A DNA stretch of 32,210 bases from Candidatus Thorarchaeota archaeon. Its GTDB lineage: Archaea > Asgardarchaeota > Thorarchaeia > Thorarchaeales > Thorarchaeaceae. A program made the translations under genes and the position numbers. A model generated the notes under the pieces. That model did not search any database. It saw only the letters and a program-made list of their open reading frames with translations, and was not told the origin of the DNA. Shown piece by piece: positions 1 through 32,210 of the stretch. Location of the stretch: positions 1 through 32,210 of the forward strand of contig JAEOUG010000145.1 in assembly GCA_016839445.1 (NCBI GenBank). Direction: 5' to 3'. Every line of letters begins with the position of its first letter. Position 1 is the first letter of the stretch.

Positions 1-235
1 CGTAGTCGGGATCGCGGGTTGGAACTCACCCGCGTGAACCTGGAATCCCTAGTATCCGCGTGTCACTATCGCGCGGAGAATACGTCCCTGCTTCTTGCAC
101 ACACCGCCCGTCGCTCCATGCGAGCGGACTTGGGGTGAGGTGTCGTCCACTGGGCGATGACGAATCTTGGGTTCGCAAGTAGGGAGAAGTCGTAACAAGG
201 TATCCGTAGCGGAAGCTGCGGATGGATCACCTCCT
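1..235 (+). rRNA. rrs: 16S rRNA, 3' end (partial)
   Basis: This is the 3' terminal part of a 16S rRNA; the 5' part lies outside the window. Visible landmarks are the universal ACACACCGCCCGTC segment near 100-113, the GTCGTAACAAGG segment at 190-200 and the terminal GGATCACCTCCT at 224-235, which contains the anti-Shine-Dalgarno sequence. This tail pairs with GGAGGTGAT, and several genes here (for example at 4653, 19260 and 22353) carry GAGGTGAT or AGGTGA upstream of their starts. No tRNA-Ala or 23S rRNA follows, so the 16S gene appears unlinked from 23S on its 3' side. The exact mature end is estimated from the motif. Confidence 0.97.
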
Positions 236-244
236 ATGCTTTAT

Positions 245-354
245 CCATCTCAGATGGGTAAGAAGTAGAGGCGGCGGAGTTAGTTGTGCAGCTTAGGTTG
301 CATCCAGGGAACTTTCCCACACCCACATTGTTGAGCACCCTTTTCATTTTGCAT
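245..354 (+). repeat. R1: first copy of rRNA-trailer repeat
   Basis: This ~110-bp element begins about 10 bases after the 16S end. Near-identical copies lie at 903-1010 and 1595-1704. Its core reads AGAGGCGGCGGAGTTAGTTG, followed by a hairpin (TGCAGC, loop TTAG, GTTGCA), a second hairpin (GGGA, loop ACTT, TCCC), then CACATTGTTGAGCACCC and a T-rich end (TTTTCATTTTGCAT). The T-rich end could terminate transcription. As R1 sits directly in the 16S trailer it may be part of the rRNA 3' processing or termination region. It could instead be a stand-alone small RNA. The repetition is certain; the role is inference. Confidence 0.85.
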
Positions 355-399
355 AGTCAATCCAACGCAGTAGACATGCTGTATTGCTGTCAGGCAACA

Positions 400-428
400 A
401 CGAGATTATAAGCAACTATCAGTACTAT
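400..428 (+). promoter_or_regulatory. possible promoter of toxin-antitoxin pair
   Basis: Two A/T-rich TATA-like stretches, GATTATAAGC and GTACTATAAG, lie just before the antitoxin start at 434. The first is about 25-30 bases upstream, so transcription could start at or near the start codon. No strong Shine-Dalgarno is seen, which fits a nearly leaderless transcript. This is a weak call from sequence context only. Confidence 0.35.
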
Positions 429-433
429 AAGTC

Positions 434-631
434 ATGATAGATATGAGCGAGACAACCACTATTCCTCTCACTAAGGCGACTCGTGATCTCTTGAAGCGGT
501 TCGGACAGAAGGGAGAGACCTACGATGAACTCATTCGCCGTCTCCTTGAGGTAGCCCAACAGGTGGAATTCGCTAACAGGCAGAGACGAATACTCGAGGA
601 AGAGGAGTTCGTGCCGCTTGACCAAGTATAG
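434..631 (+). CDS. antitoxin of RelE/ParE-type TA pair
   Basis: This small protein (65 aa from ATG 434, or 62 aa from ATG 443) has an N-terminal IPLTKATRDLLKRFG segment. That arrangement is typical of ribbon-helix-helix or VapB/RelB-like antitoxins: a short strand, then helices, then KGETYDELIRRLLE. The C-terminal half is acidic (LEEEEFVPLDQV), as expected for a toxin-neutralising tail. Its end overlaps the next gene by 14 bases in another frame, a common toxin-antitoxin arrangement. The pair is bracketed by repeats R1 and R2. The antitoxin role rests on size, composition and neighbour; the exact antitoxin family is not certain. Confidence 0.75.
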   Translation: MIDMSETTTIPLTKATRDLLKRFGQKGETYDELIRRLLEVAQQVEFANRQRRILEEEEFVPLDQV

Positions 632-899
632 AGTTCTGCTTTCTGAGTCCGCGGTTTCTCAACTGAGTTTGCTTGATGGAAAGCAGAAGAGCAGAGTCAG
701 GAAAGCTCTGTTCACGTTAGAGGACGACCCCTTCAGAAGGAGATCTGGTACAGACATCAAGAGGCTTCTGACTCCGAGTGAACCAGCTCTGTTCCGACTG
801 CGGATAGGTGACTATCGCGCTATCTACTTCGTAATAGACCAAGAAGTCAGGGTGACCGAGATAATCCATCGAAGTAAGGGATACAAGTGGCTGGAGTAG
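618..899 (+). CDS. RelE/ParE-family toxin
   Basis: This 93-aa protein starts at TTG 618 inside the antitoxin gene. It has the RelE/ParE layout: an N-terminal strand (YRVLLSESAVSQLSLL), a helical segment with basic residues (KQKSRVRKAL), the DDPF turn, LFRLRIGDYRAIYFVID and a C-terminal strand with IIHRSKGYKWLE. The R-x-G-D-Y-R signature and the final basic strand are characteristic of the family, which in most members cleaves mRNA on the ribosome; ParE members instead act on gyrase. Sequence alone does not separate the two. It is translationally coupled to the antitoxin. Acquisition by transfer is plausible because the pair lies between direct repeats. Confidence 0.85.
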   Translation: MTKYRVLLSESAVSQLSLLDGKQKSRVRKALFTLEDDPFRRRSGTDIKRLLTPSEPALFRLRIGDYRAIYFVIDQEVRVTEIIHRSKGYKWLE

Positions 900-902
900 T
901 CT

Positions 903-1010
903 TCACCCCAGATACGTAAGAGGTAGAGGCGGCGGAGTTAGTTGTGCAGCTTAGGTTGCATCCAGGGAACTTGCCCTCCTCACATTGTTGAGCACCCTTT
1001 CATTTTGCAT
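903..1010 (+). repeat. R2: second copy of rRNA-trailer repeat
   Basis: This copy starts just after the toxin stop codon. Its core, TGCAGC/GTTGCA hairpin and CACATTGTTGAGCACCC block are identical to R1. The second hairpin is changed to AGGG, loop AACTTG, CCCT, so R1 and R2 differ but both can still pair. The 5' part is more divergent (CAGATACGTAAGAGG against CAGATGGGTAAGAAG). The tail CATTTTGCAT continues into sequence that is found again near 3895 next to the paralogous gene. Confidence 0.85.
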
Positions 1011-1041
1011 ATTTCGTTGGTTGTAGTAGATTCCCTTATCG

Positions 1042-1527
1042 TCACTTCAAGTAGTAGCTGTGATCACAGCAATCATCCCCACTCATGAGTCGTTTCGTAA
1101 TCTTGAACTCCATGGCCGGATTGAAGCCTGCAACTATGTGGGGATCAGTACTGCAATGAAACACTAGTCCATGCTCAGGCTTACCAATCTCGAGATACGT
1201 GTCTGCGATAGGGCATTTCGTGCAACGGATCTGTGCAGAGTTCTCGGTCCTCTCGACTGTGAACTCACCGCCTGCCTGCTCAAATGAACTCCACAGTGTG
1301 TCGAGAATGGCGTCGATGTCGTTGCTTCCGTGCTGTTTGGCAATCTCAAACCACGTTTTCTTGATGGTGTCGGCAATAATCTCAAGGACCCGTTTCTCTG
1401 CTTGTGGTCCGAATTCCCTCTCATATCTCTCAACAAGAGATCTCAGTCTCTCCGGATCTGGTCGAGCACTATGGATCTGCTTCACCAATTCCTTGAGTCG
1501 ATCATCTTCAGTATGAAGGTCTGTCAT
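1042..1527 (-). CDS. ATC hydrolase-like protein, copy A
   Basis: A 161-aa protein starting at ATG 1527. The N-terminal half is helical and charged. The C-terminal half contains C102, C105 and C125 and ends in the segment MSGDDCCDHSYYLK. The pattern of a Cys-x-x-Cys pair, a FHCSTDPHIVAGFNP segment and a final G-D-x-C-C-x-H resembles the L-2-amino-thiazoline-4-carboxylic acid hydrolase family, whose members are often of unknown substrate. The assignment is by motif memory and the substrate is not known. A close paralogue of exactly the same length lies at 3936-4421. The gene lies between repeats R2 and R3, in opposite orientation to the TA pair. Confidence 0.65.
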   Translation of the reverse strand: MTDLHTEDDRLKELVKQIHSARPDPERLRSLVERYEREFGPQAEKRVLEIIADTIKKTWFEIAKQHGSNDIDAILDTLWSSFEQAGGEFTVERTENSAQIRCTKCPIADTYLEIGKPEHGLVFHCSTDPHIVAGFNPAMEFKITKRLMSGDDCCDHSYYLK

Positions 1528-1594
1528 GTTTCAGTCTGTGGCTGAACAGCATAAGAAGCACTAGCTCCAATTGAGTTCAAGGGAAAGCAGTCTG

Positions 1595-1704
1595 TCCACC
1601 TTAGATGGGTAAGAAGTAGAGGCGGCGGAGTCAGTTGTGCAGCTTGGGCTGCATCCAGGGAACTTGCCCTACTCACATTACTGAGCACCCTTTCTGTTTT
1701 GCAT
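1595..1704 (+). repeat. R3: third copy of rRNA-trailer repeat
   Basis: This copy matches R1 from TCCA at its left edge to GCAT at its right edge. The first hairpin changes from TGCAGC/GTTGCA to TGCAGC/GCTGCA, so a G-U pair becomes G-C and pairing is kept. The second hairpin is AGGG/CCCT. The end is CTGAGCACCCTTTCTGTTTTGCAT. The compensating change supports selection on RNA structure. It sits upstream of gene A and downstream of the methyltransferase at 1747-2508, both on the opposite strand. Confidence 0.85.
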
Positions 1705-1746
1705 TATCCATGTCGATAGTCCTGTCTGCAGGTGTACGCCTTCACT

Positions 1747-2508
1747 TCATAATGAGGCGACCACCAACATCTCGAAGTCCTCAGTTGTCAGTTCATGCTC
1801 TCTAGAGAACTCGCCGAGCCTGGCACCGAAGATGCAGATGTTTCTGAAACCGAGGCTCTTCAGTAGCCATGTTATCTCACTTGGCACGTAGTACCTCTCG
1901 TTTGCCCTGAGTTCCAGCTCTTTGCCGTCATCATCAGTGATTGTGATGATGCTGTGGTCCCTGAATGTCATGAGGTCAAATGTATTGGATCTGTATGTGG
2001 CCTTCCCGTCCTTTGTGCCCACTGCATGGAACTCCTCAACTGAGTGGCAAAGCGGAAACAACCCGTTCAGGCTGGTGAAGATGAACCTGCCAGGACTGCG
2101 AAGGGCCCTGGCCACGCCCTCCAGTATCTGATAGTTCATCTCATCGGTCTCCATGAGTGGAAAGGCGCCCTCGCAGAGCATGATGGCGGCATCGAACTCA
2201 TTTTCGAATGGGAGCTCTCTGGCATCAAGGCGCAGGAACTCTACCTCCACACCTGCCTCCTCAGCTTTCTGCTTGGCCCTGACGAGCTGGGCCTCTGACA
2301 GGTCGATGCCAGTTACATCGTATCCCCTCTTGGCCAGTTCTATTGCATGTCTTCCAGTACCGCAGCCCACATCAAGAATGCGGAGTGCCTTGTCACGGGC
2401 CAGCTCCTTCTCGATGAAGTCGCATTCCCCCAGCGTGCCTTTGACGAACGACTCCTCGTCGTACTTTCTGGCATAATTCTCGAAGAGGGCCTCGTACCAT
2501 TCCTTCAT
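1747..2508 (-). CDS. class I SAM-dependent methyltransferase
   Basis: A 253-aa protein from ATG 2508, with a good AAGAGG ribosome site just upstream. Motif I is ILDVGCGTGRHAIELA at about residues 44-59, followed by VTGIDLSEAQL (acidic end of strand 2) and LRLDARELPF (motif III region). These define a class I Rossmann methyltransferase that binds S-adenosylmethionine. The middle part (CEGAFPLMETDEMN) matches the small-molecule or UbiE/ubiquinone-like branch more than RNA or protein enzymes, but the substrate cannot be read from the sequence. A TATA-like TTTAGATAATATCC lies about 45 bases upstream on the coding strand. It is followed by R3 and appears to be a single-gene unit. Confidence 0.85.
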   Translation of the reverse strand: MKEWYEALFENYARKYDEESFVKGTLGECDFIEKELARDKALRILDVGCGTGRHAIELAKRGYDVTGIDLSEAQLVRAKQKAEEAGVEVEFLRLDARELPFENEFDAAIMLCEGAFPLMETDEMNYQILEGVARALRSPGRFIFTSLNGLFPLCHSVEEFHAVGTKDGKATYRSNTFDLMTFRDHSIITITDDDGKELELRANERYYVPSEITWLLKSLGFRNICIFGARLGEFSREHELTTEDFEMLVVASL

Positions 2509-2821
2509 CTTGCTTCCTCTTGAGTGTCTACGATATGGGACTATGGACGGATATTATCTAAAGACTTCTACTCCTGAGAATAGGTCACAACTCACAAGGT
2601 ATCTGTCGCAGAAGCTGCCTGCTGGAAGAGGATGAGATTTCCAGTCGCGCCTGTACCACGATTCGAGAAGCGCTGTAGTGCTACCCCTAATCGGTCACAT
2701 GATTGACGGTCAGAAAAGACCACGGCTTTCAAAACGGCAATGGATTTGGAGGCTGTTGCTTCATTGCTGTCTTGAGGCTTGTTATATGCACCGAGTGCGC
2801 ATCTAGACCAGTGAGAGTCAG
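2509..2821. other. 313-bp gene-free divergent region
   Basis: This gap separates the methyltransferase (minus strand) from the HTH protein (plus strand). It holds the methyltransferase promoter (near 2545-2565), a 16S-3'-end-like stretch at 2594-2617, and a TATA-like GTTATATGC at 2779-2787, about 35 bases before the ATG at 2822. Long frames crossing it on the minus strand look like shadows. Nothing else could be assigned. Confidence 0.6.
2594..2617 (+). pseudogene. fragment resembling the 16S rRNA 3' end
   Basis: The sequence CAAGGTATCTGTCGCAGAAG, then CTGC, matches bases 197-220 of this window's 16S gene at 21 of 24 positions. The match stops before the anti-Shine-Dalgarno tail. Upstream, only scattered agreement (GAGAA, GTC, AA) can be found with gaps. 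Chance similarity of this strength in 32 kb is unlikely by simple counting. It could be a relic of a duplicated rRNA end, linked with the nearby trailer repeats. It is too short to have rRNA function. Confidence 0.5.
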
Positions 2822-3868
2822 ATGTCTGGCCAGAAGGAATACGACGGCAGTAGGATCTACCTTTCGTTGGCAGGTAGCGGTGACCCATGGAGTTCTCTAA
2901 GCAAATTAAGAAAGAGGATTCTGAGAGAGCTGCATGATGCGCCTGATGTCGGCAATCTAGCATCGATACTTGACAAGACTCCTGATGAACTAGAAGCGGA
3001 GATTCATCCAATGATGGCGGCAAGTCTTGTCCATGAGACAGACGGAGGATTTCGGCCATCATTTCTTGTCACAGATGAATCTGAGACTCAGAGGGTGTTT
3101 GCTCATGCATCCGATTTTTCTAAGGCTCTAGTTGACACGACAGAAGCGAAGCTCTCTTGGATCAAATCAGAGTATGAGAAACTCGAGATCAATCAAGAGC
3201 ATGGTTTCGAAGAGGTATCCCTCTTCTTTCTAGGTGGACGAATACTTGACATCAAACTGCTCGAGAAACTGACGGGACACAATCGGGTGATGCCTCCTGC
3301 TCCGGCACGACCAAGTCCGAGTAGGCCCGATGCCCATTACTACTTCTACATGGTTGAAGGAGATCCCAAGAATCTTGGAGGATGGGGGCAAGATGATTCC
3401 AGAATGCCCTGGGATGGCTGGTACTTCATAACGTTTGGACAGAATGTAGTAGATGGTGAATACAATCCTCATCGTAGGTCGTTAGAGAAGCAATACGAAG
3501 AACTCATAGAATCTGGAAAAGCAGATACTCCGGAATTCGTCGGTGCAAGCTTGGGCATCCCTGTTGTGAGTCTATCCGATTCCAACATGTGGGAGAATAC
3601 CGCAGATCTCCTTGCTGAAGAACTCTGTGGATGCTATGAAGAATCTGTAGAATCCATCAGAGCATTACACAAGGGTCTGCGATCAGGCACCTACGCCCCC
3701 CACAGCATTGGTGAGTTCTTCTGCTGGTATGCTCATATTGCGTATGCCAATGCAATCGAACTAATGGAGGAACGAGGTACACTAGATATTCCCGACTCAC
3801 GCCTCCAATCGGCTATATGGTGCAGAGAAAGAGAAAACGAAGGATTGCTGGCTCATCTATCAGATTGA
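2822..3868 (+). CDS. uncharacterised protein with N-terminal HTH
   Basis: A 348-aa protein starting at ATG 2822 with a TATA-like box about 38 bases upstream. Residues 25-75 (LRKRILRELHDAPDVGNLASILDKTPDELEAEIHPMMAASLV) look like a winged-helix DNA-binding segment. The middle has a proline-rich break (PPAPARPSPSRP) near residues 158-170. The C-terminal part is rich in aromatic and acidic residues (YYFYMVEGDPKN, WYFITFGQNV, FFCWYAHIAYANAIELMEE) and predicted mostly soluble. No known family was recognised. A regulator with a ligand-binding C-terminal domain is possible, but this is inference. It is a single gene, not in an operon. Confidence 0.8.
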   Translation: MSGQKEYDGSRIYLSLAGSGDPWSSLSKLRKRILRELHDAPDVGNLASILDKTPDELEAEIHPMMAASLVHETDGGFRPSFLVTDESETQRVFAHASDFSKALVDTTEAKLSWIKSEYEKLEINQEHGFEEVSLFFLGGRILDIKLLEKLTGHNRVMPPAPARPSPSRPDAHYYFYMVEGDPKNLGGWGQDDSRMPWDGWYFITFGQNVVDGEYNPHRRSLEKQYEELIESGKADTPEFVGASLGIPVVSLSDSNMWENTADLLAEELCGCYEESVESIRALHKGLRSGTYAPHSIGEFFCWYAHIAYANAIELMEERGTLDIPDSRLQSAIWCRERENEGLLAHLSD

Positions 3869-3893
3869 CTGCTCTATCATCTTTGGCGCCGTT

Positions 3894-3935
3894 CCATTTT
3901 GCATATTCAGTTGGCTGAAGTGGATTCTCATTTTG
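3894..3935 (+). repeat. partial repeat tail next to gene copy B
   Basis: The stretch starting CATTTTGCATATTCAGTTGG matches the end of R2 and its flank (CATTTTGCATATTTCGTTGG, from 1001), and the similarity continues through GTCACTTCAAG into the 3' end of the two paralogous genes. The rest of the repeat (hairpins and purine-rich core) is missing here. This shows that gene B was duplicated together with the edge of R2, or the reverse. Confidence 0.7.
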
Positions 3936-4421
3936 TCACTTCAAGAAGTAATAGTGATCACAGCAATCATCTCCACTCATGAGCCGTTTCGTTATCTTGA
4001 ACTCCATGGATGGATTGAAGCCTGCTACAATGTGAGGGTCAGTACTGCAATGGAACATCAACCCATACTCAGGTCTGCCAATCTCAAGATAGGTGTCTGC
4101 TACCGGACACTTGGTACAACGAATCTGCGCTGAATTCTCTGTCCTCTCAACTGCAAACTCTGCCCCTACTCTCTTGAAGGGTTTCCATAGCGTATCAAGA
4201 ACGCCATCAATGTCGTTGCTCTCTACCCTCTTGGAGATCTCGGTCCATGCTCTCTTGGTGGTTTCTGCAATGATCTCGAGAACCCGATCGTCTGCCTCTG
4301 GCCCGAACTCCCTCTCGTATCTATCGAGAAGAGACTTCAACAGCTCCGGATTAGGCCGGGCGCCATGAATCTGGCTGACCAGTCTTCTGAGTTCGCCATC
4401 CTGTGTTTCCGAGTCCTTCAC
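3936..4421 (-). CDS. ATC hydrolase-like protein, copy B
   Basis: A paralogue of the protein at 1042-1527. The start is placed at GTG 4421, preceded by AAGGA, because this gives 161 aa, the same length as copy A, and aligns VKDSETQDGELRRLV with the start of copy A. A longer frame to TTG 4484 would add 21 residues not found in copy A. The last 70 residues are nearly identical (RTENSAQIRCTKCP, IVAGFNP, MSGDDCCDH), while the N-terminal half has diverged more (IHGARPNPELLKSLLDRYE). The conserved Cys, Asp and His residues are all kept, so both copies are likely functional. Family assignment has the same caveat as for copy A. Confidence 0.65.
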   Translation of the reverse strand: MKDSETQDGELRRLVSQIHGARPNPELLKSLLDRYEREFGPEADDRVLEIIAETTKRAWTEISKRVESNDIDGVLDTLWKPFKRVGAEFAVERTENSAQIRCTKCPVADTYLEIGRPEYGLMFHCSTDPHIVAGFNPSMEFKITKRLMSGDDCCDHYYFLK

Positions 4422-4652
4422 AGCTCTGTCCTTGGCTAGCTTGGATAAAAGACAGCAGTTCCACGCAAGTGGGACATGCCACAAGTTACTTCTTCTTAGA
4501 TGCGAGTACAGGCGACTGGATCTACCGGTTCAGCCTCCCCGTTGTGCCGTAGGCACTCTATGGCAAACGCCTGTTTGTCCGCTCGTGCTTAAATTCTTAA
4601 TACAATTCGAGTCTGCATATCTTCACCATAGAATTGGCACAGCTAACTAGAG

Positions 4653-5666
4653 GTGATTCATCTGCAGCACCTGAGACTGAGTGGTTCATACTACGACATT
4701 GGCAGAGCCTTTGGAGAATCGAGAAGGGGCCTTGACCAATACGGAGAACCAAGTGAGAAGAAGATTGAGCTTACTCTGAAGTATGGGGAGCTGCTACGGG
4801 AGCATGCCTGTGGCCTCCATGATGAGCTGATGGGTTTCTCTGACGGAATCGGACTGAGCCACGAGTCAGTCCTAGTAGCGCAGCTTCTTCCTCCTTGGGC
4901 AACGGGCTGTAATCTGTTCTTCGTAGGTGGGGAGCATACCGAACGCGGTTTCCCTATCTTTGTGAGACACATGGACTGGATAGAGGACGATTTAGAGCGT
5001 CTCGTTATGCTCGAGACAAAGCCCGAGGGAAAGAACGGCGTTCTCGGCTTCAGTTTCGCTGAGATAGGCTGCTATGATGGAATGAACGCTGGTGGTCTGG
5101 CCATAGGAACGGCCTCAGTTCCGTTCTTCAATGGAGCAAAATGCGTGGGTCTCCAAGATAAGCACGTGACCCGATGGGCACTCGACAACTTCTCGTCGGT
5201 TGAGGAAACCGTCGACTATCTGAAACATATCCCTCATGCAGAGGCAATCAATTTCCTCGTCGCGGACAAGACTGGGACCTCCGCTCGGGTGGAGGTAACA
5301 CCTACAAGGGTTCGGGCTGAAGTAGCGAGTGATGGTCTGAACGTCGTCAACAACTTCTTCATCCTCGAAGGCACGCGAGAACTTGACAGCATGCCCACGA
5401 GTGACAGGTCCTGGACTTACAACAGGAGAATCCACGACTGGTTCTCTAATGCAGGAAACAATATTGGGCTGCAAGAGGTGAAGGAAGTCTGCCGTAGTCA
5501 TGAGGAAGGTATATGCGAGCACCTGCAGGATCCTCCGGGGGGCACGATTTACTCATGGATTTCAGAACTGGGGACAAGCACAATCCATCTCTCAGTGGGC
5601 TATCCTTGCTCCAATCAGTATGTTCCGTACCATATTCCACAATCATCTGAAAGGGGCAAGAACTAG
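4653..5666 (+). CDS. C45-type acyltransferase / Ntn-hydrolase
   Basis: A 337-aa protein related to acyl-CoA:6-aminopenicillanic acid acyltransferases (peptidase family C45). The N-terminal LRLSGSYYDIGRAFGE and the catalytic-type ATGCNLFF with C86, followed by RGFPIFVRHMDWIEDD, are the usual family signature: the Cys becomes the N-terminal nucleophile after self-cleavage. The start is unclear. GTG 4653 lies inside a perfect GAGGTGAT Shine-Dalgarno, so the true start may be the in-frame CTG at 4662 or another nearby codon. There is no signal peptide, so it is probably cytosolic, unlike the second C45-like protein at 24876. The physiological amide substrate is unknown. Confidence 0.85.
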   Translation: MIHLQHLRLSGSYYDIGRAFGESRRGLDQYGEPSEKKIELTLKYGELLREHACGLHDELMGFSDGIGLSHESVLVAQLLPPWATGCNLFFVGGEHTERGFPIFVRHMDWIEDDLERLVMLETKPEGKNGVLGFSFAEIGCYDGMNAGGLAIGTASVPFFNGAKCVGLQDKHVTRWALDNFSSVEETVDYLKHIPHAEAINFLVADKTGTSARVEVTPTRVRAEVASDGLNVVNNFFILEGTRELDSMPTSDRSWTYNRRIHDWFSNAGNNIGLQEVKEVCRSHEEGICEHLQDPPGGTIYSWISELGTSTIHLSVGYPCSNQYVPYHIPQSSERGKN

Positions 5667-5726
5667 GGGCGCGAAGCTGGTTCTTCAACTCAGGCTCGCC
5701 CGGGAACCATCTACTGGGACACATTG

Positions 5727-5752
5727 CTGGCATCCGGTTCCTTCTGCCAGCC
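5727..5752 (+). terminator. possible hairpin downstream of C45 gene
   Basis: The sequence has arms GCTGGCA and TGCCAGC with a 12-base loop, about 60 bases after the C45 stop codon. No T-run follows, so it is a weak terminator candidate and might only be an RNA-stability hairpin. Confidence 0.3.
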
Positions 5753-5813
5753 ACACCAGAAACCAATTCAATAGCCGGCAAAGTACTAATACTCTCTCAG
5801 TGGTCGCAGGTTC

Positions 5814-6383
5814 ATGCCAACCATCCGCTCCAGAGATCTCCTTCTAGCTCTACTTCTGGGAACTGGGTTGCTGCTCGTAAGCTACTACAGCCAGATTGAG
5901 CTGCTCGAATACAGACTCTGGCAAGGCGTTGACATTGCTGTTATTGATAGTGTCCCTCCAGTCACGCTCTTTGGGTTGATTCATGCCATTCTTGGCCTCT
6001 CCCTGTTCCTACCAAGCTTCTATCATGTCATGGAAGTTGTCCGAGTCAATCGAAGTGTTCATGCAAGCAAGAACCAGCCGCTCAGTCTCTTGAGGGACGG
6101 TTACTACGCAAGCCGAAGACATCCGATGACCGGGATGTTCATGTTCATTGCAGCTGGCCTCTTCGTGTCCCTTTGCTCTCTCATTGGTCTGATTCTAGTA
6201 GTATTATTCATCGCATTCTTCCATGTGACCACTCTGTATGAAGAGAGGACGTGGTTACTACCGAGGTTCGGGACGCAATACAAAGACTACATGAGCGAGG
6301 TTCCTCGCCGCTACTTCAGACCACACCATCTCGCCTATCTGGTTGCAGTGCTGGCATTCACCTCTGTAGGTATTGTCTTCTAG
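5814..6383 (+). CDS. ICMT/PEMT-like membrane methyltransferase
   Basis: A 189-aa integral membrane protein from ATG 5814. It has hydrophobic segments near residues 8-26, 48-70, 105-140 and 168-188. The C-terminal motif LRDGYYASRRHPMTGM, the YEERTWLLPRFGTQYKDY block and VPRRYFRP are the classic signature of isoprenylcysteine carboxyl methyltransferases and phospholipid methyltransferases (PEMT/NnrU-like group). The RHP and EE residues bind S-adenosylmethionine in that family. The substrate could be a lipid or a prenylated Cys, but no CaaX protein is seen nearby and the GTPase at 12478 has no C-terminal cysteine. It is preceded by a gap after the C45 gene and seems to be transcribed on its own. 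Confidence 0.75.
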   Translation: MPTIRSRDLLLALLLGTGLLLVSYYSQIELLEYRLWQGVDIAVIDSVPPVTLFGLIHAILGLSLFLPSFYHVMEVVRVNRSVHASKNQPLSLLRDGYYASRRHPMTGMFMFIAAGLFVSLCSLIGLILVVLFIAFFHVTTLYEERTWLLPRFGTQYKDYMSEVPRRYFRPHHLAYLVAVLAFTSVGIVF

Positions 6384-6479
6384 GGCATGAATGGGCCCGT
6401 CGGCCGTTTCCCCTCCCCCAGCTGCGTTCGCAGCAACATATTAAGCAAGGCTGAGTGCTGCTGAGCCGGGGACGTAATT

Positions 6480-7247
6480 ATGGAAAAGAAGATTCTCCTC
6501 GCCAAGATGACTTGGCAGGAAGTGGAAGAGATTCTCAAGGACACAGACATTGCTGTTGTTCCAGTTGGTTCAACAGAGCAACACGGCCCTGCCCTGCCCG
6601 TTGACAATGACGCATTCATCGCAACCCAGTTTGCACAGCGTGTGGCTGAGAGCATCTGGGACCGGCAGAAAGTGGTCGTCACTCCCACCATCTCTTTCGG
6701 ATACTCACCGCATCACATGCAGTTCAAGGGCACGATAACGATACGAGAGTCCACCTTGGCTGATCTCATTGTAGATGTGTGCACATCACTTGAACAGCAC
6801 GGATTCAAGAGAATCATCCTCGTCAATGGGCACGGCGGCAATTCAACTGCTATATCCAATGCGCTCCATGCTATGAGCAACGTCGTCATGGCGAAGATCT
6901 TCAGCGTGAATTGGTGGGACCTAGCATCTGACACAATCCGCGAAGTTGCCACTCGTCCTGTCTTCCATGCATGCGACATGGAAACGTCCGTCGCCTGGTT
7001 CTTGGAGCAAAGAGTACTCGAAGACAAGCGGGTCGACGAACCCGGTCGTAGCATAGTCCCTGGATTCGTAGAACCGGATATGCTCGCTCCCCCACCCAAA
7101 GCGTCGGCTGCATTCATGATGAAATACGTAACCGATTCAGGAGTTGTCGGCTACTCAACGAAGGCAACCAAGGAAAAAGGACAACAGATTGCAGAAGTGG
7201 TCCTCGAAAGACTGGAGGACTTCATCTTGAAGGTCGCAAGAGGCTGA
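6480..7247 (+). CDS. creatininase-family amidohydrolase
   Basis: A 255-aa protein from ATG 6480. The family motif VPVGSTEQHGPALPVDND (about residues 27-44) carries the metal ligands E33, H35 and D44. A second block, TITIRESTLADLIVDV, and IILVNGHGGN at about 111-120 supply the remaining ligands and the substrate pocket. The family includes creatinine amidohydrolase, the deazaflavin-pathway formamide hydrolase ArfB and MftE. Which reaction this enzyme performs cannot be told from the sequence. In archaea ArfB-type roles in F420/FAD synthesis are an attractive possibility, but this is inference. It is the first of three co-directional genes with gaps of 70-90 bases. Confidence 0.85.
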   Translation: MEKKILLAKMTWQEVEEILKDTDIAVVPVGSTEQHGPALPVDNDAFIATQFAQRVAESIWDRQKVVVTPTISFGYSPHHMQFKGTITIRESTLADLIVDVCTSLEQHGFKRIILVNGHGGNSTAISNALHAMSNVVMAKIFSVNWWDLASDTIREVATRPVFHACDMETSVAWFLEQRVLEDKRVDEPGRSIVPGFVEPDMLAPPPKASAAFMMKYVTDSGVVGYSTKATKEKGQQIAEVVLERLEDFILKVARG

Positions 7248-7339
7248 ATGACTAAGAGTATGACATCCCTGTGAGGAGAACATGGGCTCGTCTATGCTTT
7301 GACAACAAGATAGATTACGCGCTGTCAGGCGCCACACAT

Positions 7340-8191
7340 ATGATTGCCGAGCTGGAGAGAATTAACCTCAACTACCAGGTGTTCGGTGAAGGGAAGCCAG
7401 TCCTGATCTTTCATGGTTACTTCGGGATATCCGATGGGATGATTGAGATCTTCGAGCCGATTTTCAGGGACTTGGATGGATGGAAGCGTATCTATCTTGA
7501 TTCGCCCGGAAACGGCAAGTCCGAAGCTCCGGACTGGATTGAATCCTCCGACCAGGTGCTACAGGTTGTGGAGGAGTTCATCGACAGAGTGGTTCCTGGA
7601 GAAGACCTGCTATTGGCCGGGTATTCGTACGGTGGCTATCTCAGCATGGGTCTTGTCAGCAGAAGACCAAAACAGATCAAGGGTGTCCTTCTGGTATGCC
7701 CTCTGGTCGAGCCTGATGATAACAAGAGACACATACCCAGCTCGGAGCTTCGGAAGGTGAATCTTGGATTCTTCGACAGCTTGGATGCGGGACTCAGAGG
7801 ACTTCTTACCAGCGGGCAAATGGGAATGGTCGTTGTGCAGCCTCGCTCCTTTGAACGTGCAGAGCGTGTTTATACTCCCGGACACCAGGCAGCGAATGCG
7901 GAGTTCCTGAACCGCATAAGGGAGCAAGCCTATAGCTTCTCCTTTGACATTCTCCAGACCCAGTTTGAGAAACCGGCCCTAATCATCACTGGCAGGCAAG
8001 ACAACTCAGTTGGTTATCTTGATGCGTGGAAGTTGGTGGAGCGCTTCAAGAGAGCATCATTCGCGGTACTTGATGCGGCGGGTCATGGTCTGCCCCTTGA
8101 ACAGGAAGAGGTCTTCGCAAGTCTCGTAAGAGAATGGATTGAGAGGGTAGAAGCCTTCGGTCAGGACTCAAGTCTGAGCCAGACACACTGA
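7340..8191 (+). CDS. alpha/beta hydrolase
   Basis: A 283-aa protein if started at ATG 7340 (MIAELERINLNYQVFGEG); an upstream GTG at 7271 would add 23 residues that do not fit the family. The fold is the classic alpha/beta hydrolase: LIFHGYFG (oxyanion turn), LDSPGNGKS, nucleophile elbow GYSYGGY with S96, acid D221 in TGRQDNS and H249 in AAGHGLPLE. It is a single-domain cytosolic enzyme of the proline-iminopeptidase or esterase type. The substrate is unknown. It lies between the creatininase and trmO genes on the same strand. Confidence 0.85.
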   Translation: MIAELERINLNYQVFGEGKPVLIFHGYFGISDGMIEIFEPIFRDLDGWKRIYLDSPGNGKSEAPDWIESSDQVLQVVEEFIDRVVPGEDLLLAGYSYGGYLSMGLVSRRPKQIKGVLLVCPLVEPDDNKRHIPSSELRKVNLGFFDSLDAGLRGLLTSGQMGMVVVQPRSFERAERVYTPGHQAANAEFLNRIREQAYSFSFDILQTQFEKPALIITGRQDNSVGYLDAWKLVERFKRASFAVLDAAGHGLPLEQEEVFASLVREWIERVEAFGQDSSLSQTH

Positions 8192-8261
8192 CTCATTGAA
8201 TGTTTTCCTAGTCGACCGCGGTGTTGAATAGGCCTCCTGACATTACTGAACCGTGGAATCC

Positions 8262-8744
8262 ATGGAGGTTACTATCAGAGAGATTGGTGTCATTAGAAGC
8301 CCCTTCAAAGCTAGTGACAGCATTCCAATCCAGTCTAGTATGTCTGACGCTCAGGGCGAAGCCGAGATCTTACCAGAGTACGTTGAAGGGCTGCACTCCC
8401 TTGACGGATTCTCCCACATCATTCTCCTCTACTGGTTTCATAGGACGAAGGCTGTGAAGATGCGAGTCACTCCATACCTTGACACCAAGGAACACGGTCT
8501 CTTTGCCACCCGGGCCCCGTCCAGACCGAATCCAATCGGCTTCTCTGTAGTCAGACTCCTTCGGATAGAGGGCAACCGGCTCATCTTCACTGGTGCTGAC
8601 ATGCTTGATAGCACACCGCTGCTCGACATCAAACCCTTCGTACCTCGTTTCGATAATCGTGAAGACGCAACATCCGGTTGGCTAGCCAGCTCTCTCGAGA
8701 GCAAACCAGAGGTTCATCACTCAGATGATCGGTTCCACGAATAG
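8262..8744 (+). CDS. trmO: TrmO-family tRNA methyltransferase
   Basis: A 160-aa protein starting at ATG 8262 (MEVTIREIGVIRSPF); a GTG three codons earlier is also possible. Family features are IREIGVIRSPF at the N-terminus, LDGFSHIILLYWFHR, and the SAM-binding block FATRAPSRPNPIGFSVVRLL near residues 84-103, then DSTPLLDIKPFVP. TrmO (YaeB/TsaA, UPF0066) methylates N6-threonylcarbamoyladenosine at position 37 of tRNA in bacteria. Archaeal members are common and probably act similarly. Length is shorter than E. coli TrmO (about 235 aa), as in most archaeal single-domain forms. It is convergent with the membrane protein at 8753. Confidence 0.88.
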   Translation: MEVTIREIGVIRSPFKASDSIPIQSSMSDAQGEAEILPEYVEGLHSLDGFSHIILLYWFHRTKAVKMRVTPYLDTKEHGLFATRAPSRPNPIGFSVVRLLRIEGNRLIFTGADMLDSTPLLDIKPFVPRFDNREDATSGWLASSLESKPEVHHSDDRFHE

Positions 8745-8752
8745 ATGGTAGA

Positions 8753-9457
8753 TCAGATCAGGAGCTTTTGCTCACGTCTGAGAATGTGGTATGCCCTGTA
8801 GAGGAAGGCGAGGAAAAAGCCCAGGACCAGAATCACATCAACAGTGATACGTAGAGAGCTCTCCGCGAATAGCAGAACAGGAAGTAGCTCAACCACTACG
8901 AACAGAAACAGATAGAACCAGGAATTGGTCCACTTGTTCTGAACCAAGTACATCGCTCTGTGGTCGAGATCCTCCACCTCGCCGGGTGCGTCTTCCAGAC
9001 GAAGAGATTGCCAGTGATTTCGTGCCGACCTTGCCCCTGCAGGCTCCGCCAGCTTGAAGGTGGCCAAGACTGACAGGCCCAAGGGGGCATACGACAGCAG
9101 ATACAAGATGCTTTCTTCAGGAGGCACGAGGCTTACAAACATGGAAAGTGAGAGGAGCGTGCCAACGATGAGGATGGGAAGGCTGATCAAGATTCCGACC
9201 GCCGTATAGACCAAGCCCAATCTTAGGTCTACGCTCTGCTTCCGAATCGCTGAATGGTAGAGAAGTCCTATGACCGCCACAACAATGAGTTCCCCCCACA
9301 TCTCAGGCAGCAGGTTGCTTCCTGTTATCAGAGCAAGAACAGATGTTAAGAACATGGAAAGCCCGAAGGCCGCAAGAATGGAATTGCTTCTCCTATCCAT
9401 TCTCTGTAGCTGGGACCTGTCGACGGACAGAGATAGTCGCTCCCTGAATTCCTCCAT
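8753..9457 (-). CDS. membrane protein of unknown function
   Basis: A 234-aa protein from ATG 9457, right behind GGAAGGAG. Six hydrophobic stretches are visible: about residues 28-47, 55-70, 80-105, 115-135, 180-198 and 203-220. Between the fourth and fifth lies a soluble loop (AEPAGARSARNHWQSLRLEDAPGEVEDLDHRAMYLVQNKW). No catalytic or transporter motif was recognised. Start and stop are clean. It is divergent from the PAS protein with a 136-base gap, and its end is 9 bases from the trmO stop codon on the other strand. Confidence 0.75.
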   Translation of the reverse strand: MEEFRERLSLSVDRSQLQRMDRRSNSILAAFGLSMFLTSVLALITGSNLLPEMWGELIVVAVIGLLYHSAIRKQSVDLRLGLVYTAVGILISLPILIVGTLLSLSMFVSLVPPEESILYLLSYAPLGLSVLATFKLAEPAGARSARNHWQSLRLEDAPGEVEDLDHRAMYLVQNKWTNSWFYLFLFVVVELLPVLLFAESSLRITVDVILVLGFFLAFLYRAYHILRREQKLLI

Positions 9458-9593
9458 GCTCCTTCCACTTCTCCAGATACTACACTTCGCTCATCCACAT
9501 TGAAGGTTCAGAAAAGGATTCCGAGGATCCCACATAGGTCCATCCCCTGGCTGTGCGAACCATTCTGCTTCTTGTCTCTTTACATAGACTCAA

Positions 9594-10061
9594 ATGACGA
9601 AGCACTATGGCATTGCTAAGGTGTTCAATTTGCGTATAGAACCATTGCTCAAAGCCCTCGGGAACATGTCCACTGATTTCCTCGCCACAGTGCTTGACAC
9701 ATTCCCAATGGAGTTCTCGGTCATTGATGCGGATGATAATGTTCTGTTCTGGAACCAACATGGCATTCGAATCTTCAAGCGCGGACCTGCGGTGATTGGC
9801 AGGAATGTTCGAATGTGTCACCCGAAGGATAGTCTGAACAAGGTAGAGAAGGTGCTGGAGGTCCTCAAGAGTGGAAAGCAGGACCATGTCGACTTCTGGT
9901 TGGATCTTCCCGAGGGTGAGACGCCGCGCAAGCTCCTCATTCGCTACTTCGCTATTAGGTCCGAGAAGGGAGAATACATCGGGACACTGGAGACCACAAT
10001 CAACCTCACTCCACTCCAGGCGATAAAGGGAGAGAACCGGTTAGGCGATTTCGCCCCGTAG
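9594..10061 (+). CDS. PAS-domain protein
   Basis: A 155-aa protein from ATG 9594, with a TATA-like CTTTACATAG about 17 bases upstream, suggesting a leaderless or near-leaderless transcript. Residues 30-145 form a PAS domain of the kind found at the end of DUF438/hemerythrin-type proteins: FSVIDADDNVLFWNQHGIRIFKR, AVIGRNVRMCHP, KVLEVLKSGKQDHVDFWLDL and IRYFAIRSEKGEYIGTLETTINLT. No kinase or output domain is attached. It may bind haem or another cofactor and partner with a separate protein. The gene overlaps the end of the MFS gene on the other strand by about 21 bases. Confidence 0.85.
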   Translation: MTKHYGIAKVFNLRIEPLLKALGNMSTDFLATVLDTFPMEFSVIDADDNVLFWNQHGIRIFKRGPAVIGRNVRMCHPKDSLNKVEKVLEVLKSGKQDHVDFWLDLPEGETPRKLLIRYFAIRSEKGEYIGTLETTINLTPLQAIKGENRLGDFAP

Positions 10062-11360
10062 CTCAGGTTCCTCCTGTCCATTCACACGATTGTTCCGTCT
10101 CTCCCTAGCTGGATCTCTGGCTTTCACAAGCGCAAGGGCCGCCACGATCAGAAGCATCGCTGCAATGGCGAATGGAAATCCACTGATAAGGCCCGAATGA
10201 GTTTCTCCAGACACGGGGATGGCCGTGATGTCAGCAAGGTATCCTAGCAGCGAAGGTCCGACAACATACCCCATATCAGAGATTGTACGGTACATCGCCA
10301 TTGCTATTTCGAGGTTATCCTGAGGTGACACATCTGTCACATAGGCCGCAATTGGCCCTGAGAGGCCTACGAATGCACCGTAGATAGTCATATGGAGCAT
10401 TAGACTGGTGATGTCGGAAGACATAGGAAGAACTAGGATGCTCGTCGCGGTAAGGAGGAGGCATCCAATGAGCGGCCCCTTCCTTCCTATCCTATCTGAG
10501 ATTCCTCCCATTGGTGTGATGACGAGTGCTGTAGCAATTCCTGCTAGAGTGAGGACCAGTCCGATCGCACCAGATCCCAGCCCAAGATTGTTCGCGGATA
10601 GCAGGGGGATTAGAGTGCTCCTCACTCCGGTTCTGATGAAGAACAGGGCAAACGTGGCGAATGTGGCCAAGGCAAACGAGGGATAGGTAAGCACTTGCCA
10701 AATGTCGCGGGAAATTGAATCCCTTTCTTCGCTCTCCTGCTTGTTTCTAGAACTGGGCAGTCTCGGGAGAGCGAGAGTAGGAATGATGCCCACACCTGCA
10801 ACTACTGCATAAGCAAAGAAGGGTGCAGTTATGCCAAAAGCGTCGGCCAAGACCCCTCCAAATGTGGGCCCGAATATGCTACCCAAGAGGAGCATTCCCA
10901 TGTACATGCTCATCCACTGACCTCGTTTCTCCTCTCCAGCGATCTGCGCAAGGAATACATTGGCGGCGGTGACGTAGAGGGCGGAGCCGGCTCCTTCCAT
11001 CATTCTGGCCACGACTAGCAGCCAGTAGGTAGAGGCCAAGCCCGCAAGCACAGAGGACACTGCGAGTAGGAGGAGCCCTCCGATCATGATCCTCTTCTTG
11101 TCTATTCTTCTGGATAGAAGCCCTGCGGGGATGTCCAAGAAGACCCTTGTCAGTGCAAACGATGAGATGACGAATCCTACCAGCGTGTACGAGACATCGA
11201 AGCTCTCGGCATAGATCGGCAGAATGGGGGCAACCATGCTGAGTCCAAGTAGGACGAAGAACGTGACAACTGACAAGTTCACGACTGTGAGCAGACTCGG
11301 CTCGGGAACACTACCTATTGATTCATGATGGGTGTTGTCATCCTCTCGCAACAAGACCAA
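10041..11360 (-). CDS. MFS transporter
   Basis: A protein of up to 439 aa with about 12 hydrophobic segments. It carries MFS-type cytoplasmic loops: DIPAGLLSRRIDKKRIMIGG between helices 2 and 3 and GGISDRIGRKGPLIGC between helices 8 and 9 (the G-x-x-x-D-R-x-G-R/K-x signature). The longest start is TTG 11360, with GGAGAAGGTC close before it; a second TTG a few codons later is equally possible. The C-terminal tail is charged (ARERRNNRVNGQEEPELRGEIA). The family pumps drugs, sugars or metabolites; substrate unknown. It is a proton-driven permease by family. Confidence 0.85.
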   Translation of the reverse strand: MVLLREDDNTHHESIGSVPEPSLLTVVNLSVVTFFVLLGLSMVAPILPIYAESFDVSYTLVGFVISSFALTRVFLDIPAGLLSRRIDKKRIMIGGLLLLAVSSVLAGLASTYWLLVVARMMEGAGSALYVTAANVFLAQIAGEEKRGQWMSMYMGMLLLGSIFGPTFGGVLADAFGITAPFFAYAVVAGVGIIPTLALPRLPSSRNKQESEERDSISRDIWQVLTYPSFALATFATFALFFIRTGVRSTLIPLLSANNLGLGSGAIGLVLTLAGIATALVITPMGGISDRIGRKGPLIGCLLLTATSILVLPMSSDITSLMLHMTIYGAFVGLSGPIAAYVTDVSPQDNLEIAMAMYRTISDMGYVVGPSLLGYLADITAIPVSGETHSGLISGFPFAIAAMLLIVAALALVKARDPARERRNNRVNGQEEPELRGEIA

Positions 11361-11461
11361 TGACCTTCTCCGGTGCTACACTGTATGGAGATTAGAGGGT
11401 TGTTGGAGTCCTCCTGATAGTCTTGCTGGTCAAGCAGGTGTGTCTGAATGCCTGGGAGTGC

Positions 11462-12478
11462 CTATCTTGTTTCCAATCTCAGATCTCGAATCTGCTTCCC
11501 TATCGTGCCTTCTATTTCCCCGATTCTCTTTCGTAGACTCTCAATTGCCTTCATCTTGGCATCTAGGGCGCTCTTCTTCTCTCGGTCAATCTTCATGTAC
11601 TCCTCATAGGCCTCTGACCAGGCCTCTCGCGTTTCCGTGATCTGCTTCTTCAGGTGCTCGTACATGATACGCTTGACATGGATCGTATTCCTGAGATTGA
11701 GGAGGGCGGTTTCCTTGCCTGTGGTGAATTCCGCGAGGTCCGATTCGGCCGCCTTGAGTTTTGCCTTGAGGTCCACTAGCTCAGTCATCGAGAGTCCAAT
11801 CTGCGCTTCCTGCACGAAGTCTTGTTCAGGAACTGCCTCGCTCCGGGAATTGGCTTCCACAGTCACGACCGGAGTGGTCTGCATCTCAGCTAGTTCCTCG
11901 GGTTTCTCCTCTGCAGACGCATCGCTATCCTCCTGCCTGATCATCAGTCTGCAGAGCGATCGAAATGCCTCTTCGATGTTCTCTCCGGTGACAGCAGAGG
12001 TTTCTATGAACACGGCGGGGGTGTTCAGTTTCTCTCCGAACATCTTGGCAAAGGCCTGCCCTTCTTCAGACGTAATCACGTCCTCGGGAGGGTATGATGG
12101 GCGCAGGTCCACCTTGTTAGCTGCGATGATGAGAGGGGGAAGTCCTCCGAGGAAACCGTGTGCCTCCACAAGCCACTTCGAGGCGTTGTCAAACGATTCG
12201 CGGTCCACAACGGAGTATGCAAGAATCATGCCTGCGCATCCCTCGTAGTATCGGCGCCGGAGTCCGCTGAATGCCTCCTGACCAGCTATGTCCCAAATAA
12301 CTAGACGCACCGATAAGCCGTCCAGATCCATTGTCTTGTTGGCAAAGTCCACCCCTAGGGTGGGTATGTAGTTGGTCTTGAAGACCTGGCCGAGGTATTT
12401 CCTGCGAATGCTTGTCTTCCCAACAAACCCGTCCCCAATGAGACATACCTTGAATTGCCAACGGAGCTGCTCAGACAC
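11462..12478 (-). CDS. Ras/Rab-like small GTPase with coiled-coil tail
   Basis: A 338-aa protein from GTG 12478, with GGAGG seven bases upstream. Residues 8-180 form a eukaryotic-like small GTPase: G1 GDGFVGKTS (15-23), switch I YIPTLG with T40, G3 WDIAGQE (62-68) with Q67, G4 NKVD (121-124) and G5 ETSA (159-162). Residues 190-235 are an acidic linker, and about 235-338 (DLKAKLKAAESDLAEF, MKAIESLRKRIGEIEG) form a long coiled coil. There is no C-terminal cysteine, so prenylation is unlikely. Asgard genomes are known to hold many Ras-like GTPases. The coiled coil probably mediates dimerisation or attachment to a partner or membrane. Domain fusion is notable. Confidence 0.92.
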   Translation of the reverse strand: MSEQLRWQFKVCLIGDGFVGKTSIRRKYLGQVFKTNYIPTLGVDFANKTMDLDGLSVRLVIWDIAGQEAFSGLRRRYYEGCAGMILAYSVVDRESFDNASKWLVEAHGFLGGLPPLIIAANKVDLRPSYPPEDVITSEEGQAFAKMFGEKLNTPAVFIETSAVTGENIEEAFRSLCRLMIRQEDSDASAEEKPEELAEMQTTPVVTVEANSRSEAVPEQDFVQEAQIGLSMTELVDLKAKLKAAESDLAEFTTGKETALLNLRNTIHVKRIMYEHLKKQITETREAWSEAYEEYMKIDREKKSALDAKMKAIESLRKRIGEIEGTIGKQIRDLRLETR

Positions 12479-12596
12479 CTAACTTCCTCCGAGGGCGGCG
12501 CAATAATGGTACCAATCTGGTGCTTATAGTGGTATTTCGACTGTGCTGACGGTACTCCCTGGTCATCTAGGCCAGACGCTTCTGCACTCTCACGGA

Positions 12597-12624
12597 TTTA
12601 TTTATATATCGAGATTATTCGATA
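12597..12624 (+). promoter_or_regulatory. ars promoter with overlapping ArsR operator
   Basis: A strong TATA box (TTTATTTATATATC) runs to about 12610. Directly overlapping its 3' end is the perfect inverted repeat TATCGA-GATTAT-TCGATA (12607-12624). This is the expected place for ArsR binding to block TBP/TFB or polymerase. The Acr3 start codon is about 50 bases further on. Confidence 0.75.
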
Positions 12625-12675
12625 ATAAACAGAAGGCCTCCGGGGAATCCGGTAGAAACAAGGAGAAACGCGAGA

Positions 12676-13704
12676 GTGACGGACGAGAAGAAGCTTGGTG
12701 TCTTTGAGAGGTATCTCCCGCTCTGGGTTGCAGTGTGTATGGCCATCGGGATTGCTCTGGCTCTTACTATCCCCGGTCTTGGAGAGTCCATCAATGCTTG
12801 GCAGATTGGAGGAATCTCAGTTCCCATTGGTGTCTGTCTTTTTCTCATGATGTACCCGGCGATGTTGAACATCAAGGCCTCAGAGCTGAGGAAGTTAGGC
12901 AGGAATCCGAAGCCGATACTGCTAACGGTAGTATCCAACTGGGTCATCGCTCCTATTGTCGGCTTTGCCTTGGCCAATCTCTTCTTGGCAGGAAATCCTG
13001 AACTGATAGTTGCCATCATCCTGCTATCTTCAAGTCCCTGCACTGCCATGGTTCTAGTGTGGGGATACCTTGCAGAAGGGAACCAGGAACAGAATGTTGT
13101 TAACACCAGTCTCAACACGGCGACAATCATCATTCTCTACGCACCGGTTGTTGCATTGCTTACAGGGATATCCTCAATCCCCCTTGACCGCGCGGCTCTG
13201 TTCATCTCTGTACTCGTCTTCATAGGGATTCCTCTGCTTCTTGGTCTTGTCAGCAGACGATCACTTGTGAAGTGGAAGGGACAGATGTGGTTCGATGAGA
13301 GGTATCGTCCTGCAGTAGGGAAGGTTGCCCTCATGGCCCTGCTCACCACTCTTGTTGTGTTGTTCTCGCTGAATGGACTTGTCATGCTCGAGAATCCAGA
13401 CCTGCTAGTGTTGGTGTCCATTCCACTTCTTCTCGGGTTTGCCGTAGTTGTCGGATACAATCTCATAGTGACGCGGGTTGCAGGGCTCGGATACAGAGAA
13501 GGTGTCATCACTGTAATCATTGGTTCCTCAAGTCACTTCGAGATTGCAATTGCTACCGCCGTTGCGATGTACGGAGTAGGATCTATTCCAGCCCTTGGCA
13601 CGACCATGGGACTTTTCTGGGAAGTGCCTGTGATGTTGGGTATAGTCTACCTTGGGAAGTACCTTCGAGACAATGACTTCTGGAGAGGAGAGGAAATGCA
13701 ATGA
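12676..13704 (+). CDS. acr3: Acr3-type arsenite efflux permease
   Basis: A 342-aa membrane protein from GTG 12676, with AAGGAG about ten bases upstream. It belongs to the bile acid:sodium symporter superfamily and matches Acr3: ten hydrophobic segments, SSSPCTAMVLVW with C122 in helix 4, GSSSHFEIAIATAVAM and FWEVPVML with E316 near the end. In Acr3 proteins this Cys and Glu are required for arsenite transport. It exports As(III) from the cell using the proton gradient. The gene overlaps arsR by four bases (ATGA), so the two are a translationally coupled operon under the palindromic operator. Confidence 0.92.
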   Translation: MTDEKKLGVFERYLPLWVAVCMAIGIALALTIPGLGESINAWQIGGISVPIGVCLFLMMYPAMLNIKASELRKLGRNPKPILLTVVSNWVIAPIVGFALANLFLAGNPELIVAIILLSSSPCTAMVLVWGYLAEGNQEQNVVNTSLNTATIIILYAPVVALLTGISSIPLDRAALFISVLVFIGIPLLLGLVSRRSLVKWKGQMWFDERYRPAVGKVALMALLTTLVVLFSLNGLVMLENPDLLVLVSIPLLLGFAVVVGYNLIVTRVAGLGYREGVITVIIGSSSHFEIAIATAVAMYGVGSIPALGTTMGLFWEVPVMLGIVYLGKYLRDNDFWRGEEMQ

Positions 13705-13994
13705 CTGAAGAAGAGACTCGAGAATGGAGGGCTGAGTTTCATCGTGCTCTTGGAAACCCAGTTCGTCTAGAGATACTCGACTATCTCTTAGAGGGAGAGC
13801 AGTGCCAGTGCGACATCTTTCCTCGTATTGGCCTGTCCCAGTCGACAGTTTCTGCATATCTCTCTCAGATGGTGCGGGCGGACATCCTGAAGGTAAGAAA
13901 GGACGGAGTCAGGAAGCTGTACAGTCTTAGCAGTCCAGAAGTGAGGGACATCGTCGGCAGTACCCGTCGTTTGGCCTTAAAGAGAACTGGTTAG
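13701..13994 (+). CDS. arsR: ArsR-family arsenic-sensing repressor
   Basis: A 97-aa winged-helix protein whose ATG overlaps the acr3 stop. Residues 12-90 contain the ArsR fold: FHRALGNPVRLEILDYLLEGEQCQCDIFPRIGLSQSTVSAYLSQM. The C35-x-C37 pair sits in the position of the metal-binding CxC (ELCVCDL) of classic ArsR repressors, where As(III) binding causes release from DNA. The recognition helix is SQSTVSAYLSQM and the wing is VRKDGVRKLYSLS. It probably represses its own operon by binding the palindrome at 12607-12624. Putting the repressor after the pump gives simple negative feedback. Confidence 0.92.
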   Translation: MTEEETREWRAEFHRALGNPVRLEILDYLLEGEQCQCDIFPRIGLSQSTVSAYLSQMVRADILKVRKDGVRKLYSLSSPEVRDIVGSTRRLALKRTG

Positions 13995-14078
13995 ACCGGT
14001 TCTAGGAAACTCCAAATGCCACTCTCTCTCAGATTTCCTTGTTGGCGATTGGTAGGAGTGTAGAAATCCTCCTTCATA

Positions 14079-15920
14079 CTAGTCCTTGCTATGCTGCTCG
14101 ATTGTCTTGGTCCACGGCGCATACTCTCTGAAGGCCTTGTCAAGTATCTGCATGATTGGAATACCTAGGAGCAGGAACAATCCCCCCACTCCGGTTCGAA
14201 CAAGGAAGAGGTTCGCGAAATACGCAAAGACTCCACCAAAGACCACGTAGAGCAAGAACAGGACAAGCATTACTGGAGTCCAGAGGAGCGCTGCCATTCG
14301 GAACTGGAATTGCTGCCGGAAGGCGGAGAGGGATAACACAAGGCTCACTCCGAGGACAACCAATGGCAGGAACCACCCACTCAAGTAGAATGATCTGCCA
14401 TACACCTCTAGGAATCCGAGTAGTGAGAGAGATGCGCGTCCCTCTATCGAGAGATATGGAAGCAAGAATCCCGGGACAATCATGAACATGCCAATCAGGT
14501 ACGGAATCTCGCGTAGAAACACTGTGACATCAGGTCGCCACAGTCCCATCTTGATGATTGCGACTAGTCCGACGAACGACAAGAGAATGCCTAGAGGGAA
14601 CAATAGGGAGCCTGCAATGGATGAGTAGACGCATGAAGAAGTGGCCCCACCGTTCTCGCTGGCCACAAGCACGAAGAACAGGACCTCACCGATGGAGGTT
14701 GGCACAACCCATCGGGAATGGAGCTGGGCTCCATGGATGGTTCGCAGAGGCATCAAAGAAACTGACCATACAGCGCCAGGCTCCGTAGAACGCCAGCAGA
14801 CAAGGACTCCGCTTTGGTCACTCACATTGGCCGTGACATGTATCCCTCCGCCGAAAAACGTGACCTGTGAGGAGTAATCCACTTCCATGTGTGGAAGTCG
14901 TGGCTCGGCCCTGTAGTTGCTCGCTAGCCAGTTCACGATCTCTGGCCCCCAAGACGGATGGAACATGTGGCCCCAATTCGGGATTATACTGAGCGTCAGG
15001 TCTGCTTGGATGGAGTCAACAGTGTCCATCAGCGAAACCAGAGGAAAGAACTGGTCGTCTGTCCCGAACATCATGAGCACAGGTCTGGTCAGGTTTGGCG
15101 TGTAACCCAGTGGGTCGAACCACCTCACGATGTTTTCAAGCTGTACTGAATGGATGGAGTAGTCCGGCTCAATCACGCTGTTGAGCAGAGACCCAGAGGT
15201 GATGGCATTCATCAGATTGCCGCCCGATATGATGTGCACTGACCCGTCTACTCGGGAGTCTATTGCAGACACGATGTAAGTCACTAGTCCGCCCATAGAT
15301 GCTCCTGCTACAACGGTCGCATCTGTGTCAACTAGAGACAGTGTTTCCATCAGCGTGACCGCTCGTGCAGCGGCCCAGACAGAGTGATAGATGCTTGCAT
15401 CGCTTGGTCCGGTCGTCACGTTCAGAAACGTGCGCGGCCCCAATGGAGGATACCCTGTGGACCCACCTGATCCTGGCTGGTCAATCGCCATGACCACAAA
15501 GCCTTCTGAAGCAATCTGTCGGAGAACCTGTATGTAGACCTGATATTCTTCTCCGTAGCCATGGAGGAAGAGAATGGAGGGAATTGAGCCTGTGACGTCT
15601 GTTGGCCAGAGAATGACGGAGTTGATTCTGACATCCTCCCCGTGGTAGGACTCGCTCTGGTAGTCAAGGCGCCACTCAGTCAGGTTGATTGGTCCACTTG
15701 CCCCCTCATAGATATGTGGAGTTGTCGAGTGGTTGGAGATATCTAGGGGGAGGGACTCGGCTTCAGAGAGGTCCCAGAAGCTAGTGTCGAATGTGTCACT
15801 CTCTGGAACCTGAGCAGTTCGCTGAGGGAAGCTGGGCAGGAAAGCGAATAGAACCCCTACGCTGCAGGACAGGAAGGTTATCATGACCACGATTGAGAAA
15901 GTCGCCAGTCTCTTGTCCAC
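14079..15920 (-). CDS. membrane-anchored alpha/beta hydrolase
   Basis: A 613-aa protein from GTG 15920 with GGAGA upstream. Residues 7-28 form a signal anchor. The region about 85-340 is an extracytoplasmic alpha/beta hydrolase (acetyl-esterase or dipeptidyl-peptidase-like): LFLHGYGEEYQ, DQPGSGGS, nucleophile elbow GASMGG with S208, acid near D288/D289 in GTDDQFF, and H318 in NWGHMFH. A beta-rich segment follows at 345-435. The C-terminal 170 residues contain about five transmembrane helices. The combination of a secreted hydrolase domain with a polytopic membrane tail is unusual. Substrate is unknown; breakdown of external esters or peptides is inference. Several Asn-x-Ser/Thr sites are present outside the membrane. 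Confidence 0.85.
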   Translation of the reverse strand: MDKRLATFSIVVMITFLSCSVGVLFAFLPSFPQRTAQVPESDTFDTSFWDLSEAESLPLDISNHSTTPHIYEGASGPINLTEWRLDYQSESYHGEDVRINSVILWPTDVTGSIPSILFLHGYGEEYQVYIQVLRQIASEGFVVMAIDQPGSGGSTGYPPLGPRTFLNVTTGPSDASIYHSVWAAARAVTLMETLSLVDTDATVVAGASMGGLVTYIVSAIDSRVDGSVHIISGGNLMNAITSGSLLNSVIEPDYSIHSVQLENIVRWFDPLGYTPNLTRPVLMMFGTDDQFFPLVSLMDTVDSIQADLTLSIIPNWGHMFHPSWGPEIVNWLASNYRAEPRLPHMEVDYSSQVTFFGGGIHVTANVSDQSGVLVCWRSTEPGAVWSVSLMPLRTIHGAQLHSRWVVPTSIGEVLFFVLVASENGGATSSCVYSSIAGSLLFPLGILLSFVGLVAIIKMGLWRPDVTVFLREIPYLIGMFMIVPGFLLPYLSIEGRASLSLLGFLEVYGRSFYLSGWFLPLVVLGVSLVLSLSAFRQQFQFRMAALLWTPVMLVLFLLYVVFGGVFAYFANLFLVRTGVGGLFLLLGIPIMQILDKAFREYAPWTKTIEQHSKD

Positions 15921-16051
15921 TCTGCTGTCTCCACACGTCTCTGTGTTGTTGCTCGCAGAAGAAGGACCTCTTCAGCGAAGGTATAACTCTTACTCAGGCG
16001 GAGGTTTGGCTCCAGTAACTCTTTTCTCGCCATGATGCCTTTCATAGTGAG

Positions 16052-16726
16052 ATGACCGGGTACTACTCGGACCTGCTATCGGGCGAGCGCCTGAAGAAGT
16101 GCTATGAACTGGCTCCCGCTAGGACTCGGCAGTATCTAGAGGCCGAAATCCAGCACGTTCTGGATAACATATCTCCAGATGACGCTGTTCTGGAGCTTGG
16201 CTGCGGCTACGGTCGTGTTCTTAGAAGAATCAAGGCAAGAAGCGCATCTCTTGCAGGAATAGACACATCCTTTCACAGCCTAAAGATGGCCAGAAAGGAC
16301 GCAGGACTTGCCGAAGCCTTCCTCGCACAGATGAACGCAGGGAAGATGGCATTTGCCAGCGGCAGCTTCGATGTCGTTGTGTGTATTCAGAATGGATTAT
16401 CGGCGTTCAAACTTGACCCTAAGGAACTGCTTCTGGAGGCGCTACGGGTTATGAGGCCGGGAGGATTGTGCTTGTTCTCCACTTATGCAGAGCGCTTCTG
16501 GGAGTCTCGACTTGAATGGTTTGAAATACAGGCCAAGGCGGGCTTGCTGGGTGAGATCGACTGGAATCTGACGAAGAATGGCAAAATCATCTGCAAGGAT
16601 GGCTTCAGCGCCACTACGTTCACTGTGGATGATTTCGTGGGTCTGAGAGAAGAGCTTGCCTTGCAGGCCACAATCACAGAAGTAGACGAATCAAGCCTCT
16701 TCCTTCAGGTAACAGCAAGTGACTGA
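16052..16726 (+). CDS. class I SAM-dependent methyltransferase
   Basis: A 224-aa protein from ATG 16052. Motif I is VLELGCGYGRVLRRI at about residues 45-59, then LAGIDTSFHSLKMAR (acidic loop) and FDVVVCIQNGLSAF (motif IV). LRVMRPGGLCLFSTY is the post-IV hydrophobic strand. These mark a class I Rossmann methyltransferase of the small-molecule type. No RNA- or protein-specific motif is seen and the substrate is unknown. It is divergent from the hydrolase gene and convergent with the MFS gene, 12 bases from its stop. Confidence 0.85.
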   Translation: MTGYYSDLLSGERLKKCYELAPARTRQYLEAEIQHVLDNISPDDAVLELGCGYGRVLRRIKARSASLAGIDTSFHSLKMARKDAGLAEAFLAQMNAGKMAFASGSFDVVVCIQNGLSAFKLDPKELLLEALRVMRPGGLCLFSTYAERFWESRLEWFEIQAKAGLLGEIDWNLTKNGKIICKDGFSATTFTVDDFVGLREELALQATITEVDESSLFLQVTASD

Positions 16727-16738
16727 AATCCAGTGCGG

Positions 16739-18289
16739 TCACTGAACCTCTGGGCGCGCTTCTGTAGTGTCACTGCTAGATTCGGCTCTGCTCTTCTTTG
16801 GTCTTCCTCTTCTTCTCTTGACGATCTTCCTTGTGGTCTCTACTGGCACTTGGAAGGTATGCCTTAATCCGTCCACAGTTGAGATGTTCTTGACATTCCG
16901 CCGAGTTTCAGCGGCAATGGCCTCCAGCACAACACGCTCATCTACTTCTCCGGTTTCTTTGACCAGTGACAGCCGATGAAGTGCGAAGATGCCGATTATC
17001 GCAGAAATCAGGAATAGGAAATCAAGGCCACCCACGTGATATGTGTGAATAACGATAGCTCCGCCCGGGTCGGTGAAGGTTATCGAGAAGAAGAGCTCCC
17101 TATTGGCGAAGAAGTCTGACAGGACACCCCCGAGTATTGGCGCGATGGCTCCTGCAACGGCCATGACAGTGCCTCTGGCTGCAAGATAGGCGGCGGATTC
17201 TCCTCTTGGCGCAAGTTTGAGGCCGATAGTGCCCGATGTCAGATTCACGCCTGCAGCTGAGAAACCCGTCAAGAGGTGCACAAAGACAAGAAGGGGAATC
17301 AGGAGGGACAAGCCTGCGGCTACTCGTGAGAATGTCCAGAGAAATGTGCCCACTAGGAAGAGCGGCACTGCTACTCTCAGTATTGTCTTGTTGCTGAATC
17401 GGTCAGTGTACCTGCCCCAGAATCTATAGAACATGATACTCACAAGCTGCGTCAGCGCAGTCAGGACTGTGGCTAGCGGCATTCCTAGGCTCAGGTAGTC
17501 TTCAGAGAGAAGGTACACGGCGAAGAAGGGTGCGGCGAGGCCTGTGCTGAACGACCACGCAGCGGAGAACCATAGGAGGTTCCTGAAGTTGGAGTCCTCA
17601 AAAGGACGTGCCACCAAGTCGGAGAACCTCGTAGACTTCTGAGATACGATGGTTGGTGGCTCCGGTGTTGACACGGTGTAGAAGATTGCGGACATCCCGG
17701 CGAGAAATGCTATGAAGAACAGGAAGGAGTACGCCCTAAGTTGTATGAAGAGGCTACTGCTGCTCCATATTCCGACGAACGCACCCCCCACAAGAGAGGC
17801 AACCACCGCCACAATGCCACTGAGAGCCATCCGCTTCGAGAAGAAGCGCCCGAGCTCTTCTACAGGCACTAAGTCACGTAGCCATGAGTTCCAGCTGGGT
17901 GAACCCAAGGCTGTAAAGAGAGCCTGAACTGCCACGACTCCGACGAGTAAGATTAGGCCAGACTCGCCAGTGGATAGGATGGGGATTGCCACCATTGTCA
18001 GGATTGCTAACCTGTTACCAATCTGAGTAATGAGGTTGAGCCGTCGCCTACTACCGACCTTTGTGATCAGATAGACTGCTGGAATCTGAAGTAGCTGTGC
18101 CATCGAAGGGATGGCTGCAAGGATACCTATGACAGTGTTTGGAGCTCCCAAGAGGAGGGCGAATCCGACAAGGAAGATACTCTCTGTGAAGGTCAACTTG
18201 ACCTGAACGGTGATCCCTTGCTTCATCATGTTGCTCAGGGCTTTTTCCGTTTCTTCCTTGGTGAGCGATTCACTGTCTGTGTGAGTCAA
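16739..18289 (-). CDS. MFS transporter with AT-hook-like tail
   Basis: A protein of up to 516 aa with about 12 hydrophobic segments in an MFS arrangement; GSRRRLNLITQIGNRL and FWGRYTDRFSNKTILR are its loop motifs. The start is TTG 18289; ATG 18229 is an alternative that would remove 20 charged residues. After the last helix there is a cytoplasmic tail of about 85 residues, ending with VKRRRGRPKKSRAESSSDTTE. The R-G-R-P core flanked by basic residues matches the AT-hook consensus for minor-groove DNA binding. In a transporter this may simply be a basic tail, so a DNA contact is speculative. The substrate is unknown. Confidence 0.85.
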   Translation of the reverse strand: MTHTDSESLTKEETEKALSNMMKQGITVQVKLTFTESIFLVGFALLLGAPNTVIGILAAIPSMAQLLQIPAVYLITKVGSRRRLNLITQIGNRLAILTMVAIPILSTGESGLILLVGVVAVQALFTALGSPSWNSWLRDLVPVEELGRFFSKRMALSGIVAVVASLVGGAFVGIWSSSSLFIQLRAYSFLFFIAFLAGMSAIFYTVSTPEPPTIVSQKSTRFSDLVARPFEDSNFRNLLWFSAAWSFSTGLAAPFFAVYLLSEDYLSLGMPLATVLTALTQLVSIMFYRFWGRYTDRFSNKTILRVAVPLFLVGTFLWTFSRVAAGLSLLIPLLVFVHLLTGFSAAGVNLTSGTIGLKLAPRGESAAYLAARGTVMAVAGAIAPILGGVLSDFFANRELFFSITFTDPGGAIVIHTYHVGGLDFLFLISAIIGIFALHRLSLVKETGEVDERVVLEAIAAETRRNVKNISTVDGLRHTFQVPVETTRKIVKRRRGRPKKSRAESSSDTTEARPEVQ

Positions 18290-18393
18290 GTGGGTTCATG
18301 CCATCCTGAATTCAAGTACCTAATGAAGCTTGCATTGCTGCATGCAGGAAGAGCTCGTCGAACTCCTCCATCGTTCGCGTGGTATCAGTTCGC

Positions 18394-18999
18394 CTACACG
18401 AGCTCGCCCTTTGCTGCACCTATGATGCGGACTGAACCTAGAATCAGGAAGACTGCTCCAAGGACCAACCTCAGAGTCAGGAATCCTAGGCCTGAGAACA
18501 CTGCTGCGAAGAACCCAAAGAGAAAGACTAAGCCGCCACCTGCGACATAGAGGGCTCTAAGCCAGTATGAAATGCTCTTCTCGCTGTATCCTACGACCAT
18601 CCTTGAGAGTCCGACTAGCATAATCGCGAAAGTCAGCATGGTGACCAAGAATGTGATAGCTAGGTCTCTGAACACTATGGCGACCGCAGAGAGGAGAATC
18701 GCTACGAGTCCACTGATGATCTTCATAGCTCGGGACTGGGTAGTCAGCGCATCTGTAGATACGCTCTTGAATACGCGCGCTAGACCAATGAAGACCAGGC
18801 CAATCGCCATGCTGAAGACCAGAGTCGCTTCTGCCAAGGTTGGGCTCAGTGTGATCCACATTCCCACAATAATAGTGACAATGCCAATTGCTATGTCTGC
18901 CGCTCTGACCCATGGTTTCTGCGCTTCGAGAGTCATGTCCAACATACTGGCTGCATGGTCTATTTGTGTTTCCATGGATTCTACTTGGTCCTTGTACAC
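18394..18999 (-). CDS. HdeD/DUF308-family membrane protein
   Basis: A 201-aa protein from GTG 18999; ATG 18975 is a possible later start. It has six hydrophobic helices in three pairs, beginning with ADIAIGIVTIIVGMWITLSP and ending with LVLGAVFLILGSVRIIGA, and repeated G-x-x-x-I/L-x-G-x-x-R motifs (GLVFIGLARVFKS, MLVGLSRMVVG, LILGSVRII). This is the DUF308/HdeD pattern. E. coli HdeD is linked to acid resistance, but the role in archaea is unknown. It starts 25 bases after the small gene at 19024-19260 on the same strand, so both are likely co-transcribed. Confidence 0.8.
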   Translation of the reverse strand: MYKDQVESMETQIDHAASMLDMTLEAQKPWVRAADIAIGIVTIIVGMWITLSPTLAEATLVFSMAIGLVFIGLARVFKSVSTDALTTQSRAMKIISGLVAILLSAVAIVFRDLAITFLVTMLTFAIMLVGLSRMVVGYSEKSISYWLRALYVAGGGLVFLFGFFAAVFSGLGFLTLRLVLGAVFLILGSVRIIGAAKGELV

Positions 19000-19023
19000 A
19001 ATCTGACTAGAGCGGGCGAAGTC

Positions 19024-19260
19024 TCACTCCTTGGAGATGTTCTTTGCTGTCAGGATGTTAGTCCCACCAAGCTGGTCGTACTCGACCACCACCCGGTTTC
19101 CTCTCTCAATGGTTTCGTAGTTCGTGCTCATGTCAACTTTCAGCTTCACGTGGTTCTGATCCGGGGTCTGCACAGTAATGTATCCATACTCCTTGTCCGT
19201 TGTTGGAAGTCTGGCAGTCTGTGATGCGACTATCTCTCCGGAAATGGTCTTCTTCGACAT
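19024..19260 (-). CDS. small OB-like protein of unknown function
   Basis: A 78-aa protein from ATG 19260 with a good AGGTGAG ribosome site five bases upstream. The pattern of alternating hydrophobic and charged residues (ISGEIVASQTARLPTTDKEYGYITVQTPDQNHVKLKVDMSTNY, GNRVVVEYDQLGGTNILTAKNI) suggests a small all-beta, OB- or SH3-like barrel. No clear family was recognised. It shares a divergent intergenic region with the RPA-like gene and is followed by the HdeD gene, suggesting it could bind nucleic acid or act in stress response; this is inference. Confidence 0.75.
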   Translation of the reverse strand: MSKKTISGEIVASQTARLPTTDKEYGYITVQTPDQNHVKLKVDMSTNYETIERGNRVVVEYDQLGGTNILTAKNISKE

Positions 19261-19529
19261 ATTCTCACCTACTGTCTACCTATTCCGAGAACCTTTCGCA
19301 TATGAGATTTTCGAATCGAATAGAGCTTTTTTCACCATTTTTGGTTCTATTGTAGCTATATAAGGCAAAATCGAGATTATGATACCTTCAGTATCCTGAG
19401 CTTTATAAGGGTCGATTCATACATCTAGTCTGAAGGGTCGTCATACTAGATGTATCACTTGTTAGATGCTAGAAGCCTCATTGTAGATGTGCAGTTTGGA
19501 CGTCCCTCAGTATAGTTGGCGTGATTTGA
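19261..19529. promoter_or_regulatory. divergent promoter region with 11-bp inverted repeat
   Basis: This 269-bp region lies between the small OB-like gene (minus) and the RPA-like gene (plus). CTATATAAGG (19355-19364) and CTTTATAAGG (19401-19410) are good TATA boxes; the first reads as CCTTATATAG on the other strand and may serve both directions. Just after the second is a perfect inverted repeat, ATACATCTAGT (19419-19429) and ACTAGATGTAT (19445-19455), with a 15-base loop. A direct repeat, AAGGGTCG(AT)TCATAC at about 19408 and AAGGGTCGTCATAC at about 19434, overlaps it. It could be an operator or a 5'-UTR hairpin. Confidence 0.7.
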
Positions 19530-20063
19530 ATGACTTCTGAAGTAGAGAACGAAAGCGAGAAGATTGAAGATACTCCGAAGACAGATATTGCGAACCTCGA
19601 GCCCAGGATGAAATCGGTCAATGTGACCTTCAAGGTGATTGGCAAGAGCGATGTTCGAGAGGTGTCATCCAGACGCGATGGCGACCTTCACCGCATAGTG
19701 GACGCAACGGTTGGCGACAAGACTGGCACGGTCCTAGTTCCACTCTGGGACGGCAGCATTGAAGCCGTCGAAACCGGAAAGACCTACACACTTGAAAATG
19801 GTTACACAGGTCTCTTCCGAGGGAACCTCCAATTGAAGATAGGTAGACATAGTGAACTCAAGGACTCCAAAGAAGAGATCGATGACGTGAACCTCGAGAT
19901 TGACATGTCCGCCAAGGACCACCGCCCAGAACGATCACAGCACTACTATAGGCCCAGAGGAGGCTCGGGTTATCGGGGTCAGTCATACGGTGGCGGATAC
20001 AGCGGCGGAGATGGTGATAGGCGTAGTCGTGGTCGCAGAGACAGAAGAACACGTAGTTGGTAG
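19530..20063 (+). CDS. RPA/SSB-like OB-fold protein
   Basis: A 177-aa protein from ATG 19530. Residues 1-30 are acidic. Residues 30-110 form one OB fold (VNVTFKVIGKSDVREVSSRRDGDLHRIVDATVGDKTGTVLVPLWDG, GKTYTLENGYTGLFRGNLQLKIGRHSEL), like the single OB fold of crenarchaeal SSB and eukaryotic hSSB/SOSS-B. The C-terminal 45 residues are rich in Gly, Arg and Tyr (RPRGGSGYRGQSYGGGYSGGD), an RGG-type tail often used for nucleic acid or protein contacts. It probably binds single-stranded DNA, or RNA. It lies 12 bases before tfb on the same strand, so they form an operon. Confidence 0.85.
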   Translation: MTSEVENESEKIEDTPKTDIANLEPRMKSVNVTFKVIGKSDVREVSSRRDGDLHRIVDATVGDKTGTVLVPLWDGSIEAVETGKTYTLENGYTGLFRGNLQLKIGRHSELKDSKEEIDDVNLEIDMSAKDHRPERSQHYYRPRGGSGYRGQSYGGGYSGGDGDRRSRGRRDRRTRSW

Positions 20064-20075
20064 TGATCAGTTTCC

Positions 20076-21032
20076 ATGGTATCTACTGGGAATAAGAGTA
20101 GACCTGCCCAGTCCGGACGAAAATCCAAATTCATCACATGTCCGGAGTGTGGCGGACGCAAGATAGCAAGAATCCCAAGAAGTGGTGAGTCTGTCTGTGC
20201 AAACTGCGGCTTGGTGATCTCGGAGCGCCGAATAGATACGGGTCCTGAATGGAGAGCGTTCACGGCTGATGAGAGAACGGCACGAACTCGCACGGGTGGA
20301 CCAGTGAAATACACTCATCATGACAAGGGCTTGGCCACTACGCTCGGCTGGCGAAACACAGACTCCTCTGGAAGGAAGCTCTCTTCCAGGCGACGTGCAG
20401 AGATAGCTCGACTGCGGAAGTGGCAGCTCAGGAGTCGTGTTCACAGCTCAGTGGACAGGAATCTCTCTCAGGCGCTATCTGAACTCGAGAGGCTCTCATC
20501 ACAACTTGAGCTGAAGCGCGGAGTCAAGGAACTTGCGGCCATGCTCTACAGAAAGGCCATTGTCAACAGGCTCATTCGCAGTAGGTCTATTGATGCACTT
20601 GTCGCCGCTGCAGTATACGCTGCTTGCAGGATTCGGCAGATTCCCCGGTCGCTGAAAGAGATTGCTGACCCCTCTCACATAGACTGGAAGAAAGTGGGCC
20701 GGCACTACAGATTGCTTGTCAGGAAGCTGAAGATCAAGATGCCTATTCCTGATCCTTCGAACTATGTTCCCAAGCTGATAACCGAGCTGGGATTGCCGGG
20801 TATCATGCAGGAAAAGGTTCTCGAAGTTCTCGATCGTGCAAAGGCTCATGGGGGGCTAATCATTGGTCGAGACCCCAGAGGACTGGCCGCGGGAGCAATT
20901 TACATTGCATCTATCCTCACAGACAATCGTGTCACCCAGAGGGAGATTGCGTCTGCAGCTGGTGTGACTGAGGTCACTGTCAGGAATCGATACAAGGATC
21001 TTGTAAGGAAACTAGAGCTATCTCTACCGTAG
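20076..21032 (+). CDS. tfb: transcription initiation factor TFB
   Basis: A 318-aa protein from ATG 20076. The N-terminal zinc ribbon has C22, C25, C41 and C44 (CPECGGRKI, CANCGLVI). The B-reader/linker is PEWRAFTADERTARTRTGGPV and HDKGLATTLGW. Two cyclin-like repeats follow: about 110-205 (LSQALSELERLSSQLEL, ALVAAAVYAACRIRQIPRSLKEIA) and 210-315 (YVPKLITELGLPG, AAGAIYIASILTDNRVTQREIASAAGVTEVTVRNRYKDL). TFB binds TBP-TATA and BRE DNA and recruits RNA polymerase. The final HTH contacts BRE. The loop RTGGP replaces the more usual RVGAP. Together with the upstream OB-fold gene it forms an information-processing operon. Confidence 0.97.
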   Translation: MVSTGNKSRPAQSGRKSKFITCPECGGRKIARIPRSGESVCANCGLVISERRIDTGPEWRAFTADERTARTRTGGPVKYTHHDKGLATTLGWRNTDSSGRKLSSRRRAEIARLRKWQLRSRVHSSVDRNLSQALSELERLSSQLELKRGVKELAAMLYRKAIVNRLIRSRSIDALVAAAVYAACRIRQIPRSLKEIADPSHIDWKKVGRHYRLLVRKLKIKMPIPDPSNYVPKLITELGLPGIMQEKVLEVLDRAKAHGGLIIGRDPRGLAAGAIYIASILTDNRVTQREIASAAGVTEVTVRNRYKDLVRKLELSLP

Positions 21033-21057
21033 AAGAGACAATGGTGCCAGAAGCAAA

Positions 21058-22170
21058 CTAGTCCAGTTCAAGCTTGGTGTCTTCTAGCCAAGTCATACGT
21101 GGATCGACTGGATGTGTGAAGATCCGGCCGACTCTTTCCGGATCCTTCGCCTGATGATACTTGAAAACGAACACTCCATCATGTATGCCCAGTATCTCGA
21201 TTTTCCCGGTGGGATGTGACATGATGAAGCGGAATCTCTTACCATGACCGTCGAGATTCCTGTCCACACCCTCAATGATCCTCACGCCATCAACAAGTGG
21301 AACCTGAAACTGGGCCTTCACTCGCTTTACGGGTCTGCACTGAAACACATAGTATGGCAGAACTCCAATAGTCAGCAGGCCTCTCAACAGTTCAGTCATT
21401 TCCTCGAGCGAGTCATTTACTCCCTTGAGCAACACAGTCTGATTGCCGACAATGATGCCTGCCTTCTGAAGCCTTTCCACTGCCGCCCTTGATTTCTTTG
21501 AGATCTCTCTACGGTGGTTGAATTGTGTGACAACATAGATCCGTACTTTGCTGGATGAGTATTCTCTTAGCATTTCAACGAGGTTCTCATCCATGAGAAT
21601 CCGATCCGGAAACGTGACTGGCACGCGGGTTCCGAATCTAATGAAGTCCAGATGTGGGATTACTGACAGTGGGTGCAGGATGCTCTCCAGCTCTGAGTTG
21701 GAGAGGACAAAGGGGTCTCCTCCCGTTACGAGTACATTGTTTATCTCGGAGTGGCCTTCAATGTAGTTCGCAACTTCTCGGATGTCCTGAAGGACCTCGT
21801 CCGTTTCTACTCCCACAAGTCTCTTTCTGAAACAGTGTCGGCAGTATGTTGCACACTCATTCGTTGAGAGAATGACTGCAGTCTGTCTGTATTTGTGTTG
21901 TAGACCTGGCATGACGGTGTTCGAGCGCTCTCCACTCGTATCATAGGTGCCCTTTGGGGACTTCTCGCTTGGATTTGGCACCGCCAGTTTTCTAATAGGG
22001 TCCTTTCTGCTCGACCGTTCAATGAGTGACATATAGTACTGCGAAACACGAACTGGGTGTTTCTTGCATATCTCCTCGAGCGCATGCTTCTCTGTTTCAT
22101 CTACGTCTAGGAATGAGGAAAGACCCTCCACTGACGTAACGCAATCATCTAGGAGAGATTCCCATCTCAT
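21058..22170 (-). CDS. KamA-family radical SAM aminomutase-like
   Basis: A 370-aa protein from ATG 22170, related to lysine 2,3-aminomutase. It has the radical SAM cysteines C106, C110 and C113 in CATYCRHCFRKR, a VTGGDPF block (148-154) that binds SAM, FGTRVPVTFPDRI and YYVFQCRPVKR. These match the family; the order is typical of lysine/glutamate 2,3-aminomutases that use PLP. The region DGHGKRFRF with its Lys is a candidate PLP site. The protein is about 45 residues shorter than bacterial KamA. Lysine mutase makes beta-lysine, a compatible solute precursor in archaea, but no acetyltransferase for beta-lysine is clearly next to it. Substrate is uncertain. Confidence 0.85.
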   Translation of the reverse strand: MRWESLLDDCVTSVEGLSSFLDVDETEKHALEEICKKHPVRVSQYYMSLIERSSRKDPIRKLAVPNPSEKSPKGTYDTSGERSNTVMPGLQHKYRQTAVILSTNECATYCRHCFRKRLVGVETDEVLQDIREVANYIEGHSEINNVLVTGGDPFVLSNSELESILHPLSVIPHLDFIRFGTRVPVTFPDRILMDENLVEMLREYSSSKVRIYVVTQFNHRREISKKSRAAVERLQKAGIIVGNQTVLLKGVNDSLEEMTELLRGLLTIGVLPYYVFQCRPVKRVKAQFQVPLVDGVRIIEGVDRNLDGHGKRFRFIMSHPTGKIEILGIHDGVFVFKYHQAKDPERVGRIFTHPVDPRMTWLEDTKLELD

Positions 22171-22179
22171 GGTTTCACT

Positions 22180-22353
22180 CTACTCATTGCTTGGTTGAGC
22201 AGGAGGATCACTTGTCATTCGAGCTATGATTGCCATCTTCCTGTCCAGCTCAGGCCAGTCTGCCAACCTTCTTCTCTCTCTCAGTCTATCCTTTTCATTC
22301 TCTGTCCAATTGGTAATTGGCGGTTCGTCTGTTAGTTCTGTTCTCTTCTGCAT
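22180..22353 (-). CDS. small protein upstream of KamA-like gene
   Basis: A 57-aa protein starting at ATG 22353, preceded by AGGTGAT, a strong Shine-Dalgarno. A GTG three codons earlier overlaps this site and is less likely. It is charged and helical (NWTENEKDRLRERRRLADWPELDRKMAIIARM). The stop codon is nine bases before the KamA-like ATG, so the two are probably translated together. No family was recognised. Its strong ribosome site and coupling support a real gene. It may help assemble or regulate the radical SAM enzyme; this is inference. Confidence 0.7.
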   Translation of the reverse strand: MQKRTELTDEPPITNWTENEKDRLRERRRLADWPELDRKMAIIARMTSDPPAQPSNE

Positions 22354-22362
22354 GATTATCAC

Positions 22363-22560
22363 CTGACAATGCGGCCACGGCGCACCTGTGACACAATGAG
22401 GGCTTTTCTGCCGTTCCGCTGTCTGGCTGTTGCTTTGCCCGCTCTCGCCTGTAGGGTCGAGAATTGCCAGTGTCGTTCCCTTGAGCGGGTTAGTCCTTCC
22501 GTTGGATAGCTTCTATCTGGAGCCGATTCTTATTAGTCTTATCATTTTCTTTAAATAGGG
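22363..22560 (-). promoter_or_regulatory. promoter and long structured leader of KamA unit
   Basis: On the minus strand a TATA box (CTATTTAAAG, about 22550-22559) lies roughly 195 bases before ATG 22353, giving a leader of about 170 bases. In it, CCCGC/GCGGG arms (22438-22442 and 22485-22489) enclose a second stem, TCTCG/CGAGA (22443-22447 and 22458-22462). Such a long, GC-rich leader is unusual among the short leaders seen elsewhere here and might hold a regulatory RNA. No known riboswitch was recognised. Confidence 0.4.
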
Positions 22561-22571
22561 TATGATGACTT

Positions 22572-22613
22572 AAAAGGACCCTAAATGACCAGAAGGGCCC
22601 TATAAGGCCTTTT
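22572..22613 (-). terminator. possible terminator of GNAT gene
   Basis: The arms AAAAGG (22572-22577) and CCTTTT (22608-22613) flank a GGGCCC palindrome; on the minus strand the end is GGGTCCTTTTAAGTC. It lies about 25-65 bases after the GNAT stop codon. The pairing is only six bases at the outside, so confidence is low. Confidence 0.35.
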
Positions 22614-22636
22614 CATAACGACACACTCCGGGCCAA

Positions 22637-23428
22637 TCAGATCTCTGCTCGTACGAAGAAGATGGGTTCTACTGGGGAGTAGCTGAAGCCCATCCTTTCG
22701 TAGAGTTTCTGAGCTGCGAGATTGTTTGCGAAATAGTGAAGGATGGCAAGGTCCGAACGTTGCAGTATGTCTTCTGCTACGGCCTTGATGCATGCCTCTG
22801 CGTATCCCTTTCTTCTGTGGTCTGGATGAGTTGCCACGTTCCCAATCTCTGAACCGTAGTGTGTCATGTAGTGGACGCCAGCCACACTCACTATCCCGTA
22901 GTCCTCAGTGATGATTCCATAGAAGGGTCCGAGTTCGAGAGCGGTCGGCGTCCATGCTGGCGTACCACAGACTCTGTAAAGCTCCTTGAGTTCTTCTGAA
23001 TCATCCTGGGTCATTCTCACCGGCTCCGACTTACACTCGCACCGGAGTTCCGTTTCAAAATCAGCGTACATTTGCTTCTCCAACGTCGGGTCTACTTCCT
23101 TACACAGTGATTGAAGCTGCTCTAGCTGTTCCTGCGTGCAGATGGCAACGAAGCCCGACATCGAGAGCCTATCTCTGAACTCGTCCATCAGACGCTTCAG
23201 GTATGAGGTGTTCTCACTCCAGAATGCAGTAGCAACGAAGTCCAGGTCGCTGTAGAGGGAGAATACTGCCCGAATCCTGCCGTTGTCTCTGAGGACTTTC
23301 ACATCGCACCACTCGAGCAGCTGCGTGCAGTCAGCAATCAGAGTTATGTTCTCCAGAGGCTTCTCTGCAAGCATACGAAGGACCTCCATGGAGTTCTGAT
23401 CAGTTAGGGGTTCGATTTCTATAGGCAA
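22637..23428 (-). CDS. GNAT-family N-acetyltransferase
   Basis: A 263-aa protein from TTG 23428; no ATG lies nearby in frame. The C-terminal half (about 140-260) is a GNAT domain: MTQDDSEELKELYR, GVHYMTHYGSEIGNVATHPDHRRKGYAEACIKAV with the acetyl-CoA loop RRKGYA, and a final LHYFANNLAAQKLYERMGFSY. The N-terminal half (1-130) resembles a second, degenerate GNAT-like domain (RDNGRIRAVFSLYSDLDFVA). It is next to the KamA unit, and beta-lysine N-acetyltransferases are GNAT proteins that work with lysine aminomutase. That pairing is suggestive, but the acceptor substrate is not proven. Confidence 0.88.
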   Translation of the reverse strand: MPIEIEPLTDQNSMEVLRMLAEKPLENITLIADCTQLLEWCDVKVLRDNGRIRAVFSLYSDLDFVATAFWSENTSYLKRLMDEFRDRLSMSGFVAICTQEQLEQLQSLCKEVDPTLEKQMYADFETELRCECKSEPVRMTQDDSEELKELYRVCGTPAWTPTALELGPFYGIITEDYGIVSVAGVHYMTHYGSEIGNVATHPDHRRKGYAEACIKAVAEDILQRSDLAILHYFANNLAAQKLYERMGFSYSPVEPIFFVRAEI

Positions 23429-23534
23429 ACTGGACCAACCCGAGAGAGACGAGAGCTGCTACCCGCGATTATGAACCTTCTCAAAGAACTCACAACACCT
23501 CTCCTTCTGATTGTCACCAGGCATGTGAGTGGAA

Positions 23535-23581
23535 CACAAAAGAAGAAGAAACCGTCCTGAGCCTGCCGGCCGAGGACGGTT
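23535..23581 (-). terminator. intrinsic-like terminator of acidic microprotein
   Basis: On the minus strand, 27 bases after the stop of the 40-aa gene, a perfect 9-base stem AACCGTCCT (23581-23573) / AGGACGGTT (23558-23550) with a 14-base loop is followed by TCTTCTTCTTTTGTG. This hairpin-plus-T-run is a good terminator and supports an independent short transcript. Confidence 0.75.
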
Positions 23582-23607
23582 CAACTCATTGGCGACAAAC
23601 TGGGTAT

Positions 23608-23730
23608 CTACCAGTCTTCGTCGTCATCGTCGAAGTCTTCGTCGTCATCGTCATCCCAGTCGTCATCATCGAGATCTTCATCCCAGTCGTCATCATCTTC
23701 TGGGCCTGTGAAACGATAGCTGTACTTCAT
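23608..23730 (-). CDS. 40-aa highly acidic microprotein
   Basis: This short reading frame runs from ATG 23730 to TAG 23608. The protein starts MKYSYRFTGPEDDDDW and continues as two DDDDWD-type repeats and a final DFDDDDEDW. Of 40 residues, 26 are Asp or Glu; the only Lys/Arg are K2 and R6, and W occurs at 16, 25 and 40. AAAAGGTG lies eight to twelve bases before the ATG as ribosome site, and a strong hairpin-T-run terminator follows. It is probably a disordered, very acidic protein that may mimic nucleic acid or bind metal or basic proteins. No known family was recognised. Low-complexity sequence alone could mislead, but the RBS and terminator argue for a gene. Confidence 0.72.
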   Translation of the reverse strand: MKYSYRFTGPEDDDDWDEDLDDDDWDDDDDEDFDDDDEDW

Positions 23731-23966
23731 GGTGATTACACCTTTTCCGTCCCTGCCTACCACAGAAACAGTTATGCGTGACTGGAACCGTCAACACATC
23801 TCATATTGCCTTTTCAGCAAACTTCGTTGTCCAAAACCCTCTGAAGACGGCAAATCGCGTTTTCGACGCCATTGATTGAACAAGTGGGTTTTCCATCTCC
23901 ACAAAGAAGAAATACAGACCTGTTACACACGCGACGTGGTGTCACCTTAGGGAACTTGTCTATGAT

Positions 23967-24803
23967 GTGCAGTCTATGAGCGGGATTGAGCCTCAGGACT
24001 CCTCTGCTGAGGAGCTCGTTCAGCAGGGTCGGCCAACTATCATTGTTCTACTTGAGCGTAGCGAGGGCCTGAGGGAGGCAGCGCGACTTCTCGCACAAAT
24101 CCAGGGGATGCAGAGAATTGCGAGAGGCGTATTTCAATACAACATGAGCTATACAAAACTTCGCACATCGAGGGATCTGCCCAAGCACGTGGCACTTCGG
24201 AAGACGCGTTCAATCCCTAGGGTGCGAGAGGCTGTGGGGGACGCCTCACCTGCCAGGACCTATGCGCTTGTCACATATCGATTCGAAAATCCCACCGCCA
24301 AACAGAAGAAGGTCGTTCAAAGACTCAGACGAAGAGCCCCGGCTGTCAGATTAAGACCCGGCGTACTTCTCTTCCCCCATATAAGGGCTGGAGAATCGAG
24401 GAAGCAGTTTGGAGTTGAGTCAGAGCGGCCACCCATAGGCTCACTCGACTTCACAAGGAGACTGTCCGAGCTTTGCGCGCAGGTTCACCGGCTGACAAAA
24501 CTCCGCCTGGCTAATCCGGGCGACACCATGTTCGTCAACGAAGCAATCGAGTCGACAATCGCGTCCGCCTCGGAAGCCATGGAAGAGAGGCTTAGAGTCC
24601 TGAGGGGGGCCACCAAGGATGAGGGCATTCCAACAAGGAAACTCAGGGAGCGGTATAAGGAGATCTCAAGAGACTTCAAGGATCTCAAGATGACGGCATC
24701 CGTCATCCGCCATGTTTGGGGATACGACTCAGGTAGTCGCTTGAGGCGTGTCTATGACCTCCTTCTCGGTACACGGAGGGCAATCTCCGACAGAGCGGCA
24801 TGA
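23967..24803 (+). CDS. uncharacterised protein, Cas2/PaaX-like segment
   Basis: A 278-aa basic protein from GTG 23967 or ATG 23976. Residues 97-137 (YALVTYRFENPTAKQKKVVQRLRRRAPAVRLRPGVLLFPHI) have the strand-helix-strand layout of a ferredoxin-like fold as in Cas2, VapD and the PaaX C-terminal part: a strand ending in Y/D, an Arg-rich helix, then LxPGVxxFP. No catalytic residues of Cas2 are evident. The last 90 residues are helical and basic (LRERYKEISRDFKDLKMTASVIRH). RNA or DNA binding is likely from the charge but not shown. No CRISPR or cas gene is nearby. Confidence 0.75.
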   Translation: MQSMSGIEPQDSSAEELVQQGRPTIIVLLERSEGLREAARLLAQIQGMQRIARGVFQYNMSYTKLRTSRDLPKHVALRKTRSIPRVREAVGDASPARTYALVTYRFENPTAKQKKVVQRLRRRAPAVRLRPGVLLFPHIRAGESRKQFGVESERPPIGSLDFTRRLSELCAQVHRLTKLRLANPGDTMFVNEAIESTIASASEAMEERLRVLRGATKDEGIPTRKLRERYKEISRDFKDLKMTASVIRHVWGYDSGSRLRRVYDLLLGTRRAISDRAA

Positions 24804-24875
24804 CTCCCGGTATGATTGGTGCCCATCATGCGCTATTGGGTCGCCTTTTATTCAGAGTCCTGGTAGACACTTTCT

Positions 24876-26300
24876 ATGGAACCCAACAGAGTGCTTGTTC
24901 TGCTGTTCACTGTACTCCTTATTGTCACTCCCTCCTCCGCAGTGCTACTTCGGGTTCTAGGCACTGAAAGCATCTCATTAGATACCGCCCCTCAGGACAG
25001 TGACGAGCTTGAAATCGAGTGCAGTTCGGTCATCGTGACCGGCTCTGCCGCCAAAGACGGTCGAGCAATCCTGCTCAAGAACAGGGACTGGCCTTCAGAC
25101 AGAGCCCATCGCCCCATCTACTACCCTGCCACACCGAGCACTTACGCAGTCGTGGCAATCAATCAATTCACTATGGGGATAAACGAAGTGGGTCTAGCTG
25201 TCATGAACACCGCAATGCCCTCATTGGAACCAGACCCTGCGTATGGCAATCTGCCTCTGAATCAGAAGATACTGGAGACGTGCGAGTCTGTGGAAGAGGT
25301 TGCCCGTAGACTCAACGACTCGAGAGATGTACTTGGGCCTACGTACAGGTCATCTCTGGGAACCGTTGCCACGTGCGTAGGAGTGGTAGATAGATTCGGA
25401 GCGGGCGCGTTCTTCGAGATCAGCAATACGCAAGCCTACGCTGAGTTCGTTGTTGACGGCTACTCAACAAGAGCCAATACTCCGAGAATCTATGGAGGTA
25501 TATCTGCGCCGCCGGGCGGCAGAGATAGGTATCTCTTGGATGCATTAGATGCAGTCTTTTCCGAAAAGGGAGTGGTCTCGTGGCTTGATGTCATGCAGAG
25601 AGTATCGCGCTACGTGAGAAACAAGGAGAGCGGCACCAGCTACTTCTCGATTGACGGCGAAGCCTGCAATATGAACACTGTTGCATCCATGGTGGCCGTG
25701 AGCGGCGATGAGAGATATGACGGGAAGCTGAACTGCATGTGGGCCGCCTGTGGCCCTAACCCTCTGGCCGGCGTATTCATGCCCTCCATGGTACACATCG
25801 GCGAGCCGCCTCCGGTCCTGTCATCTCTCTGGTGCGAAACTGGTGACAAGTGGCTCTCCTGCTATGCCACAGAACCTAGCGAAACAGTGCTTCTCGACCC
25901 CTATCGAGTCCGGGAGGTTCAAGATGTTGCGTTCTTTACGGAGAACTACACCTGCTCAGAGTATGACCACCTAATGTCAACGATTCAGGACGGGCTTGAC
26001 AACACTCAACTGGGGGTTGTCCTGAGTGAGTACATCCAGAGAGTAGTACCCTATGCCGCTGAGGTGTATGTTGATGAGAACACAACATTGGAGCCCCCTC
26101 AGCGAACTGATCATACATTCACGACACAGGGCACTACATCAGGCACAACGTCCAGTGGCACATCATCAGAAACCGGCTTGACTACCACACCCACATCCGT
26201 TGCCACAAATGAGTTTCTAGCTGCCCTTGAGATGGGTCTTGGTCTGGCAATAGGCCTTGTAGCGGTGATCATGCTGGCTAGATGGAAGAAGCTACTGTGA
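24876..26300 (+). CDS. secreted, membrane-anchored C45-like hydrolase
   Basis: A 474-aa protein from ATG 24876. A TATA-like CCTTTTATTC about 27 bases upstream suggests a leaderless transcript. Residues 4-24 are a signal peptide. ECSSVIVTG with C49, followed by DGRAILLKNRDW, is the Ntn-hydrolase/C45 acyltransferase signature in which the Cys becomes the nucleophile after processing. TMGINEVGLAVMNTAMPS and GVVDRFGAGAFFEIS are the usual downstream strands. Residues 415-445 are a Thr/Ser-rich, likely glycosylated stalk, and LAIGLVAVIMLARWKKLL is a C-terminal membrane anchor. It is thus an external-facing enzyme. The substrate, perhaps a peptide or amide, is unknown. Confidence 0.85.
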   Translation: MEPNRVLVLLFTVLLIVTPSSAVLLRVLGTESISLDTAPQDSDELEIECSSVIVTGSAAKDGRAILLKNRDWPSDRAHRPIYYPATPSTYAVVAINQFTMGINEVGLAVMNTAMPSLEPDPAYGNLPLNQKILETCESVEEVARRLNDSRDVLGPTYRSSLGTVATCVGVVDRFGAGAFFEISNTQAYAEFVVDGYSTRANTPRIYGGISAPPGGRDRYLLDALDAVFSEKGVVSWLDVMQRVSRYVRNKESGTSYFSIDGEACNMNTVASMVAVSGDERYDGKLNCMWAACGPNPLAGVFMPSMVHIGEPPPVLSSLWCETGDKWLSCYATEPSETVLLDPYRVREVQDVAFFTENYTCSEYDHLMSTIQDGLDNTQLGVVLSEYIQRVVPYAAEVYVDENTTLEPPQRTDHTFTTQGTTSGTTSSGTSSETGLTTTPTSVATNEFLAALEMGLGLAIGLVAVIMLARWKKLL

Positions 26301-26360
26301 CTGACCCCTCACTCTAAGCCTTCCTCAACTGAGAACGAGATTTCGCACCAGAATACAGCT

Positions 26361-26624
26361 TCAATCTAGCAGCTTCTTGAAGGTAATCCAACGTATTCCA
26401 TCGTCGTCCTTCATCACGACCATCCTAAGGTCCATTTCCTTTGCATAGCTTCGGAGTGTGTGATGTGTAAGTCCCATGTATTTTACCACGTCATCTAGAC
26501 TCATCGGCTCTTCGGATTCCTTATACTTCTCAACCAGCTTCGTGAATCTTGGATAGTTCCTAGCGCGCCCTCTCCGATATCTCAACTCTGATTCGGGTTT
26601 TCTTCTAATTTCGTCTAGCCTCAT
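26361..26624 (-). CDS. small HTH regulator
   Basis: An 87-aa basic protein from ATG 26624. Its N-terminus is Arg-rich (RRKPESELRYRRGRARNYPRFTKLV). Residues 40-70 (EPMSLDDVVKYMGLTHHTLRSYAKEMDLRMVVMKDDDGIRWI) look like a helix-turn-helix followed by a wing. No specific family was recognised. The start is near a TATA box (ATTATAAG, about 33 bases away), so it is nearly leaderless. A palindrome sits six bases upstream of the ATG, suggesting autoregulation. It is divergent from the BON-domain gene and may control it too. Confidence 0.75.
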   Translation of the reverse strand: MRLDEIRRKPESELRYRRGRARNYPRFTKLVEKYKESEEPMSLDDVVKYMGLTHHTLRSYAKEMDLRMVVMKDDDGIRWITFKKLLD

Positions 26625-26629
26625 ATTCG

Positions 26630-26643
26630 ACCGATATTTCGGT
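26630..26643. promoter_or_regulatory. operator palindrome before HTH regulator
   Basis: ACCGA-TATT-TCGGT is a perfect inverted repeat with four-base spacer. It lies between the TATA-like ATTATAAG (minus strand, about 26653-26660) and the regulator ATG, where a bound protein would block initiation. In the same divergent region a further CTATCG and CGATAG pair (about 26691-26724) flanks the BON-gene promoter. Confidence 0.55.
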
Positions 26644-26736
26644 AGGAATATTCACTTATAATTCTTCTCTATCTAATCTCTAATGTACCTCTATCGCAAC
26701 TCTTATTATGACTCTAATCGATAGTTAACCAAGGAA

Positions 26737-27408
26737 ATGAAACGTTTGAACAATAGAGACGAAGAAATCAAGAAAGGCGTCATAGACTCATTGTACTGGG
26801 ATGGCAGAGTTGATGCGTCCAATGTGAATGTCGACATCCACGACCAGAGAGTTACCCTTAGAGGCTCTGTAGCGAGCTACTCTGCCTCGGAGGCTGCTCT
26901 CTTCGATGCCTGGAGAGTTCCCGGTGTGACAAAGGTTGACAATCAGCTTCTGGTCAGGTTCCCATCACAGGCCAGACTGCCGTCTGACGAACAGATTCGG
27001 TCTAATGTCAAGAACATGCTTCTATGGAATGAAAGCACAAGAGACCAAGACATCGATGTCAAGGTAAAGAATGGGACTGTGGAGTTGGAGGGTTCTGTTG
27101 ATGCGTATTGGAGGAAGCTCCGCGCTGAGCAGATCGTCAAGGACGCTACAGGAGTAGTCGGCATCACTGACCGCCTTGCGGTCGTTCCAACAAAGGCGAT
27201 TCTAGACAACGTAATCGCTGAGGATATCACAAACGCGATAGATCGAGACTATGCCGTAAGAATCGATGACATAGATGTCAGGGTGCAAGATGGAAAGGTG
27301 ACTCTCTCCGGGAAACTACCAAATCGTTCGGCAATTGATGCCGCGCTTGATGCAGCATCCAACACATTCGGCGTCAAAGAAGTCGTCGACAGACTCGTCA
27401 TTGAATAG
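26737..27408 (+). CDS. triple BON-domain protein
   Basis: A 223-aa protein from ATG 26737 with AAGGA upstream. It has three BON domains: about 10-75 (EIKKGVIDSLYWDGRVDASNVNVDIHDQRVTLRGSVASYSA), 83-150 (DEQIRSNVKNMLLWNES, VKVKNGTVELEGSVDAY) and 157-222 (IAEDITNAIDRDYAV, VRVQDGKVTLSGKLPNRS, EVVDRLVIE). BON domains bind phospholipid or other ligands and are usually periplasmic in bacteria. Here no signal peptide or membrane helix is seen, so the protein is probably cytosolic. It is divergent from the small HTH regulator. Confidence 0.88.
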   Translation: MKRLNNRDEEIKKGVIDSLYWDGRVDASNVNVDIHDQRVTLRGSVASYSASEAALFDAWRVPGVTKVDNQLLVRFPSQARLPSDEQIRSNVKNMLLWNESTRDQDIDVKVKNGTVELEGSVDAYWRKLRAEQIVKDATGVVGITDRLAVVPTKAILDNVIAEDITNAIDRDYAVRIDDIDVRVQDGKVTLSGKLPNRSAIDAALDAASNTFGVKEVVDRLVIE

Positions 27409-27421
27409 CAATAGTCTTGCT

Positions 27422-27455
27422 GAGAGCTGTAGCTCTCCCCATTCTCTCCTTTATG
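27422..27455 (+). terminator. terminator of BON-domain gene
   Basis: GAGAGC (27422-27427), loop TGTA, GCTCTC (27432-27437), then CCCATTCTCTCCTTTATGG. The stem is short but perfect and is 13 bases after the stop codon. Confidence 0.55.
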
Positions 27456-27474
27456 GTTCCTGACAGGTTCTTTG

Positions 27475-27915
27475 CTAGTCTGTTTCGAAAGCAACTAAGT
27501 TCTCAAGAACTCGCTTGAGGTACGACTCAAACTGGTCTATCTCCTCACTAGTGAAGTTGTCGTAGAACAGCTTGGTCATGGCGACAGAGAGATCGATGTA
27601 TGCCTTCTGAAGTTTGTTGGTTTTCTCAGTCGTCCTGATCAGAACCTTTCTTCTATCCTCCTTTGACTGGACGCGATCGATATACCCGGATTCCTCGAGA
27701 TTGTCCAACAACTCACTCAAAGTGGACTTCCTCAGCAACGTCCTCTTGGCTATGTCATTGATCGGGACCTCATCCCTCTCCCAAAGGGCAAAGAGCACTC
27801 TCCCCTGTCCTGGTCCGATTTCGATCTCCTTCTGCTTCAGTAGTTCTGCAAAGACCCGCCTGCCCAGGTGATGGATCTTGGTGATTAGAAACCCGCCTTC
27901 TCTCTGTGACATCAT
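27475..27915 (-). CDS. MarR-family regulator
   Basis: A 146-aa protein from ATG 27915 or 27912. It shows the MarR winged helix: RVFAELLKQKEIEIGPGQGRVLFALWERDEVPINDIAKRTLLRKSTLSELLDNLEESGYIDRVQSKEDRRKVLIRTTEKTNKLQ. The recognition helix is LRKSTLSELLDNLEE, and the D-R-R-K-V wing is typical. Helices at both ends form the dimer interface. It lies seven bases after the PNPOx-like gene on the same strand and is the second gene of that operon. It probably represses the operon by binding the two palindromes at 28409-28445. The inducer may be a redox signal or a small aromatic compound. Confidence 0.9.
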   Translation of the reverse strand: MMSQREGGFLITKIHHLGRRVFAELLKQKEIEIGPGQGRVLFALWERDEVPINDIAKRTLLRKSTLSELLDNLEESGYIDRVQSKEDRRKVLIRTTEKTNKLQKAYIDLSVAMTKLFYDNFTSEEIDQFESYLKRVLENLVAFETD

Positions 27916-27922
27916 TCCTACA

Positions 27923-28387
27923 TTACTCCAATCTGAACTTGAAAGTCTGACTTCCGGTCCATCCCTTTACAGTCGATGGAAGGAGTCTGAGCACTGTATG
28001 GTCGGTATCATCGTACCCCTTTGGATAGTATCTTTCCCACCCATCGTGCCAAATCTCCTTCTTCAGCTCCACTTCCTTAACTATCTCAACCGTGCCTCCC
28101 AACATCACTCCTTGCCAGTTGTCGGAATTGCAGTAGTACGCTGAGACTCTTGGATTATCCAAGATGTGAGGAATCTTCTCAGAACTTGTGTTTGTAGTGA
28201 AGATGACCATCAGGGCCGTCGCGTGATCCTCGAATAGAGGAATCAGCTTTGGAAATCGATCCTTGTTGCGAAGATTGAACATGGCCCTTGTGTGCGGTGC
28301 TCCATCTTCGTCCACAGTTGTGAGATATGACGGCCAAGCCGTTTCCAGAACATGTAGACACAGCTTCGTCAATTCAGTGTCTGACAT
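27923..28387 (-). CDS. PNPOx-like FMN-binding protein
   Basis: A 154-aa protein from ATG 28387 (MSDTELTKLC), with AAGGTG about ten bases upstream. A longer frame to 28498 crosses the palindromes and is not favoured. The fold is a split beta-barrel: SYLTTVDEDGAPHTRAMFNLRNKDRFPKL, ATALMVIFTTNTSSEKIPHILDNPRVSAYYCNSDNWQGVMLGGTVEIV. These match pyridoxamine 5'-phosphate oxidase-like (general stress protein 26) proteins, which bind FMN, F420 or haem. Cofactor is not certain. It is the first gene in an operon with MarR. Confidence 0.88.
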   Translation of the reverse strand: MSDTELTKLCLHVLETAWPSYLTTVDEDGAPHTRAMFNLRNKDRFPKLIPLFEDHATALMVIFTTNTSSEKIPHILDNPRVSAYYCNSDNWQGVMLGGTVEIVKEVELKKEIWHDGWERYYPKGYDDTDHTVLRLLPSTVKGWTGSQTFKFRLE

Positions 28388-28408
28388 CACGCTACACCTT
28401 GCACTAAT

Positions 28409-28445
28409 AGTTCGATACCGAACTAAGATAATTCGAGGTCGAACT
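28409..28445. promoter_or_regulatory. two palindromes upstream of PNPOx-marR operon
   Basis: AGTTCG-ATAC-CGAACT (28409-28424) is perfect, and AATTCG-AGGT-CGAACT (28430-28445) has one mismatch. The centres are 21 bases apart, two turns of B-DNA, so two dimers would bind on the same face. They sit 22-58 bases before ATG 28387. The same spacing and half-site point to a single regulator, most likely the MarR protein encoded in the operon. Confidence 0.75.
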
Positions 28446-28520
28446 ATATTGCTTTCGGTCGCAGCCGTCATTTGGTGCTTCGTCAGGAAGCACACCAATG
28501 TGGAACGCGCGGCGAAGAAT

Positions 28521-29375
28521 CTAGTTGGATTTCTCTTCGCTTCGTTTGTCCCTGACCTTATCCATGAACTCAGGAGTGATTATGGTGACGCCCTCCGTCT
28601 TTGCAGCCTCTACAACGCCCTTGAAGACTCGCTTGAGGAAGATGCGAGGGACGTTGATAATCTTCTCGCATGCCTCAGGGGTCCACTCAACAGATGGATC
28701 GTATCTCTGAGCAGCGTACATTACCGTGTTGACGTTGACTCCCTTGGATTTTGGTATGTCCACGGCATACGGTTTCTTCGTTTCGGCAAACCAGAATGAG
28801 GTGTTGTCGCGAAAGCCCCAGTCAATTGGCAGACTGGGAAAGCGCTTGGCCTCTAGACCATTTACAATCGCATCTCTGTACTCCCTTCTCAGAAGGATGT
28901 TGTCGACTCGAAGCAAGAAGTTCGAGCATCCCTCAATCAAAGAGACCTCATGGGATTCATCCCATGTACACTCGAAGATCTGAACCGCCTCTTCAACAAG
29001 CTCTGGATGCTCCCCGTTTCCATTATCACGCCGCGAGGGAATCAGCGTGAAGATGCTGTTCTTCATCTTCTCCTCTGTGGATTCTCCCGGGAAGCCAAGC
29101 GTGACGCAGTTCTCCATGTACTTCTTCTCATCTGGAATGAAGTTGATGGCGCACATTCCAGTCCTTCTGATGTTGGTCGCTGTGTTGCTGTCTTCTCGAC
29201 AGATAAGCATCATAGCGTACTTCCCCTCGCCTGCGATGATGTGGGGGAAACAGAGTGAATAGGGTCCCAAGTTCGTCTGCCCTGACTCTGCGAGGGTGCT
29301 TACTAGAACGACTGGCATTGGAAAGAAGCTTGATGTCTGGTAGAAGTTGTCTAACATCCGAATCTCTTCGAACAT
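28521..29375 (-). CDS. flavin reductase-like protein
   Basis: A 284-aa protein from ATG 29375, preceded by AGGTGAC. Residues 15-165 form an FMN-binding split barrel of the flavin reductase type: FFPMPVVLVSTLAESGQTNLGPYSLCFPHII, YAMMLICREDSNTATNIRRTGMCAINFI and CSNFLLRVDNILL. The C-terminal 100 residues (WGFRDNTSFWFAETKKPYAVDIPKSKG, MYAAQRYDPSVEWTPEACEKI, FKGVVEAAKTEGV) are an extension beyond the usual 180 residues. The extension may bind a partner oxygenase or substrate. It lies upstream of the PNPOx-marR operon on the same strand, with a 133-base gap. Confidence 0.85.
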   Translation of the reverse strand: MFEEIRMLDNFYQTSSFFPMPVVLVSTLAESGQTNLGPYSLCFPHIIAGEGKYAMMLICREDSNTATNIRRTGMCAINFIPDEKKYMENCVTLGFPGESTEEKMKNSIFTLIPSRRDNGNGEHPELVEEAVQIFECTWDESHEVSLIEGCSNFLLRVDNILLRREYRDAIVNGLEAKRFPSLPIDWGFRDNTSFWFAETKKPYAVDIPKSKGVNVNTVMYAAQRYDPSVEWTPEACEKIINVPRIFLKRVFKGVVEAAKTEGVTIITPEFMDKVRDKRSEEKSN

Positions 29376-29484
29376 CTCTGATTGTCACCTAAGGGCTGTC
29401 AATGCGCAATCCACGGTCCCATGGATGTCGGGGCTTCTGACGCCCATCTGAATATTAGAGTATTCCTGATATCATCGGATTGGA

Positions 29485-29524
29485 ATGAGAGAAAAAGAAG
29501 GGGGGAAGCAGGAACCCTGCTTCC
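29485..29524 (-). terminator. strong terminator of surface-protein gene
   Basis: On the minus strand, ten bases after the stop codon of the surface protein, GGAAGCAGG (29524-29516), loop GTT, CCTGCTTCC (29512-29504) form a perfect 9-base stem. CCCCTTCTTTTTCTC follows. The arrangement is like a bacterial intrinsic terminator. Confidence 0.8.
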
Positions 29525-29533
29525 AAGTGTAGA

Positions 29534-30475
29534 TTACCTGCGCTTGATGAAGATTGCAGCAAGCACCACGACGACAACGCCGCCACCAATCAGCGCCAGA
29601 GTCACCGGGTCAATGGTGAATCCTGCGGGACCGATACCAATGATGGGATCGTAGACAAGTGTGTCGTTGCCGAAGTAATCGAAGGCTAGGTAGATTGCCT
29701 GACCTGCCTCAAGTCCATCGCCCTCGCCGTAGCTTGCATTGACCTGGAGTGTGTTCTGTGCAGCTAGTGCGGTTTCGTTGTACTCGAAGTAGCCGTTCTG
29801 GAACTGGAACTTGGTTCCAGTCTTGTGCATGCCTCCAGCATCACGAGTGCCCATGGCCTGACCGTGGTTGCTCTCACTCAGGTTGAACTGGAGAACAAGC
29901 ATAGAGTCATCATAGGTCCACTCCCAACCATCAACAACAAGATCGAACTTCATCTCGCCAGGAGTGGTGAGATCCAAGTGGACCCTGACCTCCATGTAGA
30001 CGTCAAAGGGTGACAGACTTGGGAGCTGACCATAGTCAACCCCAGTCCCCTCGGGACGTGGGTCGAAGGTTGATGTGGTTGTAAAGTTGAAGTGAACGGC
30101 AGTCACATTACCGTCGGTTTCCTCAAGCTCAAAGCCGCTGAAGTCCCAGCCGCTCGTGGGGAGCGCGAAGGGAGCGCCGACCATCAGGTCCGTACCGTGA
30201 TCATATACGCCGTTCTCATTGATGTCATTGACCTCGTACATCTTGACGAACATGACGTGATAGTCAACAGTGGGGCTATTGGGATCCCACCAGTGGAAGT
30301 GTGGGGCCTGATTATTGCCAGTCACTTTGATGGATATGTCATCTGTGTCCAGAGTGACGATACCCTCTGTGTACTGGTAGTTAATCGAGCTGCCCTGCGC
30401 GGCTGCAAGCGGTACACCGATTGCGATCAGTGTCAGTGCGAACAGTGCAAGTGTTACGTTCTTGTGGATGTTCAT
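29534..30475 (-). CDS. secreted surface protein with C-terminal anchor
   Basis: A 313-aa protein from ATG 30475 with GGTGATG upstream. Residues 1-26 are a signal peptide ending in AAAQG. The mature part is beta-rich, acidic and Trp/Tyr-rich and has several N-glycosylation sites (NVT, NFT, NLS, NET, NAS, NDT). DINENGVYDHGTD (84-96) is an EF-hand or dockerin-like calcium loop. The C-terminus is LALIGGGVVVVVLAAIFIKRR, a membrane anchor. The organisation fits a cell-envelope glycoprotein. No enzymatic motif was seen. The strong TATA box and terminator indicate high expression. Confidence 0.82.
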   Translation of the reverse strand: MNIHKNVTLALFALTLIAIGVPLAAAQGSSINYQYTEGIVTLDTDDISIKVTGNNQAPHFHWWDPNSPTVDYHVMFVKMYEVNDINENGVYDHGTDLMVGAPFALPTSGWDFSGFELEETDGNVTAVHFNFTTTSTFDPRPEGTGVDYGQLPSLSPFDVYMEVRVHLDLTTPGEMKFDLVVDGWEWTYDDSMLVLQFNLSESNHGQAMGTRDAGGMHKTGTKFQFQNGYFEYNETALAAQNTLQVNASYGEGDGLEAGQAIYLAFDYFGNDTLVYDPIIGIGPAGFTIDPVTLALIGGGVVVVVLAAIFIKRR

Positions 30476-30494
30476 TACATCACCGAGTACGCCC

Positions 30495-30515
30495 GCTCAG
30501 ATAGTATTTATAGCC
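30495..30515 (-). promoter_or_regulatory. promoter of surface-protein gene
   Basis: On the minus strand, TATAAATACTATC lies about 30-40 bases before the ATG at 30475, and GGTGATG just upstream of the ATG is a good ribosome site. Together they give a short leader. Confidence 0.6.
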
Positions 30516-30617
30516 AGTATGAGACAGCAACCTTCTTCCGATGGGCAATATCTTCTATAAGGACTCAAATGATGCGAATATGGTTTATGAATGCTTCAAA
30601 TGGTTCCTCTTCACTTA

Positions 30618-32210
30618 TCATATGAGTAATTCCCGGGCCCTAGAGAGCACGTTCTCCACCGAGAGACCATACTCCTTGAAGACCACCTTGCTAGGAGCTG
30701 AAGTTCCGAATCGTTCGACAGACACAACTGCGCCTCTGTCACCTACCCATCGATGCCAGCCCTGCGAGACCCCCGCTTCTACTGCGAGCCTGGCAGTGAG
30801 ATCTGGTGGTATGACAGAGTCTCTGTACTCCTTTGACTGGTTGATGAAGAGCTCCCAGCTTGGGAACGAGACAAGTCGGACGCCTCTTCCTTCTTCAGCA
30901 AGTCGCTCGCCCGCTTGGACAGCAAGTGATAGCTCAGAGCCAGAAGCCATGAGTACAATCTCAGGTTCTCCTCCGAGATCAGCGAGCACATATGCACCAC
31001 GGGCCAGACCCTCCGCGGAGCTGTACCTCTCTCTATCCAAGATTGGTATCTTCTGCCGCGTGAGTGCCATCAATGTGGGCCCGTTCCTCTGAGTGATGGC
31101 AATCTTCCAGGCCTCTACTGTTTCATTCGCGTCGCCTGGTCGAATGACAGTCAGCTGCGGAATTGCCCTGAGAGCGGCAAGGTGTTCAACCGGTTGGTGC
31201 GTCGGTCCATCTTCGCCAACTCCGATGCTATCGTGAGTGAAGACCCAAATGCTGCCGTGGCCTGACAAGGCTGAGAGGCGGATTGAGGGACGCATATAGT
31301 CTGAGAACATTAGGAAGGTCCCACAGAAAGGTATCACTCCCCCGTGAGCAGCCATTCCGTTCACTATGGCAGCCATTGCGTGCTCTCGGACTCCGAAATG
31401 GATGTTGCGTCCCATTCTCTCATCAGCCTGGAATGAGCTACTGCCATCTATCCATGTCTTATTGGAGGGAGTCAGATCTGCTGAGCCTCCTATCAGCTCC
31501 GGGAGTTTCTTGGCCAGTGCGTTGATTACCTTTCCAGAGACTGCTCTCGTCGCCATCTCTCCATCGGCAGCACGAAATCCAGGAAGGGCTCCTTCCCAAC
31601 CCTCTGGAAGTGAAGAATTCATCCTCCTGGTGAGTTCATCGGCCAGTTCAGGATGTTCTTTGGCATATGATTCTAGTCTTCGCGTCCAGTGTTGCTCTTC
31701 CTTCTTCCCATTAGTACCTACTTCACGGAAGTGCGCTAGGACATCATCAGGAACAAGAAAGCTTGGTTCAAGAGGCCATCCGAGTTTCTTCTTGGCGCCT
31801 GTGAGTTCCTCTTCTCCTGCCGGCTCTCCGTGTGCCTTGGCTGTGTCCTGCTTGTTTGGTAGGCCAAATCCAATATGGGTCCTACAGGCAATCAGAGAGG
31901 GTCTGGGGTTCTTCTTGGCCGCTTGAATCGCCTTGTCTACTGCATCTACGTCGTTGCCATCCGCGACACGCTGCACATGCCACCCTAGAGCCTCGAATCT
32001 AGCGCACCTGTCTTCAGAGAAGGTGAGGTCCGTGCTGCCGTCGATTGATATCAGGTTGTCATCATAGAGTAGTACAAGCTTCGCTAGTCTGAGGTGACCT
32101 GCAAGACTTGCTGCCTCGCTTGAGATTCCCTCCATCAGGTCTCCGTCAGTCACAATGGCGTACGTATAATGGTCTACAATCTCGTGGCCCGGCCGGTTGA
32201 ATGTTGCCGC
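30618..32210 (-). CDS. tkt: transketolase, single-chain (5' end off window)
   Basis: The open frame continues through the right edge, so the N-terminal part is missing; 530 residues are visible. Upstream of the first in-window start the frame reads [20 protein letters not shown], a canonical transketolase sequence. [20 protein letters not shown] is the thiamine diphosphate and Mg site. The pyrimidine-binding domain has [16 protein letters not shown] with the catalytic Glu, and [18 protein letters not shown]. The C-terminal domain ([19 protein letters not shown]) ends normally. Both domains are in one chain, as in bacteria and eukaryotes, while many archaea encode two separate subunits. The enzyme moves two-carbon ketol groups in the non-oxidative pentose phosphate pathway. 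Confidence 0.95.

Follow-up and report, generated by a model that had tools for sequence, protein, structure and literature searches.

The question raised by this locus is why the 3' trailer of a 16S rRNA gene should recur between the protein-coding genes that follow it. The window, meaning the whole stretch of DNA that was analysed, comprises 32,210 nt of contig JAEOUG010000145.1 from a Candidatus Thorarchaeota genome (GCA_016839445.1). Comparison with related genomes gives good support to an architecture in which a gene-cassette array, anchored on the 16S rRNA gene, begins in this region.

The contig starts within the 16S rRNA gene, the 3' part of which occupies positions 1–235 of the forward strand (Rfam RF01959, 220 bits); the 5' half is on contig C6 of the same genome. 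The 16S-linked 3' trailer, R1, follows on the same strand at 236–356 (repeat proper approximately 246–356) and consists of a hairpin followed by the 3' strand of the processing stem, with a T-rich end (CACCCTTTTCATTTTGCA). Sequence comparison and blastn identified two further forward-strand copies, R2 at 904–1014 and R3 at 1597–1709, with 92 % (E 2e-36) and 87 % (E 2e-32) identity to R1, respectively. The likeness of the three is far above chance, and the trailer closest to R2 among 11 trailers was that of its own genome. The fourth-best repeat match in the window scored only 7.4 bits (E 0.066), and blastn against the rest of the draft genome returned a single 19-nt match (E 0.18). An earlier sequence-only reading had described three copies of an rRNA-trailer element, the first starting about ten bases past the 16S end, and both statements were confirmed, the copies being real by blastn and all on the forward strand. 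Its description of R2 and R3 as near-identical was slightly strong, as the two are similar but 87 % alike over 103 ungapped nt. Its placement of two sets of genes between R2 and R3 was right for the ATC-hydrolase gene, but the toxin–antitoxin pair lies between R1 and R2.

The first cassette comprises a DUF7557 gene (434–631, forward strand; PF24434, E 9e-8), antitoxin-like by position, and a ParE-family toxin gene (618–899, forward strand; PF05016, E 3e-7) that ends at the 5' edge of R2. DNA of this pair (398–899) was matched in 23 of the 47 family genomes, that of the window included. The second cassette carries an ATC-hydrolase-family gene on the reverse strand (1042–1527; PF14196, E 9e-18), and homologous DNA adjoins repeats in G015 and G010. 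For the third, a reverse-strand methyltransferase gene (1747–2508; PF13649), a relative in G013 (81.5 %) begins 54 nt past a trailer copy. Beyond it, at 2594–2640 on the forward strand, lies what is probably a degenerate copy of the 16S 3' tail (helix 45), of which 2594–2618 is 88 % identical over 25 nt to 16S positions 195–219. It has by eye the form of tail copies in other arrays and is likely the relic of a further repeat. A second likely relic, of the repeat 3' end (CCATTTTGCATATTC), is found at 3886–3909 on the forward strand (repeat family D3, 86 % over 21 nt). Between the two relics the ORF list places a 348-aa forward-strand ORF (2822–3868), for which a Pfam search gave no match. A second ATC-hydrolase gene on the reverse strand (3936–4484; PF14196) is a paralogue of the gene at 1042–1527, with positions 3886–4185 and 992–1291 being 79 % identical. 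It is followed by a forward-strand acyltransferase (AAT) gene (4653–5666; PF03417) that has a relative among the cassettes of G006 (69.9 % over 1055 nt).

The repeat is the 3' trailer of the 16S rRNA: it runs from the hairpin after the 16S through the 3' strand of the processing stem to a T-rich end, which seems to resemble an archaeal terminator. In relatives, a reverse-complement match to the repeat lies directly upstream of the 16S, in the leader, and in the window's genome the corresponding match, on contig C6, is to the 16S leader. The leader–trailer duplex of G003 was predicted at −85.1 kcal/mol, compared with −52.7 kcal/mol (sd 5.2) for 200 shuffled trailers. Paired with the leader of its own genome on C6, R1 gave −77.2 kcal/mol against −61.8 kcal/mol (sd 5.1) for 200 shuffles, and R2 and R3 gave −83.9 and −80.7 kcal/mol against shuffle means of −61.3 and −65.4 kcal/mol. 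At least one of 200 shuffles matched the pairing of R1 and likewise of R3, so leader pairing in the window's genome alone is moderate evidence. The earlier identification of the element as the 16S trailer is upheld. RNA secondary structure was dropped as a line of evidence: single-strand folds of R1–R3 were not better than those of shuffles (z −0.51, 0.54 and 0.95), and RNAalifold found no consensus base pair in 42 copies. The repeat model built from these 42 copies therefore holds no base pairs and scores sequence only. An Rfam search matched only the 16S, in the window and in 2 of 8 loci.

When this model was searched against 227 Asgard genomes at E 0.001, with filters stricter than in the family search, 41 genomes had a trailer-type match, all of them in one family of Thorarchaeota; none of the 180 genomes outside the family matched at this threshold. 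Within the family, 43 of 47 genomes matched at E 0.01, a count that takes in some leader matches, and 30 of the 47 had at least three matches. A blastn search with the repeat matched 25 of 59 genomes, the window's own counted, with matches mostly clustered on single contigs and the only one outside the family being of 33 nt in G055 (E 0.003). An exact pattern scan returned 22 stretches, of which 14 were from Candidatus Thorarchaeota (13 contigs in 12 assemblies) and eight from bacterial contigs, the latter taken as chance matches. Not all members of the family carry an array: G030 and G033 have the 16S trailer and leader only, and G019 the trailer and one further partial match. For other Asgard families, no analogous array was found at eight loci covering up to about 14 kb downstream of the 16S, the sole direct second copy that stood out being of 73 nt (85 %) in G045. 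Weak matches of an A+T-rich trailer were seen in G053, and an inverted 57-nt match in G041. No trailer was found in IMG/VR with the exact pattern or in plasmids, and among the phage matches listed (20 records) only the 16S tail was present, with no trailer.

An array and a 16S end occurred together on nine contigs (G000, G003, G008, G009, G011, G018, G025, G034 and G061), and on all nine the main array was downstream of the 16S and on the same strand. Linkage is seen only on those nine, and many arrays are on contigs without a 16S; on the 16S contigs of G022 and G016, less than 150 nt separates the contig end from the 16S match. G034 and G036 are each a single scaffold, and in each the matches below E 0.01 were confined to one region. 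In G034 this region starts at a 16S 3' end beside an N gap; no 16S was found in the G036 scaffold. Exceptions were present in G008, with two inverted copies 12 kb upstream of the 16S and one copy on contig C12. Further copies away from the 16S were found on contig C5 of G035 and contig C92 of G026, and a weak copy in G036, at 1.87 Mb, adjoins a ParE cassette. The sequence-only reading had named occurrence at random sites with no link to the 16S as the outcome that would count against it; where linkage is visible, the copies are mostly, not exclusively, linked.

Copies keep one orientation per array, and arrays sit inside long contigs of 243, 120 and 83 kb. Across 40 loci and the window, 122 inter-repeat intervals of up to 6 kb were counted, four longer ones being dropped, with a median of 1085 nt. 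ORFs of at least 80 aa numbered one in 66 intervals, two in 32, more in 19 and none in five, and the longest ORF ran along the repeat strand in 68 intervals and opposite to it in 49. A gradient of spacer age with distance from the 16S was considered and rejected, as trailer-closeness scores showed no trend by eye.

The contents of the arrays were then compared between genomes. Homologous DNA was present in another genome for 86 of the 122 intervals, in shuffled order: a neighbour was kept in only 4 of 101 testable homologous interval pairs (108 pairs in total). Homology blocks crossed a repeat in 4 of 288 cases compared with 85.9 expected (minimum 69 in 200 placements), and 254 of 576 block ends lay within 40 nt of a repeat compared with 14 % expected; these 288 blocks lie inside arrays, with reciprocal pairs counted twice. 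Cassettes are common to several species as units ending at spacers. In several pairs, identity was well above that of rpoB: 94.8 % over 1651 nt for a G006–G015 cassette (rpoB 83.2 %), 90.5 against 80.2 % for G001–G013, 87.7 against 78.5 % for G010–G009 and 87.6 against 81.4 % for G002–G007. Of 124 interval-by-genome matches, an rpoB value was available for 88 (none was recovered from G003 or G011); the cassette was above rpoB in 38, by more than five points in 14, and not above it in 50. As some cassettes are far more alike than rpoB, these have moved between species. Such gene exchange behind the 16S and the arrays in relatives agree with the earlier proposal that the 16S trailer is an insertion or duplication site.

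The spacers behave differently from the cassettes; as wholes they stay behind and are mostly like the host's own trailer. Repeats to the left of homologous cassettes differed in identity by only −0.007 from random repeat pairs of the same loci (n 47), and those to the right by −0.011 (n 89, a set that takes in short blocks of less than 100 nt). Among 53 array copies from eight genomes compared with 11 trailers, 37 were closest to the 16S trailer of their own genome and 16 were closer to another, including foreign-type copies in G008 and G018. The pair G018 and G029 (rpoB 94.8 %) has cassettes A and B in common in blocks of about 94 % identity, with different cassettes between them and whole repeats around A and B that are 52–67 % alike. 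Homology blocks run tens of nucleotides into the flanking repeats, so that parts of the repeat travel in some pairs. This is as crossovers inside the repeats would leave, and conversion to the host trailer would explain the rest. Among the inspected pairs, right-side break points fell at differing places inside the repeat, and the left cassette edge was sharp near TTTTGCA in four pairs of about 95 % identity. For cassette B of G018 and G029, of which the right repeat is cut by a contig end, the left and right break points lie at much the same distance, about 62 nt, from the repeat end. These would also fit a fixed crossover; the break points of cassette A do not.

The 3' edge of the copies is constant at the T-rich end and the 5' edge is variable. 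Most spacers start after the 16S end and have no recognizable 16S tail, whereas a fragment of the 3'-terminal 43 nt of the 16S stands before 14 of them, starting (in G003 16S numbering) at 1460 in seven, at 1467 in three and at 1468–1474 in four. A mini-intron-like insertion lies near 16S position 1460 in G008, G016, G025 and G061, and a second such insertion, at 1493 in some 16S genes, recurs in many tail copies. The recurrent tail starts suit a site-specific event and are the best evidence for such a step.

Cargo was sampled with 148 cassette proteins, almost all of them chosen among 217 listed ORFs. They included 15 PIN, 8 ParE and 7 acetyltransferase (PF00583) proteins and 4 VapB antitoxins, and matched 148 Pfam families, the 25 most frequent of which included no integrase or recombinase. 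In PADLOC and PHROGs comparisons, at least one cassette protein resembled TnpB/Cas12f or a transposase. At the genome level, PF00589 and PF00239, the two recombinase families searched, were both unmatched in nine array-bearing genomes (G001, G002, G003, G004, G006, G008, G010, G011 and G015), which are drafts of 80–93 % completeness. PF00589 was unmatched in eleven genomes with at least three trailer matches, namely these nine with G000 and G022, in a search that left out G025, G034 and G036; as these are drafts, absence is no proof. Other array-bearing genomes do have recombinases, of the tyrosine type in G007, G009, G012, G013, G018 and others and of the serine type in G000, G009, G013, G018, G022 and G029 among others.

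The architecture of the array is well supported and the mechanism of exchange is proposed from sequence comparison. We consider it probable, if not strongly so, that the locus is a cassette exchange site on the 16S trailer, working through gene conversion and homologous recombination among the trailer copies. In this model, the direct trailer copies would serve as stretches of homology, cells would take up DNA from related Thorarchaeota, and RadA-type homologous recombination between trailer copies would insert, remove or swap the gene that two spacers enclose. The spacers would be continually overwritten by gene conversion from the 16S-linked trailer. Since the trailer is conserved and must pair with the 16S leader, every relative would offer a compatible landing pad, and toxin–antitoxin cassettes would help prevent collapse of the array. 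Homologous recombination is favoured because whole spacers do not travel, break points vary among the pairs inspected and nine genomes have no match to tyrosine or serine recombinases. Observations against it are the recurrent tail starts, cassette B, the travelling parts of repeats and the copies away from the 16S, together with the 16 of 53 copies that are not closest to their own trailer, the 50 of 88 matches not above rpoB and the recombinases of other array-bearing genomes.

Several other explanations were weighed against this. A dedicated site-specific recombinase could use the trailer copies as its recombination sites and insert circular cassettes at the 16S trailer, much as integron integrases act on attI. 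The integron-like anatomy and cargo of PIN, ParE and acetyltransferase genes, the recurrent starts of the 16S tails and the sharp left edge near TTTTGCA in the four pairs would all be expected of such an enzyme. The varied right break points within the repeat, the failure of whole repeats to accompany cassettes and the absence of PF00589 and PF00239 matches in nine array-bearing genomes nevertheless make it doubtful. Only slightly less doubtful is a related possibility, a platform dedicated to gene capture, independently arisen as an archaeal counterpart of integrons, in which the pre-16S trailer, or DNA folded in an rRNA-like manner, would be the site of a yet unnamed enzyme. It is unlikely that integrative elements attach at the 16S 3' end, as islands do at tRNA genes, and leave stacked remnants. 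Part or all of the last 43 nt of the 16S does precede some spacers, in the manner of attachment sites at gene ends, and arrays are downstream of the 16S. The units are small, however, with one ORF in 66 and two in 32 of the 122 intervals, most copies have no recognizable 16S tail, the nine genomes gave no integrase match, and no trailer was found in IMG/VR (exact pattern), in plasmids or in the 20 phage records listed.

RNA-mediated copying appears equally improbable. Under it, 3' fragments of pre-16S running from a processing or splice site to the terminator would have been reverse-transcribed and inserted together with genes or between them. Such copying would account for the constant 3' edge at the T-rich end and the variable 5' edge, and the 5' edge near 16S 1460 corresponds to the mini-intron-like insertion of G008, G016, G025 and G061, but the single orientation per array speaks against it and recent sharing of cassettes needs exchange of DNA. 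The sequence-only reading had offered a small-RNA family as its alternative. Conservation of the sequence and the remaining ability of R1–R3 to pair with the 16S leader might be read this way. By eye, however, the copies have no upstream region in common beyond the trailer hairpin or 16S tail, and hence no common promoter was seen; single-strand folds are not better than those of shuffles and homology blocks break at the repeats. A family of small-RNA genes with their own promoters and incidental neighbours thus appears not to be supported, and we regard it as very unlikely. An assembly artefact or chance tandem duplication is the least credible explanation. The genomes are metagenome-assembled, 16S regions are hard to assemble and the contig of the window begins within the 16S, but the pattern is present on 13 Thorarchaeota contigs from 12 assemblies and arrays lie within the 243-, 120- and 83-kb contigs.

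An integron attC site has an R' box GTTRRRY and, upstream of it, a complementary RYYYAAC box. Of 159 copies, 128 remained after removal of those failing score and end filters, and 110 of these held a GYTRRRY box (GTTGAGC in 79). The RYYYAAC box 10–160 nt upstream was present in 4 of the 128, where 12.1 were expected from mononucleotide shuffles. Arrays resemble those of integrons and CALINs in their small cassettes of mostly one or two genes with toxin–antitoxin and acetyltransferase genes, in repeats of one orientation and in shuffled cassettes, some of which have moved between species. The array works like an integron cassette array, yet departs from it in three defining features, attC boxes, integrase and movement of the site with the cassette: the Thorarchaeota repeat is the 16S trailer and has no paired attC boxes, the anchor is the 16S gene rather than intI–attI, the whole repeat stays when a cassette moves, and eleven array-bearing genomes have no PF00589 match.

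Integrative elements and islands at the 3' ends of tRNA genes are a second comparison. As there, the end of a stable-RNA gene is the insertion site and pieces of the gene 3' end are duplicated; here, however, the units are small, the tandem spacers are many and mostly of host type, and nine genomes gave no integrase match. The logic of tRNA-gene attachment sites invoked in the sequence-only reading found no support in the form given there, since whole repeats do not travel with the cassettes, that no integrase is among the 25 most frequent of 148 cassette families and that nine genomes have no recombinase match. Silent pilin and polymorphic-toxin cassette loci are reshaped by homologous recombination between repeats. 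As in the model favoured here, they exchange cassettes flanked by homologous stretches and need no dedicated recombinase. In the Thorarchaeota arrays, by contrast, the cassettes consist of complete, mutually unrelated genes, and copies of an rRNA processing trailer supply the homology. Integrons and CALINs are described from archaea, with enrichment in Asgard archaea, in the portion of the published account used here (PMC9668308). Aloposons and other Asgard mobile elements are likewise tied to stable-RNA genes, being tRNA-associated, but are large, and the portion of their description used here contains no 16S-trailer repeats (PMC8813620). No description of trailer-spaced arrays was found in the open-licence literature, outside which lie most subscription papers and all preprints. 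The architecture appears to be new; the chemistry may be ordinary homologous recombination.

The arrays point to an apparently undescribed route of gene gain and exchange in the Asgard archaea, the closest archaea to eukaryotes, and provide a defined locus at which Asgard gene flow can be measured. They may also be part of the reason that assemblies break at Thorarchaeota 16S loci. Whether an rRNA trailer acts as a recombination site is made a testable question, and if the trailer were the site of an enzyme, gene acquisition would be built onto a ribosomal RNA gene. As the anchor is among the cell's most conserved genes, it could allow cassettes to be swapped between species without a mobile element.

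The window contains a direct duplication of 300 nt (positions 992-1291 and 3886-4185; 79% identity), which spans the 3' parts of both ATC-hydrolase genes (1042-1527 and 3936-4484, both on the minus strand) together with the 3' end of the repeat, a copy of the 16S rRNA trailer. Because the duplicated stretch takes in repeat as well as gene sequence, a single ATC-hydrolase cassette seems to have been either duplicated or acquired on two occasions. An insertion sequence has probably also entered at least one array, judging from the protein matches: the 148 cassette proteins include one with a strong match to TnpB/Cas12f models (E about 1e-90) and one with a match to a transposase PHROG (E 1.6e-117), and the two may be a single protein.

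In genome G008, two inverted trailer copies (locus L078, minus strand, 3897-3946 and 4433-4579) lie 12 kb upstream of the 16S gene and bracket about 0.5 kb, forming a detached mini-array. In G036, a ParE cassette adjoined by a weak relic of the trailer 3' end is located at 1.87 Mb, about 850 kb from the array (L115), which suggests that insertion elsewhere happens now and then. An exact 27-nt piece of 16S (positions 1349-1375) was present in the array region of G018, away from any spacer (L043, 10988-11014).

Helix 45 of real 16S genes was flanked by small mini-intron-like insertions, near position 1460 in G008 (L078), G016 (L084), G025 (L045) and G061 (L093), and at position 1493 in G016 (L084) and G019 (L089). 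The 1493 insert was also present in array copies of the 16S tail in hosts whose own 16S lacks it, such as G011. The 16S gene of G022 (L080) was interrupted at position about 873 by ~850 nt, a probable large intron.

Outside the Thorarchaeota family, the 16S trailer of G045, from another Asgard family, has a second copy of 73 nt (L142; 85% identity, same orientation) about 3.0 kb downstream of the 16S gene. This copy may represent an independent beginning of the same phenomenon, trailer-spaced arrays.

Follow-up and report, generated by a model that had tools for sequence, protein, structure and literature searches.

Features of the ACID gene

Does a short frame made up largely of Asp and Glu encode a genuine protein, and which partner would such a polyanion serve? 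The question was raised by a 32,210-nucleotide stretch of Candidatus Thorarchaeota DNA (hereafter the window), in which a first, sequence-only reading had pointed to an extremely acidic 40-residue microprotein. The frame, named ACID, was read from 23730 to 23608 with an ATG start and a TAG stop, and its translation was MKYSYRFTGPEDDDDWDEDLDDDDWDDDDDEDFDDDDEDW. Asp and Glu accounted for 25 of the 40 residues (62.5%), and Trp occupied positions 16, 25, and 40 of the window copy. At a fixed threshold of 13 Asp/Glu in 20 residues, on which the counts of acidic frames depend, ACID was the only such frame in the window and none occurred in 100 dinucleotide-matched random windows, which confirmed the claimed acidity. 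The features of the locus are collected in Table 1.

Table 1. Features at the ACID locus in window coordinates.
Feature	Position	Strand	Basis
Acidic-tryptophan microprotein CDS (ACID), 40 aa	23608..23730	minus	translation, syntenic orthologues, purifying selection
Probable ribosome-binding site AAGGTG	23739..23744	minus	sequence; comparison across 25 loci
Intrinsic-terminator-like hairpin, interrupted U-rich tail	23537..23580	minus	stem ACCGTCCT/AGGACGGT; folding
Divergent intergenic region	23731..23966	no strand	divergent layout kept in 24 family loci and two further families
Conserved gene of the basic partner DUF (278 aa, net charge +23)	23967..24803	plus	no Pfam/NCBIfam family

The ribosome-binding site noticed in the first reading was present and modest in the window copy, being a weaker form of the GAGGTGA or AGGTGA located 5–8 nt upstream of the start codon in most orthologues (25 loci compared). 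The hairpin of the proposed terminator (~23551–23580) was real, with a flank fold of −26.8 kcal/mol (z = −2.8, equalled by 1 of 200 shuffles), and several orthologues were likewise trailed by hairpins with U-rich tails. However, the U-tract was interrupted (TTTCTTCTTCTTTT) and a consensus terminator scanner gave no call at the hairpin, so the description as a strong T-run was slightly generous. Rfam matched no family in the ACID region, and a tRNA search of the window found none. The host genome (2.9 Mb) was archaeal and encoded TFIIB, an RPA-like OB-fold protein, and a Ras-like GTPase.

The promoters of ACID and DUF must both lie in the divergent intergenic region. In many loci of family f1 (family labels are arbitrary), a conserved TTTACTCTT-like element was located about 40 nt upstream of the ACID start codon and is a possible promoter or start-site element; it was weak in the window copy. 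TATA-like sequences were seen about 70 nt upstream of the start in some f1 loci.

Conservation of ACID in Asgard archaea

ACID is a genuine, strongly conserved gene of Thorarchaeota and related Asgard families. When Asgard archaea were searched with the DDDWD DNA pattern and the flanking DUF gene as queries, the same site was recovered in relatives, where it carried a Trp-bearing frame of 25–40 residues with about 60–75% Asp/Glu, divergent from DUF. The frame varied in length and remained open. Between close orthologues, the ratios of synonymous to nonsynonymous codon changes were 7:1, 9:1, 7:2, and 4:1. The pooled NG86 values were dN 0.0135 and dS 1.81, of which the ratio is approximate because dS was near saturation in some pairs. 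Both the syntenic frames and the codon conservation bear out the earlier suggestion of an overlooked conserved gene. Neither of the outcomes named beforehand as refuting it, a frame lacking in relatives or one disrupted by length variation, was observed.

A protein-level search with ACID returned essentially only the self-match and no PDB relative. Owing to its low complexity, ACID is missed by protein searches, whereas synteny and DNA patterns detect it. Orthology was based on position, a shared N-terminal motif, and codon evidence, since low-complexity alignment scores cannot prove homology, and acidic matches inside large proteins of several genomes were discarded. The N-terminal start Y-x-F-x-GPEDD was common to the window copy and genome G063, and took the form Y-x-[FY]-(G/P)PEDD in family f9. 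Trp, Phe, Tyr, or aliphatic residues recurred at intervals of about six positions, a spacing more regular than random placement would give, and the last residue was Trp, Phe, or Tyr in 15 of 16 sampled copies. The regular Trp positions first read from the window copy were therefore upheld for the family (combined p ~1e-6 over 16 copies), but not for the window copy alone (p = 0.12). A literature search of incomplete coverage found no description of the family.

Other acidic-Trp sequences were also observed. Second paralogues were present in g1 genomes (L051:7361-7471, L056:112-186, L062:5763-5930, and L126:5380-5457), mostly a few kb away from DUF, and none was found in the window. A larger, zinc-ribbon-like protein (SELKCCKRCGAF...CPEC) in L127, L193, L195, and L196 had a long acidic tail of the same kind, with a DEDW or DDDW terminus in some copies.

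The basic neighbour DUF

DUF is a previously undescribed family of basic proteins. It was found in 39 of 228 Asgard genomes, distributed over eight families (38 genomes with a broader profile). All named relatives with the gene were 'Candidatus Thorarchaeota', and a search of viral contigs found nothing. The net charge of DUF averaged +29 (range +18 to +41), and that of ACID −19. No family was convincingly assigned by Pfam, NCBIfam, or PADLOC, and the window protein matched no family model; one of 30 members matched Pfam PaaX_M, the Cas2-like domain of PaaX, and one matched the PADLOC Cas2 model (E = 0.0045).

Two AlphaFold2 models of DUF (pLDDT 86 and 88) were composed of two ferredoxin-like (Cas2-like) domains and a C-terminal three-helix bundle. 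When the models were compared by Foldseek, PaaX (8a39) was the top match both times (E = 1.1e-3 and 0.018) and Cas2 chains ranked lower, with low whole-chain TM-scores. The charge and this weak fold match suggest that DUF is probably a nucleic-acid-binding protein.

Assignment to either match was rejected. The N-terminal winged helix of a PaaX regulator was replaced in the two predicted models by a beta-alpha-beta-beta-alpha-beta arrangement. Cas2 is a ferredoxin-like protein of about 90 residues beside cas1 in a CRISPR locus, whereas DUF has several domains in 278 residues, and no cas1-like gene was found among ten window proteins scanned with Pfam, neighbours included.

Linkage of ACID and DUF

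ACID was located within 600 bp at 37 of the 41 Asgard DUF loci. Elsewhere in the same 594 kb only eight acidic frames occurred, two of which were second copies in the same cassette. Among the loci lacking ACID, L057 ended at a contig edge, its missing half probably being the end of contig L130 of the same genome, and L067 had merely 154 bp of upstream sequence. L065 and L105 were apparent true negatives. Two of these DUF loci without ACID nearby belonged to families f6 and f12. The two genes were divergent in f1, f5, and f16, and ACID followed DUF on the same strand in f9 and f13; the linkage persisted across different flanking genes. In genomes G052 and G131, DUF was present in two copies, and a separate ACID and Lys-rich frame accompanied each copy. 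No significant covariation was found between the net charges of DUF and ACID (Spearman −0.23, p = 0.18).

Judged from sequence, ACID probably binds DUF. We estimate at about 0.47 the probability that ACID is a disordered acidic-aromatic ligand, or a nucleic-acid-mimicking chaperone, of basic nucleic-acid-binding partners, with DUF as the first of them. Among the functions listed in the sequence-only reading, that of an acidic partner or mimic of a basic protein is favoured by the position of ACID beside a basic protein that probably binds nucleic acid, while nothing here was specific to histones or RNA polymerase.

Two further proteins were noted around DUF. A MRKKWKKKRARKMRRKRRR... peptide resembling ribosomal protein eL41 was present in L104, L109, L110, and L111, a few kb from the f9 DUF cassette. 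A membrane protein whose N-terminus is very acidic was located downstream of DUF in L052, L060, L115, and L120, and was conserved beside the carbon–nitrogen hydrolase locus.

ACID loci without DUF

Nine Thorarchaeota-family genomes without DUF (genera g4, g7, and g10) retained ACID at the same locus, between a purine-nucleoside-phosphorylase-like gene and a carbon–nitrogen hydrolase, as around the ACID–DUF pair in other genera. Absences are uncertain because the genomes are mostly incomplete metagenome bins. ACID of g4 was under selection, with dN/dS mostly ~0.1–0.2, and is therefore valuable without DUF. Thus, DUF cannot be the sole client. In family f2, which is inferred to be Lokiarchaeota-like, ACID-like acidic Trp frames, some of the form MAKKK-DDDEDW, occurred with no DUF nearby.

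ACID might instead serve a basic partner independent of DUF, such as a histone, the ribosome, RNA polymerase, or another piece of abundant machinery. DUF would in that case be a neighbouring regulator or a secondary client. The retention of ACID between the same flanks in g4, g7, and g10, the selection in g4, and the unrelated genes adjoining the f2 frames all agree with this possibility. It leaves unexplained the 37 of 41 DUF loci with ACID, their spread over several families, the duplicated cassettes, and the two opposite layouts, and is considered unlikely, if still a serious alternative.

The f2 microORFs were observed in L174–L186 and L202–L206, several with a MAKKK start, and their neighbours were MobA-like, SPATA20-like, or cysteine-desulfurase-like genes.

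Lys-rich frames near ACID

Lys-rich frames of 17–33 residues, for example MAKKKPAAKKSTKTETKKKKK, accompanied ACID at many loci. They were placed between DUF and ACID in f9, where most loci had one, and just downstream of ACID in nine f1 loci, and were present at both f13 loci. In f13 and f2, the Lys start and the acidic tail can form one peptide, for example MVPKKKDTEDDDEDWDDDDDDEEWDDDDEEWDEDDEY. No Lys-rich frame was found near ACID in the window or in most f1 loci, and a search of the window genome gave two MAKKK starts, both of longer proteins distant from the ACID locus. Codon changes in the Lys-rich frame were 5:1 and 3:3, a thinner evidence of selection than that for ACID. MicroORFs beginning with MAKKK... 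or MGSKK... were seen in L053, L054, L056, L058, L062, L106, L107, L109, L111, L114, and L116.

Such frames, adjoining ACID or fused to it, would suit a polyelectrolyte pair in which ACID and the Lys-rich peptide form a dynamic complex or condensate with DUF as a scaffold, and high-affinity complexes of disordered charged proteins are a precedent (PMC7661507). Since Lys-rich frames are missing near ACID in the window and at most f1 loci, and the codon evidence for them is thin, this pairing is quite unlikely. It is also unlikely that Asgard archaea control nucleic-acid–protein assemblies or condensates with a dedicated module, in which microproteins of complementary charge, a polyanion of Asp and Trp and a polycation of Lys, would be assembled around or by a new Cas2-fold protein.

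Other explanations

The tight linkage of the two genes also recalls a toxin–antitoxin pair, in which DUF would be a Cas2/VapD-like basic nuclease toxin and ACID its acidic disordered antitoxin. DUF is patchy (38–39 of 228 genomes), its cassette occurs in different neighbourhoods, and its predicted fold is Cas2-like, one member matching the PADLOC model. As to co-inheritance, 37 of 41 DUF loci were paired with ACID and nine genomes carried ACID alone. The survival and conservation of the supposed antitoxin throughout a genus without the toxin weakens this explanation. In addition, transcription in f1 is divergent and separate, no known toxin–antitoxin or defence family fitted, and, by eye, the Cas2 Asp was missing from the conserved first strand (YxIVxYSF) of the Cas2-like domain. 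A toxin–antitoxin function is accordingly held to be improbable.

A buffer or sensor peptide for divalent metals (Mg or Ca), of which the earlier reading named a metal buffer, would account for the very high Asp density, and several f2 versions contained DWDNDGxFEEDF, with a DxDxDG EF-hand-like loop. These loops lend the metal proposal weak support in the Lokiarchaeota-like versions, but the loop was missing in the window copy, the acidic part of which contains no Gly, and an EF-hand-like calcium peptide was rejected for it. Moreover, neither the Trp/Phe spacing nor the terminal aromatic residue (15 of 16 copies) is needed for metal binding, and the linkage to a basic protein is left unexplained. 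Metal buffering is thus very unlikely.

DSS1/Sem1 proteins are about 70–90 residues long with a C-terminal helix-forming segment. ACID has 25–40 residues and is acidic up to the last residues, which makes it too short and leaves it without a helix-forming C-terminus. A DSS1-like adaptor binding ubiquitin-like folds, or mimicking DNA on a repair protein, would have a similar composition, and the engineered, higher-affinity ubiquitin motifs of DSS1, WEDDWD (PMC9381478), are near ACID strings. The ubiquitin motif requires aromatic residues about three positions apart; W/F/Y-x3-W/F/Y occurred zero times in the window copy and was absent from most of 25 orthologues, so that a DSS1-like role is highly improbable.

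A leader peptide acting by attenuation or by MgtL-like acidic destabilisation of the ribosome would explain why a hairpin trails a short acidic frame, but it is excluded, as far as sequence can do so, because the downstream gene varies among relatives (GNAT, cupin, or flavin reductase on the same strand, or a gene in the opposite orientation) and the amino-acid sequence, not an RNA structure, is conserved, with no Rfam match.

Proposed mechanism

The mechanism proposed for ACID as a ligand or chaperone of basic proteins starts from the observed gene, its selection, its linkage, and its charge. With about 20 negative charges on 25–40 residues, folding of ACID alone is implausible. We infer that ACID would remain disordered and would bind the positive faces of DUF and at least one other basic partner through long-range electrostatics, with the Trp, Phe, or Tyr residues about every six positions as low-affinity anchors. 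By mimicking nucleic acid or by chaperoning a nucleic-acid-binding protein, ACID may hold the basic partner in a soluble, unloaded, or inactive state, to be displaced once real nucleic acid arrives. The divergent or operonic placement of the genes would balance the two products.

ACID represents a conserved family, too short and too low in complexity for protein searches, from the archaea most closely related to eukaryotes. Other undescribed families go with it, namely DUF and, at many loci, the Lys-rich microORF. The combination of synteny, DNA patterns, and codon evidence is a worked recipe for finding such genes. If the less likely module of Asp/Trp and Lys microproteins exists, it would be an archaeal counterpart, unseen by annotation pipelines, of the charged disordered chaperones of eukaryotes. 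ACID is a concrete, testable case for the question of whether archaea had charged disordered chaperones for basic proteins that bind nucleic acids.

Comparison with known systems

DUF resembles PaaX and Cas2 in that PaaX was the best Foldseek match and Cas2 chains appeared in both lists. However, the first domain of DUF is predicted to be ferredoxin-like and not the winged helix of PaaX. The ACID–DUF pair resembles type II toxin–antitoxin systems, for example VapD-like ones, in its two tightly linked small genes, a possible nuclease-like fold, and an acidic, presumably disordered partner. The pair differs in its divergent transcription in f1 and in the retention of ACID without the putative toxin. 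ACID shares with DSS1/Sem1 the character of an acidic, in ACID presumably disordered, protein with Trp amid Asp/Glu, but it is shorter and has aromatic residues spaced by about six, whereas DSS1 is longer with an aromatic ubiquitin motif of three-residue spacing.

A further likeness is to prothymosin alpha and linker histone H1. When compared with prothymosin alpha, ACID showed no homology by any test here, has 25–40 residues with regularly spaced Trp, and is linked to a Cas2-like archaeal protein rather than to a histone. Nevertheless, like prothymosin alpha, ACID is small, very acidic, and presumably disordered, and is paired with a strongly basic protein. Binding in the prothymosin alpha–H1 system is charge-driven (PMC7661507, PMC11971343), and ACID is likened to it from genomic linkage and charge complementarity. 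Oppositely charged disordered proteins are known to form high-affinity complexes (PMC7661507), and prothymosin alpha binds the globular domain of H1.0 while the polyanion remains disordered (PMC11971343). The binding of prothymosin alpha to both folded and disordered parts of H1 indicates that such physics works (PMC7661507, PMC11971343).
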